A stretch of DNA of 64,000 nt from Kiloniella sp. (GTDB lineage: Bacteria; Pseudomonadota; Alphaproteobacteria; UBA7985). The notes under the pieces are model-generated. The model did not search any database. It worked only from the letters and a program-made list of their open reading frames with translations, and was not told the origin of the DNA. The stretch spans positions 25,505 through 89,504 of the forward strand of contig NZET01000017.1 in NCBI GenBank assembly GCA_002690455.1. The letters run 5' to 3'. Below, in pieces: positions 1 to 64,000 of the stretch (positions are counted from its first letter, which is position 1; each line of letters starts with the position of its first letter). The position numbers and the translations under genes are program-made.

Positions 1-975
1 AAGGCGCTGGTCGCCGAACGCGGGGCCGAGCTGGCCGCGCTGGTCGCCGAGCACGGCGGCGCGTTGTATTTCGAGGCTGCGGTCGCGGGCGGTATCCCGG
101 CGATCAAGGGCCTGCGCGAAGGGCTGGCCGCCAACCGGGTGCAGATGGTCGCGGGGATCCTGAACGGCACCTGTAACTTTATCCTGACCAAAATGCGCAC
201 CGAGCGCCGGGCCTTCGACGACGTGCTGGCCGAGGCGCAGGCGCTGGGCTATGCGGAGGCGGACCCGTCGTTTGACATCGACGGGGTGGACGCGGCGCAC
301 AAGCTCGCCATCCTGTCCGCCGTCGCCTTTGGCGGGGTGCCGGACTTTGGTGCCATCGACCTGCGCGGGATCCGCGAGGTGAAGCTCGAAGACATTGAAA
401 TGGCAGCGGAATTCGGCTTTTCACTCAAGCTGCTAGGCGTAGCCAAGCCGCGCGTCGGTGGGCCGGGCGTGCGCCAGTACGTGGCGCCGGTGATGGTGCC
501 GCTGGGCAACCCCATTGCAGCGGTCGAGGATAGCTTCAACGCCGTGGTGGTGCAGGCCGACCCGGTTGACGAGATCATGATGCGCGGGCGCGGCGCAGGC
601 GAGGGGCCGACGGCCTCTGCTGTTGTGGCTGACATCATGGATTTTGCGCGCGGGATCAATCCGCCGTTGTTCGGGCATTTTGCGCCGGGTGCGGCTTCGG
701 GTGCGGCTTCGGGCGAGGGCGCTGCCGAAGAACGCCGGTTCTGGCGTCTGCTGGTCGACGACCGCCCGGGCGTGATCGCCGAGGTCAGCCAAGTGCTGAG
801 CGAGCAGGGGCTGTCGGTTGAGAAAATCCTGCAGACCGACGCTGACGGCAGCCGCGCACACATTTTCATCCTCACCCACGCCGCGCCGCGTTCGGTCGCA
901 GACAAGGTCGCAGGCGCGCTGGCCGGGCTGTCGTGCATGGTCGAGCAGCCAGCGGTTTACAGCGTCGAAGACTGA
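1..975 (+). CDS. hom: homoserine dehydrogenase, 3' part (5' end outside window)
   Basis: NAD(P)-dependent homoserine dehydrogenase reduces aspartate semialdehyde to homoserine on the path to threonine, methionine and isoleucine. The frame is open from base 1, so 324 of about 430 residues are visible and the N-terminal Rossmann part is missing. Visible motifs are the catalytic-domain signature around NGTCNFILTKM and the AEADPSFDIDG/DAAHKLAIL block that carries the acidic and lysine active-site residues. The last ~75 residues (FWRLLVDDRPGVIAEVSQVLSE onward) form an ACT domain, the usual allosteric threonine sensor. An apparent TTG start at 64 is internal, because the family sequence continues upstream of it. 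The next gene is convergent, 9 bases away. Confidence 0.95.
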   Translation, partial: KALVAERGAELAALVAEHGGALYFEAAVAGGIPAIKGLREGLAANRVQMVAGILNGTCNFILTKMRTERRAFDDVLAEAQALGYAEADPSFDIDGVDAAHKLAILSAVAFGGVPDFGAIDLRGIREVKLEDIEMAAEFGFSLKLLGVAKPRVGGPGVRQYVAPVMVPLGNPIAAVEDSFNAVVVQADPVDEIMMRGRGAGEGPTASAVVADIMDFARGINPPLFGHFAPGAASGAASGEGAAEERRFWRLLVDDRPGVIAEVSQVLSEQGLSVEKILQTDADGSRAHIFILTHAAPRSVADKVAGALAGLSCMVEQPAVYSVED

Positions 976-984
976 TATCCTGCG

Positions 985-1959
985 CTAGCCCCGGTCGTCG
1001 CGGTTGCGCTCCAGCGGCACGGTGCGGTTGCCCCGATGCCAGATCGGGTGCGCGACGGTGTTGACCGGCCGCAGCAGGTGCTGTGCGATCATCGCGAAAT
1101 AGCTGCGGTAGCCATAGCCGCCGTTGGCGGTCTCGAAGTGTGTGCGTTGCTCGTGAAACAGGCGCGGCAGCCGATACCAGGCGACGGTGGGGTGGCTGTG
1201 GTGGACCGCGTGCAGATTGTTGTTCAGGAACAGTAGGGCGAAGAGGCCGCGGTCAGGGATGATCGCGGTGCGGTGTTCCTTGGCCTCTGACGCGCGATGC
1301 TCCGCGAAGGAGCGGATCATCAGCACTGACATAGATGGTAGCGCGACAAAACCGAGGTAGGCGAGCAGGCTGAAGCCGGCCAGGCTGAGGATCAGCAGCA
1401 CGGCCGTGACACCGAGCAAATGCAGCACCCAGTCCCACAGAATCCCCCGATCCCCACGCAGGATCGCGCGCAGGTCCATGCGCACCAGTCCGACTACCGA
1501 CAGCACCGGGCCGAGCACCAGCCGCCCCAGCAAGGTGGCATTGGCCCGCCACAGCCAGCGCACGGGCGCTGGCTGCCGGGCGAAGTCCCCGGGCTCGAAG
1601 TACCAGGATTCGGGGTCGTCGAACGGGTCGGTCAGGTTCTCATCGTTGTGGTGATGCAGGTGCAGGGTCCGGTAACGGCGATAGGGAAACAGTAGCCCCA
1701 GTGGCAGGCTCACCAACGCTTCGTTCAGCCAGCGCAAGCGGGTCGGGTGGCCGTGAACGATTTCATGCTGCAGCGACATGAACTGCACCACGATCAGCAC
1801 CAGCAAAGGACAGCTCAACCACAGCGGCACGTCGGGCAAGACCACCGTGAGCAGGGCCCAAAGCCCGTAGACTGCAATCAAAATGGCCAGCGTCCACGCC
1901 TCAGCCGCGGAACGCAGCAGGCTGCCGACAGGACGCTGACGCCGGTTGCGCGAAGGCAT
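985..1959 (-). CDS. membrane fatty acid desaturase family protein
   Basis: A 324-aa integral-membrane di-iron desaturase/hydroxylase. The histidine boxes are HEIVHGH (residues 65-71), HLHHH (100-104) and HAVHH near residue 255, with a further FAEH at about 225. Hydrophobic segments flank the boxes at ~22-60 and ~180-215. This pattern fits lipid desaturases and the related beta-carotene hydroxylase/ketolase group; the substrate cannot be read from sequence. The ATG at 1959 lies behind a GAGGAGACGCC-like ribosome site. It sits convergent to hom and upstream of recJ's 3' end on the same strand, with 271 bases between them. Confidence 0.8.
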   Translation of the reverse strand: MPSRNRRQRPVGSLLRSAAEAWTLAILIAVYGLWALLTVVLPDVPLWLSCPLLVLIVVQFMSLQHEIVHGHPTRLRWLNEALVSLPLGLLFPYRRYRTLHLHHHNDENLTDPFDDPESWYFEPGDFARQPAPVRWLWRANATLLGRLVLGPVLSVVGLVRMDLRAILRGDRGILWDWVLHLLGVTAVLLILSLAGFSLLAYLGFVALPSMSVLMIRSFAEHRASEAKEHRTAIIPDRGLFALLFLNNNLHAVHHSHPTVAWYRLPRLFHEQRTHFETANGGYGYRSYFAMIAQHLLRPVNTVAHPIWHRGNRTVPLERNRDDRG

Positions 1960-2230
1960 GGCGTCTCCTCAGGCTCAAGCTGTCAAAATAAACCAGACGC
2001 GCGCCGGTATGGACGCGTTGGGTGCGTGCTTACGACGAACGTGAGCAACGCATTCCAATTCAAGCATGGTGCCTCATTTTAAGGGCTAAGGCAACGTGTC
2101 TGCGCACCTGTCAATCAACACGTGCGTGCGCGCGATCGCCGGCGCGCTCGACGCGAGTGAATGGGCGGCGCACAGCGCGACACCCTGGACGTAGGCAGCC
2201 TTCTTCTCGTGCCGTGGGGCCGGATAGGGG

Positions 2231-4099
2231 TCAGGCCGGCGGCACTTCGGCTGCGTCTTCGATAATCATTTGCACGTTACGTCCGCCTCGGTACTCGTCG
2301 AGCGCGAGGTGTCCGGCGACATGGAGCGGGCGGTCGCTTCGGTGCAGCAGGGCATGGCCCAGTGGGGTTTCTACCGCGCGAAAGGCGATAGAGCGCACCC
2401 GAGCGCCATCGGAGCCTTCGAGTTGCACAGCGATGTGCTTCTCGCCCACAATGGTGGCGTTGGATACGCGCGGGCGGGTCAGGGCGACGCGCGGTCGGGG
2501 GTTGCCCTGGCCGAAGGGTTCCATGCCTTGGAATACTTGTACGGTTTCAAAGGTAACGGCCGCCGGGGTCATGGCGACATCAAACTCCATGACATCCGGG
2601 TCGGGGGCCTGGTCCAGACGGGCGGTGACTTCGGCTTCCATGAAGGCGACAAACTCTGGCCACTTGTCCTCACTGATGGCGAGGCCCGCGGCCATGGCGT
2701 GCCCCCCGCCTTCGAGCAGTAGGCCACGTTCGCGCGCTTCGAGGATCAAGCCACCGAGGTTAATGCCGGGAATCGAACGGCCCGAGCCTTTGCCGATGCC
2801 GCCTTCGAAGCTGACGACGATAGCGGGGCGGCGGTGGTTGCCCTTGAGCCGTCCGGCGACCACGCCGATGACGCCGGGATGCCAGCCTTCTCCGCCAGCG
2901 ATCAGAATCGGGGGAACGACAGCGCGGTTCTCCAGCGCCACGCGCTTGGCCTGCTTCATCACGTCGGCTTCGACCGCGCGGCGTTCGAGGTTCAGGTCAT
3001 CCAGCCGTTGTGCCAGTTCCTTGGCGCGTTCGGGGTCATCGGTGGACAGCAGGTCCGAACCAATCCAACTTTCGCCCATGCGTGAACCAGCGTTGATCCG
3101 TGGGCCAAGGTCGAAGCCGAAGACCTCTGGCGTCAGCGCGCCGTTGCGTCCGGTGATCTCGCGCAGGGCCTTCATGCCGGGGTTGGCCCAGCGTTCGAGG
3201 ATCTTTAGCCCTTGGCTGACGTACACGCGGTTGAGGCCGAGCAGCGGAACCACGTCGCACACTGTTCCCATGGCCACAACGTCGAGCATGCTCATCAGGT
3301 CCGGTGGGGTGATGCCGCGGTCTTCATAGAAATTCATGTCCCGCAGGGCGCGGTTGAGCGCCACGAGGAACAGGAAGGTCAGGCCACAGGCGGCGATAAT
3401 GCCGTGCTCGCTGGGGTCATCGAGGCGGTTCGGGTTTACGACCGCCACCGCGGGTGGCAGGACTTCGGGTGCCATATGGTGGTCAAGCACAATGACATCC
3501 GCACCGGCACCGTTCGCAGCTTCGACAGCATCGTTGGCCATAACCCCACAATCGAGGGTGATAATCAGGTTCGCCCCGTCGAGCGCAAGCTGCCGCATGC
3601 TCTCGACCTTGGGGCCATAGCCTTCTTTGTGTCGGTCAGGGATATAGCAGCGGACTTCCTGGCCCAAAGCGCGGAAGAAGCGGCGGACCAGTGCCGAACT
3701 GGTCGCGCCATCAACATCGAAATCGGCGAAAAGTGCGACTGACTCCTCGGTCAAGATTGCCGCGATCGTCCGCTCGATCGCCGTGTCCATGTCGAGCAAG
3801 TGTGACGGATCCGGCAGGACATCACGCAGGCGGGGTTCAAGAAAGTGCTGCACCCGCTCAGGGTCGACCGATCGTGACGCCAGCGCCCGGGCGACGGGGG
3901 CGGGCAGGCCAGTTCGCGCGGCGATTTCAGTGGCAACTTCCTCACTGGCCTTGCGTGAGACCCAACGGTTCCCCGTGACCGAACGATGTACACCCAAAAA
4001 GGCATCATCGGCGCGGAAACCGGTCGCAGTCAGCGCTCCGCGTTTGACCGCATCAGCGTCTTTGACGAGCGCGGTGGAGAGAGAAGGGTCTTGGTTCAC
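2231..4099 (-). CDS. recJ: single-stranded-DNA-specific exonuclease RecJ
   Basis: RecJ degrades single-stranded DNA 5'->3' in recombination and mismatch repair. The 622-aa length is normal. The DHH phosphoesterase motifs are present: ALFADFDVDGATSS (the DxD pair), LDCG, VLDHH (the DHH motif) and, in the DHHA1 half, GEGWHPGVIGVVAGR and GGGHAMAAG. A C-terminal OB-like domain follows. The start at 4099 is a GTG; no in-frame ATG lies between it and the conserved region, so an alternative start would have to be another rare codon. The frame has a long antisense open frame opposite it that I regard as a codon-bias shadow. Confidence 0.95.
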   Translation of the reverse strand: MNQDPSLSTALVKDADAVKRGALTATGFRADDAFLGVHRSVTGNRWVSRKASEEVATEIAARTGLPAPVARALASRSVDPERVQHFLEPRLRDVLPDPSHLLDMDTAIERTIAAILTEESVALFADFDVDGATSSALVRRFFRALGQEVRCYIPDRHKEGYGPKVESMRQLALDGANLIITLDCGVMANDAVEAANGAGADVIVLDHHMAPEVLPPAVAVVNPNRLDDPSEHGIIAACGLTFLFLVALNRALRDMNFYEDRGITPPDLMSMLDVVAMGTVCDVVPLLGLNRVYVSQGLKILERWANPGMKALREITGRNGALTPEVFGFDLGPRINAGSRMGESWIGSDLLSTDDPERAKELAQRLDDLNLERRAVEADVMKQAKRVALENRAVVPPILIAGGEGWHPGVIGVVAGRLKGNHRRPAIVVSFEGGIGKGSGRSIPGINLGGLILEARERGLLLEGGGHAMAAGLAISEDKWPEFVAFMEAEVTARLDQAPDPDVMEFDVAMTPAAVTFETVQVFQGMEPFGQGNPRPRVALTRPRVSNATIVGEKHIAVQLEGSDGARVRSIAFRAVETPLGHALLHRSDRPLHVAGHLALDEYRGGRNVQMIIEDAAEVPPA

Positions 4100-4343
4100 C
4101 AGGGGCTGATCCTCGCCCCGGCGCTTGAAGCAGCGCCGGTTGTTTCAGTCCCTAGCTATGCCAGTGACCAGTCCGGGCTTCAACATGTTATGCGAGTGCG
4201 GGAACCGGTTTTCATCCACACGCAGCGGGGGAGCTGGGAAGTTATTTTCATCCGGCGCGGCGGGCGTTGTCAGGCATCAGGGAGCCGGTGTTTGTTGTCG
4301 CGCTTCGACACGGGCAGCGCGACAACTCACAAATGACCTCGTC

Positions 4344-5636
4344 TTAGTAACGATAGGGCTCAGGCTTGAAAGGGCCTTCCGGGGTGACGCCGATATACGC
4401 AGCCTGCTCCTGGCTTAGCGTTGTCAGCTTTGCACCCACCTTAGCGAGATGCAGGCTGGCCACTTTCTCATCCAGATGCTTAGGCAGAACATAAACCTGA
4501 CGCTCATAGTTATCGGCGTTGGTCCAAAGCTCGATTTGCGCCAGCGTCTGGTTTGTGAACGATGCCGACATGACGAAGGACGGGTGTCCGGTCGCATTGC
4601 CGAGGTTCACCAATCGGCCTTCAGAGAGCAGAATGATGCGCTTGCCATCGGGGAATTCAACCTCGTCCACCTGCGGCTTGACGTTATGCCACTTAAAGTT
4701 TCGCAGCTCGGCCACTTGTATCTCATTGTCGAAGTGGCCGATGTTTGCGACGATCGCCCGATCGCGCATGTCGCGCATATGGTCGAGCGTGATGATGTCG
4801 ATGTTGCCAGTCGCGGTGACGAAGATATCGCACTGCGAAGCAGCTTCTTCCATGGTAACGACTTCAAAGCCTTCCATCGCAGCCTGCAGTGCACAGATCG
4901 GGTCAGCTTCGGTCACCATGACCCGGCAGCCCGCGTTGCGCAGCGAGGCCGCCGAGCCTTTGCCCACATCGCCAAAGCCGGCGACGACGGCAACTTTCCC
5001 GGCCATCATCACATCAGTGCCGCGTCGCAGCGCATCCACCAGCGATTCGCGGCAACCGTAAAGGTTATCGAACTTAGACTTGGTCACGCTGTCGTTTACA
5101 TTGATTGCTGGCACCAACAGCTTGTTGTCTCGTGCCATTTCGTAGAGGCGGTGAACGCCAGTGGTGGTTTCTTCGGAAATCCCGCGTACGTCGGCCAGCA
5201 TCTCTGGGTACTTATCATGCAGGATCTGAGTCAGGTCGCCGCCGTCATCGAGCACCATGTTTGGGGTCCAGCCGTCAGGTCCAGTGATGGTTTGCTCGAT
5301 GCACCACCAGAATTCTTCTTCGGTCTCGCCTTTCCAAGCGAAGACCGGCGTGCCGCACGCCGCAATAGCCGCGGCTGCCTGATCCTGCGTCGAATAGATG
5401 TTGCAGGATGACCAGCGCACGCTCGCGCCAAGCGCTTCGAGTGTCTGGATCAGCACGGCTGTCTGTATCGTCATGTGCAGGCAGCCGGCAATCCGCGCGC
5501 CGGCCAGCGGTTTGCTCTCACCAAATTCCTCGCGCAGCGCCATGAGGCCTGGCATCTCCGTTTCGGCGATAGCAATTTCTTTCATCCCCCAGTCGGCCAG
5601 GCCGATATCGGCAACCTTATAATCAACGGCGCTCAT
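4344..5636 (-). CDS. ahcY: adenosylhomocysteinase (S-adenosylhomocysteine hydrolase)
   Basis: Cytosolic NAD-dependent enzyme that splits S-adenosylhomocysteine into adenosine and homocysteine, clearing the product inhibitor of all SAM methyltransferases. The 430-aa protein has the substrate-domain segments [17 protein letters not shown] and [11 protein letters not shown], the NAD-binding GFGDVGKG motif and the C-terminal KPEPYRY ending. The length matches the short bacterial form. ATG 5636 is preceded by a GGGAGAAA ribosome site. The 164-base leader was inspected for SAH and SAM riboswitch elements and none was recognised. Confidence 0.97.
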
Positions 5637-5800
5637 GTTATTTCTCCCGCACGCTGTGTTTTGCCAGCGTTAATACCGGCTTTTGCTCAGGTAAAACAGA
5701 TTTACATCGTCGCATGCAGACTATGGCTGTCATCCTCTTGCAGTAACCCTAGTCTGGGTTAAAACCATTCGGACAATTATTTAACCGTCGGAGTGCAGAG

Positions 5801-6445
5801 ATGTCATTGAAACTCTTTGGCCGTAATGATTCCGTCAACGTTCAAAAGGTCATGTGGCTCTTAGCTGAGTTAGGCCTGCCCTATGAGCAGATCGAAAAGG
5901 GCGGTAAATTTGGCGGACTGGACGATCCAGAATTCCTGGCCATGAACCCGGTTGGTCGGGTGCCGGTGCTGCTCGATGGTGAAACAGCAGTTTTCGAATC
6001 GAATGCCATCCTGCGCTATCTCGCGACCACACGGCCGGGCGGTGAGGGGGTCTATCCTGCTGATCCAGGGCTACGCGCGCAGATTGATGCATGGATGGAC
6101 TACGCTCTGGGTACGCTCTACAGCGACTTTGCCCAATTGTTCCTCGGTGTGGTGAAGACCCCGCCTGCCAAGAGAAACATGAAGGTGATTGCCATCACAG
6201 CCCGGCGTTTTCAGGCCAACATGCTGACCGTGGGCCAAACCCTTGGGGACCGTGATTGGTTGGTTGGGGACAGCCTGAGCCTGGCGGACATCGCCGTCGG
6301 GGCATTCATGTATCGCTTCTACGCGCTCCCCATGATCAAGCGCGTGGATCAGGCACGGGTGCAAGCCTGGACAAACCGTTTGGTCGAGCGGGATGCCTAT
6401 AAGCAGACCTTGGGCTCGAGCTTCAAGCACATGTTTGTGACCTGA
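5801..6445 (+). CDS. glutathione S-transferase family protein
   Basis: A 214-aa cytosolic GST with an N-terminal thioredoxin-like domain (MSLKLFGRNDSVNVQKVMWLL, with the cis-Pro segment GRVPVLLDG and the glutathione-binding FESNAILRYL) and an all-helical C-terminal domain ending at about residue 205. The LADI segment (GDSLSLADIAVG) is the typical N-capping box of the C-terminal domain. It probably conjugates or reduces electrophiles using glutathione; the substrate is unknown. The ATG follows a CGGAG ribosome site. It is divergent from ahcY and convergent with the glycosyltransferase gene. Confidence 0.88.
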   Translation: MSLKLFGRNDSVNVQKVMWLLAELGLPYEQIEKGGKFGGLDDPEFLAMNPVGRVPVLLDGETAVFESNAILRYLATTRPGGEGVYPADPGLRAQIDAWMDYALGTLYSDFAQLFLGVVKTPPAKRNMKVIAITARRFQANMLTVGQTLGDRDWLVGDSLSLADIAVGAFMYRFYALPMIKRVDQARVQAWTNRLVERDAYKQTLGSSFKHMFVT

Positions 6446-6486
6446 ACTGGCCTGATCCGTCCGCCCTGGCGCGGTCGACGCGGGGC

Positions 6487-8118
6487 TTATTTTGATTGTG
6501 CTGAAGGGCAAAGGCCATCCGCGCGGCGCGGACGGTCAACTCTGAACAGGTAAGGTGTATCGATGGTAACCGCGCCATGGGTCACCGGCCACGGGCCAAG
6601 GGGTCTGAGGCTGCAATACGCATCCTGAAGCGCCGCGCGACCGCTCGCGGCGTCCGCCGCGAGCACTAAGAGCGGCGTGGCTTGTGCCGTCCGCGTCGCA
6701 TCGTTCGGATCTGCGAACAGCCGGAGCTGATGCGGTCGGGGGTCGGTGCCGACTGACGGGCGAACGTGGTTCTGATGAAAGGCCAATTGGCTGGCCAGCA
6801 GATAATAGTGTCCGACGATGGAATGACCGGGATAAACCGCATCTCGGTACGCTTGCAGGTCTGCAATGGCTGACCGCCAACCGTATAAATCGCGGGCATT
6901 CTCTAGCATCCAGCGCGGTTCCCGCATCGCCAGCGGGATGAGAAGAAGCAGGCAAAGCACGGCTCCGGTGGTCACTGACAGCGTGCGACCGGCCCCTTTG
7001 AGCCATGCAGGGCCGGCACCGGGCCAGCGACTGGCCGCGACCGCTGTCAACACTAAGGTGCTGGGGAGTAGCCAGTTCAGGAGCACGTCCCGCGCCAGGC
7101 TAAGGCCAAAGATGAACAAGAGGGGCAAGGCGATAAACAGGGTGATGCCAAGCCTTTCGATACGCTGATAATCGGGCCGTTTGCCTGGCTTTACCGGAGC
7201 AGGCCACCCCGGAATTCGAAACAGTACCAGTGCGCCCGGTCCGGCCAGCACCGCAACACCGATGGCCACCAGACCAAAACGACCCAGACGGTCGCCCAAC
7301 CTGTCGGGTTCGGCGGTGAGATGTTCCGTGCTGACGTGGCGGAAAGTTACCCAGCCATGGTTGGCGTTCCAGACCACGAACAGCGCCACTGCCGCCAAAA
7401 CAAACAGAGCTGAGATCCAAGGGCCAGGCCGGGTCAGTTGCGCTCGCCCCGAAGGAGAGATCAACAACGCTAGTCCAAAGGCTGCAATCCAGAGGGCAGC
7501 CGAGACTTTGGCCGAGAAGGCCAGCCCGAGAGCCAGGCCCGTTACCAACCACAAGGCCATCGATCCCTGTTGCACGGCGCGGGTGCCCAAGAGTAGTCCG
7601 AGACTAAGACAGGTCATCATAACGGTATCGTGGACGTAGAACAGCCCGAGCCCCCACAGGCCAGGACTGGTGATGAAGAGGAACAATAACCCGTTCGTTG
7701 CCTGCTTCAGCTGGCCGTCATCAGCCGTCGATACCGTATGAGACGCCGCAGACAGGTCCAAGGCCAACCGGGCGAGAAATGCGCTGGTCAGCAGGGTCAG
7801 TCCGCCGGAAGCCAGCCGCAAAACCCATGCTTGATCCCCGAGTAGGCTGACAAAAGGCCACAGTAGCCATCCGACCAGAAACGGCTGGTCGTAGTAGCCA
7901 TAATCAAGCCGCTGGCTCCAGGTCCAATAGTAGGCCTCGTCATGGATTGGTCCGGTGCCGAGCATCAGGGTAAAGCGGATCACCGCCATGCACCCCAGCG
8001 CCAGCCAAAGTGCTGGAGGCAGGCGCCAGAGGGGCGGCTTGTATTGGTTTATGCGTTCAGCCGCGGTTGTCGTCTCAACTGGGTCCAGGGGGCTTGCCAT
8101 AGAAGTAGCGGTTGACAC
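6487..8118 (-). CDS. GT39/ArnT-like membrane glycosyltransferase
   Basis: A 543-aa polytopic membrane protein of the PMT/ArnT (GT-C fold) group, which transfers sugars from polyprenyl-phosphate donors to lipids or proteins at the periplasmic face. After a cytosolic N-terminus and a first membrane segment (~38-55) comes the hallmark acidic loop GTGPIHDEAYYWTW, followed by DYGYYDQP, the usual GT39 pairing. About ten further hydrophobic segments run to residue ~400, then a soluble periplasmic tail. It starts 3 bases after the recO stop, so the two are probably co-transcribed. The acceptor cannot be deduced; lipid A or a glycolipid is the default guess. Confidence 0.83.
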   Translation of the reverse strand: MSTATSMASPLDPVETTTAAERINQYKPPLWRLPPALWLALGCMAVIRFTLMLGTGPIHDEAYYWTWSQRLDYGYYDQPFLVGWLLWPFVSLLGDQAWVLRLASGGLTLLTSAFLARLALDLSAASHTVSTADDGQLKQATNGLLFLFITSPGLWGLGLFYVHDTVMMTCLSLGLLLGTRAVQQGSMALWLVTGLALGLAFSAKVSAALWIAAFGLALLISPSGRAQLTRPGPWISALFVLAAVALFVVWNANHGWVTFRHVSTEHLTAEPDRLGDRLGRFGLVAIGVAVLAGPGALVLFRIPGWPAPVKPGKRPDYQRIERLGITLFIALPLLFIFGLSLARDVLLNWLLPSTLVLTAVAASRWPGAGPAWLKGAGRTLSVTTGAVLCLLLLIPLAMREPRWMLENARDLYGWRSAIADLQAYRDAVYPGHSIVGHYYLLASQLAFHQNHVRPSVGTDPRPHQLRLFADPNDATRTAQATPLLVLAADAASGRAALQDAYCSLRPLGPWPVTHGAVTIDTPYLFRVDRPRRADGLCPSAQSK

Positions 8119-8121
8119 GTT

Positions 8122-8859
8122 TCAGTCCGCCGCTTCGTCAATGCGCCGCTGCAGGCGCTGTGCTAGCAGCGTACGCTGAGGCGGCATCGTCCAATTATGG
8201 ACGTTAAACACCCGGCGTTCGAGGAAGTGCCCCGCCAGCTTTAGCCCTGCAAGCACGTCTGTGTCTTCGGCTCGGGTACCGCCGAGCAAAAACGCGGGCA
8301 AGGGCAGGAGTCGGTCGAGATAGGGCTCTGCTGCTGTCGCGGAGACCGCCCGTCCGGTCCGTGGTGATACGTGTGTGAGGTTGTCAGTCTCCCCGGTCAC
8401 AGCACAAGACGAGAGGTCGAGGCCAAAGCCCAGGACCTCCAACAAACCCAACTCAATCCGCACCAGAAGCGGTGCCCAATGGGGTTCGTTGATTTGGTCC
8501 AGCCATAGATTGAAAGCCGCGCAGAGCCCGGGCGCAGGTTCGTGTTCGGGCAGGGCGGTGTCGATCAACGCGCAAAGGCTGGCCAATCCTGCTAGTCGGT
8601 CGGCATCATGCATGATGCTGGCTGATGGGGCGTCGATCAGGTCGGCCCGATAACGACCAAGGTGCTCGTTCAACCGACCCGCCCAAGAAAAATCGAGCCT
8701 GTTACCGATTTCGAAGTCCACGCGGTTGCGCTTGGCACCGCCGCCGTGCACCAGTCCGGCATGCAGCCCGAGTTCCTCCGTCAACGCATGCACGACCAGA
8801 TCGCCCTCTCCGAAGCGACGCGCTGAGACAACGACACCGGGCATACGCCATTCAACCAT
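8122..8859 (-). CDS. recO: DNA repair protein RecO
   Basis: RecO loads RecA onto SSB-coated single-stranded DNA together with RecR. The 245-aa protein begins with the OB-fold segment MVEWRMPGVVVSARRFGEGDLVVHALTEELGLHAGLVHGG, written here in the usual RecO form, and continues with the helical domain (ALIDTALPEHEPAPGL, LLVRIELGLLEVLGFGLDLSSCAVTG) and the C-terminal LLAQRLQR. The length is standard. It is the first gene of a two-gene unit with the glycosyltransferase and is not beside era/rnc as in many proteobacteria. Confidence 0.93.
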   Translation of the reverse strand: MVEWRMPGVVVSARRFGEGDLVVHALTEELGLHAGLVHGGGAKRNRVDFEIGNRLDFSWAGRLNEHLGRYRADLIDAPSASIMHDADRLAGLASLCALIDTALPEHEPAPGLCAAFNLWLDQINEPHWAPLLVRIELGLLEVLGFGLDLSSCAVTGETDNLTHVSPRTGRAVSATAAEPYLDRLLPLPAFLLGGTRAEDTDVLAGLKLAGHFLERRVFNVHNWTMPPQRTLLAQRLQRRIDEAAD

Positions 8860-9560
8860 GATTTTCTTTCAAAGCCTGTTGTCGCCACATTGGGGGTAAG
8901 GCACGGGTATTGTCGATGATAGCGCCACATTGCGCAGTCGAATGTTCTAGAGAGTTGAGATTAAAGTGCGCATGTTCCGGTCTGTTCTCATAACTGAGTC
9001 TTCTGAGTCACAGGGCGTCGACCTGGTGCAAAAATGACGCATAATCTCGCTTGCGCCCGAGTCGTTTTATGACGTACTACTGGCGTACAGCTTTGGGGTG
9101 TTGAGAGAAAAGCCAAGCCTGCCTTTAATAATGGTTTGTTTTCAATGCGTTACCGCTTTCCTGTATGCTTTAATTGGGGTGCGAGCAGGGAACTTCAATG
9201 TGGCCTGAGCTGTTTTACGGATGGGGCCGTCTCTGGCGGTTGCAGCCGGACGAAACTGGGCAGAATTTTGCCCCAAACAAGGGATGGAACGCGGAAGGCC
9301 AGCGATTTTCGAGGTTGGATGCGGCACATTCAAAACGGGCCTTACAGCGCCCGAACACGGCAAGAGAAGGGCGGTCAAGTCTGATCGTGCTCTCATTGAT
9401 TTCGTGAGGCTGCCGTCGGTCCGGGCGAGTTTGGTCGGGCGGCAGCATCCACGAGCCGAGAAAATCATCTTCCATGTCCTAAAAATGCCGTTTTGATTAT
9501 GCGCCAAAGTGGCCTAATAAGGTTCAAAATAGTTCAAAGTTTCAAGAAAGGCGTGCCTGC
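8860..9560. other. 700-base non-coding interval before the type I secretion operon
   Basis: No convincing gene. Several short overlapping open frames exist in both directions between 9136 and 9507, but none has a good ribosome site, a recognisable domain or neighbour-like codon use. The first half (8900-9170) is clearly more AT-rich than the flanking genes and contains runs such as TTTAATAATGG and TTTTATGACG that could hold promoters for recO and for the secretion operon. A regulatory leader or small RNA cannot be excluded. Confidence 0.5.
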
Positions 9561-11423
9561 ATGACCGCAGCATCGCAGAACAGAAACCGCGGCGCTGCAG
9601 CGCCCAATGCGGCGCGACAAGCGCTTGATAGCGCACAGGTTGGTTTTTGGGCCATTCTGGTGACATCGGTTTTCACCAATCTCCTACTGCTTGTAAGCCC
9701 AATATTCATGCTTCAAGTGTATGACTCGGTAATTCCGTCGCAGTCAGAGGAGACGCTTTACGCGCTCATGGGAATCGCGGTTGCGCTCATCGCTTTGTTG
9801 GCGATGCTCGAAGCCGCTCGTTCTCGCATTCTTGCTAACGTCGGGCGCTACGTTGATCGCGAGTTGTCGGGGCAGGTCTTTGGTTCGCTGTTCAGGGTGC
9901 GGGCCGCCTATGGTGCGCGTCCGGGCGATGCAGGAACGCAGCCGCTGCGCGATCTTGATCAGCTGCGAAATTTTCTTAGCAGCAACTCGGTGCTTGCGTT
10001 CTTTGACGCGCCGTTTGCCCCGTTCTTTATCGGTATTCTTTGGTTTCTGCACCCGTGGCTGTTCTGGATGTCCTTCATTGGTGCCATCGTCATCTTTGCA
10101 CTGGCGCTGATCGCGGAAGTATCGACCCGTGGCCTTTTCCGCGAAGCCGGACGCTTTGGCGTACAGGCGAATTCGTTCTCCGAAAGCTCGTTGAAGAACG
10201 CCGGTTCGCTCGAAGCCATGGGCATGCTGACCCGGCTTCTGACCCGCTGGATGAACAAGCACGACCCGTCAGTGTATTTTTCTTCGCGTGCTGTCAGTCG
10301 TCTTGGCGCGATACAAGGCATGACCAAGTCGATCCGTCTGGGGCTGCAGATCGGGGTTCTGGGCATCGGTGCTTACCTCGCTATCCAGCCTGGCTCGACC
10401 TTTACCGCCGGAATGATGATCGCTGGCTCGATTATAATGGGGCGAGGATTAGCGCCGGTTGAGCAGGCCATTGGGGCATGGCGCGGTGCCATTCAGGCGC
10501 GTCAATCCTATAAGCGGCTCGTCGGCCTGCTCGAAGATGTGCCAAAGCGCGCCGAAGCCATGGAGCTGCCACAGCCAAAGGCTTCGCTTGTCGTCCGGGA
10601 TCTGGTCGCCCAGCCACCGGGCACGCAGAAGCCGGTGATCCGCGGTCTGTCACTGGACGTCCAACCGGGGGAGTTTATGTGCATTCTCGGCCCCTCTGGG
10701 GTCGGGAAATCAACGCTGGTGCAATGCATTACGGGGGTCTGGCCGGTGCGAGGCGGCACCGTCCGCTTGGACAATATCGATGTCTACACGTGGAACTCTG
10801 GAGACCGAGGGAAGTATTTGGGCTACTTGCCTCAGTCGATTGATCTCTTCGACGGCAACGTTGCTGAGAACATTTCCCGGTTCGAGGAAATCGACAGCCA
10901 GAAGGTTGTTGCCGCTGCGCAGCAGGCTCACTGCCACTCTCTGATCCTCAATCTACCGCGTGGGTATGAAACGGCACTGGGGGAGAGCGGTGCCGGGCTG
11001 TCCGGTGGGCAGCGTCAGCGTTTAGGGCTCGCACGTGCGATGTATAACGATCCTGTTCTCGTGGTGCTGGATGAGCCGAACTCTAACCTCGATCAGGAAG
11101 GCGAGGAAGCACTGGCGCGCTCGATCCTCGGCCTGAAAAAGCGCAATGCCGCTGTCATCGCTGTGACTCACAACCGCAATTTGGTCGGAATCGCGGACAA
11201 GCTCTGCATCATGCGCCCTGACCGTGCCATCGTCGGCCCGAAAGCGGTCGTGCTTGAAGCGATCAAGAAAGAGCAGGACGAGGCCACCGCCGCAAAGCAA
11301 AAGCAAGCTGAAGCCGACGCCGTTGGTCGGGCTGCTGCAGCGCAGCCCGTTAGACCAAAGACAGAGCAGATGGGTGCCCCGTCCGAAGACAGCCCTGGAG
11401 AAGCAGAGGGTGACGCACAATGA
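9561..11423 (+). CDS. type I secretion permease/ATPase (PrtD/LapB-like)
   Basis: Inner-membrane ABC exporter that energises one-step secretion of a protein through a HlyD-TolC channel. The 620-aa protein has an N-terminal membrane domain (hydrophobic segments at ~30-55, 68-88, ~150-190 and ~265-300) and a C-terminal ATPase with Walker A GPSGVGKST, signature LSGGQRQRLGLARAM and Walker B VLVVLDEPNSNLD followed by the H-loop VTHNRN. No C39-like N-terminal domain is present, which fits the PrtD class. A charged, Ala/Glu/Lys-rich tail of about 60 residues follows the ATPase and is longer than usual. Its TGA overlaps the ATG of the adaptor gene. Confidence 0.93.
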   Translation: MTAASQNRNRGAAAPNAARQALDSAQVGFWAILVTSVFTNLLLLVSPIFMLQVYDSVIPSQSEETLYALMGIAVALIALLAMLEAARSRILANVGRYVDRELSGQVFGSLFRVRAAYGARPGDAGTQPLRDLDQLRNFLSSNSVLAFFDAPFAPFFIGILWFLHPWLFWMSFIGAIVIFALALIAEVSTRGLFREAGRFGVQANSFSESSLKNAGSLEAMGMLTRLLTRWMNKHDPSVYFSSRAVSRLGAIQGMTKSIRLGLQIGVLGIGAYLAIQPGSTFTAGMMIAGSIIMGRGLAPVEQAIGAWRGAIQARQSYKRLVGLLEDVPKRAEAMELPQPKASLVVRDLVAQPPGTQKPVIRGLSLDVQPGEFMCILGPSGVGKSTLVQCITGVWPVRGGTVRLDNIDVYTWNSGDRGKYLGYLPQSIDLFDGNVAENISRFEEIDSQKVVAAAQQAHCHSLILNLPRGYETALGESGAGLSGGQRQRLGLARAMYNDPVLVVLDEPNSNLDQEGEEALARSILGLKKRNAAVIAVTHNRNLVGIADKLCIMRPDRAIVGPKAVVLEAIKKEQDEATAAKQKQAEADAVGRAAAAQPVRPKTEQMGAPSEDSPGEAEGDAQ

Positions 11424-13108
11424 GCGATCAGGAAAAAGACCCGCCTGAAGGCGTGAAGGCCAAAGCCCGCGCCCAAGCAGAAGCCCGAGTGAAGCGCGTC
11501 GAGGCTGCAGAAGCAGCCAAGGCAGCCAAGACTGCTCCTACAACCCCACAGGCAGCTGAGGCTTCCAAGTTGAAGTCTGCAGCGCAGTCCGTCTCCAACC
11601 CCGCAACGCCGGGTACCGGTTCGGTTTCTGCCGCAACGCCAGAGGCTGATCCCAATCAGGAGCAGCCAATAACGGCCCGCGCCAGTGCGGAACAGCGCGC
11701 GTTGGAGGCAATCTATCTGCCGGCTCGAACGCAGGACAAGTCCGAGCTGGCCGTCCTCGAAAAATCCGAAGAACCGATTACGATTGTTCGTGATCGAACG
11801 GTCGTCTTTGCCTTTTTGGCGCTGTTCATCGGCTTTGGTGGGTTCATTACCTGGGCCTCGTTGGTGAAGCTCTCTCAAGGGGTGTTTGCGCAGGGGCAAG
11901 TCGCCGTGGACAGCCAGCGGAAGACCGTCCAGCACCTCGAAGGCGGGATTATCGAGAGCATCTTTGTGCGAGAGGGCGATATGGTCGAAGCCGGCCAGCA
12001 GCTGATTGTGCTCCAAGACGTTCAGTCGCGCTCCCGGCAGGACCAGATGATCAAGCGCCTCGGGGTGCTCACAGCGACGCTGGACCGGCTCAAAGCTGAA
12101 CAACGAAACGATGGTTCGCTGGGCTTCAACAGCCTGACCGACCTAGGGCTGTCCGAAGCGGACGAGTCCGAGATTTTCTTCCAGCAGCGGGAGCTTTACC
12201 TCGACAGACTCGATCAGCTCGAGGGCGCAAAACAAATGCTGATCACACGTATAGCGCGGTTTGAGGAAGACATCACAGGCCGGTTGGCCCAGATCAGGGC
12301 ATTGGAAGCGCAGCGTTCGATCAATCAGGAAGAGTTGGCCAATCTGCGTGCTTTGCTGGCGAGTAATTTAACGCAGCGTGACAAGGTTGTGGCCAAGGAG
12401 CTGTCGCTGAGCGAGACGGACTTCCAGATCGCCCAGCAGCGGTCGGCCATTGGTCAGCTCAACGTCCAGATCGAGGAAGCCAAGGCTGAGTCGCTCCAGC
12501 TCGACCGCGACCGCCGCCGGGAGGTGTCAGAGGAGATTGCAAAGACACAGAATGCCATTCTGGAGATCGAAGAAGAGCTGCTTGGATTGCGTGATGTTGT
12601 CTCCCGGACGCAGATCACCGCACCGCAAAAGGGGCGGGTGCTGAACCTTTCGTTTGCAACCGTGGGCGGGGTTATTCCGCCCTCTGAGCCCATCATGCAA
12701 ATTGTGCCTGACGATGACGAACTTGTCGTCGAGGCCCAGTTGCGCACCATCGACAGGGATTCGATCAGCATGGGGGCTGAGGTCAACGCACGATTTACCG
12801 CCTTTCCCACGCGTTCCACCCCGGAGCTCATTGGGTTGGTCGATAGCATCTCAGCCGACGTGATCACCGATCCGAATTCCGGTACGCCGTACTACAATCT
12901 GCGTGTGGTCTTCACGCCGGAGGAATACGCGAGACTGAACGCAGCGCTGGCCGAGCAGGCGCGCTCGGATACGTCGCGGCGGACGCTTAGCCTGACACCG
13001 GGCATGCCGGTCGATATCTTTGTCGATAATGGAGAGCCTAAGCGGCCCATCGAAATCTTCTTCCAGCCGCTCGAAGAAGTGCTTGACCGAGCCCTGAGGG
13101 GGAGCTGA
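11420..13108 (+). CDS. type I secretion periplasmic adaptor (HlyD family)
   Basis: Membrane-fusion protein linking the ABC exporter to the TolC channel. The 562-aa protein has an unusually long cytosolic N-terminus (~130 residues, rich in Ala, Lys, Glu and Pro) before its single membrane anchor (VVFAFLALFIGFGGFITWASL). The biotinyl-lipoyl half motif GQVAVDSQRKTVQHLEGGII, a long helical hairpin (~200-390) and the second half motif AQITAP-like QITAPQKGRVLNLSFATVGG follow, then a beta-barrel C-terminus. Typical members are ~430-480 aa, so the extra length lies in the N-terminal tail. The start overlaps the ATPase stop (ATGA), which indicates translational coupling. Confidence 0.93.
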   Translation: MSDQEKDPPEGVKAKARAQAEARVKRVEAAEAAKAAKTAPTTPQAAEASKLKSAAQSVSNPATPGTGSVSAATPEADPNQEQPITARASAEQRALEAIYLPARTQDKSELAVLEKSEEPITIVRDRTVVFAFLALFIGFGGFITWASLVKLSQGVFAQGQVAVDSQRKTVQHLEGGIIESIFVREGDMVEAGQQLIVLQDVQSRSRQDQMIKRLGVLTATLDRLKAEQRNDGSLGFNSLTDLGLSEADESEIFFQQRELYLDRLDQLEGAKQMLITRIARFEEDITGRLAQIRALEAQRSINQEELANLRALLASNLTQRDKVVAKELSLSETDFQIAQQRSAIGQLNVQIEEAKAESLQLDRDRRREVSEEIAKTQNAILEIEEELLGLRDVVSRTQITAPQKGRVLNLSFATVGGVIPPSEPIMQIVPDDDELVVEAQLRTIDRDSISMGAEVNARFTAFPTRSTPELIGLVDSISADVITDPNSGTPYYNLRVVFTPEEYARLNAALAEQARSDTSRRTLSLTPGMPVDIFVDNGEPKRPIEIFFQPLEEVLDRALRGS

Positions 13109-13112
13109 CCGC

Positions 13113-14426
13113 ATGGCCTATCAGATCGTGGACGACGACATTCAGAAACCGCTGGCGCGCCTGCTGGCGGCTGTCGTGGTCAGCCTGGCTGCCCTCTGCA
13201 TGTCTCCGTGTCTTGTGCTCGCTCAGCAGTCTGGTCCGCAGGAAGCAGCCGCATACCCGGTGGCAACAGCAATTGGCGATGCGCTGAACCGGGATGCGCG
13301 CGTCGGCGCTGCGCAGGCAGAGGCCGAGGGCGCTCGCTATACGATTAATCAAGCCAAAGCGGGCCGCTATCCCACAATCCGGTCCGTTACAGACCTCTCG
13401 GGCAATCCGATTTCCGGGGACAGCACGCAAGTGCTGGGGATCGCAGTCGAACAGCCGCTGCTCGACTGGGGCAAAACCCGAGCCGAAGTCCAGGCGGCGC
13501 GACGGCTTGCTGAAGCGCAGGCTTCGATGGTGGATGCCACCCGCCTGGATATCGCTGAGGAAGTGTCAGAGGCCTACCTGACGCTGGTTCGGGAGCTAGA
13601 CCTGCTGAACATTCTCAATCGCCAGCTCGCCGACCTCGTGGAGCAGGTTGGCGGATTGCAGGCGCAGGTGAATGCGGGGGTCGCAACACGCGTTGACCTG
13701 CGCAAGGTCGAAACTGAGATTTCCCTGACCCGCTCGGAAATTGCCCGCGCCGAGTTCCAAGTCATCCGTGCGCAGCAGCAGCTGCAACGTCTGACGGGAA
13801 CCAAGCAGACTAACGGCGTAACCCAAGTCCAGATCGAAGCCTTCTATCTCGCCTTTCGCGCAGAAACGTTGGAGGAGGCGCAGACCCGGGCACAGATCAA
13901 CCATCCTGATATCATTGCCTTTTCTCGTCGACTCGCAGGCAAGCAGGCCGAAGTCAAAGCTGCCCAACGTGGCCGGTTCCCAGGCATAAACCTGCGGGGA
14001 CAGCTTGCGGGCGGTTGGCGTAACGGCTCGTTCGGAGACGAGTCAGGGATTTCGCTCACGCTGTCCGCACCGCTGTACCAGGGAAACCGCCTGTTTGCCG
14101 GACAACGCCGGGTTGAAGAAGAGCTGAAGGCGCTTCAGCAGGAATATATTTTCGAACTTGAACGTCTTGTGGAGAACGTAACTTTTGGCTGGAACAACAT
14201 AGCCTCTTTGGAGCGTTCAGTTGGGCAGTTGCAGCAACAGGTTCGTCAGAACCAATCAAGGGTGGCAGACGTGGAAGAAGAACGTCGCGCGGGCCTTGCT
14301 ACGACCAGTGATGTGATCGACGCAAAAAAAGCGTGGTTCCGCAGCCAACAACTGGTGGTAGAGGAAACGGGTCGCCTCAACGAAGCCCGTATGCTCAGCC
14401 TGTTAAATATGGGTACGGTTCAGTAG
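13113..14426 (+). CDS. TolC family outer-membrane channel protein
   Basis: Outer-membrane/periplasmic exit duct of the type I secretion system. The 437-aa protein has a hydrophobic export segment at residues ~17-39 (LLAAVVVSLAALCMSPCLVLA, cleavage plausible before QQSG) preceded by a polar extension of about 16 residues. The rest is the two-repeat helical OEP fold: long amphipathic helices with AQAEAEGARYTINQAKAGRYP, EQPLLDWGKTRAEV in the first half and SAPLYQGNR in the second. The gap to the adaptor gene is 4 bases, so the three genes form one operon. Confidence 0.92.
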   Translation: MAYQIVDDDIQKPLARLLAAVVVSLAALCMSPCLVLAQQSGPQEAAAYPVATAIGDALNRDARVGAAQAEAEGARYTINQAKAGRYPTIRSVTDLSGNPISGDSTQVLGIAVEQPLLDWGKTRAEVQAARRLAEAQASMVDATRLDIAEEVSEAYLTLVRELDLLNILNRQLADLVEQVGGLQAQVNAGVATRVDLRKVETEISLTRSEIARAEFQVIRAQQQLQRLTGTKQTNGVTQVQIEAFYLAFRAETLEEAQTRAQINHPDIIAFSRRLAGKQAEVKAAQRGRFPGINLRGQLAGGWRNGSFGDESGISLTLSAPLYQGNRLFAGQRRVEEELKALQQEYIFELERLVENVTFGWNNIASLERSVGQLQQQVRQNQSRVADVEEERRAGLATTSDVIDAKKAWFRSQQLVVEETGRLNEARMLSLLNMGTVQ

Positions 14427-14753
14427 CACCACAGCAGCGTGCCGAGGCGGGGCCTCAGGCCCTGATGCTCGGTGACTCATCCCCTTCTTCGCATAATCTT
14501 CTGCGGCAAAGTGGCGAGACCTAGGCTCTCTGATTCAGGTAATTGTATTGCTCGGTGCGGCAACAAGCCCGCGCCATAGTGGCTTGTTCGCCTGCATTCC
14601 GCGAACATAGTTTGATGCATGGCTGTTAAACGAGCCAAATTTGGCGAAAGTGTGCTAGGGCTGTTGAAATAGGTCAGCAATACAGACGTTTTTTTTTGGG
14701 TCCTTCTGCCGAGGTTTGGGGGGCCCATTCGCGTCTTAACAGGGAGAAGCAAT
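14427..14753. other. intergenic leader of gltB
   Basis: 327 bases without a gene between the secretion operon and gltB. It holds a short GGGCC-TCA-GGCCC hairpin near 14452 that may end the upstream operon, a perfect 12-base palindrome at 14634-14645, a run of nine T residues near 14690 and the gltB ribosome site AGGGAGAAG at 14741-14749. Confidence 0.6.
14634..14645. promoter_or_regulatory. 12-base perfect palindrome upstream of gltB
   Basis: GCCAAATTTGGC is its own reverse complement and lies about 110 bases before the gltB start in AT-richer DNA. This is the size and symmetry expected of a dimeric regulator's operator. I do not recognise the regulator. Confidence 0.4.
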
Positions 14754-17700
14754 TTGAAGACAGGTGTGCCAGCTTCTGAGTCCATCAGCCTGCTCGATTT
14801 CGCTGAAGATCATTCCAGCTGTGGGGTTGGTTTCCTGACCCGCAAGGGCGGAGACTTTTCGCACGATATCATCGAGAAAGTGCACGAAGCCCTGTGCGCG
14901 GTTCCACACCGCGGTGGCATGGGAGCAGACGGCACGGGCGATGGCGCCGGAGTCTGCATTGATCTGTCCCCCAAATTTTTCGCTAAAGTGACGGGTGAGA
15001 CCGAGCTCGCCTATGGCAAATTTGCTGTTGGAAATTTCTTCCTGCCCGTGCGCTCTGAGATGCACGGGGAGGCAATTGCCATCATCGACCGCGCACTGAA
15101 GCACTATGACTTCCACGTCATTGCGCAGCGTCGCGTGCCAGTGAACCACGAAGCCCTGCGACCTGCTTCAGTCGGCGCGCAGTTGGACATGCATCAATGG
15201 ATTTTTGTGCCTGATGATACCAGCTTGAGCGCGCGCCAGATCGATCAGGCAACCTATGATATTTTGCTGGAAATTGAGGAGCAGGCCTACACGCGCGAAA
15301 ACCTCGCTGGGTTCTACCCGGTCTCTCTCTCTTCGAAGACGCAAGTGCTGAAGGGCCAGCTGAATTCGTGGGAAGTGATTCCCTATTTTCTCGATCTGCA
15401 GGACAGTGACTACGAAGCTCGTTCGCTGTTTTTTCACACCCGGTTTTCGACCAATACAGACAGCCAGCCTGCCATGGCCCAACCCTTCAGACAGATGGCC
15501 CATAACGGCGAGTTGAACACAGACAAGAAAAACCGTCTGTCCGAAGACGCCATCGCCCGTACGAAAAACCGACGCATCCACTCGCCTGTTGGGCAATCAG
15601 ATTCGGCGCGTCTGGATCAGACACTGTCACGCCGTATTCACGAAGACGAGTTGGATATGATCGAGGCGGTGGTCGCAATGATGCCTCCGGCGTGGGAGAA
15701 CGATCCCTCAATTCCGCAGCACGTTAGAGATATGCTGGAGTACTTCTCGCTCTATGAGGAAAAGAACGACGGTCCAGCAGCGGTAATTTTCGGTGATGGT
15801 GAAGTCGTAGGCGCGCGACTGGACCGTTTGGGCCTGCGCCCGCTTCGCTCGATCGAAACCGACGATTACCTGTGTGCGATGTCCGAAGCCGGGCAGATTG
15901 ACTTCCCCTCAGATAAAGTAATCTCGCGCGGTCGGGTCGAATCGGGAGGCACGCTTTACTACGATCACCGTCGCGGGCGTTCTTTCAATACCATGGAGAC
16001 GCTTGAAGACCTTGCGGGCCGCAAGGACTACCGCGCGCTGCTCGAGGCAGCTCGGATCAACCTTGAAGATTTGCCGGTCCCAACGGTTTCTGAGTCGGCG
16101 CTGGACGACAGCCTGAACGCCTATCAGCGGTTTGTTGCCTATAGCTTGAACCAAGAAAGCCTTAAGCTGCTCATGGATCCCATGTTGCAGAACGGTGCGG
16201 AAAAGGTCTCCGCTATGGGCTACGGGTACGCCATTAATGCGCTATCTGATGAAGAAGGCGGAATGGCGAAGTACTTCAGCCAGCGGTTTGCGCAAGTGAC
16301 CAATCCGCCGCTTGATTCAATCCGGGAGGCCGACGGCATGACCCTGCGCGTTGCGCTGGGTGCCCGTCCGATGTTCTCGACGGCGTCGACCACGCAGATC
16401 GTGATTCCTTCTCCAGTGCTAACGCCGCGTGAGTTGTCCCAGTTGGAAGCGCAGGCCCAGGCGCCGGTAGCGCGCTTTGACATGCTGTTCGATCACGGCG
16501 CGAAAGTAGACAGCGATGCGCTCGAAGGGGCACTGGCGCAGCTATGCGATGCCGTTGCCGAGCGTATTCGGGAACATGGTGGTCTGATTGTTATATCCGA
16601 TCGGGGGATCAGCAAGGATCGGGCGGCGTTGCCGCTTATCCTCACCATTGCGGCGCTGAACCAACGACTGATCAATGAAGGGCTGCGCTTTCGGGGATCA
16701 ATCATCGTTGAGAGCGGGCAAATGGCCTCCTCCCACCATGTCTCCACGGCGCTGGGCTTCGGGGCATCAGCGGTAATGCCGTTGTCTGTCATTGCTCGGG
16801 CCCAGGACAAGTACGCTTCGTCAGAGGAACAAGACGTAGCCATCCGTAAGTTTGTTAAGGCTTGCGAGAAGGCACTGATGAAAACCATGGGCAAGGTTGG
16901 TCTGTGCACTGCGGAATCCTACATCGGCGGCGAGTTCTTTGAGCCCAACTTCTTCGACACCAATTCCGGCAAACTGGCGGAGTTCTTTCCCAACATGCAC
17001 TCGCCGGTCGGCGGGGTCGGGCTCGAAACGGTAATCAAGAGCGCTTTTGATTGGCACAGTCACGCGCTCGGCGTCAGCGAGGAAGGGGATATTCCATTGC
17101 TGGGGCTGTTCAAAGAACGCAACGACGGCGCCGGCCATTCGTACGGTCTGGCGGCCGTGCGTGGCTTTGAAGAGCTGACGGCGGAGCCGATCCGTCTGAC
17201 TTCCAAGGTTGATGACGAAGGTGAAGATGGGCAGGACGCCAGTAACGTCAAGATCAGCGAAGAAGACATGTCGCTGAACACCGTCAGCCGATTGTTCGAT
17301 GCCTTCGGTGTGGACGACCGCGCCTATGTCGATACTAGCTTTGACGTGCGTAGTCCGGCGGAAATCAACGGGTTCGAGATGACCCCTGGCTACCGCGCGT
17401 TTATCGACATGATGGCGAAGGAGCGCGCTCGTCGCCCTGCAGCGTTGCGTGACGTATTGGCGTTGCCCGCTGATTTGAGCGACTGCGTTAGTGATGCAGA
17501 TATTCTGGCTAGGCTGGAGGCCTTCGACACCGTTGGCAATATCAGCATCGCCGTGCAAGGGGTGGGCGCGAACCGGCTGGCGCAAGCAGTGGCTGGGTCA
17601 GCCTTTGAGGGCAAGGCGGTTGCCGTCGATGGCCCGCTAGGGCTGAAGGGCGTGCAACCAGCCGATGAGATCTGCCGTACATTTGCCGGTGGTGCTATGT

Positions 17701-20147
17701 CACACGGTGCGTTGGTCGCAGCGGCACACGAAGCCGTGGCCCATGGTATCAATATGGTTGGCGGCTTTTCCAACTCTGGCGAGGGCGGTGAACACTTCAC
17801 CCGCTACGGCACCCTTCGTGCCAGTCGGATCAAACAGATTGCTTCGGGCCGCTTCGGTGTCTGGACGGGTTACCTGGCCGATCCGAGCCTTGAGGAACTG
17901 GAGATCAAGATCGCTCAGGGCGCTAAGCCGGGCGAAGGCGGACAACTGCCGGGGCAGAAGGTAACCGTTGAAATCGCCGCCGCCCGGGGCGGAACGCCGG
18001 GGGTTGAGCTGGTCTCGCCGCCGCCCCATCACGACACCTATTCAATCGAGGATCTGGCCCAGCTGATTCACGACTGCAAGGCTGCGCGGGTTCGGGTGAT
18101 CGTCAAATTGGTTTCCTCGGAGGGTATCGGCACCATCGCTGTCGGTGTGGCAAAGGCTGGCGCTGACATTATCAACGTCGCCGGGAATACCGGCGGGACC
18201 GGTGCTGCGCAAGTGACGTCGCTGAAGAATACCGGGCGTGCGGCTGAAATCGGGCTGGCTGAGGTGCATCAGGCGCTTTGCCGTACCGGCCTACGCCAGA
18301 AGGTAACATTGCGCTGTTCAGGAGCGCACCAGACCGGTTCCGACGTGGTAAAATCCGCGTTGCTGGGCGGTGACAGCTTTGAGTTCGGCACCACGGCGCT
18401 GATGATGCTCAAGTGTGTCATGGCCAAAAACTGTAATGTCAAATGCCCGGCGGGACTGACCACCAATGCTGAGGCTTTTGAAGGCGATCCGCGTGCGTTG
18501 GCGCAGTACCTGATCAACGTCGCTCACGAGGTTCGGGAAATCCTTGCCCAGCTGGGCCTGCGGTCGCTGTGGGATGCTCGTGGTCGGACTGATTTGCTGC
18601 AGCTGCTGGCGCATCAGAACCGGGTAGGGCAGATGGACATGCACCGCATGCTCGCGGTTTTGCCAGAGCGGCCGATTGCCGAGCCTGTCTACCTGGAGGC
18701 TAACTTTACCGTTGACGATGCGCTGCTTGACCAGATCCGTCCGGCCCTTCTCGACCCAGCCTCGACCGAGATCAACGTGAGCTATGCCCCGCGTCTGTCC
18801 AACCGTAACAAGACCACCGGTGGTCAATTGGCCATCGATATCGAGCGTATCCTGCAGTACGAGATGCAGGCGGCGGTGGCAGAGGCCTCGCCCATCATCA
18901 GTGTCGATGACCGCGGGCGGCGGACGCTGCTGCCTGAGAGCTTGCGGGTGAACCTCACTGGTCCAGCGGGTCAGTCTTTTGGTGCCTTCTGCAATGCCGG
19001 TATGGTCCTCAACTTGCGCGGGACGGCCAACGACGGCGTGGGCAAGGGTCAGTCTGGCGGCATCATCGCGGTCGTCTCACCCGGGGGCGGCAGTCGTGAA
19101 AACGCACTGATCGGTAACTTCGGCCTCTTCGGTGCGACTGGCGGTCAACTGTTTGTCGAAGGCAAAGCTGGAGACCGGTTCTGTGTGCGCAATTCCGGTG
19201 CGACGGCGGTGATCGAGGGCGTGGGCGATTTCGGCTGTGAGTACATGACCAATGGTGCCGTTCTCAATCTGGGCGGTTTTGGTTACGGCTTTTGCAACGG
19301 TATGTCTGGAGGTGTTGCCTACCAGTATGACCCTGAGGGTCGACTGGATGATTTCTACTCGCGTGATTCAGTCTCCCTGACCCCGCTGTCATCCGATGAC
19401 GCGCTCAGTGCAGAGCACCGGCTGGCTGCGCGCACCATGTTAGAACGGCACGTGAATCAAACAAATTCGGCGCTGGGGCGCCGGATTTTGGAGAACTGGG
19501 CAACTGAGGTCGCCCACTTCCGCTACGCCACGCCGTTGGCGCTGGAGGACTATCAGAACTATCAGCACATTGTTGCCTCGCGCTCGCGCAAGGATCTAGT
19601 CGATGAGCTTGCTTTTGCCATGGTCAGCCATCAGCTCGCCAAGCTGAAGCGCGCCATAAAGGATCACAAACCCATGCTTGGCGGGGCCGTGCCCAATCCG
19701 CAGGCGGCTGATTTTGATCCGCAACAGATGTTTGAGCTTGTCAATACCTCGGCCGTGCTCGCCATTGCTCAGAACATAGCGCGCGAGCGTTTGTCTCGGA
19801 CAATGGGAAAGGATGCTGTCGTTGCTGCGCTGTCGCTCGACGTGGCGGTGCAGAAGCTGATTCTGACCGAAGATTTCTCCGTTCTCTCCAAGCTGTCGGC
19901 CTTCGCCAAGACGGCATTGACCTCCTACAGCGATGAGGAACTGGCTGTGCTGATCTCCAACAAGAGGATGCACGACTACAAGGCGGCGCTGGATCTGCGC
20001 AACGTGCGATTGCGTGATGGGTTTGGCACGTTTGCCTGGATTACGCACCAGGATCGCCTGAACGAAGAGCGTATGGGTGCGCTGCCAAGTCTGGATGAAC
20101 TCTTCGCCAAGGCTTCGAGCGCCGAAGTCGTCAAGCTGGCCTCTTAG
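14754..20147 (+). CDS. gltB: glutamate synthase large subunit, atypical long form
   Basis: GltB releases ammonia from glutamine and adds it to 2-oxoglutarate to make glutamate. Start is TTG 14754 behind AGGGAGAAG. Cys23 (SSCGVGF) is the glutaminase nucleophile exposed after propeptide removal; GATase-2 covers ~23-430. The FMN/synthase barrel spans about 930-1320 (GGFSNSGEGGE near 1005, PGEGGQLPGQK near 1057). The GXGXG beta-helix is at ~1390-1530. Three features are odd. At 1797 aa it is nearly 300 residues longer than the usual ~1500. The cluster cysteines are Cys1221, Cys1227 and Cys1231 (CX5CX3C), where the family norm is CX5CX4C. A helical tail of ~196 residues follows ALEDYQ, where GltB proteins normally end. 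An acidic insert lies near 820-850. No gltD is present; a diflavin reductase gene follows after 14 bases. Confidence 0.93.
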   Translation: MKTGVPASESISLLDFAEDHSSCGVGFLTRKGGDFSHDIIEKVHEALCAVPHRGGMGADGTGDGAGVCIDLSPKFFAKVTGETELAYGKFAVGNFFLPVRSEMHGEAIAIIDRALKHYDFHVIAQRRVPVNHEALRPASVGAQLDMHQWIFVPDDTSLSARQIDQATYDILLEIEEQAYTRENLAGFYPVSLSSKTQVLKGQLNSWEVIPYFLDLQDSDYEARSLFFHTRFSTNTDSQPAMAQPFRQMAHNGELNTDKKNRLSEDAIARTKNRRIHSPVGQSDSARLDQTLSRRIHEDELDMIEAVVAMMPPAWENDPSIPQHVRDMLEYFSLYEEKNDGPAAVIFGDGEVVGARLDRLGLRPLRSIETDDYLCAMSEAGQIDFPSDKVISRGRVESGGTLYYDHRRGRSFNTMETLEDLAGRKDYRALLEAARINLEDLPVPTVSESALDDSLNAYQRFVAYSLNQESLKLLMDPMLQNGAEKVSAMGYGYAINALSDEEGGMAKYFSQRFAQVTNPPLDSIREADGMTLRVALGARPMFSTASTTQIVIPSPVLTPRELSQLEAQAQAPVARFDMLFDHGAKVDSDALEGALAQLCDAVAERIREHGGLIVISDRGISKDRAALPLILTIAALNQRLINEGLRFRGSIIVESGQMASSHHVSTALGFGASAVMPLSVIARAQDKYASSEEQDVAIRKFVKACEKALMKTMGKVGLCTAESYIGGEFFEPNFFDTNSGKLAEFFPNMHSPVGGVGLETVIKSAFDWHSHALGVSEEGDIPLLGLFKERNDGAGHSYGLAAVRGFEELTAEPIRLTSKVDDEGEDGQDASNVKISEEDMSLNTVSRLFDAFGVDDRAYVDTSFDVRSPAEINGFEMTPGYRAFIDMMAKERARRPAALRDVLALPADLSDCVSDADILARLEAFDTVGNISIAVQGVGANRLAQAVAGSAFEGKAVAVDGPLGLKGVQPADEICRTFAGGAMSHGALVAAAHEAVAHGINMVGGFSNSGEGGEHFTRYGTLRASRIKQIASGRFGVWTGYLADPSLEELEIKIAQGAKPGEGGQLPGQKVTVEIAAARGGTPGVELVSPPPHHDTYSIEDLAQLIHDCKAARVRVIVKLVSSEGIGTIAVGVAKAGADIINVAGNTGGTGAAQVTSLKNTGRAAEIGLAEVHQALCRTGLRQKVTLRCSGAHQTGSDVVKSALLGGDSFEFGTTALMMLKCVMAKNCNVKCPAGLTTNAEAFEGDPRALAQYLINVAHEVREILAQLGLRSLWDARGRTDLLQLLAHQNRVGQMDMHRMLAVLPERPIAEPVYLEANFTVDDALLDQIRPALLDPASTEINVSYAPRLSNRNKTTGGQLAIDIERILQYEMQAAVAEASPIISVDDRGRRTLLPESLRVNLTGPAGQSFGAFCNAGMVLNLRGTANDGVGKGQSGGIIAVVSPGGGSRENALIGNFGLFGATGGQLFVEGKAGDRFCVRNSGATAVIEGVGDFGCEYMTNGAVLNLGGFGYGFCNGMSGGVAYQYDPEGRLDDFYSRDSVSLTPLSSDDALSAEHRLAARTMLERHVNQTNSALGRRILENWATEVAHFRYATPLALEDYQNYQHIVASRSRKDLVDELAFAMVSHQLAKLKRAIKDHKPMLGGAVPNPQAADFDPQQMFELVNTSAVLAIAQNIARERLSRTMGKDAVVAALSLDVAVQKLILTEDFSVLSKLSAFAKTALTSYSDEELAVLISNKRMHDYKAALDLRNVRLRDGFGTFAWITHQDRLNEERMGALPSLDELFAKASSAEVVKLAS

Positions 20148-20161
20148 GGGAAGGTGAAGAC

Positions 20162-21943
20162 ATGATGCCGATCAAACCGATCCTGACCATTCCTGATTTT
20201 ATGCCTTTGTCTGCAGAGCAACGGGCCTGGCTGCAGGGATATTATGCTGGCATGGCCATGCAGGCCGAGATGTCGGTTTCTGCGGGCTCGGGGCTTTCCT
20301 CGTTTACTGTCGATGTCCTTGTTGGCACCCAGACCGGCAATGCCGAAGGGCTGGCTGAAGACATGGCAATGACACTGGGGGCCGCTGGGGCGCAGTCACG
20401 CCTGCACCAGCTTGATGATGTTGAATTGGACGATCTTGCCACGATGGAAAACGTGCTTGTTATCACGTCGACTTATGGCGAGGGAGAGATGCCCGACAAT
20501 GCTCATCTGTTTTGGGAGGCTTTGGAGAGCGAGACCGCGCCGCGGCTGGAGGCCATGTCGTTTTCCGTTCTGGCATTGGGTGATACAGCCTACGACGAGT
20601 TCTGTGCGGCTGGAAAGATGATCGACAAGCGTTTCGAACAGCTTGGTGCCACCCGCCTGGTCGACCGGGTCGACTGTGACGTTGACTTTGAGGATCTGGC
20701 GGCGGAATGGTCAGAGAACGTGATGGCGCAGTTTGGGCCTTTGATCGCCGAGGCCGCCCCTGTGGCGGAGGGAACTGCTGGCGCTGCTGCTGCCGTCTCT
20801 GGTGGCCATGTTAGCGCCAAGTCGAAATGGACGCGCAAGAACCCGTTCCCGACGCAACTGAGTGTGAATCGTCGGTTGTCCGGAGCAGGCTCAAAGAAGG
20901 ATATCCGACACTACGAGGTTGCGCTTATCGGTGACGATGCGCCGGCTTACGAGGCAGGCGACGCAGTGAACGTACTGCCGGCCAATGATCCTGCGCTGGT
21001 CGAGCTATGGCTCAACCGGCTTGAGATGAAGGCGGACAGCGCCGTGCCCGGACACGATCGGCCTCTGGCTGATCTGATGCTGCGCGATTGGGAGATTGTC
21101 ACGCCGACCAAAGACTTCGTTGCCATGGTTGCGATGAAATCTGGGGACAGTGAGTTGGCCCATGTTCTCGAACACAACGACAAAGAGACGCTTGAAGATT
21201 TCCTGTGGAACAAAGATACACTCGACCTGCTGATTGATTTTCCGCAGATTGCGCTTGATCTGAACGAGGTAGCCACGCTTTTTAGGCCACTTCAGCACCG
21301 TGCCTATTCGATTTCGTCCTCGTCGAAGGTGTACCCAGAGAGCGTGCATATGACCATCTCGACGGTACGTTTCCGAGGGAATCGGCGTCTGCACCAAGGT
21401 GTTGCATCAGGCTATTTGGCTGAGCGTGTATCAGAGACCGATGCGCTGTCGGTTTTTATGTCACCGAACAAAAATTTCCGGGTGCCTGAACAGGGTGATA
21501 CACCGATTATCATGGTTGGTCCTGGCACTGGAGTGGCACCGTTCCGAGCCTTTTTGCAGGAAAGGCAGGCGACGGGCGCGGGCGGTAAGAACTGGCTGTT
21601 CTTTGGCGATCAGACCAGGGCCGATGACTATATCTATTCCGAAGAACTCGAAGCCATGCATACGGATGGTCTTCTGAGCCGGCTTGATCTGGCCTTTAGC
21701 CGTGATCAGGCTGACAAGGTGTATGTGCAGCATCGCATGCTGGAGCATGGGAAGGCGCTGTTCGACTGGCTTGAGAATGGCGCTCACTTTTATGTGTGTG
21801 GAGATGCGACGCGCATGGCGCGTGACGTTGATGAGGCGCTGCATCAGATTATCGCCCAGCAAGGTGGGATGGATGAAGACGCTGCGCGGGACTACGTCAA
21901 CGCAATGAAGAAGGCAAAGCGCTACGCCCGTGACGTTTATTAG
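20162..21943 (+). CDS. CysJ-like NADPH diflavin reductase
   Basis: A 593-aa flavoprotein that takes two electrons from NADPH through FAD to FMN and passes single electrons on. The flavodoxin domain (~48-195) has the FMN loop VGTQTGNAEG. After a linker come the FAD domain (RAYSISSSS), the NADP-binding VGPGTGVAPFRAFLQER and the C-terminal KRYARDVY that is almost the CysJ ending. The length matches CysJ (~599). The classical partner is sulfite reductase CysI, but none is in the window. The gene begins 14 bases after gltB with a GGGGAAGGTGAAG ribosome site, so I infer it supplies electrons to that glutamate synthase in place of GltD. A role with a distant CysI is the alternative. Confidence 0.88.
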   Translation: MMPIKPILTIPDFMPLSAEQRAWLQGYYAGMAMQAEMSVSAGSGLSSFTVDVLVGTQTGNAEGLAEDMAMTLGAAGAQSRLHQLDDVELDDLATMENVLVITSTYGEGEMPDNAHLFWEALESETAPRLEAMSFSVLALGDTAYDEFCAAGKMIDKRFEQLGATRLVDRVDCDVDFEDLAAEWSENVMAQFGPLIAEAAPVAEGTAGAAAAVSGGHVSAKSKWTRKNPFPTQLSVNRRLSGAGSKKDIRHYEVALIGDDAPAYEAGDAVNVLPANDPALVELWLNRLEMKADSAVPGHDRPLADLMLRDWEIVTPTKDFVAMVAMKSGDSELAHVLEHNDKETLEDFLWNKDTLDLLIDFPQIALDLNEVATLFRPLQHRAYSISSSSKVYPESVHMTISTVRFRGNRRLHQGVASGYLAERVSETDALSVFMSPNKNFRVPEQGDTPIIMVGPGTGVAPFRAFLQERQATGAGGKNWLFFGDQTRADDYIYSEELEAMHTDGLLSRLDLAFSRDQADKVYVQHRMLEHGKALFDWLENGAHFYVCGDATRMARDVDEALHQIIAQQGGMDEDAARDYVNAMKKAKRYARDVY

Positions 21944-21951
21944 GACTGTAT

Positions 21952-22046
21952 AGCGCGTTCTGCGGCAGTGGAGGCGTGCGCGTGGGAGGGCCGCAGGCCG
22001 CGAAGCGGCCAAGGTCCGAGCGCGCCACAACACAACATAACGCGCT
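21952..22046. repeat. inverted-repeat element with internal hairpin
   Basis: Arms AGCGCGTT (21952-21959) and AACGCGCT (22039-22046) are exact reverse complements enclosing a GC-rich stretch. Inside it, GGCCGC-GAA-GCGGCC (21996-22010) forms a perfect 6-bp hairpin. It sits just after the diflavin reductase stop and could be a terminator or a small palindromic (REP/MITE-like) element. No T-run follows. Confidence 0.5.
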
Positions 22047-22105
22047 GATTCCCTAGCCAGCGCTGGGAGAGTGCCAGCAGCAACCGATATTCAAGTGAGA
22101 CCCGC

Positions 22106-22654
22106 TTAGCTCTCGGTCAGAACAAGCCACGTTTCAACGTCAGCAGCGATATCATCAAGCTTCCGCTCCCCATCAACCATCAGGCAATCACCTTCGTCTT
22201 CCGACGGTTCCGGACGCTCAAAGGTTGCGAGTTGAGTGCTCAACAGGCCCGGGGGGAAGTAGCTGTGCGCGCGGGTCGTCACCCGCTCCAACAGAACCTC
22301 TTGACTGACCTCTGGAAACACGAACCGCAGTTTATGGGGCAGTGCTCGGCGCAAATAGTCCCGATAGCTCCGCTTAAGGGCGGAACAGGTCATGATCAAT
22401 CCACCAATTCCTTGCGCGTTCAATCCTGCCTCTGGGCGCTGCCTCACCGCCAGGGCCATGGCCTCAAGCCAGGGCCATCGGTCCATGTCATTTAAGGCCT
22501 CGCCTCGACGCATCTTCTCCACATTTTCAGCAGGATGCAGATCATCACCCTCGATCACAGGCCATCCTTGACGGGCCGACAGTCGCGCGGCGAGGCTGGA
22601 CTTGCCAGATCCTGCCACCCCTCCGACAATCAGCAGTTTAGGAACCATGTTCAT
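22106..22654 (-). CDS. gntK: gluconokinase
   Basis: Phosphorylates gluconate to 6-phosphogluconate, feeding the Entner-Doudoroff or pentose phosphate route. The P-loop is GVAGSGKSS, followed by the family-typical EGDDLHPAENVEKMRRGEALNDMDRWPWL and TCSALKRSYRDYLR. I place the start at ATG 22654 (MNMVPKLLIVGG, 182 aa), which has an AGGTG ribosome site; an upstream in-frame start at 22720 would add 22 residues that do not resemble the family. It stands alone, without a gluconate transporter or GntR regulator. Confidence 0.9.
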   Translation of the reverse strand: MNMVPKLLIVGGVAGSGKSSLAARLSARQGWPVIEGDDLHPAENVEKMRRGEALNDMDRWPWLEAMALAVRQRPEAGLNAQGIGGLIMTCSALKRSYRDYLRRALPHKLRFVFPEVSQEVLLERVTTRAHSYFPPGLLSTQLATFERPEPSEDEGDCLMVDGERKLDDIAADVETWLVLTES

Positions 22655-22897
22655 GCATTTCACACCTAGGTCGCGTGGATGGGGGGGCAGTTGCGAAGAA
22701 TTCTCTTGGGAAACCAGCACTTTCGTGGTTAATGCGCAACATGTGCTGCTCCCTGCGACGGCCTTTCGGCAGTTTTCCTGAGTGATCCTTGCCCTTTTCG
22801 CCTCGGCGGGTTTCTCGCCGGTTAAAGACCCTCAGACTTGTCTGCCTCCCAAAGCCAGCCCCAAGTGGCCGCTGGCGAATAGAAAGCTATTCTTACG

Positions 22898-24493
22898 TTG
22901 ACGACTTTCGAGCGCCTTAATTTGAATGAGGCCGTGCTGCGCGGTATCGAGCGCGCCGGTTATAGCGCACCCACACCAATCCAGGCAGAACTGATCCCGC
23001 ACGTGCTGGCGGGACGGGACTGCATTGGCCTGTCACAGACCGGATCGGGCAAGACCGGCGCTTTCGTTCTGCCCATCCTGCACACCATCGCGGAAGAAGA
23101 GCAACATGCTGGACCGGGGCACTGCCGCGGCCTGGTGGTGGCGCCCACGCGTGAGTTGGCGATGCAGATCGTCGACAACGCCCGCACTCTGTCCAAGTTT
23201 TCCAACACCAAAATCGCGCTACTGATCGGCGGTACAGGCTACGGTCCACAGATCAACGCAATAAAGCGTGGTGCCGATTTGTTAATCGCCACGCCTGGTC
23301 GCCTAATAGATCATCTGGAAAGCGGGTATCTGAGCCTGCACCGAACTCAAATTATTGTGCTTGATGAAGCCGACCAGATGATGGACATGGGATTTTTGCC
23401 CGCCATGCGAAAGATCATGCAGGCTATGCCGGAGAAGCGGCAGACGCTTTTGCTGACGGCAACCATGCCAAAGCCGATCCACAAGCTGGCCAGCGACTTT
23501 TTGCACAAGCCTGTTGAGGTCGAAACCTCTCCGCAGTCCAAGCCAGTCGAGCGGATCGAACAACACGTATTCAGCATCAAGGCTCGTGACCGCCGCCGGG
23601 CACTATTGGCCTTGATCGACCAGTATGGTGTAAACCGCGGGATCGTGTTCACGCGCACAAAGCGCACGGCGGATTCGCTGGAAAAGCTGCTGCGGCAGGC
23701 TGGGATCAAAGCCTTTGCCCTGCATGGCGATAAATCGAAGGGTGAGCGCAACCGCGCCCTGACGGCGTTCAAGAAAGCGGACGTGCCGGTGCTCGTAGCA
23801 ACCGATATTGCCGCGCGCGGGATTGACGTCGCCTCAGTTGGCCATGTGATCAACTATGAGATGCCGCACGTGCCCGAGAGTTACGTCCATCGTGTGGGCC
23901 GGACAGCCCGCGCTGGCAAGGAAGGTGTGGCACTGTCGCTTTGCGCGCCAGCGGAACAACCCTTGCTGAAAGATATCCAGCGGCTCATCGGCGTGAAACT
24001 TTCCATGGAGCAGTTGCGACTTGATGGCGCAGAGCTTCCTGACAGCGACGCAGCGCCAGTGATGATTGATCCTGAGCCGCAACCGTCGGCGGGACAGAGA
24101 GACAAAAAGAAGCGAGGTAGGGCTGGTGCCCCCTCGAATCGGGCTTCTGATCAGCGCCAGAATGGCCCGCGACCACTGAAAAAATCAGGCTGGAATCCCA
24201 TCCGGGTAAGGGTTGAAGAGCCATCTGCGGACCAAGCAGAGCAGTCTGATTCGAGTAAGCCGTTGAAAAAGAAAAAGAAAAGTGGCACTCGTAAGCCTAA
24301 GGTCGGTAATCACCGAAAGGGGCAACCCCGATCAGCAGGATCTGCAGCGGCCAACCCTGGCGCTGCGCCCGGACGCAAGCCCGCGCGGAAAGGTTCCTCG
24401 GGCCAGGCGCAGGGTGGAAAAAAGAGACAAGAGGCGCGAGATAAACGCGACTCAAGAGGCAGGGCCAAAGGGCCAGGCGAGGCGGCGGCTTGA
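22898..24493 (+). CDS. DEAD-box RNA helicase (RhlE-like)
   Basis: ATP-dependent RNA helicase of 531 aa. The core motifs run in order: Q motif (GYSAPTPIQ), Walker A SQTGSGKT, PTRELAMQI, TPGRLIDHL, VLDEADQM, TAT in place of the common SAT, then IVFTRTKRTAD, ATDIAARGIDV and HRVGRTARAG. The core ends at about residue 375. The remaining ~150 residues are disordered and strongly basic, with Lys runs and Gly/Arg-rich stretches, as in RhlE/DeaD relatives that use the tail to bind RNA. The start is TTG 22898. A cold-shock protein gene follows after 40 bases, which suggests a role in RNA unwinding in the cold. Confidence 0.93.
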   Translation: MTTFERLNLNEAVLRGIERAGYSAPTPIQAELIPHVLAGRDCIGLSQTGSGKTGAFVLPILHTIAEEEQHAGPGHCRGLVVAPTRELAMQIVDNARTLSKFSNTKIALLIGGTGYGPQINAIKRGADLLIATPGRLIDHLESGYLSLHRTQIIVLDEADQMMDMGFLPAMRKIMQAMPEKRQTLLLTATMPKPIHKLASDFLHKPVEVETSPQSKPVERIEQHVFSIKARDRRRALLALIDQYGVNRGIVFTRTKRTADSLEKLLRQAGIKAFALHGDKSKGERNRALTAFKKADVPVLVATDIAARGIDVASVGHVINYEMPHVPESYVHRVGRTARAGKEGVALSLCAPAEQPLLKDIQRLIGVKLSMEQLRLDGAELPDSDAAPVMIDPEPQPSAGQRDKKKRGRAGAPSNRASDQRQNGPRPLKKSGWNPIRVRVEEPSADQAEQSDSSKPLKKKKKSGTRKPKVGNHRKGQPRSAGSAAANPGAAPGRKPARKGSSGQAQGGKKRQEARDKRDSRGRAKGPGEAAA

Positions 24494-24533
24494 AAGGCTG
24501 CCGCTGTGTTTTTGTTTATGAAGGAATACCCAG

Positions 24534-24746
24534 ATGGAAACCGGTACCGTTAAGTGGTTCAATGAAACCAAAGGCTATGGCTTTATCGAACCCAGCGCAG
24601 GCGGCAAGGACGTCTTCGTCCATATCTCCGAAGTCCAGCGCTCCGGCCTTAAAGGGCTGAACGACGGCCAGGCAATCTCTTACGAGCTCAAGGTTGATGA
24701 TCAGCGTGGCAAGACCTCGGCTGTAAACCTGCAGGTCGAAGAATAG
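24534..24746 (+). CDS. cold-shock domain protein (CspA family)
   Basis: A 70-aa single cold-shock domain that binds single-stranded RNA/DNA and melts secondary structure. The RNP1 motif KGYGFIEP and the RNP2 motif DVFVHIS are both present, and the length is that of a complete CSD. ATG 24534 lies behind AAGGAATACC. Its position 40 bases after the DEAD-box gene suggests joint transcription. Confidence 0.95.
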   Translation: METGTVKWFNETKGYGFIEPSAGGKDVFVHISEVQRSGLKGLNDGQAISYELKVDDQRGKTSAVNLQVEE

Positions 24747-24952
24747 TTCAAGCCTGACGCGGTTTTTCGGGCGACTGACGTCGCTCGACCCCGCTCTTTA
24801 TCAATCGCGGCAATTTCCGAGGAACGGGTTGAACGACCTGACCTTGAGATCCGGGCTAGTCAACAAACTGGTCCGGCCGCGCATTAGGCCTATTGGCCGT
24901 CGGCCCACCCGCGGCGGCGCCACTGAGGCGTGCTCGCCTGCGCGGGTATGGC

Positions 24953-26056
24953 TCATGGCTGACGCGTCCCGGCGACGCCTTCCCGCATCCATTGTTGCAG
25001 GGCACGGATAGAGTGTTCCGAGTTCACCCCGCATCCAGGATCCAGCACAAGCGGTCCGGGCACGTAGCCTCGTGATTTCAGGCCCCGTTGGACGCTCTCA
25101 ACCAGATGAATGTCCTCTTCTACCGTGGTTTCGCGATCTTGTACGGCCAGTTGCCGCACCACCGAGTCTTCCTCGCCATCGATGGAATACCATCCCCGCC
25201 AGACTGTGCAGTCATCCACTCCATGCGGGCGCCAGTGGTAAGTGTTGAGGCGATTACCGGGGTAAACTTGGAACGAGAAGGTCGGCCAAAGGAACCAACT
25301 GCTGTAAGAGCCGGCGAAGTCATTTCTGTCCAGATCAATGGGATAGGTCATCTGGTCGAGGTTCTGACACTCTGTGGTGTGGCGCAGGCAATAGCCCTGC
25401 GGCTGGATGTCGTACGTTTCCGGCTTGATGACGCCGGTGGCAAAGGTCTTATGGTTGATCGAGCAGTGGTAGCACTCAGAGTAGTTTTCAATCGAAACTT
25501 TCCAGTTGCACTTTTCCGGAATTTCCACCCACTCAAGGGGGGCAAGTTGGTCGATCTGCGGGACGAAGGCACCCAGCTCCTCGCGAACGCCGGGGAACCA
25601 GTCGTCCATGGGCGCGGCATCGTCATCGAAGTTGACGAAGATAAATCCATGGAAAACTTCCGTGCGTACAGAGGTCAGGCAAATTTCCGACTTGGGAAAG
25701 TTCGGCACGGAGCGGATATTCGGCCCGGCGCGCAGCTTGCCGGTCAGCTCATAGGTCCACGAGTGATAAGGACAGACAACCAATGAGGCATGACCACTGC
25801 CGCTGACCAGCTGGTGGGCGCGGTGCTGGCAGACGTTGAAGAAAGTGCGGACTTCGCCGTCGCGATCACGGACGCAGAACAGATTTTCGCCTGACATTTC
25901 AAAGGCAAAAAAGTCACCCGGATTAGCCACCTGACTGACATGACCAGCGAACTGCCAGGTGCGCATCAACAAACCCGCGCGCTCAGCTGTGAAAATCTCA
26001 GGGTCGGTATAGTACCGTCCTTCAAGAGATCGGATAACAGGAGAGGTTTCGTTCAT
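24953..26056 (-). CDS. Rieske oxygenase alpha subunit, quaternary-amine demethylase type
   Basis: A 367-aa terminal oxygenase. The Rieske centre is Cys76-x-His78 and Cys95-x2-His98. The mononuclear iron site is His197 and His202 in NYSECYHCSINH. The residue that normally bridges the two centres is Glu194 instead of Asp. An ECYHC motif of this kind is what I know from choline monooxygenase, glycine-betaine demethylase GbcA and carnitine oxygenase CntA, so a quaternary-amine substrate is likely (glycine betaine, proline betaine or carnitine). Such enzymes need a ferredoxin-type reductase, and none is adjacent. The ATG at 26056 has no strong ribosome site. Confidence 0.85.
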   Translation of the reverse strand: MNETSPVIRSLEGRYYTDPEIFTAERAGLLMRTWQFAGHVSQVANPGDFFAFEMSGENLFCVRDRDGEVRTFFNVCQHRAHQLVSGSGHASLVVCPYHSWTYELTGKLRAGPNIRSVPNFPKSEICLTSVRTEVFHGFIFVNFDDDAAPMDDWFPGVREELGAFVPQIDQLAPLEWVEIPEKCNWKVSIENYSECYHCSINHKTFATGVIKPETYDIQPQGYCLRHTTECQNLDQMTYPIDLDRNDFAGSYSSWFLWPTFSFQVYPGNRLNTYHWRPHGVDDCTVWRGWYSIDGEEDSVVRQLAVQDRETTVEEDIHLVESVQRGLKSRGYVPGPLVLDPGCGVNSEHSIRALQQWMREGVAGTRQP

Positions 26057-26151
26057 CGTCTCAAAACTCCGCCGCTAAACGCCGCTGTCATAAACTGCTG
26101 CTGAGGGTTACGGGAAAATATAATCACCAAGAGGGAAGGGTGGCGGACTCA

Positions 26152-27132
26152 TTAGTCTGTTGCATCCATGTAAATGCCCAGAGCGTGCCGCCGCTGGTGA
26201 AAGCGATCAATCGAAGCCACAACATGTTCGCCCGCTTCTGCAATCACGAACGCCATCAACGTTTCCAGAAAAGCAGCGAGCGCCACTGTTGAGGTAAAGA
26301 ACTGTGGGGTATCCACTGGCACAAGGAACCCGTGTCGGGCACCGACAAGGATGGGGCTGGCGGGGCTGTCGGTCATCGCAATGATCTCCAGTCCCTGCGC
26401 TTTGGCCGCTTCAACCGCTTCGACCACTTCGCGTCGATAGGGTTTGAAGGTCATAGCCAGCAGGACGTCGCCTGCGCGCGCTCGGGCGAGCGCATCAACC
26501 GGCAGGGCACCGTCCTGTGGAATTGCCTGAATGGTATCGACCGCCATCGACGCCAGATAGGCAAAGTTACGGGCCAGTGGGTTAGCGATGCCCATGCCGA
26601 GCACGAAGGTTGCCCGAGCGCGGAGGATTTGCTGGGCAGCAGCCTGCACGGATGCGCGGTCTGTTCCTGAAAACACCGCTTCGATCCCGTTCATCGACGC
26701 TGCTGCCATATCACCAAACAGCCGGTCCAGTTCACCGCCGTGAGAAAGGTCCTGCAACCAGCGGGCACGGTCGGTATAGCTCTGGCCGCCGCCACGCCGC
26801 ACCTGTTCCTGAAACGGGCGGCGAAAGTCTTCGAAACCTTCAAACCCCATTGCGCGTGCCATCCGCACAAGCGTGTTCGGCTTGACCCCTGCTGCATCGG
26901 CCAGTTGGCGCATGGAAGAGACCGAAATGGCCGCCGCGTTTTCCAGCAAGAATGTCGCAGCCCGACGCAGTTGAGGGGGCATGTCCCCCTGCCGGGCGGC
27001 CAGCCGCTCGAGCACAGCCTCCGGAGAGTTGGCGTCAGGGGTAACCGTCAGGTCAACAGCAGCGCTCTCGGTGGGCGCCGTTGGTGCACGGGTTTCGTCG
27101 TCTACACGGGATGATACATTCATGCCATTCAT
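26152..27132 (-). CDS. MurR/RpiR family transcriptional regulator
   Basis: A 326-aa repressor/activator. It has a variable ~35-residue N-terminus, an RpiR-type helix-turn-helix (residues ~42-115: MRQLADAAGVKPNTLVRMARAMGFEGFEDFR) and a C-terminal SIS domain (~165-300) that usually binds a phosphorylated sugar or related ligand. It is divergent from the DMSP-lyase-like cupin gene with only 71 bases between starts, so it is the best candidate regulator of that gene. It could also control the Rieske gene downstream on its own strand. Confidence 0.88.
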   Translation of the reverse strand: MNGMNVSSRVDDETRAPTAPTESAAVDLTVTPDANSPEAVLERLAARQGDMPPQLRRAATFLLENAAAISVSSMRQLADAAGVKPNTLVRMARAMGFEGFEDFRRPFQEQVRRGGGQSYTDRARWLQDLSHGGELDRLFGDMAAASMNGIEAVFSGTDRASVQAAAQQILRARATFVLGMGIANPLARNFAYLASMAVDTIQAIPQDGALPVDALARARAGDVLLAMTFKPYRREVVEAVEAAKAQGLEIIAMTDSPASPILVGARHGFLVPVDTPQFFTSTVALAAFLETLMAFVIAEAGEHVVASIDRFHQRRHALGIYMDATD

Positions 27133-27203
27133 GGGCTAAGGGCGTACAGTTGTGCTTTCCCCTTGTCCAGAACCTTGAACTCATTGGCTGATTTCATCCC
27201 CTA

Positions 27204-27926
27204 GTGCGGCGGAAACCGACCATAAAAGTCGGTCTGGTTTCAGACGCGGGCCATGGTCTCCGGCAATTGCACGCCCAAAGTAGAAACTTCCAGTATGGCG
27301 CGATTCTCTTGCTGACTTCACCGACACTTAACGCAGCCTGGGACCGGGTTCTGGGTCAGTTTGCCAAGCGCTACGCCGCCGCTCCCTGTGCGCAAGGGCC
27401 GGAGACAGCCACTCAGATTGAACGGATGCAGGGTCTTTATCCAGACTGGGAATTTTGTATTCATGATGTAGTGCTTTCGGCCAGTTTAGCGCCATTGGCA
27501 ATAAACCGTGATCCGTTGGCCGGCGCGCTGGAACACCTGCAAGCTGTGCTGTCCTGGCACACCCGCGGTGTCTTTACCGATGCTGAGTTTACCAACCGGG
27601 CCTATGTAGAATTGATCGGCCCGGATGGTATGGTGCGCAGCGATGATATCAGGCTCGGCTTTTACTGGCACGACAGCCATACCTTCTATCCCGCTCACCG
27701 GCATAATGCGGTCGAGCTTTATCACGTGCTCTCCGGTACGGGTCTCTGGCAATATCAGGGTCGGGCCTGGACGCCCCGCCCGGCTGGCAGCTTTATCCTG
27801 CATGAGAGTCGGCAGGATCACGCCACCCGCACGGAAGCTGAGCCGATCCTAACCCTCTGGTCCTGGACGGGCGATATAAGCTTTGACAGCTACTCGATGG
27901 ACACCGCTGGGGCGCTTCTGTCGTAG
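27204..27926 (+). CDS. DMSP-lyase-like cupin protein (DddL/DddQ type)
   Basis: A 240-aa protein with a C-terminal single-domain cupin. The metal-site motif is Tyr162-x2-His165-x-His167-x3-Glu171-x-Tyr173, with a later His206 in QDHATRT and the WSWTG strand near 219-223. This matches the pattern I know for the DddL/DddQ/DddW cupin DMSP lyases, which cleave dimethylsulfoniopropionate to DMS and acrylate using a bound metal and the conserved tyrosines. The N-terminal helical part (~1-110) also fits DddQ/DddL rather than the short DddW. The start is GTG 27204, just after an in-frame stop at 27189, with only a weak ribosome site. Activity on another substrate remains possible. Confidence 0.72.
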   Translation: MRRKPTIKVGLVSDAGHGLRQLHAQSRNFQYGAILLLTSPTLNAAWDRVLGQFAKRYAAAPCAQGPETATQIERMQGLYPDWEFCIHDVVLSASLAPLAINRDPLAGALEHLQAVLSWHTRGVFTDAEFTNRAYVELIGPDGMVRSDDIRLGFYWHDSHTFYPAHRHNAVELYHVLSGTGLWQYQGRAWTPRPAGSFILHESRQDHATRTEAEPILTLWSWTGDISFDSYSMDTAGALLS

Positions 27927-28008
27927 TGCCGTGGCCGGAGCTGCATGAAGCGCAGCGGGCTTAGCGCCACTGAGTGGTCTGGATCTATGGATCTATGGCC
28001 GTCCGAGA

Positions 28009-28935
28009 TTAGCGCTGCGCCTGCCGTGCGGCGGCTATCCCTGCGGCGAGGCGGGCGTTATTCTTGATGAGCGCGATATTGGTTTCCAGACTGTCGCCGC
28101 CGGTCAAATCCTTGACCCGGGCGAGCAGGAACGGCGTTGCTTCCTTGCCGCTAATGGCCTGGGCATGGGCTTCCGCGATGGCCTGAGCGATGGCGGCATC
28201 AACTCGGTTGGGATCGAGCGCCTGATCCTGCGGCACCGGGTTCGCGACCAGTACGCCGCCGTGCAGCCCGAAATCCCATTTGGCCCTCATCAGTTCGGCG
28301 ATTTGTGCCACTGAATCAGCGCGGAAATCCACCCCTAGTCCGGTTGAGGTGGTGTAGAATCCCGGCAAATCATCGGTGCCAAAACCGACAACAGGCACGC
28401 CGTGGGTTTCAAGGTATTCCAGCGTCTTAGGCAGGTCGAGGATGGCCTTGGCCCCAGCACAGATAACGGCAACATTGGTCTGCGCCAGCTCTTGCAAGTC
28501 GGCTGAGACATCAAATGTCTGCTCGGCGCCGCGATGTACCCCGCCGATCCCGCCAGTGGCGAAGACCTCTACACCCGCGCGTGCGGCAAGGATCATTGTC
28601 GCGGCCACCGTCGTTGCGCCATTGCCTGCGTTGGCGAGCGCGAGTGGCAGATCACGGCGGGAGAGCTTTGGCACGGCCAGACCGCTTTTGCCCAAGTAGC
28701 TGATCTGGGCCGGCGTCAGCCCGACACAGGCCCGGCCTGCGAGCACCGCGATGGTGGCGGGAACCGCACCTTCTTCGCGCACGGTTGCTTCGACCGCCAG
28801 CGCGGTCTCGACATTCCGTGGATAGGGCATGCCGTGGGAGATGATTGTGGACTCAAGGGCGACCACCGGTTGGCCAGCAGCAAGGGCCGTTGCAACTTCG
28901 TCCGATAGGGTCAGCATGGGATGGACAGTGGTCAT
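28009..28935 (-). CDS. psuG: pseudouridine-5'-phosphate glycosidase
   Basis: PsuG cleaves the C-glycosidic bond of pseudouridine 5'-phosphate to give uracil and ribose 5-phosphate. The 308-aa protein carries the family blocks ALESTIISHGMPYP, GGIGGVHRGAE and FGTDDLPGFYT. I choose ATG 28935 because its ATGA overlaps the stop of the kinase gene, the classic coupled arrangement; the longer frame from 28974 would begin inside the kinase. It is the second gene of the psuK-psuG pair. No pseudouridine transporter is in the window. Confidence 0.95.
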   Translation of the reverse strand: MTTVHPMLTLSDEVATALAAGQPVVALESTIISHGMPYPRNVETALAVEATVREEGAVPATIAVLAGRACVGLTPAQISYLGKSGLAVPKLSRRDLPLALANAGNGATTVAATMILAARAGVEVFATGGIGGVHRGAEQTFDVSADLQELAQTNVAVICAGAKAILDLPKTLEYLETHGVPVVGFGTDDLPGFYTTSTGLGVDFRADSVAQIAELMRAKWDFGLHGGVLVANPVPQDQALDPNRVDAAIAQAIAEAHAQAISGKEATPFLLARVKDLTGGDSLETNIALIKNNARLAAGIAAARQAQR

Positions 28936-29873
28936 AACGTTCGCTCCAGTTCGGCCTGCACCGCAGCCTGACACAGGCCGGGGTGGATCGCACGCACCGA
29001 CTGCAGCGACAGGCGGGCGGCGGCCTGCGCACGGAGCAACGCGGACGCCAGCGGCAGGTTTGCGAGCGTGGCATCGACCAGCGCCGCCATGAGGGTATCA
29101 CCTGCACCGGTCACAGAGCGAATATCTCGGGTCAGCGCGGCCGGCTGATGGAGAAGGGGACCGCCGGCATCCTGCCCCCAAACACCAGCCGCGCTATCAC
29201 TGATCACGACACGGTCGATGCCATGGTGGAGCAAGGCGGCGATGAGGTCTGCGGGGGCGTCGTCTGGCTGCAGTCCGGTGAGGGTTGCAGCTTCTATCCG
29301 GTTTGGTTTCAGCAAGGCAATTTGTGAGAGATAAGGGTGCAGGCGCAGGGCCTTTGTCGTGCTCACTGGCTCGGCATAGACCGGGCGGTCGGGGTCTGCG
29401 ATACTGAACAGATAGGCAAGCGCATCTTCACTGAGGTTAGCATCCACGACCCAAGCTTGGGCTTTTTCGAGGTCTCGCCGACGGTCTTCAAGCACCTCCC
29501 GGCTCAGCGCGCTGACCAGCGCCATATCGCTTATCGCTACGCGCATTTCGCCGGTGGGCTCCAGCACCGAGAGATAGGTCGAAGAGCGCCGCTCTGGCAC
29601 CCTCAGTGTTGCGCGCAGGTCGACTCCTGCAACCGCTGTCTGTCGGGCAATGTCCTCAGCAAATCCATCGTCACCCAAAGCGGTGATTAACTGTGTGGGG
29701 CGTTCCAGCCGGGCCAGCGCCTCGGCGATATTGCGGCCAACCCCGCCGGCGGTTGCGAGCACCGCGCCGGGGGTTGAATCGCCTGTGATAAGCGCGGATT
29801 GCGCTTGCCCGGTCAGATCCATGTTCGCCCCTCCGATAACCACCACAGGTCGTTTCTGGCTGGCAGCACTCAT
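28932..29873 (-). CDS. psuK: pseudouridine kinase (PfkB family)
   Basis: A 313-aa ribokinase-family enzyme that phosphorylates pseudouridine at the 5' position. It has the N-terminal GGANMDLTG and GGVGRNIAEAL motifs and the C-terminal PfkB signature VTGAGDTLMAALV with its catalytic Asp. Coupling by a 4-base overlap to psuG fixes the substrate with good confidence, as PfkB kinases are otherwise hard to tell apart. Confidence 0.92.
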   Translation of the reverse strand: MSAASQKRPVVVIGGANMDLTGQAQSALITGDSTPGAVLATAGGVGRNIAEALARLERPTQLITALGDDGFAEDIARQTAVAGVDLRATLRVPERRSSTYLSVLEPTGEMRVAISDMALVSALSREVLEDRRRDLEKAQAWVVDANLSEDALAYLFSIADPDRPVYAEPVSTTKALRLHPYLSQIALLKPNRIEAATLTGLQPDDAPADLIAALLHHGIDRVVISDSAAGVWGQDAGGPLLHQPAALTRDIRSVTGAGDTLMAALVDATLANLPLASALLRAQAAARLSLQSVRAIHPGLCQAAVQAELERTL

Positions 29874-30041
29874 GGGTGGTGTCTCATCCGTCGTCCACGG
29901 GGCAAAGCGGGGCCGACGGCCCGAGAATGGCTCATTGCAACACCAACATTAACAGCACTATGTTTCATGACGGCAAGCTTACCGAGCCAAACCGGGAAAG
30001 CCAGTCTCAAAAACTTGCCCGTCCTATTGATCGGATGGCGG

Positions 30042-30692
30042 TCAGGCGAACAGCGCGATCCGGCTGACGGCCAGATCTGCCTCGAAGTCGCGGGCATAGG
30101 CGGTCAGGTTAAGTCGGTTGATGGTGCGTGGGTCCAGTGCCCGACGGAAAGATTCCGATGTGAAATCTTCCCAGGGCAGGCGGTGACGTGTCCAGGCGCT
30201 GCTGGTCGCGAAACTGTGCTTGTAGAACCGCCAGGGTGGGAAGCTGCGGGTGGTGGTCAAGTGAACGTTGTAATCCTCGCCATTGCCCGAAACGTCGATC
30301 TCAATACCCCGGTATCGCTCGGCTGCGAGGCTGCGCGGGTCCAGACGCAGGCTGACTTGAATAAATCCCCCGTTATTGGCGGTACTGACCTGGCCGAACA
30401 ATCGGATAGCCATTCGGCCATCAACCTCATCGTAGCCACCACCACCGTTGGAAACGCCGCCCATCACCCGGTCGGAGGTGTAGGACCAGCGCCCGCCAAT
30501 CGTGGAGTCAGGAAGGCTGCTGAAATCGTCGATGATCAGTGCATCGCTCATGCCGCCTTCTCCGGTATCCTGTCCATCCGCCGCCGCTGCTGGTTCGGCC
30601 CAGACAAGACCGCCAAACCCAGTGGCCGTCACGCTGGCTGCCGAAACGCCTGCGCCAAGGAAGCCGAGGGTTTTGCGTCGGTTGAGTGTCAT
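30042..30692 (-). CDS. Tat-exported CIA30-like protein
   Basis: A 216-aa protein with a twin-arginine-like leader (NRRKTLGFLGAGVSAASV, then GFGGLVWAEPAAAA). The body is a single beta-sandwich domain of the CIA30 (complex I intermediate-associated protein 30) family: DDFSSLPDSTIGGRWSY, SDRVMGGVSNGG, GRMAIRLFGQV, NNGGFIQV and a C-terminal DLAVSRIALF. I prefer ATG 30692, which has GGAGG ten bases upstream, to the start at 30722. The function of bacterial members is not established; the leader places it in the periplasm, possibly folded with a ligand. Confidence 0.75.
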   Translation of the reverse strand: MTLNRRKTLGFLGAGVSAASVTATGFGGLVWAEPAAAADGQDTGEGGMSDALIIDDFSSLPDSTIGGRWSYTSDRVMGGVSNGGGGYDEVDGRMAIRLFGQVSTANNGGFIQVSLRLDPRSLAAERYRGIEIDVSGNGEDYNVHLTTTRSFPPWRFYKHSFATSSAWTRHRLPWEDFTSESFRRALDPRTINRLNLTAYARDFEADLAVSRIALFA

Positions 30693-30904
30693 CGCGTCGG
30701 TCCTCCACAAGCCGTTAATCACTCACAGACTTAGGCGGCTTCAGCTGGCCGGCAATGGTGGCGGCGGGATGATAAGGCTGCTCCGCCTTGGCAAGCGCGC
30801 GTTTGTGATTGACCTTTGTTTGCCGCCGCGCCTCTATTTCTTTGTGCACTCTGTCATCCGTGCACGCGGGGCAATCTAGATTTTGCGAAGAAAGGGAAGC
30901 TAGC

Positions 30905-31693
30905 ATGCAGATCGACGCGGCAACCGTGGAGGCCTTCCAGCGTGACGGTGCGGTACGTATCAAGGGGCTATTCACCGACTGGATCGATAAGATCGCCACC
31001 GGAATCGAGGAGAACATGGCTTCACCCGGGCCATACGCAGCGGAAAACCTGCAAAGCGGAGAAACCGGCCGTTTCTTCGACGACTACTGCAACTGGACTC
31101 GGATCTCAGCCTTTGAAGAGATTGTGCAGCAGTCCCCTGCGGCCAGTGTTGCCGCGCAACTGATGCAGTCTGAGAGCGCTCAGTTCTTCCACGACCACGT
31201 GCTTGTCAAGGAACCCGGAACCAGCAAGCCCACGCCTTGGCACCAAGACAGCCCATACTACTTCGTCGAAGGCCAGCAAACGGTAAGTTTCTGGACCACA
31301 GTCGAGCCGGTCGAGGATGCCACGCTGCGCTGCGTGGCAGGCTCGCACCGGTGGCCCAAGCCTGTTCTGCCGACCCGGTGGCTTAAGGAAGATAAGTTCT
31401 ATCCCGATGAGTCAGCTTATATCCCCGTGCCTGATCCCGACGCCGAGGGCATGGCAGTCCTGGAATGGCCGCTGACCCCCGGCGATGCGGTCGCCTTTAA
31501 CTTCAGGGTTCTGCATGGCGCGCGCGGTAATATGTCCACACGACGGCGACGGGCGTTCTCGCTTCGTTTTGTTGGGGATGATGCGCGCTATGTCGAGCGG
31601 CCGGGGCGGACCTCACCGCCCTTTCCAGGGCACGGTATGCAGCCCGGCCAGCGCTTGCGTGAAGATTGGTTTCCAGTGATCCGCAGCAGCTGA
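30905..31693 (+). CDS. phytanoyl-CoA dioxygenase (PhyH) family protein
   Basis: A 262-aa Fe(II)/2-oxoglutarate-dependent dioxygenase. The iron ligands appear as His113-x-Asp115 in WHQDSPYY and His204 in VLHGARGN, with arginines just after (RRRRAFSLRF) to bind 2-oxoglutarate. ATG 30905 follows GAAAGGGAAG; earlier in-frame starts (30809) lack conserved sequence. Marine members hydroxylate varied small molecules, so the substrate stays open. It is convergent with puuD. Confidence 0.85.
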   Translation: MQIDAATVEAFQRDGAVRIKGLFTDWIDKIATGIEENMASPGPYAAENLQSGETGRFFDDYCNWTRISAFEEIVQQSPAASVAAQLMQSESAQFFHDHVLVKEPGTSKPTPWHQDSPYYFVEGQQTVSFWTTVEPVEDATLRCVAGSHRWPKPVLPTRWLKEDKFYPDESAYIPVPDPDAEGMAVLEWPLTPGDAVAFNFRVLHGARGNMSTRRRRAFSLRFVGDDARYVERPGRTSPPFPGHGMQPGQRLREDWFPVIRSS

Positions 31694-31720
31694 GCCACTG
31701 AGCCTTTGAACCTGTATCCA

Positions 31721-32971
31721 TCACCGGTAGGTCTCGAACCAAGCCTTGATGGCCTGTCGCTCTTCTTCCTGCATACCGGACTTATTCGCGGGCGGCATAG
31801 CGTTGGAGAGGGCAGCGTGCAGATAGATCCGCTTGGCGTGGAGCGCGGTTTCCTCGGGGGTTTCCAACGCAACCGCTTTTGGCGCGCCGTACAGGCCTTC
31901 CCAAGCCGGCGCATTGGCATGGCAGACTGTGCAGCGGTTCTGGATGATCGTGTGCACGTCGAGAAAATCAGGAGCCGCCATCAGCCGCTGCTGGGAGGCC
32001 GATAAACTGTCAGCCAGTGCGGCGGCTGCTGCCTCTCCCCGGTCCGCCTTGAACACAAATGGCCAGACCGATAGAGCAATGACAACGGCGAATAGGAACA
32101 TGGCCGCCGACCAGGTCCAGGCCGGGTTGCCCTTGCGCGCATCGCGGGTGTTGAAGAAGTGCCGAATGCAGACCCCAATCAGGAACACAAGACCTGCGAT
32201 CAGCCAATTAAAGTCGCTGGCAAACACCAGGGGGTAGTGATTGCTGAGCATGAGAAAGAGAACAGGCAAGGTAAGGTAGTTGTTGTGGGTCGAGCGCTGC
32301 TTGGCGATCACACCGTATTTGGCGTCCGGTTCACGGCCTTCGCGCAGGTCCTTTGTGACAATCTTCTGATTGGGAATAATAATCATGAAGACGTTGGCCG
32401 ACATGATCGTGGCCGTGGCTGCACCCAAATGCAGCATAGCGGCCCGACCGCTGAATACCTGCGTGTAGGCCCAGGCCAGAATCACCAATATGATGAACAG
32501 GATAATCATCAATCGCGTGTTGTCTCGGCCCAGCGCGCTTTTGCACAGCCGGTCATAGACGACCCAGGTCAGGGCAATGGACCCCAGCGAGATCAGGATG
32601 CCGCCCCAAATCGGGATGTCGAGGACGTTGGGGTCAATCAGATAGAGGTCAGCACCAAGGTAGTAGACCAGCACCAGCATCGCAAAGCCGGTGAGCCAAG
32701 TGGCGTAGCTCTCCCATTTGAACCATGTCAGATGCTCGGGCAAATTGGGTGGGGCGACGTTGTATTTCTGGACATGATAAAACCCACCACCATGGACCTG
32801 CCACTCTTCGCCATTAACCTTCTCGGGCAGCGGACCTTCTCGGCGTAGCCCCAGATCGAGCGCGATGAAGTAGAACGACGAGCCAATCCATGCAATGGCC
32901 GTGGCGACGTGCGCGATCCGAAAGGCAGTTTCGATCCATTCGAGCAGGATCGGATATATTGCGATATCCAT
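31721..32971 (-). CDS. puuD: urate oxidase PuuD, membrane type with cytochrome c domain
   Basis: Urate hydroxylase that passes electrons to the respiratory chain instead of oxygen. The 416-aa protein begins with IYPILLEWIETAFRIAHVATAIAWIGSSFYF and EEWQVHGGGFYHVQKY, the family's N-terminal blocks, and has about eight membrane segments. The C-terminus is a cytochrome c domain with heme motif CTVCH (347-351) and a later Met (NAMPP or SGM) as axial ligand. Other uricolysis genes (hydroxyisourate hydrolase, OHCU decarboxylase, allantoinase) are not beside it. Confidence 0.92.
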   Translation of the reverse strand: MDIAIYPILLEWIETAFRIAHVATAIAWIGSSFYFIALDLGLRREGPLPEKVNGEEWQVHGGGFYHVQKYNVAPPNLPEHLTWFKWESYATWLTGFAMLVLVYYLGADLYLIDPNVLDIPIWGGILISLGSIALTWVVYDRLCKSALGRDNTRLMIILFIILVILAWAYTQVFSGRAAMLHLGAATATIMSANVFMIIIPNQKIVTKDLREGREPDAKYGVIAKQRSTHNNYLTLPVLFLMLSNHYPLVFASDFNWLIAGLVFLIGVCIRHFFNTRDARKGNPAWTWSAAMFLFAVVIALSVWPFVFKADRGEAAAAALADSLSASQQRLMAAPDFLDVHTIIQNRCTVCHANAPAWEGLYGAPKAVALETPEETALHAKRIYLHAALSNAMPPANKSGMQEEERQAIKAWFETYR

Positions 32972-33186
32972 GGCGGCCCCATTTGCCGGAGTTCTTCTCG
33001 CCTCTATTTACCCTTGAACGCGCCGAACGAAAAGCGACGAGATCACGCGTTAGCGGCGGCGATGATCGTGTCACACCTGCGGTAAGACGATTTTTTCGCG
33101 CCAGTGGCGTTGAGTTGGTTTATGGGAGCGACAAAGGGGCTGGCCGCGGTCGCCCCTCACCCCTAAGCCAGAAAGGAAACGACACC

Positions 33187-33567
33187 ATGCAGCACGATTT
33201 GTTCGAAACCGGCCTTGAGCAGCGAAAGGCAACACTCGGTGCCGCTTACGTGGAAGCCAATCTCGCCTCCGCCGATGATTTCACCCGGCCATTCCAAGAA
33301 GCCATGACGGCCTGGTGCTGGGGCTTCGGCTGGGGTGACGCGGCCATCGACGCAAAGACCCGGTCAATGATGAACCTCGCCATGATCGGGGCCTTGGGCA
33401 AAATGCACGAGTGGGAAATCCACTGCCGTGGAGCCATTAATAATGGCGTAAGCACGGACGAAATCCGCGCCATCATCCACGTGGTTGGCATTTACTGTGG
33501 TGTGCCGCAATCGTTGGAGTGCTTCCGTGTGGCGCGCAAGGTACTGGAGGAGAAGGGCTTACTCTGA
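33187..33567 (+). CDS. PcaC-like carboxymuconolactone decarboxylase family protein
   Basis: A 126-aa CMD/AhpD-fold protein. It aligns along its whole length with 4-carboxymuconolactone decarboxylase: GLEQRKATLGAAYVEANL, FTRPFQEAMTAWCWGFGWG, TRSMMNLAMIGAL, NNGVSTDEIRAIIHVVGIYCGVP. ATG 33187 lies behind AGAAAGGAAAC. No other beta-ketoadipate genes are nearby, so the true substrate may differ. It lies 215 bases before the dehydrogenase operon on the same strand and may belong to it. Confidence 0.82.
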   Translation: MQHDLFETGLEQRKATLGAAYVEANLASADDFTRPFQEAMTAWCWGFGWGDAAIDAKTRSMMNLAMIGALGKMHEWEIHCRGAINNGVSTDEIRAIIHVVGIYCGVPQSLECFRVARKVLEEKGLL

Positions 33568-33782
33568 GACTTCCTGTAGAAACCTCTCAGCGATGGGGAA
33601 CAGCGAGCGACACGGACTTAGGCATTGGCATAGGGCTCGCAGCGGGAGCAGAGCTGGGACAGGGTGCCAGTTTTCTGACCGAGGTCGCAATTTTGGTACA
33701 AAAGTCCTTTTTCAAGTTGAGAACTGTACAACTGTACCTTAGGCCTTGATCTCTCATGCACCTCAACCCGGAGTCCTGTTCT

Positions 33783-36251
33783 ATGGCCGAGCCTACGCAG
33801 AAGTCTTTTCCTCATTCGGCCCGTGTAGTTATCGTCGGCGGTGGCGTCATGGGCTGCGGGTTGGCTTATCACCTCGCCCACGAAGGCTGGACAGATGTCG
33901 TGTTACTGGAAAAGGCTGAACTGACGTCGGGCTCAACCTGGCACGCGGCCGGACAAATCACTCATTCGACCAGTTCTTTCGCGCTGGGGAAGTGCGTCGA
34001 TTATAACATCGGGCTTTATTCCGGGGTGCTGGAGGCCGAAACCGGGCAGTCGGTGACCTGGCACGGCTGCGGCTCGTTCAGGCTGGCGTACAGTGAAGAC
34101 GAGATGGACTGGCTGCGGCACACCTTGTCCGTCGGACGGACTCTGGGCTTTAACATCGAGTTGGTAAGCCCCGAGCGAGTGACCGAGTTGCACCCCTTTT
34201 ATAATGTCGAGGGCGTGCTTGGTGCGCTGCACACCCCTGATGATGGTCATGTTGATCCCAGCGGCATTACGCAGGCGCTCGCGACCGGAGCACGCCAACT
34301 CGGTGCGCGCGTCATCCGCCGCTGCCGGGCGACCGACATTAAGCAGCTCGAAACTGGCGAGTGGAAGGTGTTCACTGAGCTAGGTGACATCACCTGCGAA
34401 CACGTGGTCAACGCAGGCGGCACGTATGCGCGGCAGATGGGGGAGTGGTCAGGCCTGACACTGCCCATGACCTCGATGACCCATCACTATTTGGTCACGG
34501 ACGCTGTGCCTGAATTTCAGGACCTAGAGACTGAACTGCCTGTGGTTCGCGATGACGCTAAGGTCTCGGGCTATATCCGCATGGAACAGAAATCCGGCCT
34601 GATCGGTATCTATGAAAAGGCCAATCCAAATGCGGTCTGGATCGACCATTGCCCTTGGGAGGCTGAGAACGAACTATTTGAAGCAGACTATGACCGCATC
34701 ATGCCGTGGCTGGAAAACGCCATGGAGCGAATGCCGGTGCTGGCTGAGTTGGGGATCAAGCGCGAAGTCCACGGTGCTATCTCGCACCCACCGGATGGCA
34801 ACCCGCTGATCGGTCCGGTTGCAGGCGCAAAGAACTACTGGTGCTGTTGCGGCACCCAGATCGGTATAGGCTGGGGTCCGGGACTGACCCGTGAGTTAGC
34901 GCGCTGGATGGTTCATGGCGCTGCAGACATTCAGATGCGGACATTTGACCCGCGCCGTTTCGGTGACTACGCCACTAAAGATTGGCAGGTCGTCAAAGCC
35001 AAGGAAGACTACTGCCTTCGCCACGAAATCCCATTCCCGCACTTCAATCGGCTCGATGGTCGCCCGGTCAAGCCCAGCCCGATGTACGATCGCCTTCGGG
35101 CAAAAGGCGCGGTGTATGAAGAGGTCTTCGGTCATGAGCGGCCACGTTGGTTCGCCCGAAATGGTATCGAGCAACGCGACCACTATTCCTTCCGTCACTC
35201 GCCGGTCGACGACATGGTAGCGCTCGAGTGCCGCGCGGTGCGCGAGGGCGTAGGGATTATGGATATCTCTGCCTTCACTAAGGTCGAAGTCAGCGGCCCG
35301 GATGCCGCCAGCCTGCTGGATCGACTATTGCCAAACCGTCTGCCGCAAAAAATAGGTGGCATCGGCTTGTCGCACTTCTTGCAAGAATGCGGGCGAATTG
35401 AGCTGGAAACCACGGTAGTGAAACTGGCCGAGGACCGCTTTTATCTTGTCTGTGCGGCCTTCTTCGAAACGCGGCTGACCGACTACCTCCACCAACGCCG
35501 GGACGGGGCTGAGGTTAGCATCCGCGTGCTCTCCACCGACTGGGCGGCGCTGGCATTGCAGGGAGCGAAGTCCCGCGACGTGCTGGCTGCTACCACCAGC
35601 GCTGCGCTGGATAACGCCCATTTCCGATGGCTGAGTGCACAGGAAATCAGCATCGCCGGGCACAGGGTCTGGGCTATGCGGCTGTCCTATGCTGGCGAGT
35701 TGGGTTGGGAGATCCACGGTCCCGCAGAGAGCATGCTGGCCGTCTATGATGCCCTTGATGCGGCGGGCAAGGCCTACGGAATCACCGATTACGGTTCCTT
35801 CGCCATGAACGCCATGCGTATGGAGAAGATGTTCAAAGGCGCGGGGGAACTGACCAACGAAGTCACACTGCCTGAGGCGGACGTGATGCGCTTTGTCCGG
35901 CTGGATAAGGATTTTGTCGGCAAGGCGGCAACACAAGCTTCGGTGCAGACCGCGGAAGCGGGTTATTTGCCATGGATCTGCGCTTACTTGGTGATCGAAC
36001 CCGAGGGCGACGAGGACGGTCACGGCGGAGAAGCTGTGCTTATGGACGGCGCTGTTGTAGGCTCTACGTCCTCGGTGGCCTTTGGTCCAACTGTCGGTAA
36101 GATCCTTGCCTTCGCCTATATCCGTCCTGCAGCCGCCAACCCCGGACAGGCCTTGGAGGTCGTCATTCAGGGCAAGGCGCGCAAGGCGGTTGTCGCGGAC
36201 CGGCCTTTGTACGATCCTGACAGCCTGCTCCCACGGATGGATGCCGTCTAG
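33783..36251 (+). CDS. dimethylglycine/sarcosine dehydrogenase-like flavoprotein
   Basis: An 822-aa two-part N-demethylase. The N-terminal DAO half (~12-390) has the FAD motif VIVGGGVMGCG and STWHAAGQ, whose His54 matches the histidine that carries covalent FAD in mammalian dimethylglycine dehydrogenase. The C-terminal half (~430-815) is a GcvT/aminomethyltransferase-like folate-binding region (YAGELGWEIH, MRMEKMFKGAGELTNE). Such enzymes oxidise N-methyl groups and hand the one-carbon unit to tetrahydrofolate. ATG 33783 has GGAG ten bases upstream; an earlier ATG at 33756 is possible. It is the first of four closely spaced genes, so its methylated substrate probably feeds the next enzymes. 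Confidence 0.87.
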   Translation: MAEPTQKSFPHSARVVIVGGGVMGCGLAYHLAHEGWTDVVLLEKAELTSGSTWHAAGQITHSTSSFALGKCVDYNIGLYSGVLEAETGQSVTWHGCGSFRLAYSEDEMDWLRHTLSVGRTLGFNIELVSPERVTELHPFYNVEGVLGALHTPDDGHVDPSGITQALATGARQLGARVIRRCRATDIKQLETGEWKVFTELGDITCEHVVNAGGTYARQMGEWSGLTLPMTSMTHHYLVTDAVPEFQDLETELPVVRDDAKVSGYIRMEQKSGLIGIYEKANPNAVWIDHCPWEAENELFEADYDRIMPWLENAMERMPVLAELGIKREVHGAISHPPDGNPLIGPVAGAKNYWCCCGTQIGIGWGPGLTRELARWMVHGAADIQMRTFDPRRFGDYATKDWQVVKAKEDYCLRHEIPFPHFNRLDGRPVKPSPMYDRLRAKGAVYEEVFGHERPRWFARNGIEQRDHYSFRHSPVDDMVALECRAVREGVGIMDISAFTKVEVSGPDAASLLDRLLPNRLPQKIGGIGLSHFLQECGRIELETTVVKLAEDRFYLVCAAFFETRLTDYLHQRRDGAEVSIRVLSTDWAALALQGAKSRDVLAATTSAALDNAHFRWLSAQEISIAGHRVWAMRLSYAGELGWEIHGPAESMLAVYDALDAAGKAYGITDYGSFAMNAMRMEKMFKGAGELTNEVTLPEADVMRFVRLDKDFVGKAATQASVQTAEAGYLPWICAYLVIEPEGDEDGHGGEAVLMDGAVVGSTSSVAFGPTVGKILAFAYIRPAAANPGQALEVVIQGKARKAVVADRPLYDPDSLLPRMDAV

Positions 36252-36294
36252 GGAACTGATTTATTGATCTTCTTTTAAGCGAGGGCCAGTGGCC

Positions 36295-37416
36295 ATGACT
36301 GTGAAGCCACACATGAAGCAGAGCATTCCGGCAACCATGACCGCCGTCGTTCTCACCGGCCACGGCGACTTCGACCGGCTGGAGGTGCGCCACGACTGGC
36401 CCACACCATCACCCAGCACGGGCGAGGTGTTGATCCGGGTGGCGGCTTGCGGGCTCAACAACACCGACGTGAATACCCGCACGGCCTGGTACTCCAAAGG
36501 TGTCGAGGAGAACACCACCGGTGGCGCCTTCGACAGCGCCAGCGACGACGACGCAACTTGGGGCGGTGCGCCACTGACCTTCCCGAGGATTCAGGGTGCA
36601 GATGTATGCGGAAAGGTTGTCGCCGTGGGCGACGGCGCAGATTCGACGTTGATCGGGAAACGCGTGATGCTGGAGACGTGGATCCGTGACTGGAAAAACC
36701 CGATGAACCTTGACGCGATCACTTACTTCGGCTCGGAGTGTGATGGAGGTTTCGCGCACTACACCAAGATTGACCAGCGTTACGTCCACCCCATCGAGAG
36801 CGACTTGTCAGATCCGGAGATTGCCAGTTTCGCCACCTCTTACGTTACGGCAGAGAACATGCTCAACCGCGCTGCGGTCGGTAGCGGTGATACAGTTCTG
36901 GTTCCAGGGGCTTCGGGTGGGGTCGGCGGGGCGCTGATCCAACTCTCTAAGCGGCGCGGCGCGCGGGTTGTGGCCTTGTGCTCGGAGAGCAAACGCGAGG
37001 GCGTGGCGGTCTGCGGACCCGATGCCATCTTGCCGCGCGAGCCAGATAACCTGCGCGCCGCGCTGCGCGGGGCCATCGGCAGCGATACCGTCAGCGTGGT
37101 TGCCGATGTTGTCGGTGGTGATTTGTGGCCTGAACTGATCAACGTGCTCGAACGCGGTGGGCGCTACACCTGCGCCGGCGCTATCGCCGGACCGATGGTG
37201 AACATGGACCTGCGCACCTTTTACCTCCGTGATCTGACCTTCACAGGGGCAACGATTGTCCCACCGGGGGTGTTTGCCGATCTGGTGGGCTATATCGAGC
37301 GCGGGGAGATCAAGCCAATGGTTGCCAATGTCTTTCCGCTGGAGAATCTTGTTGATGCGCAGAAGGCCTTCATTGCCAAACAGCATGTTGGCAACATCGT
37401 TGTTGACTGTCGCTAA
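36295..37416 (+). CDS. zinc-independent MDR alcohol dehydrogenase/quinone reductase-like protein
   Basis: A 373-aa medium-chain dehydrogenase/reductase. The GroES-like N-terminal half starts at TMTAVVLTGHGDFDRLEVR and includes the substrate loop CGLNNTDVNTRTAWY; the structural zinc cysteines are absent. The Rossmann half has VPGASGGVGGALIQLSKRRGARVVAL, the quinone-oxidoreductase form of the NADP motif. ATG 36295 has GAGGG nine bases upstream; GTG 36289 is in the same frame. It is 43 bases behind the flavoprotein and 43 bases before the enolase-superfamily gene. Its reaction in this unit is unknown. Confidence 0.83.
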   Translation: MTVKPHMKQSIPATMTAVVLTGHGDFDRLEVRHDWPTPSPSTGEVLIRVAACGLNNTDVNTRTAWYSKGVEENTTGGAFDSASDDDATWGGAPLTFPRIQGADVCGKVVAVGDGADSTLIGKRVMLETWIRDWKNPMNLDAITYFGSECDGGFAHYTKIDQRYVHPIESDLSDPEIASFATSYVTAENMLNRAAVGSGDTVLVPGASGGVGGALIQLSKRRGARVVALCSESKREGVAVCGPDAILPREPDNLRAALRGAIGSDTVSVVADVVGGDLWPELINVLERGGRYTCAGAIAGPMVNMDLRTFYLRDLTFTGATIVPPGVFADLVGYIERGEIKPMVANVFPLENLVDAQKAFIAKQHVGNIVVDCR

Positions 37417-37459
37417 GCGTCGGCAAGAACGTTGATCTGGACGCGGGAGCCATACGCCA

Positions 37460-38575
37460 ATGAAGATTAGCGGTATCACCCTTTGGCATCGCCGGCTGCC
37501 ACTCTCTAAGCCCTATTGGCTTTCGGGCGGACGGCTGAAGTTCGAAGCGCTAGATAGCACCTTCGTGCGGATCGAAACCGACGGCGGGCTGGTCGGTTGG
37601 GGCGAGGGCTGCCCGTGGGGTGAAACCTATCTGCCAGCCTTTGGCGGGGGCATACGGGCAGCGATGGAGCTGCTGGCGCCTGTGTTAATCGGAGAGAATC
37701 CGGGAGACATCGACCGTCTCAATCGGGCTATGGACCTGGCCTTGCCCGGCCATCCTTATGCAAAGTCTGCGCTGGACATGGCGCTGTGGGATATCGCAGG
37801 CAAACGCGCTGGCGCGCCTCTGTTCGAACTGTTTGGCGGGGCAGAGGGCGAGGGCGTTGCAGTCAATTCTTCGATCTCAACGGGTACGCCAGAGGAGATG
37901 GTGGCGTTGATCGATCAGGCGCGAGCCAAGGGATACCGCACGCATTCGGCCAAGATCGGCGGAGCAGATATTGCCGGCGATATTGCCCGCATTGAAGCTA
38001 TAGAAGCCGCGCTTCCAGCCGACGAGAACGTGACCTATGACATCAACCGTGCCTGGGTGCCGGGAGTCGCTATTCAGGTGATGCAGTCAGTGGCGGGTAG
38101 CGCCCGCGGCTGGTTCGAACAGCCTTGCCAGACCCTTGACCAATGCGCGGTCGTCGCCGCCAGTACCACTCAGCCGATCATGCTGGACGAGTGCCTGCAC
38201 ACCTTTCAAGACCACCTCGACGCCTGGTCCCGCTCGGCCGGGCAAGGGTGCAAGATCAAACCCAATCGGCTCGGTGGCTTGACCCGAACCCGCCGGATCC
38301 GCGACTTCTGCGTCGCCGTGGGCTGGCAGATGCACGTAGAAGACGTCGGTGGCACTGTACTTGCCGATACCGCTGCCCTTCACCTGGCCCTGTCCACGCC
38401 GGTTGAGAACCGGCTCGCCAGTTGGCTTGCACATGCGCATCTGGTGGATGACTATGCATCGGAAGATGGTGCTCGCAACGACGGCGGTATCGTCCGGCTG
38501 CCGGCCAATAAACCGGGCATCGGTGTTGAACCGCCCGAAGACTGGCTGGGTGAGCCGCTGCGTGCCTTTTCCTGA
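37460..38575 (+). CDS. mandelate racemase/muconate lactonizing enzyme family protein
   Basis: A 371-aa enolase-superfamily enzyme. The capping domain (~1-125) precedes a barrel with metal ligands Asp194, Glu220 and Asp243 and candidate bases Lys165 (SAKIGG) and Lys267 (KPNRLGG), one on each side of the active site. This two-lysine arrangement suits a 1,1-proton transfer (epimerase or racemase). Segments such as YAKSALDMALWDIAGK and FEQPCQTLD resemble hydroxyproline-betaine 2-epimerase HpbD, though dipeptide epimerases or MLE-type enzymes are alternatives. Neighbours that demethylate and transaminate favour a betaine-derived amino acid as substrate. Confidence 0.85.
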   Translation: MKISGITLWHRRLPLSKPYWLSGGRLKFEALDSTFVRIETDGGLVGWGEGCPWGETYLPAFGGGIRAAMELLAPVLIGENPGDIDRLNRAMDLALPGHPYAKSALDMALWDIAGKRAGAPLFELFGGAEGEGVAVNSSISTGTPEEMVALIDQARAKGYRTHSAKIGGADIAGDIARIEAIEAALPADENVTYDINRAWVPGVAIQVMQSVAGSARGWFEQPCQTLDQCAVVAASTTQPIMLDECLHTFQDHLDAWSRSAGQGCKIKPNRLGGLTRTRRIRDFCVAVGWQMHVEDVGGTVLADTAALHLALSTPVENRLASWLAHAHLVDDYASEDGARNDGGIVRLPANKPGIGVEPPEDWLGEPLRAFS

Positions 38576-38611
38576 TGCCAGTGCAAGAACAGCGACATAG
38601 ACGAGGGTGAC

Positions 38612-39922
38612 ATGAACCAGATCGACACTCATCAAATCAACGCCATGGGTTCCCCGGAGGCGACCGGGCTGGCCCACTGGCAGGCGCGCGCCGCCGAAGT
38701 GCTCCCTGCCGCCGGCTTTGGTAATTTCGATCCCGGCGTGATTCTCGCGCGCGGTCAGGGTAGCCGCGTCTGGGACGAGGACGGCAACGAGTTCATCGAC
38801 CTGCTCATCGGTTCCGGACCTATGATCCTCGGGCACGGCAATGAGGAAGTTGCCGGCGCCGTCGCTGAGCAGATGGGTCGTGGGCTGACGTTCTTCACAA
38901 ACAATAGCGCCGGCATCGCGCTGGCTGAACAGATCGTTGAGGATATGGCCTGCGCTGAGCAGGTCCGCTACGTCTCAACGGGGGGCGAGGCGGATATGTA
39001 CGCCATGCGGTTGGCCCGTGCCTTCACCGGGCGTGATAAGATCCTGAAGTTCGAGGGCGGATATCACGGCATGTCAGCCGAGGCGCTGATGTCACTGGCC
39101 CCCCAGCAATTGGTCAACTTCCCCAATGCCGTTCCTGATAGCGCCGGAATTCCGCGTAGTGTCGAAGAGAGCATGGTCATCGCCCCCTACAACGACCTGG
39201 ACGCCGTGCGGCAGTTGCTCGACCAGTTCGAGGGCGAGGTCGCAGGAATCATTGTTGAGCCGCTGCAGCGAATCCTGGCGCCTGCTGAGGGCTTCCTCGA
39301 TGGCTTGCGTGAGGAAGCGACCCGTCGCGGGATCGTGCTGATTTTCGACGAGGTGGTGACGGGCTACCGCTTCACTTATCATGGTGCGCAGGCCTACTAC
39401 GGGGTGACGCCAGACCTCTGTACGCTGGGCAAGATCATTGGTGGCGGCTTTCCGTTGGCTGCCATTGCCGGCCGGGCCGATATCATGGCGCATTTCGATA
39501 AAAGTCGTGTGGGCGCTGATGGCTTCACCATGCAGGTTGGCACACTATCCGGAAACCCGGTGGCATCTGTGGCGGGCCTGAAGACCATGGAGATCCTCCG
39601 TCGACCCGGGGTCTATGACGCGATGGCGGCCAAGGGGCGGGCCATAATGGGGGCCTATACGGAACACCTCGGTGCAGCAGGGATCGACCACCAGATCGTT
39701 GGTGAGCCCTGGCTGTTCGACTGTGTGTTCTCAGCGCATGCCGTGATTGATTACCGCGGCGTTCTGGGGGGAGACGCCGACCTTGCAAAAGCTTTTAACC
39801 GCTCGATGAGGCAGAGCGGGCTACTTAAAGCGGACGCCAAGCTCTACACCCATGCGGCGTTGACCGATACTGATATGGATCAGATCCTCAGCGCCGTGAA
39901 ACAGGCGGCCCGCAGCCTCTGA
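38612..39922 (+). CDS. class III aminotransferase (glutamate-1-semialdehyde mutase-like)
   Basis: A 436-aa PLP enzyme. The Schiff-base lysine is Lys274 (LCTLGKIIGGGFP), and Asp246 in FDEVVTGYR contacts the PLP nitrogen. STGGEADMYAMRLAR and KFEGGYHG complete the fold-type I class III pattern, with closest appearance to the GSA mutase branch. HemL is unlikely given the context; it more probably transaminates or isomerises an amino acid released by the upstream enzymes. It begins 36 bases after the enolase-superfamily gene and is convergent with leuD. Confidence 0.87.
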   Translation: MNQIDTHQINAMGSPEATGLAHWQARAAEVLPAAGFGNFDPGVILARGQGSRVWDEDGNEFIDLLIGSGPMILGHGNEEVAGAVAEQMGRGLTFFTNNSAGIALAEQIVEDMACAEQVRYVSTGGEADMYAMRLARAFTGRDKILKFEGGYHGMSAEALMSLAPQQLVNFPNAVPDSAGIPRSVEESMVIAPYNDLDAVRQLLDQFEGEVAGIIVEPLQRILAPAEGFLDGLREEATRRGIVLIFDEVVTGYRFTYHGAQAYYGVTPDLCTLGKIIGGGFPLAAIAGRADIMAHFDKSRVGADGFTMQVGTLSGNPVASVAGLKTMEILRRPGVYDAMAAKGRAIMGAYTEHLGAAGIDHQIVGEPWLFDCVFSAHAVIDYRGVLGGDADLAKAFNRSMRQSGLLKADAKLYTHAALTDTDMDQILSAVKQAARSL

Positions 39923-39952
39923 ACCCTGTCGGATGACTGGAAACCAATCGAA

Positions 39953-40564
39953 TCAGGCGGCCATGTGGGCCCAAGGACGGTCGCTGCGATCGCCGTTTTC
40001 GAAAGTGGTGATATCGCCTTCGTGTTCCAGGGTCATGCCAACCGGATCGAGCCCTTCGAGCAGGCGGCGTTTGAGACCTGCATCCAGCTCGAAGCGGATG
40101 ATTTCGCCGTTCGGGAGTTCGATCGTCTGTTCTTCGACGCTGACGGCAATGGTTGAGGCCTGATTGGCGTCGGCCATTAGCTTGTCGACCTGCTCCTGGG
40201 GCAGGCGGATCGGCAAAATCGAGTTGTTGAAGCAGTTGTTGTAAAAAATGTCTGCGAAGGTCGGGGCGACGATCACTCGGAATCCCCAGTCCAGCAGTGC
40301 CCAGGGCGCGTGCTCACGAGAGCTACCGCAGCCGAAATTATCGCCTGCGACCAGAACCGAACTGTCCTGATACTGCGGCTGGTTGAGCGGGAAGCTATCG
40401 ATGGTCTCACCCTCGGGCGTGCGGCGCATTTCGTCGAACAGGCCGATGGACAGGCCGGTGCGCTTGATCGTCTTCAAATACTGCTTGGGGATGATCATGT
40501 CGGTATCGACGTTGACCAGATTGAGCGGGGCGGCGATGCCGCGATGAGAAACCAGCTTATCCAT
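39953..40564 (-). CDS. leuD: 3-isopropylmalate dehydratase small subunit
   Basis: Small subunit of the leucine-pathway isomerase that converts 2-isopropylmalate to 3-isopropylmalate. The 203-aa length is normal. Visible blocks are NVDTDMIIPKQYLKTIKRTGL, DNFGCGSSREHAPWAL and the swivel-domain VIAPTFADIFYNNCFNN. It lies 68 bases downstream of leuC on the same strand, which is the usual order. Confidence 0.97.
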   Translation of the reverse strand: MDKLVSHRGIAAPLNLVNVDTDMIIPKQYLKTIKRTGLSIGLFDEMRRTPEGETIDSFPLNQPQYQDSSVLVAGDNFGCGSSREHAPWALLDWGFRVIVAPTFADIFYNNCFNNSILPIRLPQEQVDKLMADANQASTIAVSVEEQTIELPNGEIIRFELDAGLKRRLLEGLDPVGMTLEHEGDITTFENGDRSDRPWAHMAA

Positions 40565-40632
40565 GGGGCTCTGTCTCTTTTCTCGTATTTCTTATGCTTG
40601 GGCGAGCGCCGCCGATCTCGCGGCGCGCGGGA

Positions 40633-42045
40633 TCAGAAGTCGCGAACGTCGGTCAGATGACCAGTGATCGCGGCGGCGGCGGCCATGGCCGGTGAGACCA
40701 GATGCGTGCGACCGCCGCGGCCCTGACGGCCTTCGAAGTTACGGTTGGAGGTAGAGGCGGCGCGCTCACCCACAGCCAGCTTGTCATCGTTCATAGCCAG
40801 ACACATGGAGCAACCTGGCTCGCGCCAGTCGAAGCCGGCCTCGCGGAAGATGGCGGCGAGACCTTCTTCTTCTGCCTGAGCCTTCACCAGACCCGACCCC
40901 GGTACAACCATGGCACGCACGCCGTCCTTAACCCGGCGGCCTTTGGCAATCTCAGCGACTGCGCGCAGGTCTTCGATGCGCCCGTTGGTGCAGGAGCCGA
41001 TGAACACGGTATCCACGGCAACATCGCTCAGGCGTGCACCGGCGGTGAGGCCCATGTACTCCAGACTACGGGCCGCGGCGTCCCGCTTGTTGTCGTCCTC
41101 AAAGTCGTCGGGGTGCGGAACGTTACCCGTAATCGGTGCCACGTCCTCGGGCGAGGTGCCCCAAGTGACCATGGGGGGAATTTCGGCAGTATCGAGGGTG
41201 ACGGTCTTGTCAAAGTGTGCGCCAGCGTCAGTCCGCAGCGACTTCCAGTATTCAACAGCCGCGTCCCAGCTGGCACCCTGGGGAGCCAGCGGACGGCCCT
41301 TAAAGAATTCGAATGTCTTTTCATCCGGCGCGATCAGGCCTGCGCGCGCGCCGCCCTCGATTGACATGTTGCAGATGGTCATCCGGCCCTCGACCGAAAG
41401 ACCGCTAATAGCTTCACCAGCATATTCCATGACGTAGCCTGTACCGCCGGCAGTTCCGATCCGGCCGATGATGGCAAGGATCAAGTCTTTGGCGGTCACG
41501 CCCAAGCCCAGCGCTCCGTTGATCTGAATCAGCATGTTCTTGGACTTTGCCAGCGCCAGCGTCTGGGTTGCGAGAACGTGCTCAACCTGGCTGGTTCCGA
41601 TACCAAAAGCCAGCGCCCCGAAGGCACCATGGGTGGAGGTATGCGAATCACCACAGACCACAGTCGTGCCTGGCAGGGTGAAGCCTTGCTCTGGGCCAAT
41701 GATATGCACGATACCCTGACGTGGATCATTCATGCCGTACACGGGCACGTCGTTTCTAGCGCAGTTTTCCATGAGGGTATCGACTTGGATCCGGCTCTCC
41801 TCGTTCGCGATACCGCCCGAGCGGTCGGAGGTCGGAACGTTGTGGTCTGGCACCGCAAGTGTCAGGTCCGGGCGGCGTACCTTTCGTCCGGCCAGAGCCA
41901 GGCCCTCAAAGGCTTGGGGCGAGGTTACTTCGTGGACCAGATGGCGGTCGATGTAGATCAGTGACGTCCCGTCTTCATTTACACGGACGACGTGCTTGTC
42001 CCAGATTTTGTCGTAAAGGGTTTTGGGGCCAACCGAAGTACTCAT
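40633..42045 (-). CDS. leuC: 3-isopropylmalate dehydratase large subunit
   Basis: Catalytic 4Fe-4S subunit of isopropylmalate isomerase, 470 aa. The cluster ligands are the cysteine in [14 protein letters not shown] and the pair in CSMCLAMN near residue 410. The N-terminal [22 protein letters not shown] and [33 protein letters not shown] blocks are typical for the bacterial LeuC rather than the aconitase branch. ATG 42045 starts the leuCD unit. Other leucine genes are not in the window. Confidence 0.97.
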
Positions 42046-42270
42046 GCGATGGGTCCACCTTTCTAGAGCGGTTCAAATCATCAATACGAAAGTCCCTTAC
42101 AACGCGCACGGGGCTTTGTCATCGCACTGTAGCGCAAGTCATGGGTGCAGCGACGCTGCGTGCGGATAACCTGCACAACCTCGATAAATGCGCGTGGCGG
42201 TGGCCACCGAAAGCGGATTCTGTCAATCTTTGCTCCCGAATCCTTCCGATCCAATCAAAGTAAGGCCTGT

Positions 42271-42915
42271 ATGGTGGCTTCATCGTCGTCTGCGTCCTCT
42301 TCCTCTTCCTCGCCAAAGCCGTTCCCCTCAGAGTCGACGTCGGCAGGTGAGGTTGCACGCTCGGACCGGGTGCAGGCGCTGGAACGTTTGCCGCTTGCGG
42401 TCGATCTGGACGGGACATTGCACAGGGGGGATCTGTCCTGGTGGTCGTTAAGGACGGCGTTTTGGTTCAACCCGTGGAGGGCTGCAAAGGCCGTTACCAG
42501 ACCTCGTCCTGCGGCGAAGCAGGCCCTATGCGCCATTTCACTGAGTGCCTTCGATGTCTATGATCTGCGATGGAACGTTCTGTTTGAGAGCTGGCTGGAT
42601 CAGCAGGAAGCACTGGATCGGACCTTGGTGCTGGCCAGCGGTGCCGCGGGGGAAATGGTGCGTCGCGTCGCGGCCGAATGCGAGGTTTTCGACACCTTTT
42701 TGGCGAGTGATGAGACGACCAACCTGACCGGTGAGGCGAAGGCAGAAGCCCTGACAAAGATGTTTCCTGACGGCTTTGTCTACGCTGGTAACGCGTGGCA
42801 GGACTGGCCGGTTTGGCAGGCTGCCCGGGGAGCCGTGCTCGTCAACTGCCCCCCGCGGCTGGAGCGACAAGCGCGGGACGCTTTCGCCGTCGAAGCTGTT
42901 TTCGGCCGACAATGA
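42271..42915 (+). CDS. HAD-family phosphatase-like protein
   Basis: A 214-aa haloacid-dehalogenase fold protein. Motif I is LAVDLDGTLHRGDL with Asp44 and Asp46, motif II is the Ser in VLASGAAGE, and a motif IV-like acidic region appears as FVYAGNAWQDWPVW. The overall look resembles the HAD domain that is fused in front of UbiA prenyltransferases in many bacteria; here no UbiA follows. A serine run (residues ~4-13) forms a low-complexity N-terminus. ATG 42271 has TAAGG upstream; the longer frame from 42145 looks non-coding. It precedes galE, so it might dephosphorylate a sugar or lipid-linked intermediate. Confidence 0.7.
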   Translation: MVASSSSASSSSSSPKPFPSESTSAGEVARSDRVQALERLPLAVDLDGTLHRGDLSWWSLRTAFWFNPWRAAKAVTRPRPAAKQALCAISLSAFDVYDLRWNVLFESWLDQQEALDRTLVLASGAAGEMVRRVAAECEVFDTFLASDETTNLTGEAKAEALTKMFPDGFVYAGNAWQDWPVWQAARGAVLVNCPPRLERQARDAFAVEAVFGRQ

Positions 42916-43022
42916 CCGCAAACGACGCTGAGATTTCCTGAAGACCGGTCTGCACGTCGTGTTAACCTTGCGGCGAAGGATGCAGAACGACGCGTTATAG
43001 ACGGGGCAGGAGAGAGATAGCC

Positions 43023-44066
43023 ATGGCCAACAAGATCCTCGTTACCGGTGGGCTGGGTTATATCGGCAGTCATTGTGTCGTTGCGCTGTGCGAGGCTGGT
43101 TACGAGCCCGTTATCGTCGATAATCACTCCAACGCCCGGGCTTCGGTGCTGGAACGGCTAGAGCGCTTGACGGGCCGGGAGTTGTCCTGTTTTGACATTG
43201 ATATTCGCAACCGCGCTGGTCTGGAAACTTTGCTCCAGCGCGAGCCCTGCCAAGGCCTGATTCACCTTGCCGCGTTCAAGGCTGTTGGTGAGTCCGTTGC
43301 CCAACCGTTGCGGTACTATGACAATAACGTGGGTGGGTCAGTCAGCCTGTTCGACGCATTTGATGCCGCCGGTGGTGGGGCGATTGTGTTCAGTTCTTCG
43401 GCCACCGTCTACGGTGATGTTGAGGCGAAATCGCTGCACGAAAATATGCCAGTACAGCCGACAAACCCGTATGGCCAGACCAAAGCGATGATAGAGCAGG
43501 TGCTTGCGGATATGGTCCGGGCGCGCGATGCTCGCAGTCGCGGACTCGCGCTGCGCTACTTCAATCCCGCAGGCGCACACGACAGTGCGATCATCGGAGA
43601 AGATCCCAAAGATGCGCCCAACAACCTGTTCCCCATAATTGTTCAGGTTGCGGTCGGCCAGCGCGAGCGTCTGACTATCTTCGGCGAGGACTACGACACG
43701 CCGGATGGAACGGGTGTGCGCGATTATATCCATGTGGTCGATCTAGCGCAGGCGCACGTCAAGGCGTTGACGGTACTGTTGTCGGGGGGCTTTGATGCGC
43801 CATTTACAGCGCTCAATCTGGGCACCGGCACGCCCTATTCCGTGCGTGAAGTGATTGCTGCTTTTGAGGCAGAATTGAGCCGCAAGTTGCCGCAGACGAT
43901 GGGCGAACGCCGACCGGGCGATGTTGCTACTCTTGTGGCTGATCCATCGGCCGCCATGGCACAGTTGGGCTGGCGGGCCGAACGGGGACTGGAGGCCATG
44001 GTGAGGGATGCCTGGCGTTGGGCGGGTGCAGCGCGGCAGTGGGGCTTGTGGGATGAGGATACGTGA
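43023..44066 (+). CDS. galE: UDP-glucose 4-epimerase
   Basis: Short-chain dehydrogenase-fold enzyme that interconverts UDP-glucose and UDP-galactose for surface polysaccharides. The NAD motif is VTGGLGYIGSH; the catalytic Ser is in FSSSATVYG and Tyr-x3-Lys in NPYGQTKAMIE. The GalE-specific AALRYFNPAGAH-like block appears as LRYFNPAGAH, and VRDYIHVVDLAQAH follows. 347 aa is a standard length. The ribosome site GGAGAGAG precedes ATG 43023. Confidence 0.95.
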   Translation: MANKILVTGGLGYIGSHCVVALCEAGYEPVIVDNHSNARASVLERLERLTGRELSCFDIDIRNRAGLETLLQREPCQGLIHLAAFKAVGESVAQPLRYYDNNVGGSVSLFDAFDAAGGGAIVFSSSATVYGDVEAKSLHENMPVQPTNPYGQTKAMIEQVLADMVRARDARSRGLALRYFNPAGAHDSAIIGEDPKDAPNNLFPIIVQVAVGQRERLTIFGEDYDTPDGTGVRDYIHVVDLAQAHVKALTVLLSGGFDAPFTALNLGTGTPYSVREVIAAFEAELSRKLPQTMGERRPGDVATLVADPSAAMAQLGWRAERGLEAMVRDAWRWAGAARQWGLWDEDT

Positions 44067-44208
44067 AGATGGTCTTCGCGCTTCCCGGTGTTGCGGTCAG
44101 TGAAATTGTGACGCAGTTTTGCTACCAGTTGTGCATTGGTTGATGTAGCACGATCCGATGGCCAGTCGGCTTGCACCGCTGCGCCGCCGTAACTGAGAAG
44201 AAACCACG

Positions 44209-46302
44209 ATGGTCGATGCTGCAGCACCAAAACGGCCCTATGCGCGCTTGCTCAACCCGGCCTCGATTGCCGTCGTCGGGGGTAGCTGGGCCGCCGCCGT
44301 TATCGAACAGTCCGAACGCATGGGCTTTGCAGGTGATATCTGGCCAGTGCATCCGACCCGTCACGAAGTGCGCGGACGGAAGGCCTACGCCAGTATCAAC
44401 GATCTGCCTGCGCCGCCGGATGCAACCTTCATAGGAGTCAATCGGCAGACTACCATCGACGTGGTCCGCGACCTCGCTGCTCGTGGCGCTGGTGGGGCGA
44501 CTTGCTTTGCTGCTGGATGGGCAGAAACCGCCGACGGCGTTGGCTTGCAGGACGACCTTCTCGCCGCAGCCGGGGATATGCCGATCTTTGGGCCGAATTG
44601 CTATGGGCTGATTAACTATACCAGCGGCGCGACGCTTTGGCCCGATGTCCATGGCGGGGAACGGGTCGAGCGCGGTGTCGCGCTCATCTGCCAGTCGTCC
44701 AATATCGCGATCAATCTGAGCATGCAGCAGCGCGCGCTACCATTGGCATATGTCCTGACCGTTGGTAATGGCGCTCAGGTCAGCCTTGGTAACATGATCG
44801 AGGCGATGGCTGCAGAAGACCGGGTCAGCGCGATTGGTTTGTACATTGAGGGCTTTGGCGACCCGGAGGCGTTCATAGAGGCGGTGCATTTCGCACACCA
44901 GCGCGGGGTTTCGGTCGTGGCACTCAAAGCTGGCCAGTCAGACGGCGGGCAGGCGCTGACTCTTACACACACGGCAACGCTGGCCGGCGGTGCCGCGGTT
45001 GCCTCGGCGCTGTTGGCCCGCTTGGGCGTGGCGGAGGTTTCGACGCTGCCCAGTTTACTGGAAACACTGAAAATCCTGCACTTCAAGGGGCCACTGGATA
45101 GCCGCCGCGTTATGTCGGTAAGCTGTTCGGGCGGGGAAGCAGGTCTCATGGCCGATCTGGGCGAAGCGGTGGGGCTCGAATACCCTGGGTTAAGCACAGC
45201 GGAAGCTGAGCGGATCAAGGCTAGTCTGAACCCGTTGGTCACGGTCTCCAATCCGTTTGACTACAACACCTTCGATTGGGGTGACGCTGAGGCGCTGAGT
45301 GCCATGTGGCACGGGATCATGGCTGTGGACGTTGCTCACCCCATGCTGGTGATCGATTGGCCGCGTGCGGGGACAGGGCCCACTCACACCTGGGACATCG
45401 CCATCGAGGCAGTCGCCAGCGCGCTGGACAGTCCGGACCGCCAGGCGGGCGTCCCGGCATTGGTGACCAGTTTGCCAGAAAGCATGCCGCCTGATGCGGC
45501 AGCCAAGATTTCTGCGCTGGGTCTGATCCCCGGTCACGGTCTTGAAGACCACCTGATCGCTGTTGCCCGTGCGGCCGATATCGGGGTTTATCGGACGACA
45601 CCCTCTTCGCCGCCTCGGATCCTGCCCGGCGCGGCACCCAAAAGTGCAGTAATGCTCGACGAGGCACAGGCCAAGACCGCACTCGCGGCGCATGGTCTGC
45701 CGACCCCACCGCACGCGGTCTGTGTGTCAGCGGATGAAGTCGTTGCTGCCGTTGCAGAATTCGGTGTTTCAGCGGTGAAAATTCTCGGCAATTTTGCCCA
45801 CAAGACTGAACTGGGCGGTGTCCGGTTGGGCATCGCGGACACAGCGGCTGCTCGAGCGACAGCGGGGGACCTGTTGGCGCTGTCCGAGCGTGTGCTTGTC
45901 GAACCCATGGCCGCTCAGCCACTGGCCGAACTGATCCTCGGTGTTGCGCGTGACCCGGTCCTGGGCCTGCACCTGGTCATTGGCGCGGGCGGAGTGCTTA
46001 CTGAAATCCTGCAAGATAGTGCAATCCTGCTGTTTCCCCTGGACCAAACCGCAGTAAGCCGCGCGTTGGCAACGCTGAAAATCTGGCCCATGCTGACCGG
46101 CTATCGTGGTGCGCCACCGGCTGATCTGGATGCGCTGGTTGACGCTGTTATGGCGCTAGCAACCTTTGTTGAGGCCGAGGGGGATCGGCTGGTTGAACTC
46201 GACATCAACCCACTGTTCGTGCATGCGAAGGGGGAGGCGTCAGGGGTCAGCGTGGTTGACGCTCTGATCCGGCTCTCGGCCGACACGAAGTCTTCCCACT
46301 GA
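44209..46302 (+). CDS. acetate--CoA ligase family protein (NDP-forming acyl-CoA synthetase)
   Basis: A 697-aa ADP/GDP-forming acyl-CoA ligase with fused alpha and beta parts. It has an N-terminal CoA-binding domain (LLNPASIAVVGGSW), succinyl-CoA-synthetase-like flavodoxin folds, and a C-terminal ATP-grasp domain from about residue 480 (LDEAQAKTALAAHGLPTPPH, KILGNFAHKTELGGVRLG, VELDINPLFVH). It activates a carboxylic acid as its CoA thioester. A CaiD-like dehydratase follows after 21 bases and a second hydratase after that, so the acid is probably the precursor of their substrate. Carnitine or a related betaine acid is a reasonable guess. Confidence 0.87.
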   Translation: MVDAAAPKRPYARLLNPASIAVVGGSWAAAVIEQSERMGFAGDIWPVHPTRHEVRGRKAYASINDLPAPPDATFIGVNRQTTIDVVRDLAARGAGGATCFAAGWAETADGVGLQDDLLAAAGDMPIFGPNCYGLINYTSGATLWPDVHGGERVERGVALICQSSNIAINLSMQQRALPLAYVLTVGNGAQVSLGNMIEAMAAEDRVSAIGLYIEGFGDPEAFIEAVHFAHQRGVSVVALKAGQSDGGQALTLTHTATLAGGAAVASALLARLGVAEVSTLPSLLETLKILHFKGPLDSRRVMSVSCSGGEAGLMADLGEAVGLEYPGLSTAEAERIKASLNPLVTVSNPFDYNTFDWGDAEALSAMWHGIMAVDVAHPMLVIDWPRAGTGPTHTWDIAIEAVASALDSPDRQAGVPALVTSLPESMPPDAAAKISALGLIPGHGLEDHLIAVARAADIGVYRTTPSSPPRILPGAAPKSAVMLDEAQAKTALAAHGLPTPPHAVCVSADEVVAAVAEFGVSAVKILGNFAHKTELGGVRLGIADTAAARATAGDLLALSERVLVEPMAAQPLAELILGVARDPVLGLHLVIGAGGVLTEILQDSAILLFPLDQTAVSRALATLKIWPMLTGYRGAPPADLDALVDAVMALATFVEAEGDRLVELDINPLFVHAKGEASGVSVVDALIRLSADTKSSH

Positions 46303-46323
46303 GGAGATCACGAGGAGATCATC

Positions 46324-47109
46324 ATGAGTTCACCCATTTCGACCCGCCGCGATGGCGGCATCCTCGAAGTCACGCTCGACCGGCCCAAGGCCAATGCCAT
46401 TGACCTGCAAACCAGCCGAGAGATGGGGCTGGTGTTCCAGGATTTTCGCGATGACCCTGATCTGCGCGTGGCCATAGTGCGCACGGCGGGCGACAAGTTT
46501 TTTTGTGCGGGCTGGGATCTGAAGGCGGCAGCTGATGGCGATGCCGTGGATGGTGATTATGGCGTGGGCGGATTTGCTGGCCTGCAGGAGCTGCGTGATC
46601 TGAACAAACCCGTGCTCGCCTGCGTCAACGGCATGGCCGTCGGCGGAGGCTTCGAGCTCGCATTATCTTGCGACTTGATCCTTGCCAGTGCGCATGCGTC
46701 GTTTGCCCTGCCAGAAATCAAGGCTGGCACGCTGGCCGACGCGGCAACCATCAAGCTGCCCAAGCGCATACCCTATCATGTCGCCATGGATCTGCTGCTT
46801 ACTGGACGGTGGATGGACGCCGAAGAGGCCCACAAATGGGGATTGGTCAACGAAGTTTTGCCTGATAATGATGCGCTTGAAGCCCGCATTTGGGAGTTAG
46901 CGAGATTGCTCGAAAGCGGGCCACCGCTGGTTTTTGCCAGCATCAAAGAAGTCGCCCGTGCGGCCGAAGGTCAGAGATTTCAGGATACCATGAGTGCGGT
47001 CACAAAACGGCAGCTACGAACCGTAGACCTGCTCTATGGCTCGGAAGACAATCTCGAAGGGTTCAAGGCGTTCGCCGAGAAGCGTGACCCGGTTTGGAAA
47101 GGCAAGTAA
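46324..47109 (+). CDS. caiD: carnitinyl-CoA dehydratase-like enoyl-CoA hydratase
   Basis: A 261-aa crotonase-fold enzyme. It resembles E. coli CaiD along almost its whole length: GGILEVTLDRPKANAID, FRDDPDLRVAIV, AGWDLKAAADG and the final FAEKRDPVWKGK. The catalytic pair is Glu111 (GGGFELALS) and Glu131 (FALPEIKAG), the same numbering as in CaiD. CaiD converts carnitinyl-CoA to crotonobetainyl-CoA. The usual caiABCE partners are not here; an NDP-forming ligase precedes it instead of CaiC. Other hydratase activity cannot be excluded. Confidence 0.85.
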   Translation: MSSPISTRRDGGILEVTLDRPKANAIDLQTSREMGLVFQDFRDDPDLRVAIVRTAGDKFFCAGWDLKAAADGDAVDGDYGVGGFAGLQELRDLNKPVLACVNGMAVGGGFELALSCDLILASAHASFALPEIKAGTLADAATIKLPKRIPYHVAMDLLLTGRWMDAEEAHKWGLVNEVLPDNDALEARIWELARLLESGPPLVFASIKEVARAAEGQRFQDTMSAVTKRQLRTVDLLYGSEDNLEGFKAFAEKRDPVWKGK

Positions 47110-47230
47110 GGTTCTCGCCAGAGCTGCCGGTACTATAGAAATGAACTTGTAGACCGATATCCAGTCCTGTTCCCGGTCGATCACAACCTGCGAAGAATTC
47201 AGGCCTTTGCGTGCCTGATGGAGATTGAGA

Positions 47231-48013
47231 ATGGCCTTCGAAACCATCAAAACTGAGATCGACGGGAATGTCGGCATTCTGACCCTCAACCGACCAGACT
47301 CCCTGAACGCCTTTTCTAGCCAAATGCGCGCCGATTTCCGCGCTGCGGCTGCTCAGCTGGAGGCCAGTCCCGAGGTGCGTTGCATCGTTCTAACCGGTGA
47401 GGGACGAGCCTTCAGCGCCGGTACAGACCTCAAAGAAACGGCGGGCCTGCGAGACACCACGGTCGAGCGGGTGCTGGTTGAGGAGTATAAGCCCTGCATT
47501 CTCGCCATTACCCAATCGAACAAGCCATGGATCGCCGCTGTCAGCGGCCCAGCGAGCGGCATCGGCGCGGCCTTTGCCCAGTCCTGTGATCTTATGATGA
47601 TGGGCGAAGGCGCGTATATCTATATGGCCTTTGCGGCTATTGCGCTTGTCCCGGACGGGGGAAACACTTGGCAGATGGTCCGCCAGCTTGGCTACCGCCG
47701 TGCCTTCGAAGCGATTATCGAAGGGCAGAAGATCCCGGCTGCGCAGGCGGTCGAATGGGGTCTGTCGAACAGAGCGGTCGCCGATGAGGACTTGCAGCGG
47801 GAGGCCCGTGCTTGGGCCGCACAAATAGCACAGGCAGCGCCCCTGGCTGTTCGCCACGTCAAGAAATTGCTGCGCGGGGCGATGGAGCAGGGCTTGGAAG
47901 CGACGATCGACGCTGAATCCGTCCGCCAGAACGAGTGTATCACCTCAAAGGACTTCGCCGAAGGCGTCTCGGCTTTCTTTGAAAAGCGCCAGCCGAGCTT
48001 CAAAGGCCACTGA
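47231..48013 (+). CDS. enoyl-CoA hydratase/isomerase family protein
   Basis: A second crotonase-fold protein, 260 aa. Oxyanion-hole segments are FSAGTDLKE and GPASGIGAAFAQSCDL. At the positions where CaiD-like enzymes have two catalytic glutamates it shows GIGAAFA and YMAFAAIALVPDGG, so neither glutamate is evident; it may be an isomerase or use other residues. ATG 47231 has GGAG seven bases upstream. It lies 121 bases after the CaiD-like gene on the same strand. The specific substrate is unknown. Confidence 0.82.
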   Translation: MAFETIKTEIDGNVGILTLNRPDSLNAFSSQMRADFRAAAAQLEASPEVRCIVLTGEGRAFSAGTDLKETAGLRDTTVERVLVEEYKPCILAITQSNKPWIAAVSGPASGIGAAFAQSCDLMMMGEGAYIYMAFAAIALVPDGGNTWQMVRQLGYRRAFEAIIEGQKIPAAQAVEWGLSNRAVADEDLQREARAWAAQIAQAAPLAVRHVKKLLRGAMEQGLEATIDAESVRQNECITSKDFAEGVSAFFEKRQPSFKGH

Positions 48014-48043
48014 CCCCGCTCAGCGCTGAAGCGGTTTGGGGTC
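48012..48043. terminator. putative bidirectional hairpin between enoyl-CoA hydratase and rnd
   Basis: GACCCCGCT and AGC...GGGGTC can pair with a small bulge around the palindrome CAGCGCTG. It begins at the stop of the hydratase gene (48011-48013) and precedes the rnd stop on the other strand, so it could end both transcripts. Confidence 0.4.
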
Positions 48044-48056
48044 GGCTCAGGCTGGC

Positions 48057-49229
48057 TCAGTCTCCGTCCTGTTGACGGCGTTCGGTGACCTTTCCGTCTT
48101 CGACCCCGATGAACAGACGCCCGGCGAGCAGTTCAAGCGCGGCTTCACCGAACAACTCGTACCGCCAGCCAGACAAAGCTGGCACTTCTGAATCGGCACC
48201 CTTTTCGGCCAGTAAATCGAGTTCCTCGGCATTGGCAACGATGCGTTGAGCAACTTCGGCGTTCTCCGCGCGGGCCTTGAGCAATACCCGAAGCAGAGCC
48301 GCGCCCTGGGCTGCTGCCTCTGAGAGTGGCTTGCGTTTTTTGACTTTTGGCGCGTCTTCGCGCGGTTTTGCCAGCCCTTCTTCCACAGCGGCCAGAATCG
48401 CTTGCCCCTGTTTCCCGCGTGCTGCGTTGTCTGAATAACCCCGCACGCCGCCCAGATCACCCGCGGTCTTGGGGGCACTGGCAGCAATTTCCATGACGGT
48501 GTCGTCACGAATGATGCGGTTGCGTGGGACATCGCGGCGCTGCGCCTCGCGCTCGCGCCAGGCCGCAACCGACACCAGCACGTTCAGGAACTGTGGTTTG
48601 TCACCCCGCGGCTTTAGCCGCCGCCAGGCATCCTGTACGTCTGGCTGGTAACGCCGCAAATCTGCGATGGCAGCCATTTCTTCCTCCACCCACTGCACGC
48701 GCCCGTCGCGTTCGAGGCGGTTGGTCAGCTCGACAAAAACTGTGCGCAAGTGAGTCACGTCGCCGAGTGCGTAGTTGATTTGTGTATCCGTCAGCGGACG
48801 GCGCGACCAGTCTGTATAGCGCGCGGTCTTGTCCAGTTCGGCACCCGCAAGACTGCGGGCAAGCCGCTCGTATCCGACCTGATCCCCAAAGCCGCAAACC
48901 ATCGCGGCAATCTGTGTGTCGAATAATGGCGAAGGAAGGGTGCCTGCTAAGTTTGCAAAGATCTCTAAATCCTGCCCAGCGGCGTGGAAAACCTTGGGCA
49001 TACTGGTTTCGTTCATCAGCGCTAACAGTGGCGCCAAGTCCATATCCGGGGCAAGCGGGTCGATAGCAACAGCCTCGTCATCGCTGGCAACCTGCACCAG
49101 GCACAGCAAAGGGTAGTAGGTCTTTTCCCGGACAAACTCCGTGTCCACGGTGAGAAAAGTTGCAGTGGCCGCGCGCTTGCAGAAGGCTTCGAGAGCGGCT
49201 TGATCTTCGATCATGGCAGGATGAGTCAT
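48057..49229 (-). CDS. rnd: ribonuclease D
   Basis: 3'->5' exoribonuclease that trims tRNA and other structured RNAs. The DEDD acidic residues start with Asp29-x-Glu31 (TVDTEFVREKTY), then VFHAAGQDLEIF, LFDTQIAA and NYALGDVTHL. A single HRDC domain follows at ~205-285 and a second helical region at the C-terminus. The 390-aa length is normal. Its closeness to aspS is an arrangement I know from Alphaproteobacteria. Confidence 0.94.
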   Translation of the reverse strand: MTHPAMIEDQAALEAFCKRAATATFLTVDTEFVREKTYYPLLCLVQVASDDEAVAIDPLAPDMDLAPLLALMNETSMPKVFHAAGQDLEIFANLAGTLPSPLFDTQIAAMVCGFGDQVGYERLARSLAGAELDKTARYTDWSRRPLTDTQINYALGDVTHLRTVFVELTNRLERDGRVQWVEEEMAAIADLRRYQPDVQDAWRRLKPRGDKPQFLNVLVSVAAWREREAQRRDVPRNRIIRDDTVMEIAASAPKTAGDLGGVRGYSDNAARGKQGQAILAAVEEGLAKPREDAPKVKKRKPLSEAAAQGAALLRVLLKARAENAEVAQRIVANAEELDLLAEKGADSEVPALSGWRYELFGEAALELLAGRLFIGVEDGKVTERRQQDGD

Positions 49230-49310
49230 GCGATGTATTTAGCGCTGGGTTTGGTCAAAGACCATGCCTGAGGGCGCGGGGGCGTGCTGCGTGAGTCGAA
49301 ACCTCATGAC

Positions 49311-50174
49311 TCAGGCTCGTGGCCGCGTTGCCAGCCAAACCCCAAAGCTGGCCAAGAGGATGCCGATCCACGTCGTCCAGCGCAGGTCATCACCAAAGAT
49401 GAACCAGGAGGTTACGGCTACCAAGGCTGGGATAAGGTAGAAATAGCTGGCCACGTTAATGGCCGACTGTCGCTGCAGCAGCGTGTTCAGTAGTGCAACC
49501 GCTGCAACACTGAGGATGAGGATTAACCAGGCCAGCCAGAACATGTATTCAGCGGTCGGCGTCGGCATGCGCTGCTCGAACAGCCCGGCAAAGGGCAGGG
49601 TAACGACCAGAGAGCCGGCAAACTGCCACACCGCGCCGGTCCGCCAGTCGAAGGCCGTCACGAATTTCTTCTGGTAGACCGAGCCCACCGCGATACCGAT
49701 CAACGCGAGGACAATGGCGATTGCCGAACGGCCACTGCCGATCTGACCGGCATCAAAGACCACCACCAGTATGGTTCCGGCCAAGCCGAGGATGAGCCCG
49801 GCCCATAGTGTCACCGAGGATCGCTCAGCAAGCAACCACAGCGCTAGCAGCGCCGTAAGCATGGGCTGCAGACCCACAATCAGCGACGCTGTCGCACCCG
49901 ACATGCCGTGTTCCATCGCCCAGAATACACCACCCAGATAGACCCCGTGCAGCAGCCCGCCGGCCACCATTAAATGCCCCCGCTGCGCCCAGCTTCCTGG
50001 CCAGACAGCCCGGCCCAGCCAGGCCAACACTGCCAGCAACAGAAGCACCAGTGCAAACCTGATACTCAGCGTGGTCAGTGCAGGTCCATGGGGCATCGTA
50101 CCCCGCGCACCGAGAAAGCCCGTGTGCCAGAGGATAACGAAAAAGACAGGGAGAAGGGGCACGAGCCGCTGCAT
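49311..50174 (-). CDS. EamA/DMT-superfamily permease
   Basis: A 287-aa inner-membrane transporter with two EamA repeats and about ten hydrophobic segments; the repeat ends are visible as GATASLIVGLQPMLTALLALWLLAE and the second-half counterpart SAINVASYFYLIPALVAVTSWFIFGDDL. Such proteins export amino acids, purines or other metabolites. No neighbour suggests a substrate. It is divergent from aspS. Confidence 0.87.
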   Translation of the reverse strand: MQRLVPLLPVFFVILWHTGFLGARGTMPHGPALTTLSIRFALVLLLLAVLAWLGRAVWPGSWAQRGHLMVAGGLLHGVYLGGVFWAMEHGMSGATASLIVGLQPMLTALLALWLLAERSSVTLWAGLILGLAGTILVVVFDAGQIGSGRSAIAIVLALIGIAVGSVYQKKFVTAFDWRTGAVWQFAGSLVVTLPFAGLFEQRMPTPTAEYMFWLAWLILILSVAAVALLNTLLQRQSAINVASYFYLIPALVAVTSWFIFGDDLRWTTWIGILLASFGVWLATRPRA

Positions 50175-50346
50175 GAAAAGCCTGCTGGAAGGGAAAAGCC
50201 AGGACGATCATCCCAGTCCCCCGCAAAGCACGCAAGCGCGTGGGGCAATTGCCCGGTCTGCGCGCCTGCTTTAGAAGGCGTGGGACCCTTGAGAACAAGG
50301 CCCCGGCGGAGACAGCTGGACCGGCCACCAGACAGGAGCCTAAGTG

Positions 50347-52164
50347 ATGAGCGACGCCCTGCATCCATACCGCAGCCATACATGTAACGACCTGCGTGCC
50401 GAACACGTTGGCACCACAGCCCGGCTGTCAGGTTGGATCAACCGCCGCCGTGAGCACGCCGGACCACTGTTCATCGACCTGCGAGATCACTACGGAGTGA
50501 CACAGTGTGTGGTGCTGGAAAGCAGCCCGCACTACGAAACCCTGCGCCGGGTCAAGCTTGAGTCTGTGGTTACCCTGACCGGCCGGGTCATGCAGCGCGA
50601 TGCAGAAGCTACAAACGACAAGCTAGCGACGGGTCAGATCGAGGTTTATGTCGACGAAGCCGAAGTGCAATCTGCTGCTGAGCAGGTGCCGTTGCAGGTC
50701 AACTCAAACGACGACATCAACGAGGACCTGCGCCTGACTTACCGTTATCTCGACCTCCGCCGAGAAAAGGTCCATGCCAACATCATGCTGCGTGCCAAGG
50801 TGATCGAATCCCTTCGTCGCCGAATGGTTGAGCAAGGCTTTACCGAGTTTCAGACCCCAATCTTGACCGCTTCTTCACCCGAAGGAGCGCGCGATTTTCT
50901 GGTGCCATCGCGCCTAAATCCCGGCAAGTTCTATGCGCTACCGCAGGCTCCGCAGCAATTCAAACAACTGCTGATGATGGCTGGCTTCGACCGCTACTTC
51001 CAGATCGCGCCTTGTTTCCGGGACGAAGACAGCCGCGCCGACCGTAGCCCGGGTGAGTTCTACCAGCTCGACTTTGAGATGAGCTTCGTTACCCAGCAGG
51101 ATGTTTTTGACGCCATCGAGCCGGTGCTCCATGGCCTGTTTACCGAGTTCCATGATGCTTCTGGCAGCCCGCACGCGGTCACCCCAATGCCCTTCCCACA
51201 TATCGCATTCGATGAGGCCATGACCCGCTATGGCTCGGATAAGCCGGACCTGCGCAATCCGATCATCCTCGACGATGTGACCCAGCACTTCGACGGCTCG
51301 GGTTTCAAGATTTTCGCTAAGCTGATCGCAGAGAAGGACTTTCGCGTTATCGCCGTCCCGGGCAAGGGTGGCGGATCACGTGCCCTCTGTGACCGGATGG
51401 ACAGTTGGGCCAAGAAGCAGGGCAAGCCGGGACTGGGTTACATCTTCTGGCGTGCAACGGAGGATGGCGGGCAGGAGGGCTCCGGCCCGCTGGCTAAGAA
51501 CATTGGCGAAGAGCGGACCGAGGCCATTCGACAGCAACTGGGGCTGGAGGCTGGAGATGCCTGCTTCTTTACCTGCGACAAGCGGCTACCGGCTTTGCAG
51601 TTTGCCGGGCAGGCGCGGAACGAGGCCGGTCGCGCGCTGGGCTTGATCGAGGAAGGCGCGTTCAAGTTTGTCTGGATTGTCGACTTCCCGATGTTCGAGG
51701 AAGACGAGGAGACCGGGAAAATCGAATTCTCGCACAATCCGTTTTCTATGCCACAGGGCGGCATGGCGGCGCTTGAGAACGACGATCCGTTGGAGATCAA
51801 AGCATTCCAGTATGATATCGTGTGCAATGGTATCGAACTGTGTTCTGGTGCTATCCGAAACCACCTCCCGGAAGTCATGTACAAGGCGTTTTCCATCGCT
51901 GGATACGGGCAGGACGTGGTCGAAGCCGAATTCGGTGGCATGCTCAACGCAATGAAGTTTGGTGCACCGCCGCACGGTGGGGCTGCACCCGGTGTCGACC
52001 GCATGGTAATGCTGCTCGCCGATGAACCGAGCATTCGCGAAGTGATCGCTTTCCCACTGAACGGTCAGGGACAGGATCTGATGATGCAGGCCCCCTCCGT
52101 GGTCAGCGATGCGCAACTCGACGACCTGCACCTGAAGTCGGTACCGCCACTAGAAATTTCCTAA
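50347..52164 (+). CDS. aspS: aspartyl-tRNA synthetase
   Basis: Class II synthetase charging tRNA-Asp, 605 aa, of the bacterial type with the inserted GAD domain. It has an N-terminal OB-fold ([29 protein letters not shown]), motif 2 [25 protein letters not shown] and motif 3 [29 protein letters not shown] 50347 lies eight bases after AGGAG; GTG 50344 in the same frame is less well spaced. Confidence 0.97.
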
Positions 52165-52656
52165 TCCTCGGCTGGCAGGCCTGTTTCAGGTCAACCCGAA
52201 GGCCGGACGATGGAGTGAGCTTGGAAAAGCGGCGAACCCGAGAGTGCAGGGGGAGGAAGTCAGGAGAGAGACACCCTTGGGCCCGCGCGCTTTATCTGAT
52301 GCTGCGCTATGGCCTGCGGCCTGACCCCATTGGTGACCGCAAGCAGCGCGACGGACGATGAATTAATCTGCGCCCGGTCGGATCAAAAACCCGACGATCG
52401 CAGTATGCCCGGCTGAATTGACGCGGCCAGATAATCCGGTCGATGATGCTAGATTATCAGCCGGTTGTTGCAGAAATGCCGTTGAAATCATTGCATTTTT
52501 TCCGAATCCACAAATTGTAACATAAATAGAATGAATCCGTCGTGGTGGTCCATTCAACTGAACTTCCGCATGGAGAATTCCGAATATCCTAGCTACAGCC
52601 AGTCTCGCACGTCATTTTGCCTGGTAGTGGTGATTTGATTACAGGTCTTGGTCGGA
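52165..52656. other. 492-base non-coding interval between aspS and the metal-transport operon
   Basis: No gene found: a 64-codon frame at 52363-52557 on the minus strand lacks a ribosome site and any known motif. The interval receives the 3' ends of two convergent operons. It contains a 7-bp inverted repeat GATAATC/GATTATC (52430-52458), and its second half is AT-rich, including CATTTTTTCC near 52495. I see no tRNA and no clear factor-independent terminator. Confidence 0.5.
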
Positions 52657-53565
52657 CTACTCCAAAGCCTTAAGCAGCGCGTCGATGTTGTGGCGCATCA
52701 TGCTCAGGTAAGAGGTCGCTGGCCCCCCCCGGACAGAAAGGGCGTCGGAGTACAGCCGCCCGCCGATGCGAAGACCTGTCTCTGCAGCAATTTGGTTAAC
52801 CAAATCCGGGTTGGTGATGTTTTCAACAAACAGTCCGACTACGGCTTGTTCACGGATCTGCTGGATGAGCGCCGCCAATTCGCGTGCAGATGGCTCGGAT
52901 TCGGTGTTAACCCCAAGCGGCGCGAGAAAGCGGAGACCGAATTGGGCTTCAAAATAGCCAAAGGCATCGTGCCCAGTGACAATTGTGCGGCGACCTTCGG
53001 GCAGAGCGTCGAAGCGGGCGGAGGCTTCAGCAAAGAGGGTGTCAATCTCAGCCTCAAAGCCAGCTGCGTTGGCGGCAAAATTGTCCGCATATTTCGGCGC
53101 CAGAGCACTCAGGCCGGCGGCAATGCTCGCCGCATAGTGCGTGGCGTTCGCCAGCGCGTTCCACGCATGAGGGTCTGGCTCGCCTTCGATCAGCAAAGGC
53201 ACGATAGCCTCGGTCGCCGTGATCACGGGTGCGCTGGCTTCAGCGGCGGCGATCAGGTCGCTGATCCAGCCTTCAAAACCAAGCCCGTTTATGATGATGA
53301 TGTCGGCTGCTGCGACCGCTCGGGCATCACTGACTGTGGGGGAGTAGACGTGTGCATCACTGTCCGGGCCAACGATGCTGGTCACGGTGACGTGTTCGCC
53401 ACCGACCACAGCAATTATATCGGCGAGGATGGAGAAGCTGGCCACAGCGTTTATGGTGTCAGTTTCGGCCTGTGCCTGGTTCGCAAAGGCTGTGATCCCG
53501 GTCAACGCGATAAGACCAAGAAACAGGCGGACCAGCGGGCCGACCAATTGAATATTGTTGCTCAT
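52657..53565 (-). CDS. metal ABC transporter substrate-binding protein (cluster A-I)
   Basis: Periplasmic metal-binding protein of 302 aa with a signal peptide (hydrophobic core LVRLFLGLIALTGITAFA, cleavage near AQA-ET). Counted from the longer frame, the ligands are His74 (DSDAHVYSPT), His135 (DPHAWN), His201 (GHDAFGYF) and Asp276 (LYSDALS), an HHHD set as in TroA-like proteins. The His-rich loop common in true ZnuA is missing. ATG 53565 has GGAG upstream. It is the last gene of the operon. Standard annotation would say zinc or manganese; the riboswitch upstream argues for cobalt. Confidence 0.88.
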   Translation of the reverse strand: MSNNIQLVGPLVRLFLGLIALTGITAFANQAQAETDTINAVASFSILADIIAVVGGEHVTVTSIVGPDSDAHVYSPTVSDARAVAAADIIIINGLGFEGWISDLIAAAEASAPVITATEAIVPLLIEGEPDPHAWNALANATHYAASIAAGLSALAPKYADNFAANAAGFEAEIDTLFAEASARFDALPEGRRTIVTGHDAFGYFEAQFGLRFLAPLGVNTESEPSARELAALIQQIREQAVVGLFVENITNPDLVNQIAAETGLRIGGRLYSDALSVRGGPATSYLSMMRHNIDALLKALE

Positions 53566-53604
53566 GATCAATCTCCAAAAATACTGTATTTGGTTGGACC
53601 GGTT

Positions 53605-54450
53605 CTAATCAGGTGCACGGAACCTTCTGATCAGGTTGAGGCCGTTTTGACCGATGGCTAGCGATACGAAAAAGACGAGGCCAGCGACCAGAATAATGGC
53701 GGGGCCGGAGGGGACATTGTCGAGCCAGAAGGAGAGCAACAGCCCCAGCAGTCCGCTGCCGGCACTAAAGGCGAACGCAAGCAGTATCATGGGAGTGAGT
53801 GCGTTGACCCAGTACCGTGCTGCAGTCGCTGGTACAATCATCAGCCCCACCGCCATAAGCGTTCCAAGCGCACGAAAACCAGCAATTAGGTTGAGAACGA
53901 CGAGGACCATGAATAGCGACCGGGTTAGCCAGCCACGCTGGGACTGCGATTGTGCAAAGGCCGGATCGACGCTTTGCAGCACCAGCGGCCGCAAAATCAA
54001 GGCTATGACCAGCAGCGTTAGCGTTGTCGAGCTGCCGATCAGCACCAGTGTACCGTCGCTGAGGCTGAGCACGTTACCGAATAAGAAGCTTTCCAGATTG
54101 ACGGCGGTGCCGCGTACAGAGAGCAGGAAGATCCCTCCAGCCAGCGCAAGGAGGTACAACGTAGCCATACTCGCATCTTCTCGAAGCAGCGTTAATCGCG
54201 ACAGCAAGGTCGATGCGAGCGCCACACTCAGCCCGGCGATCAATCCGCCCAGCGTCATCGATAACACAGACAGCCCTGCCACCGCGTAGGCCAGCGCGAT
54301 CCCGGGAATGGCCGCATGACTCATGGCCTCGCCCGCAAGTGACAGGCGACGGAGCACCAGAAAACAGCCCACTGGCGCCATGCCTAGCGACAGGATAATC
54401 ACCGCTGCGATTGCCTTACGCATGAAGGCGAATTCTAAGAATTCAAACAT
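53605..54450 (-). CDS. metal ABC transporter permease (ZnuB/TroC family)
   Basis: A 281-aa inner-membrane ABC-3 family permease with about eight membrane segments. Family blocks are MRKAIAAVIILSLGMAPVGCFLVLRRLSLAGEAMSHAAIPG and, later, ALGTLMAVGLMIVPATAARYW. I start it at ATG 54450, which overlaps the ATPase gene by 8 bases; the longer frame from 54492 lies within that gene. It forms the membrane pore for the metal taken from the binding protein. Confidence 0.9.
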   Translation of the reverse strand: MFEFLEFAFMRKAIAAVIILSLGMAPVGCFLVLRRLSLAGEAMSHAAIPGIALAYAVAGLSVLSMTLGGLIAGLSVALASTLLSRLTLLREDASMATLYLLALAGGIFLLSVRGTAVNLESFLFGNVLSLSDGTLVLIGSSTTLTLLVIALILRPLVLQSVDPAFAQSQSQRGWLTRSLFMVLVVLNLIAGFRALGTLMAVGLMIVPATAARYWVNALTPMILLAFAFSAGSGLLGLLLSFWLDNVPSGPAIILVAGLVFFVSLAIGQNGLNLIRRFRAPD

Positions 54451-55201
54451 ACTTTCCGACCTTAGCGGCTGAAGTCGAGGCTGCAGTGGCATTCAGGTAA
54501 GGCTTATCAGCGGCCATATAGCCCAGACCTACCAGTTGCTCTGGGATTAGAACCTCATGCGTGGGGCCGAAGGCGGCGCCCCCGCGTCCCATCAGCAGAA
54601 CCGAGGAACAGTGCTCAAGGACCGCCGACAGATTATGCATGACCAGGATCAGGGCGCACCCCTGCCGACTCCAGTCAAGGATCAGGGCCATTAAGTCGGC
54701 CTCCGTACTTTGGTCGACGGCGGCAAAAGGTTCATCGAGGATGATCAGTTGCGCATCCTGCATGATAGTCCTGGCGAACAACGCACGCTGCAGCTGTCCC
54801 GCGGAGAGTTGATGCAGGGGCATATCGGCTGCATCGGCAAGGCCCACGCGCTCAAGGGCGGCTTCGGCGTTCCGACGTGCGCGCCGCCCGGCGCCTTCGA
54901 AGAAGCCAAGCTGCGACCAGCCGCCAGTCGCCGCCAGGTCGATGACCCGCATGGGAAAACGGCGGTCGAAGTCGGTGAGCTGCCCGAGGTAGCCCACCGG
55001 GGTGGTCGGTCTGCCGGCGTCCCAGCGCAACCGGCCGCCCAGCAGTGGTGTCACGCCAAGGATTGACTTTACCAGCGTCGATTTACCCGAGCCGTTGTAG
55101 CCGATAACCGCGAGGATCTCGCCTGAAGAGAGGGAAAAGTCGACCTTGCTGGCAACGGGGTCGCCGCCATAGCCGATCACAAGGCCTTCGCCATAAAGCA
55201 C
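54443..55201 (-). CDS. metal ABC transporter ATPase (ZnuC/TroB family)
   Basis: A 252-aa ATPase with Walker A GYNGSGKST, signature LSAGQLQRALFARTI, Walker B LIILDEPFAAVD and an H-loop in LILVMHNLS. I place the start at GTG 55201, two bases after the stop of the 49-codon ORF, because the family N-terminus begins at LYGEGLVIGYGG. GTG 55240 would add 13 unrelated residues; neither has a strong ribosome site. Translational coupling to the small ORF would explain that. Confidence 0.88.
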   Translation of the reverse strand: MLYGEGLVIGYGGDPVASKVDFSLSSGEILAVIGYNGSGKSTLVKSILGVTPLLGGRLRWDAGRPTTPVGYLGQLTDFDRRFPMRVIDLAATGGWSQLGFFEGAGRRARRNAEAALERVGLADAADMPLHQLSAGQLQRALFARTIMQDAQLIILDEPFAAVDQSTEADLMALILDWSRQGCALILVMHNLSAVLEHCSSVLLMGRGGAAFGPTHEVLIPEQLVGLGYMAADKPYLNATAASTSAAKVGKYV

Positions 55202-55203
55202 CC

Positions 55204-55353
55204 TCAGGAAAGAATAAGCAGGGCGAGCCCGGCCCAGCACAGGGTGGCAAGGGCAGCGGCACCGCTCAGCAGCATGGCGCGCGAGGGGGCCGTCATGTCA
55301 AGGCCGACAGATTCGCGTGACACAGCTGTCGCGCGGTCTTCAAAAATGGTCAT
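55204..55353 (-). CDS. 49-aa single-span membrane protein, first ORF under the B12 riboswitch
   Basis: A small ORF with an excellent ribosome site (AGGAGAG, then ATG 55353). It has a polar N-terminus ([19 protein letters not shown]) and one hydrophobic helix at ~27-48 ([22 protein letters not shown]), ending Ser-stop. The stop is two bases before the preferred ATPase start. It is not recognisable as CbtB, which carries C-terminal histidines, or as any other known small transporter part. I infer either a small accessory subunit of the importer or a coupling leader. The strong ribosome site and position make it likely to be translated. Confidence 0.65.
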
Positions 55354-55397
55354 GGTCTCTCCTGCAGGGTCACCCGCCCGTGGAAAAGGTTGATCGT

Positions 55398-55620
55398 CAC
55401 TCTGGCAGGTCTTCTGGCTCGCGGGTCTGTGCGCCGTTGCTCCAGCCTTCCCAACGCGATGCCTGGATCAGGCAGCCTGCGTCAGTGGCTATGTTGGAGC
55501 TGCGCTCGCCGCTTACAGTTGCGGGGACAGCCTCGGACTTGGTCCCTGTTGGGTACGCCGCACCGATGTTCCCTATTAAGTCTCCAGCCTTGGACTGTGT
55601 GAGACACCAAAGGTACCTAA
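55398..55620 (-). promoter_or_regulatory. cobalamin riboswitch
   Basis: Read on the minus strand, the conserved blocks appear in the right order: AATAGGGAACATCGGTGCGG (about 55580-55561), CTGTCCCCGCAACTGTAAGC (about 55530-55510), GCCACTG (55489-55483), GGGAAGGC (55452-55445) and the B12 box AGCCAGAAGACCTGCC (55419-55404). Boundaries are approximate. The AGGAG ribosome site of the 49-codon ORF lies ~40 bases downstream, and its GCAGGAG could pair with CCTGC of the B12 box, which suggests control of translation. Binding of adenosylcobalamin would switch the importer operon off. Confidence 0.93.
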
Positions 55621-55775
55621 GACCCTGCCGGAGATTGCCGCGACCGGCAAGAAACCGCGCGGCGCTAAATCATCTATATGCGACTTGCGTTGGTCGTACG
55701 CCCCTGTCGGGCTGCCCCTGTGCCTTGCGAGGGTCTTGTGCTAGGCCGAATACAGAATTTCCCGGACGACCGACC

Positions 55776-57821
55776 ATGTCAGAACAAAGCGACGACCGCA
55801 AAAGCCTCTATACCGCCGCCGATCTGGAGGGCGTCGAGCACCTCGACAGCCAGCCAGGGCAAGCGCCGTTTGTGCGCGGTCCCTATGCTTCTATGTACAC
55901 GCAGCGCCCTTGGACCATCCGGCAGTACGCCGGATTTTCAACCGCTGAGGAAAGCAACGCCTTTTACCGACAGGCGCTAGAGGCCGGGCAGCGGGGGCTT
56001 TCCGTCGCCTTCGACCTTGCCACCCATCGCGGTTATGACAGCGATCATCCAAGGGTACGTGGGGACGTCGGAAAGGCCGGTGTTGCTATTGACAGTGTCG
56101 ACGACATGCAGCGGCTGTTCGAAGGCATCGCTTTGCGCGACGTTTCCGTGTCCATGACCATGAACGGTGCCGTGTTGCCGGTGCTGGCCGCCTTTATCGT
56201 TTCCGGCGAGGAACAGGGCGCGGGCCAGGCTGAGTTGGCCGGCACCATCCAGAACGATATTCTTAAAGAGTTCATGGTCCGCAATACCTTCATTTATCCG
56301 CCCCAGCCCAGCCTGCGGATCGTCGGCGATATCATCGAATACACGGCTCAGGCCATGCCGCGGTTCAATTCGATCTCGATCTCCGGTTATCATATGCAGG
56401 AGGCCGGGGCGTCGCTGGTGCAGGAGTTGGCCTTTACCCTCGCTGACGGCCGGGAGTACGTGCGTGCAGCGCTGGCGCGTGGACTGGACGTGGATACCTT
56501 TGCCCCTCGGCTGTCATTCTTCTTTGGGATCGGGATGGATTTCTTTGCCGAGGCAGCGAAGCTGCGTGCAGCGCGGCTGCTGTGGTCCCGGATCATGGAA
56601 GAGTTCAGCCCGCGAAACCCCAAGTCGCTGATGCTGCGCACCCACTGCCAGACTTCGGGCGTGTCGCTGCAGGCCCAGGACCCTTACAATAACATTGTAC
56701 GCACGGCCTTTGAGGCCATGAGTGCGGTGCTCGGTGGAACCCAGAGCCTACACACCAATTCCTTCGACGAGGCCCTCGCGCTACCCACGGCGTTCAGTGC
56801 GCGGATTGCCCGAAATACGCAGCTGATCCTCGCCCACGAAACCGGCGTCACTGACGTGGTCGATCCGCTGGCCGGGTCCTACTACGTTGAGCGGCTGACG
56901 GCTGATCTCGCGGAGCAGGCCTGGGCGCTGATCGAGGAGGTCGAAGCGCGGGGTGGCATGACAAGTGCCATCGAGGCAGGTTGGCCCAAGGCGCAGATTG
57001 AGACCGAGGCGATCCGGCAGCAGGCAGCTATTGATACCGGTGAACGGGTTATCGTTGGGGTCAACCGCTTCGAACGCAACGAAAGTGACGCTGTTGATGT
57101 ACTGGATATTGATAACCACGCCGTTCGGAAGGCGCAGGTCGAGCGGCTGGTGGCGTTGCGCGCCAGTCGTGATGCCGGACGTGTCGACGCATCGCTCGAA
57201 GCGCTTGAACAGGCAGCTCGGTCACAGGGCAATCTGCTCGCGGCTTCAATCGATGCGATGCGCGCCCGGGCGACGGTGGGTGAGGTTAGCGACCGCCTGC
57301 GTGTAGTCTTTGAGGAGTACGACGGTAGCCCGGCGCTGGTTCGCGGGGTCTACGGTGAGGCGCTGGGACAGGATCCGCAGATGCAGACACTGATCGAGAG
57401 GGTTGCCGCGCAGGACGAGACACCGCGGCTGTTTATGGCCAAGCTGGGGCAGGATGGCCACGACCGGGGGGCGCGGGTCATCGCCTCAGCCTTCCTCGAC
57501 TTCGGCTACGCAGTCGAGACCTCTGCGCTGTTTCAAACCCCAGAGGAAGCGGCGGCGCAGGCTATCGCTGCTGGTGCGCACGTGGTTGGGGTATCGTCAC
57601 TGGCGGCCGGGCACAAAACGCTATTGCCCGCACTGATCGACGCCCTGCGCGTGGCGGGGCGAGAGGACATCCTTGTCATCTGTGGCGGTGTCATCCCTGA
57701 ACAGGATTACGCAGCACTGGAAGCTGCTGGAGTGGCGGCAATCTTCGGCCCCGGGACTAATGTCCTCGAAGCTGGCGCTCGGGTGTTGGATCTGGTGATT
57801 GGTAAACGGCGCAACGCCTGA
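55776..57821 (+). CDS. methylmalonyl-CoA mutase
   Basis: Adenosylcobalamin-dependent isomerase of (R)-methylmalonyl-CoA and succinyl-CoA, used in propionate breakdown or in the ethylmalonyl-CoA route. The 681-aa protein has the substrate barrel ([54 protein letters not shown]) and a C-terminal B12 domain from ~545 with [11 protein letters not shown], whose His is the lower cobalt ligand. It lacks about 35-40 N-terminal residues found in longer MutB proteins. I use ATG 55776 (MSEQSDD); the open frame reaches further upstream through the antisense of the riboswitch and is not coding there. It is divergent from the B12-regulated metal importer. Confidence 0.95.
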
Positions 57822-57851
57822 TATCTGTCGATTGCCGTCTCTGGCAGATTG

Positions 57852-58502
57852 TTAGCTGCAGCGGCGGGCTACAATGTAGTGCGATGGCGGTTTGCCGCTC
57901 GGGAAACTACCCGCTTCCATGACTTTAAATCCCGCCTGGGTAATCATCGCTTCAAGCCCTTCCGTGGAGAAGAATCGGATCACTGGAGGTGCCTTCCCAA
58001 TCAACTGCATCAACGGGATCATCAGCCGCATCGCACCACCCTGAAGCCCCATGCCGCTGGCGCCCAGACACGGCGTTTTGCTGATAAAGTATCCCCCGGC
58101 CGGGATGGCCAGCGCCACGCGCGCAAGGAGGGCTTCGGGGTCGGGGATCAGATGCAGCAAGCTGTGTGCGAAAATTGCGTCGTAGGAAACGCCGCTATCA
58201 AAGCTGTCTGGTGCGCTAGCGACTCTAAACCCCACCTGCTCATGGGGAGCGGTTTCAGGTTGACGTTCTCTTGCAATTTGGATCAGCGCTTCAGAAATAT
58301 CGGTTGCTTCGAAGGTGCTGACGTGCGCTCGCAGTCGGAGCGCTGTTGACCCTGTGCCGCACCCTATTTCAAGGGCGCGGAATTCCGGCCGAAGGTAGCT
58401 GATCGAGCGCTCGCATGTGAAGTTATAGGCTGCTTCATCGAGTACCGGATCTTGCGCGTATTTGGCGGCAATCTTGTTCCAGAAGGTCGCTAAGTTGGTC
58501 AC
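57852..58502 (-). CDS. class I SAM-dependent methyltransferase
   Basis: A Rossmann-fold methyltransferase, 216 aa from GTG 58502 (VTNLATFWNKIAAKYA). Motif I is ALEIGCGTGSTAL, followed by FEATDIS and the post-I segment YDAIFAHSLLHLIPDPEALL; SAM binding is therefore secure, while the acceptor is unknown. A longer frame from ATG 58562 adds 20 basic residues that do not look like the family; the start is uncertain. It is divergent from the LysR gene with a short AT-rich intergenic region. Confidence 0.8.
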   Translation of the reverse strand: MTNLATFWNKIAAKYAQDPVLDEAAYNFTCERSISYLRPEFRALEIGCGTGSTALRLRAHVSTFEATDISEALIQIARERQPETAPHEQVGFRVASAPDSFDSGVSYDAIFAHSLLHLIPDPEALLARVALAIPAGGYFISKTPCLGASGMGLQGGAMRLMIPLMQLIGKAPPVIRFFSTEGLEAMITQAGFKVMEAGSFPSGKPPSHYIVARRCS

Positions 58503-58575
58503 TTGCCGGGTTCTCTGTTGTTTTATTGCGTGTCGTTTGGACGAATGCAGCCGATTTAGCATTTTTCGGGGTATG

Positions 58576-58615
58576 CAAATATTGGGGAAATTTACTGAAG
58601 TGATATAAATATTTG
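58576..58615. promoter_or_regulatory. inverted repeat, probable LysR operator region
   Basis: CAAATATT (58576-58583) and AATATTTG (58608-58615) are perfect 8-base reverse complements separated by 24 bases in an AT-rich stretch between the divergent methyltransferase and LysR starts. This is where a LysR regulator usually binds to control itself and the divergent gene. Confidence 0.5.
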
Positions 58616-58636
58616 TATAGATACGGAGACTGGCTC

Positions 58637-59548
58637 ATGGACTGGAATCACGTGAGGGCCTTTGAGGCCACGGTACGATCTGGCTCGCTTTCAGGCGCTG
58701 CGCGGGCGCTGGGCCAGACGCAGCCAACGATTGGACGACAGGTGGAGGCCCTCGAAGCGCAGCTCGGGGTCATGCTGTTTGAGCGCGAGGGGCGCCGCCT
58801 TTCTCTTACACCCACAGGCAAGGCGTTGTTTCAGCACGCAGGAGCCATGTCAAAGGCAGCGGAACTGTTGAGCCTCGCAGCGACACGGCATTCGGATGAG
58901 ATTACTGGTACGGTTAAAATCACGGCCAGCGATATGCTTTCGCTGTACGACCTGCCAGGCATCATCGCGCAAATTGCCCGGGACGCTCCGGGGCTGCGCC
59001 TCGAGATCGTTGCTAGCGACGATATCCAGAATCTTCAACGCCGTGAGGCCGACATTGCAATCCGGCACGCCCGACCCGAGCGGGGCGATTTGATCGCTCG
59101 ACTGGTTGCGGAAAGTGAGGCGGGCGTCTATGCCGCGCAATCTTACATCGATGTTTACGGTGAACCGAGCCGTTCTACTGGCCTGAAAGGGCACCGGTTT
59201 ATCTCGTTCGGAGATCCGGCACGCATGATGGCGATCATGAAGGGCCATGGTTTTGAACTTACAGCTGAGAACTTTTTTCATGACACCATCAGTGGTCCAG
59301 TCGCTTGGGCTATGGCGCAAGAGGGCCTTGGTCTGTGCCTCACGAGCCGCCACATCGGTGATCGCTCACCTGCCATGGTGCGTGTGCTGCGCGATGCGCC
59401 GTCTTTGTCCTTTCCGGTCTGGCTTGTGACCCATCGTGAACTGCATACGAGTGCCAAGATCCGTCTAGTATACGATGCACTGGCAGATTTGATTCTTCGG
59501 ACATTCGTGGTGGTAGAGAGCGGTAGAAAGGGGGACCATGCTAGCTGA
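58637..59548 (+). CDS. LysR family transcriptional regulator
   Basis: A 303-aa regulator with an N-terminal winged HTH (MDWNHVRAFEATVRSGSLSGAARALGQTQPTIGRQVEALE) and a periplasmic-binding-fold effector domain from ~90. ATG 58637 has GGAG ten bases upstream; the frame from 58613 adds 8 residues without a site. It overlaps the kinase gene by 11 bases and is divergent from the methyltransferase. The effector is unknown. Confidence 0.9.
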   Translation: MDWNHVRAFEATVRSGSLSGAARALGQTQPTIGRQVEALEAQLGVMLFEREGRRLSLTPTGKALFQHAGAMSKAAELLSLAATRHSDEITGTVKITASDMLSLYDLPGIIAQIARDAPGLRLEIVASDDIQNLQRREADIAIRHARPERGDLIARLVAESEAGVYAAQSYIDVYGEPSRSTGLKGHRFISFGDPARMMAIMKGHGFELTAENFFHDTISGPVAWAMAQEGLGLCLTSRHIGDRSPAMVRVLRDAPSLSFPVWLVTHRELHTSAKIRLVYDALADLILRTFVVVESGRKGDHAS

Positions 59549-60419
59549 AGTGGTCCAGTCCCGGTTATACAAGTGGAATTTGAAGCTCGAGGAAAAGCCG
59601 GTTGAGACCGACTCGTCCTGGGTGGTACCCGTGCTGGCGGAGGGTCCGGGCTTCGACGGACTTGCAGGCATGCTCAAAGTCGCCAAAACCAGCAGCGACG
59701 AGCGCCCCGGCATGGCGCTGCTTGACTGGTGGGACGGCATTGGTGCGGTTGAGGTGCTCCGTCGCGACGCTGACGCTATCCTGATGCCGCGGCTGGATGA
59801 CCGTCCTGCGCTCGGAAATCCCGATGATTTTGATGACGCTACCGCCTTTGACATTCTTGTAGCGACGACAAATAGGCTGCACCAGCGTGCACGCCAGAGG
59901 CTGGCGACGGGCCATCGCGAGCCTTTGCCCGCCGGATTGACGCCGCTCACAGAGATCAGACGCCACGTGCTTGACCTGCCCTTGGCAAAGAGCGAACGGT
60001 TGGCAAGCTGGCGGGCTTTTGCGATTGAATTTGACCTCGTTGGCCCATCCCCGCTGCCCCTGCACGGCGACATCCACCATGGCAACGTGATGCACGATCC
60101 AGCGCAGGGTGCCTGGGTTGTCATCGATCCCAAAGGCTATGTCGGCCATCCGGGCTACGACTTTGGCAACTTGTTCTTTAATCCGCTGGACCAGCCCCAG
60201 CGGGTGGGAGATCCCTTCCGCATGCGCCGGCTGACCGAAGCCGTTTCCGCTTCGACCAGCTCGCCGGGGGAAGGCGTGGTTTACCGCCCAGCCGATATTC
60301 TGGATTTTGCCTACCTCTACGGTGGATTTTCTGTCAGCTGGGGCGCTGAGGCATATTGGGTCGAGCACCGAATGGCGCAGTTCGAAATGATTCAGTGTCT
60401 GCGGGATGAGGGTGTCTAA
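59538..60419 (+). CDS. APH(6)-like aminoglycoside/hydroxyurea phosphotransferase family protein
   Basis: A 293-aa protein-kinase-like small-molecule kinase. The catalytic loop is LHGDIHHGNVM, and the Mg-binding segment is VIDPKGYVGHPGYDFGN in place of the usual DPK/DFG. The N-lobe has LKVAK with the ATP-binding lysine. It resembles the APH(6)/hydroxyurea phosphotransferase branch. In an environmental genome a metabolic substrate is as likely as an antibiotic. The 11-base overlap with the LysR gene implies co-expression. Confidence 0.8.
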   Translation: MLAEVVQSRLYKWNLKLEEKPVETDSSWVVPVLAEGPGFDGLAGMLKVAKTSSDERPGMALLDWWDGIGAVEVLRRDADAILMPRLDDRPALGNPDDFDDATAFDILVATTNRLHQRARQRLATGHREPLPAGLTPLTEIRRHVLDLPLAKSERLASWRAFAIEFDLVGPSPLPLHGDIHHGNVMHDPAQGAWVVIDPKGYVGHPGYDFGNLFFNPLDQPQRVGDPFRMRRLTEAVSASTSSPGEGVVYRPADILDFAYLYGGFSVSWGAEAYWVEHRMAQFEMIQCLRDEGV

Positions 60420-60559
60420 AGAACCGCAGATCAATTGTAACGGGACTTGATCGCGCATGCCTGCTGGGGTCTGATGCGCGACACACCATCACAGGTCTCA
60501 ATCGATGACCTCATTCACCGTTAGCCCTGTCCCCAGAGCAGTGAGAAGGCGCCCGACGC

Positions 60560-62527
60560 ATGCAAGCCAAGTCCCTTTACCCCGTCTCCGATCGCGATGC
60601 CGCTACCGTGGCGAAAACGCATGCAACCGCCGAGCAGTACGCGGCGCTCTATGATCGATCGCTGGATGAAAACGAGACCTTCTGGGCTGAGCAGGCGCAG
60701 CGCCTCGACTGGATCTCACCCTTCACCAAGGTCCGGCACGTGGACTATGGCGCAGGCAGTGGCACCGATGTTCAGATCCGCTGGTTCGAAGACGGGTCGC
60801 TGAACCTGTGCGTCAATGCTGTCGACCGCCACCTCCCTGAACGCGCCGACGAGGTCGCGATCATTTTTGAGGGTGATGATCCGGGTGAAGATCAGCGCAT
60901 CACCTTTGGAACACTGTCGGTACGGGTGAATCAACTTGCCAACGGCTTGCGTCAAATGGGAGTTCAGAAGGGTGACAGGGTCACGCTGTACATGCCTATG
61001 ATCCCCGAAGCGGCCTATGCGATGCTGGCGTGTGCGCGGATCGGCGCGGTGCATTCGATTGTGTTTGGCGGTTTTTCGCCCGAGGCCCTAGCCCAACGCA
61101 TTATCGGCTGCGAGAGTGATTTCTTGATCACGGCTGATGAAGGCCTGCGCGGGGGCAAGGCGATCCCGCTCAAGACCAACGCCGACCGCGCGATCGATAT
61201 TTCCGGCCGAGATGTCGCGACGCTGGTGGTGCGGCGCACCGGTGGAGCCGTGGACTGGAACCCGCGCGACACCTGGTACCATGAGTTGGTTGCAGATCAA
61301 CCTGAGGTCTGTGAACCGGAGCCGATGAACGCCGAAGACCCGCTGTTTATCCTCTACACGTCCGGGTCAACGGGGAAGCCGAAGGGTGTGCTCCACTCCA
61401 CAGGTGGTTATGGCGTCTATGCGGCAACGACCCACCACTTCGTATTCGACTACCGACCGGGTGAAGTGTTTTGGTGTACTGCCGACGTGGGCTGGATCAC
61501 GGGCCATTCTTACATCGTCTACGGCCCACTGATAAACGGTGCGACCACGCTGATGTTTGAGGGCGTGCCCAACTTCCCCAACGTCAGCCGCTTTTGGCAG
61601 GTGATCGAGAAGCACAAGGTGAACATCTTCTATACCGCGCCGACTGCGATCCGCGCGCTGATGCGTGAGGGTGATGACTTTGTGACGGTGGCCGATCGGT
61701 CTTCGCTCCGATTGCTGGGTTCGGTGGGCGAACCCATCAACCCGGAGGCTTGGCGCTGGTACCACGACGTTGTGGGGGAGGGACGCTGCCCCATCGTCGA
61801 CACATGGTGGCAGACCGAAACCGGTGGCATCCTGCTAACGCCACTGCCCGGTGCCACCGACCTCAAACCAGGTTCTGCTACGCACCCGTTTTTCGGCATC
61901 GAGCCGGTCATCGTTGACAACGAGGGCGCGGAAATACCCTGGGCGCCGGGGCAGGAAATCGAAGGAAACCTGTGCATGAGAGCCAGTTGGCCCGGGCAGA
62001 TGCGCACGGTCTACGGCGACCATCAACGATTTGTCGACACCTACTTCAGTCAGTTTCCGGGCATGTATTTCACCGGCGACGGATGCCGCCGCGACGGCGA
62101 TGGCTACTATTGGATCACGGGTCGGGTCGACGACGTGCTCAACGTCTCCGGCCACCGCATGGGGACAGCTGAGATCGAGAGCGCTCTGGTGCTGCACGCG
62201 CAAGTCGCCGAGGCTGCTGTCGTCGGCTACCCGCATGAAATCAAAGGGCAGGGGATTTATTGCTACGTCACACTAAACGCTGGTGAAATGCCCTCGGAAG
62301 AACTTCGAGCGGAACTGGTACGGCATGTACGTAACGAGATCGGTCCGGTGGCAACCCCAGACTTAATGCAGTTCGCCCCTGGGCTGCCCAAGACCCGATC
62401 GGGAAAAATCATGCGACGGATACTGCGCAAGATTGCCGAGGACGACTTTGGCAACATGGGGGATACCTCGACTCTCGCTGACCCGTCGGTTGTCGACGTG
62501 CTCATCGAAAACCGAGTAAACAAGTGA
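60560..62527 (+). CDS. acs: acetyl-CoA synthetase (AMP-forming)
   Basis: Activates acetate to acetyl-CoA via acetyl-AMP. The 655-aa protein has the P-loop [18 protein letters not shown], the core motif [11 protein letters not shown], the hinge [17 protein letters not shown] and the C-terminal [16 protein letters not shown], whose SGK lysine is the acetylation-controlled catalytic residue in this family. The N-terminal ACAS block ([20 protein letters not shown]) is typical. ATG 60560 follows GAGAAGG. Confidence 0.97.
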
Positions 62528-62563
62528 AGGTCATCTCCAGAGAACCTGCACCATTAAAACGGT

Positions 62564-62582
62564 CGGACCGCTGTGCGGTCCG
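62564..62582 (+). terminator. hairpin after acs
   Basis: CGGACCGC-TGT-GCGGTCCG is a perfect 8-bp stem with a three-base loop, 37 bases after the acs stop. No T-run follows, so it may be a Rho-dependent end or a transcript stabiliser. Confidence 0.5.
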
Positions 62583-62862
62583 GCGCTTGTGAGTACCGCG
62601 CAGCGTCGCTCTGCTTCGCTGCTTGGCACGACCGGGGGCGCTGCCCCATCACCGGGTCAAGGCCGCTTTGCGCCGCCGTTGGCGGTGGCGCTTCGCGCCA
62701 GCCCTGACCTGGCTCCCCCCGCGTTCGCCACGTGGCAGGGGTTCAGGCAGGCTGAACCCCTGATTTGATGCGCAGGTTGGCGATTGCCGATGGTGTCGCA
62801 ATGGGGGGCCAGATTAATCGTGCGCTGGGCCTGCACGCATAAGCCAAGGGAGAAGGGTGACC
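62583..62862. repeat. non-coding palindrome-rich interval
   Basis: No gene. Several short palindromes follow each other (GGCGCTTCGCGCC-type and GCCGCCGTTGGCGG-type stems), ending in a perfect 11-bp stem CAGGGGTTCAG/CTGAACCCCTG with a 5-base loop at 62736-62762. The pattern resembles a REP-like or degraded palindromic element. The end of the interval holds the ribosome site AGGGAGAAGG of the transporter gene. Confidence 0.5.
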
Positions 62863-63873
62863 GTGACATTTTTGTCGACTCTGGGGGTGACTCTGCCGAT
62901 TGCCGTGGTGATCGCCTTGGGCTTTTTGGCGACCTGGCGGGGCTGGTTCCCTGCCGAAGCCCTTCCTGGCGTTGGGGTCTTCGTGCGCAACTTCGCCATT
63001 CCCGCGGCGATTTTTGTCGGACTGAGTGTGCAGGATTTTGGCGCTGTCTTTCATGGCGGTTTCGTACTGGCCTTCACGTTGGCTTCATTGCTGTCGTTTT
63101 TGCTGACTTATGCACTGGTGCGGGGGCCGGGGCGCGAGGGGGCAAGCGCAGGGGCGCTGTTCGCCCTCGTGGGAGCCATGTCCAACGGAATCATGATTGG
63201 GCTGCCGCTGGTCGTGACCCTGTTTGGTCCACTGGCGTTGGCAGCCATTGCCCAACAGCTGCTTGTCGAAAACTTACTGATCATCCCGCTAGCGCTGCTT
63301 TTGGCCGATCTGGGCCAAGCTCAGATCAAATCCGCCAATTCCGCTCAACGCCCTACCGACCACCCCGCCGTCCGATTGCTGCGGGTCCTTGGCGGTGTGG
63401 CGCGCAACCCGATTGTGATCGCCACCCTGCTGGGTCTGGTGTTTGCGGCGCTTCCTGTCGCCGTGCCAGCAGCAGTGGACCGGGCAGTTAGCCTGCTGGC
63501 CGGCAGCGCCGGCGGACTGGCGCTGTTTTTTGTCGGCGCGAGCCTCTATGGCACCCGTTTTGGTCTTGGTCTAAGCCGGGTTGCGGCGGCGGTCAGTGTA
63601 AAGATGCTGATGCACCCTATGATCATTCTGGGAGTGTTTTGGACGGTCATGCTTGTGTGGCGGGCGCTGGGGTGGCTGCCGGCGAACCCGGTGGTGGTCC
63701 ACGCCTGCCTGATCATTGCCTGCTTGCCGACGGGCGGTATGCTGCCGGCTATCGCCGCGCGTTACGGTCTAGGGCAGCCGGTCTCTATGGCGTTGGCGGT
63801 CATGACGCTGATCAGCGTGGTGACCGCACCGCTGACGGTTTGGCTGGTGTTGCGTTTCCAGCCCTTTGGCTGA
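62863..63873 (+). CDS. AEC family transporter (auxin efflux carrier-like)
   Basis: A 336-aa integral-membrane permease with about ten membrane segments in two halves (LPIAVVIALGFLATWRGWFP, NFAIPAAIFVGL... and ARNPIVIATLLGLVFAALPV, ACLIIACLPTGGMLPAIAARYG). AEC permeases move small carboxylates such as malonate or malate, or amino acids. I favour GTG 62863, well spaced from AGAAGG; GTG 62857 is also in frame. It is convergent with the partial gene at the window end. Confidence 0.87.
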   Translation: MTFLSTLGVTLPIAVVIALGFLATWRGWFPAEALPGVGVFVRNFAIPAAIFVGLSVQDFGAVFHGGFVLAFTLASLLSFLLTYALVRGPGREGASAGALFALVGAMSNGIMIGLPLVVTLFGPLALAAIAQQLLVENLLIIPLALLLADLGQAQIKSANSAQRPTDHPAVRLLRVLGGVARNPIVIATLLGLVFAALPVAVPAAVDRAVSLLAGSAGGLALFFVGASLYGTRFGLGLSRVAAAVSVKMLMHPMIILGVFWTVMLVWRALGWLPANPVVVHACLIIACLPTGGMLPAIAARYGLGQPVSMALAVMTLISVVTAPLTVWLVLRFQPFG

Positions 63874-63909
63874 CCAAAGGCGGGGAGCGGTTGCGGATTC
63901 CCCCCTCAA

Positions 63910-64000
63910 CTAGGTTGTGCCAGGAATCGCCAGCTCGGCCATACCGCCGCGCTCAGCGGACCAGCCCAGCGGATCGCTGAGGAAGGCTTCGACCTGATCG
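63910..64000 (-). CDS. 3' end of an unidentified gene (partial)
   Basis: The minus strand is open from the window end to a TAG at 63912-63910, giving 29 residues that end WSAERGGMAELAIPGTT. Codon use looks like the neighbours and the spacing to the convergent AEC gene is normal. Too little is visible to name the protein. Confidence 0.45.
   Translation of the reverse strand, partial: DQVEAFLSDPLGWSAERGGMAELAIPGTT

Follow-up and report, generated by a model that had tools for sequence, protein, structure and literature searches.

B12 synthesis is common among marine alphaproteobacteria, but for a good share of the producers no cobalt importer could be named. A survey found any of CbiMQ, CbtAB or CorA in 76% of Roseobacter genomes (PMC4771312). 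The 64,000-nucleotide stretch of DNA from Kiloniella sp. that we analysed (the window) contains a cobalamin riboswitch in front of a metal ABC importer, and this raises the question of which metal is imported. A preliminary description made from the letters of the DNA had proposed cobalt. The locus contains the following features.

55776-57821, plus strand: methylmalonyl-CoA mutase large subunit, divergent neighbour (NF006944, 1138.7 bits, cut-off 876)
55387-55626, minus strand: cobalamin (AdoCbl-type) riboswitch aptamer (RF00174, 99.8 bits, E 9.4e-24)
55355-55381, minus strand: hairpin, probable expression platform (loop CGGGUGA, followed directly by the Shine-Dalgarno sequence GCAGGAG)
55204-55353, minus strand: small single-helix membrane protein of 49 aa, unannotated first gene, with conserved homologues upstream of the ATPase
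54443-55201, minus strand: ABC ATPase, probable GTG start (PF00005; best NCBIfam match AztA, 175 bits, cut-off 220)
53605-54450, minus strand: ABC-3 family permease, start ATG at 54450, with 54492 also possible (PF00950, 171 bits; best NCBIfam match AztB, 209.4 bits, cut-off 280)
52657-53565, minus strand: cluster A-I metal-binding protein (PF01297, 260 bits; AztC, 263.5 bits, cut-off 350)

The Rfam model RF00174 matched the window over model positions 1-189 of 189 and scored 99.8 bits, where the gathering cut-off is 31.5. Thus, the B12 riboswitch that had been described upstream of the importer genes is real. It was the one family above threshold in an Rfam scan of the whole window, and the element at 55626-55387 (minus strand) is the sole cobalamin riboswitch found in its own genome (1.69 Mb, 63% complete). 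Downstream of it and on the same strand are four genes encoding, in order, the 49-aa membrane protein, the ATPase, the ABC-3 permease and the binding protein. The last three pass their Pfam cut-offs and make up a cluster A-I importer set. This element controls no cobalamin-synthesis gene; the cob cluster lies in another part of the genome (C16). The divergent methylmalonyl-CoA mutase gene, which the preliminary description did not mention, encodes a B12-dependent enzyme and is outside the control of the riboswitch. It is also divergent from the operon at three other loci (L038, L039, L040).

Orthologues of the binding protein have 64-78% identity in genus mates (G007-G010) and 55% identity in a genome from another family (G316), and in all five a riboswitch is located just upstream of the operon. 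Scanning genome contigs for relatives of the operon gave 80 loci. In most of the closest loci, a motif search found a B12 box and flanking aptamer blocks approximately 2 kb upstream of the binding-protein gene. Rfam confirmed the riboswitch in 11 of 11 motif-positive loci tested and found none in 12 motif-negative or doubtful loci, including one with a weak motif match (L129). With duplicates removed (L096 = L039, L108 = L042), the riboswitch loci other than the window number 36. The covariance model confirmed 16 of them, and the remainder were recognised by motif only. These are from the four genus mates, G316 and 31 further loci across the alphaproteobacteria, the further carriers including Ruegeria, Roseibium, Labrenzia, Shimia, Tritonibacter and Filomicrobium.

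A quick maximum-likelihood tree of the binding protein placed all 37 riboswitch rows in one clade of 46 rows (SH-aLRT 99). The other rows in this clade are seven linked to a CobW-family GTPase, a neighbour that is the only basis of the tree label "Zn" and a weak proxy, and two that are unassigned (L119 and the truncated L103). Riboswitch-free members are nested within the clade, including L133, which has a Zur gene, a Zur box and HisI, and L097, L110, L124, L130, L138 and L141, which have a CobW-family GTPase. Nested members such as L133 demonstrate a switch of regulation inside the clade, so the binding protein alone does not announce cobalt. Beside riboswitch-free AztABC-like operons (L097, L110, L133, L134, L141 and others), a CobW-family GTPase gene followed by a gene for a WD40-repeat protein is a recurrent pair; the WD40-repeat protein matched no NCBIfam name.

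The leaders of the riboswitch loci have a second conserved element. In 36 leaders, a hairpin with the loop CGGG(G)UG is located 3' of the aptamer, with the 3' strand of the stem overlapping the first Shine-Dalgarno sequence or adjoining it. The stem is GGG/CCC in the window and 4-6 bp in most relatives. Across the 36 leaders the stem remains paired in 171 of 180 cells, and several exchanges are compensatory. A strand-permutation control, which did not remove relatedness, reached a maximum of 154 paired cells in 2000 trials. B12 riboswitches elsewhere use a loop-loop mechanism. The hairpin loop CGGG and the aptamer loop CCCG are complementary, which agrees with the mechanism known in other B12 riboswitches (PMC7689651). 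The stem in the window is short, with three standard pairs only, so the control of translation of the first gene by this hairpin is putative. The short stem and an isolated fold no stabler than shuffles could also be explained by a riboswitch that is real and has decayed or become uncoupled in this lineage, leaving the operon effectively constitutive. However, the aptamer is full length with a high score, genus mates L040 and L041 have an intact form of this hairpin, and the loop and Shine-Dalgarno sequence in the window are unchanged, which makes this explanation extremely unlikely. With a working riboswitch, plentiful adenosylcobalamin would bind the leader RNA, and a loop-loop contact would then stabilise the hairpin beside the first ribosome-binding site. 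This would block translation of the small gene and of those coupled to it, and uptake would be turned on when B12 is low. At three loci from Roseibium/Labrenzia and Ruegeria (L101:3944-4084, L109:3934-4092 and L128:3940-4101), a further short ORF, possibly a leader peptide, lies right after the hairpin and before the small membrane protein.

The small membrane protein was also absent from the preliminary description. Its ORF has a clear Shine-Dalgarno sequence and a stop codon 2 nt before the start of the ATPase gene, and most pairs of relatives have an excess of differences at the third codon position. Homologues in the same position in genus mates have 71, 67, 50 and 47% identity. With the exception of L106, all riboswitch loci had a match to an HMM of the protein directly upstream of the ATPase. 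Since most of these loci were used to build the HMM, independent support comes from the loci left out of it. Those matched were L136, the contig-end genus mate L093 and six riboswitch-free loci (L097, L110, L119, L124, L133 and L138; E 3e-12 to 2e-6). In the consensus, a short N-terminal stretch is followed by a (C/N)LTE-S motif and a single hydrophobic helix, in which a Trp is invariant. Searches of Pfam and NCBIfam gave no confident match, and we therefore did not assign the protein to CbtB or another known family. We also rejected it as a cobalt marker because riboswitch-free relatives have it too; in Zur-box operons of Bradyrhizobium and Tardiphaga the equivalent small protein has a His-rich tail. 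The tail is N-terminal and strongly His-rich in one-helix proteins directly upstream of the ATPase at L151:4135-4350, L158:4150-4359, L043:4071-4307, L175:4006-4281 and L142:4146-4355, all in Zur-box AztABC-like operons of Bradyrhizobium, Tardiphaga and G349. We infer that the 49-aa protein is an accessory subunit of the importer. As a conserved small membrane protein that has no family model, it could represent a new type of ABC-importer subunit.

The nearest known system is AztABCD, the zinc importer of Paracoccus denitrificans, which provides the nearest NCBIfam names for all three proteins and is nearest in both sequence and fold. The best PDB match of the binding protein by sequence is 5kzj, a loop-deletion mutant of Paracoccus AztC (E 3e-71), and AztC is among the best fold matches of the AlphaFold model (mean pLDDT 78.5). 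The ligand set of the binding protein (H74, H135, H201 and D276, numbered from the TTG at 53571) is the same in AztC and in nearly all relatives, and the Z-loop sequence GVxTESE is kept. AztC is zinc-specific (PMC7731109). We rejected the first-shell ligands as a cobalt-specific feature because HHHD is also the set of zinc-binding AztC, and no first-shell differences were found between riboswitch loci and relatives. Only scattered alignment columns separate the riboswitch rows from the seven nested rows that lack a riboswitch, and none of these columns is at a metal ligand. By contrast with AztABCD, the window proteins are below all three of the family cut-offs, the binding protein has no His-bearing D-loop, the operon has a B12 riboswitch instead of a Zur box with no AztD noted, and the first gene encodes the extra one-helix protein.

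ZnuABC, the name that an automatic annotation would choose, belongs to the same superfamily. However, the binding protein scored 77.3 of 268 bits against the ZnuA equivalog. It had been described as lacking the His-rich loop of ZnuA, and this is true: the spacing to DPHAW is a minimal 43 residues with no loop histidine. The absence of the loop had also served as a premise for cobalt. This is not diagnostic because some relatives linked to Zur or CobW, including Zur-box Bradyrhizobium, are loopless too, and we rejected loop absence as a cobalt marker.

The cobaltochelatase CobN was matched in the window's own genome, five genus mates and G316. It was also matched in all 30 other riboswitch genomes searched, above the cut-off in 29 and below it in G421. 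The cob cluster of the own genome contains cobI, cbiB, cobQ, cobO, cobW, cobU/P, cbiD and cobB, with no importer in the stretch read. Neither CbiM (PF01891) nor CbtA (PF09490) was matched in this 63% complete genome, and CbiM had no match in six genus genomes and G316. Among the 30 further riboswitch genomes, CbiM was absent in 27 and CbtA in 29 (carriers only counted). The two other families of the same order that were tested have CbiM, and these had no match to the binding protein at the threshold used.

With a threshold of ≤2 mismatches, an upstream Zur box was found in 0 of 36 riboswitch loci compared to 33 of 65 outside relatives (Fisher p 1.6e-8, not corrected for relatedness), and the window had no match at ≤3 mismatches. 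Genus mates G006 and G008 have a second AztC-like importer that combines a His-rich loop with a Zur box, suggesting that zinc is served separately in these genomes; in G007 and G010 the second importer is at a contig end, and the Zur-box statement covers G006 and G008. At two genus-mate loci (L073 at ~5772, L076 at ~9990), the second AztC-like importer has a very long loop rich in His, Asp and Glu and a Zur-box-like site, and Gly replaces the Asp ligand. An alternative is that the window operon encodes a zinc importer, or a broad Zn/Co importer, that is raised at low B12 to supply isoenzymes that do without B12, for example MetE, a zinc enzyme. The HHHD ligands, the close kin in Zur, HisI and CobW settings and the known control of B12-independent isozymes by B12 riboswitches are consistent with this. 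By contrast, a MetE search that covered the six genus genomes and G316 gave no match, the riboswitch loci lack Zur boxes, and G006 and G008 have the separate Zur-box, His-loop importer. We thus consider zinc unlikely.

It is also conceivable that the operon imports manganese or iron to supply class I ribonucleotide reductase under conditions that disable the class II enzyme, which depends on B12. In published work cluster A-I proteins carry Zn, Mn or Fe, and those of Group III are usually of the Mn/Fe type (PMC7731109). Beside the operon at L117 (Tritonibacter aquimaris) there is a second, divergent cobalamin riboswitch (3426-3617, minus strand, 134 bits) before ORFs that we read by eye as nrdI, nrdE and nrdF. 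These nrdIEF-like ORFs have their own B12 riboswitch, and the manganese idea may apply there. However, 32 of the 37 riboswitch genomes, among them all six from the genus and G316, have no class I small subunit (PF00268), and the HHHD set is of the AztC type rather than the Glu-containing Mn/Fe set. This makes manganese or iron very unlikely for the window operon. Together, the absence of MetE and of class I ribonucleotide reductase disfavours supply of zinc or manganese to B12-independent enzymes.

The conservation of the riboswitch, the presence of cobN, the absence of CbiM and CbtA from most carriers, the lack of a Zur box and the absence of MetE from the genomes searched and of class I ribonucleotide reductase from most carriers support the earlier proposal of cobalt. 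On these genomic grounds it is probable that the operon encodes a B12-repressed cobalt importer for B12 synthesis that was derived from a Zur-regulated zinc importer. The cluster A-I periplasmic protein would bind Co2+, the ABC-3 permease and ATPase would carry it into the cell with high affinity, and the one-helix protein would be an accessory subunit. Such a system would have originated when an AztABC-like, Zur-regulated zinc importer was brought under B12 control.

B12-riboswitch cobalt importers are already known. CbtJKL from Sinorhizobium meliloti likewise imports cobalt by an ABC-type system and is controlled by an adenosylcobalamin riboswitch (PMC7689651), but CbtJ is BtuF-like, whereas the window has a PF01297 protein (cluster A-I, its only Pfam match) and a PF00950 permease. 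CbiMNQO and CbtAB also link cobalt transport to B12 synthesis and B12 riboswitches; they belong to unrelated protein families and are largely absent from genomes with the window-type operon. In the literature, which we covered incompletely, we found no B12-riboswitch-controlled ZnuABC or AztABC operon, no report of a cobalt importer of this type from the cluster A-I/ABC-3 class and none of the small subunit. The cluster A-I/ABC-3 class has been described so far only for Zn, Mn and Fe. We give about even chances to a cobalt importer family within this class that has a dedicated one-helix subunit and in which the Zur box was exchanged for a B12 riboswitch, with reversal in some lineages of the clade. 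If so, proteins labelled as zinc, manganese or TroA-type would need re-annotation, and models of the supply of cobalt and B12 to algae would change. Closely related importers under zinc or B12 control would also provide a natural set for studying how a metal site chooses Co over Zn.

Extra cobalamin riboswitches occur near the operon at three loci: L122:2116-2333 (plus strand), L128 at ~7088-7106 (plus strand, motif only) and L109:3399-3586 (minus strand). The one at L122 precedes a porin-like ORF and the one at L128 precedes antiporter-like ORFs.
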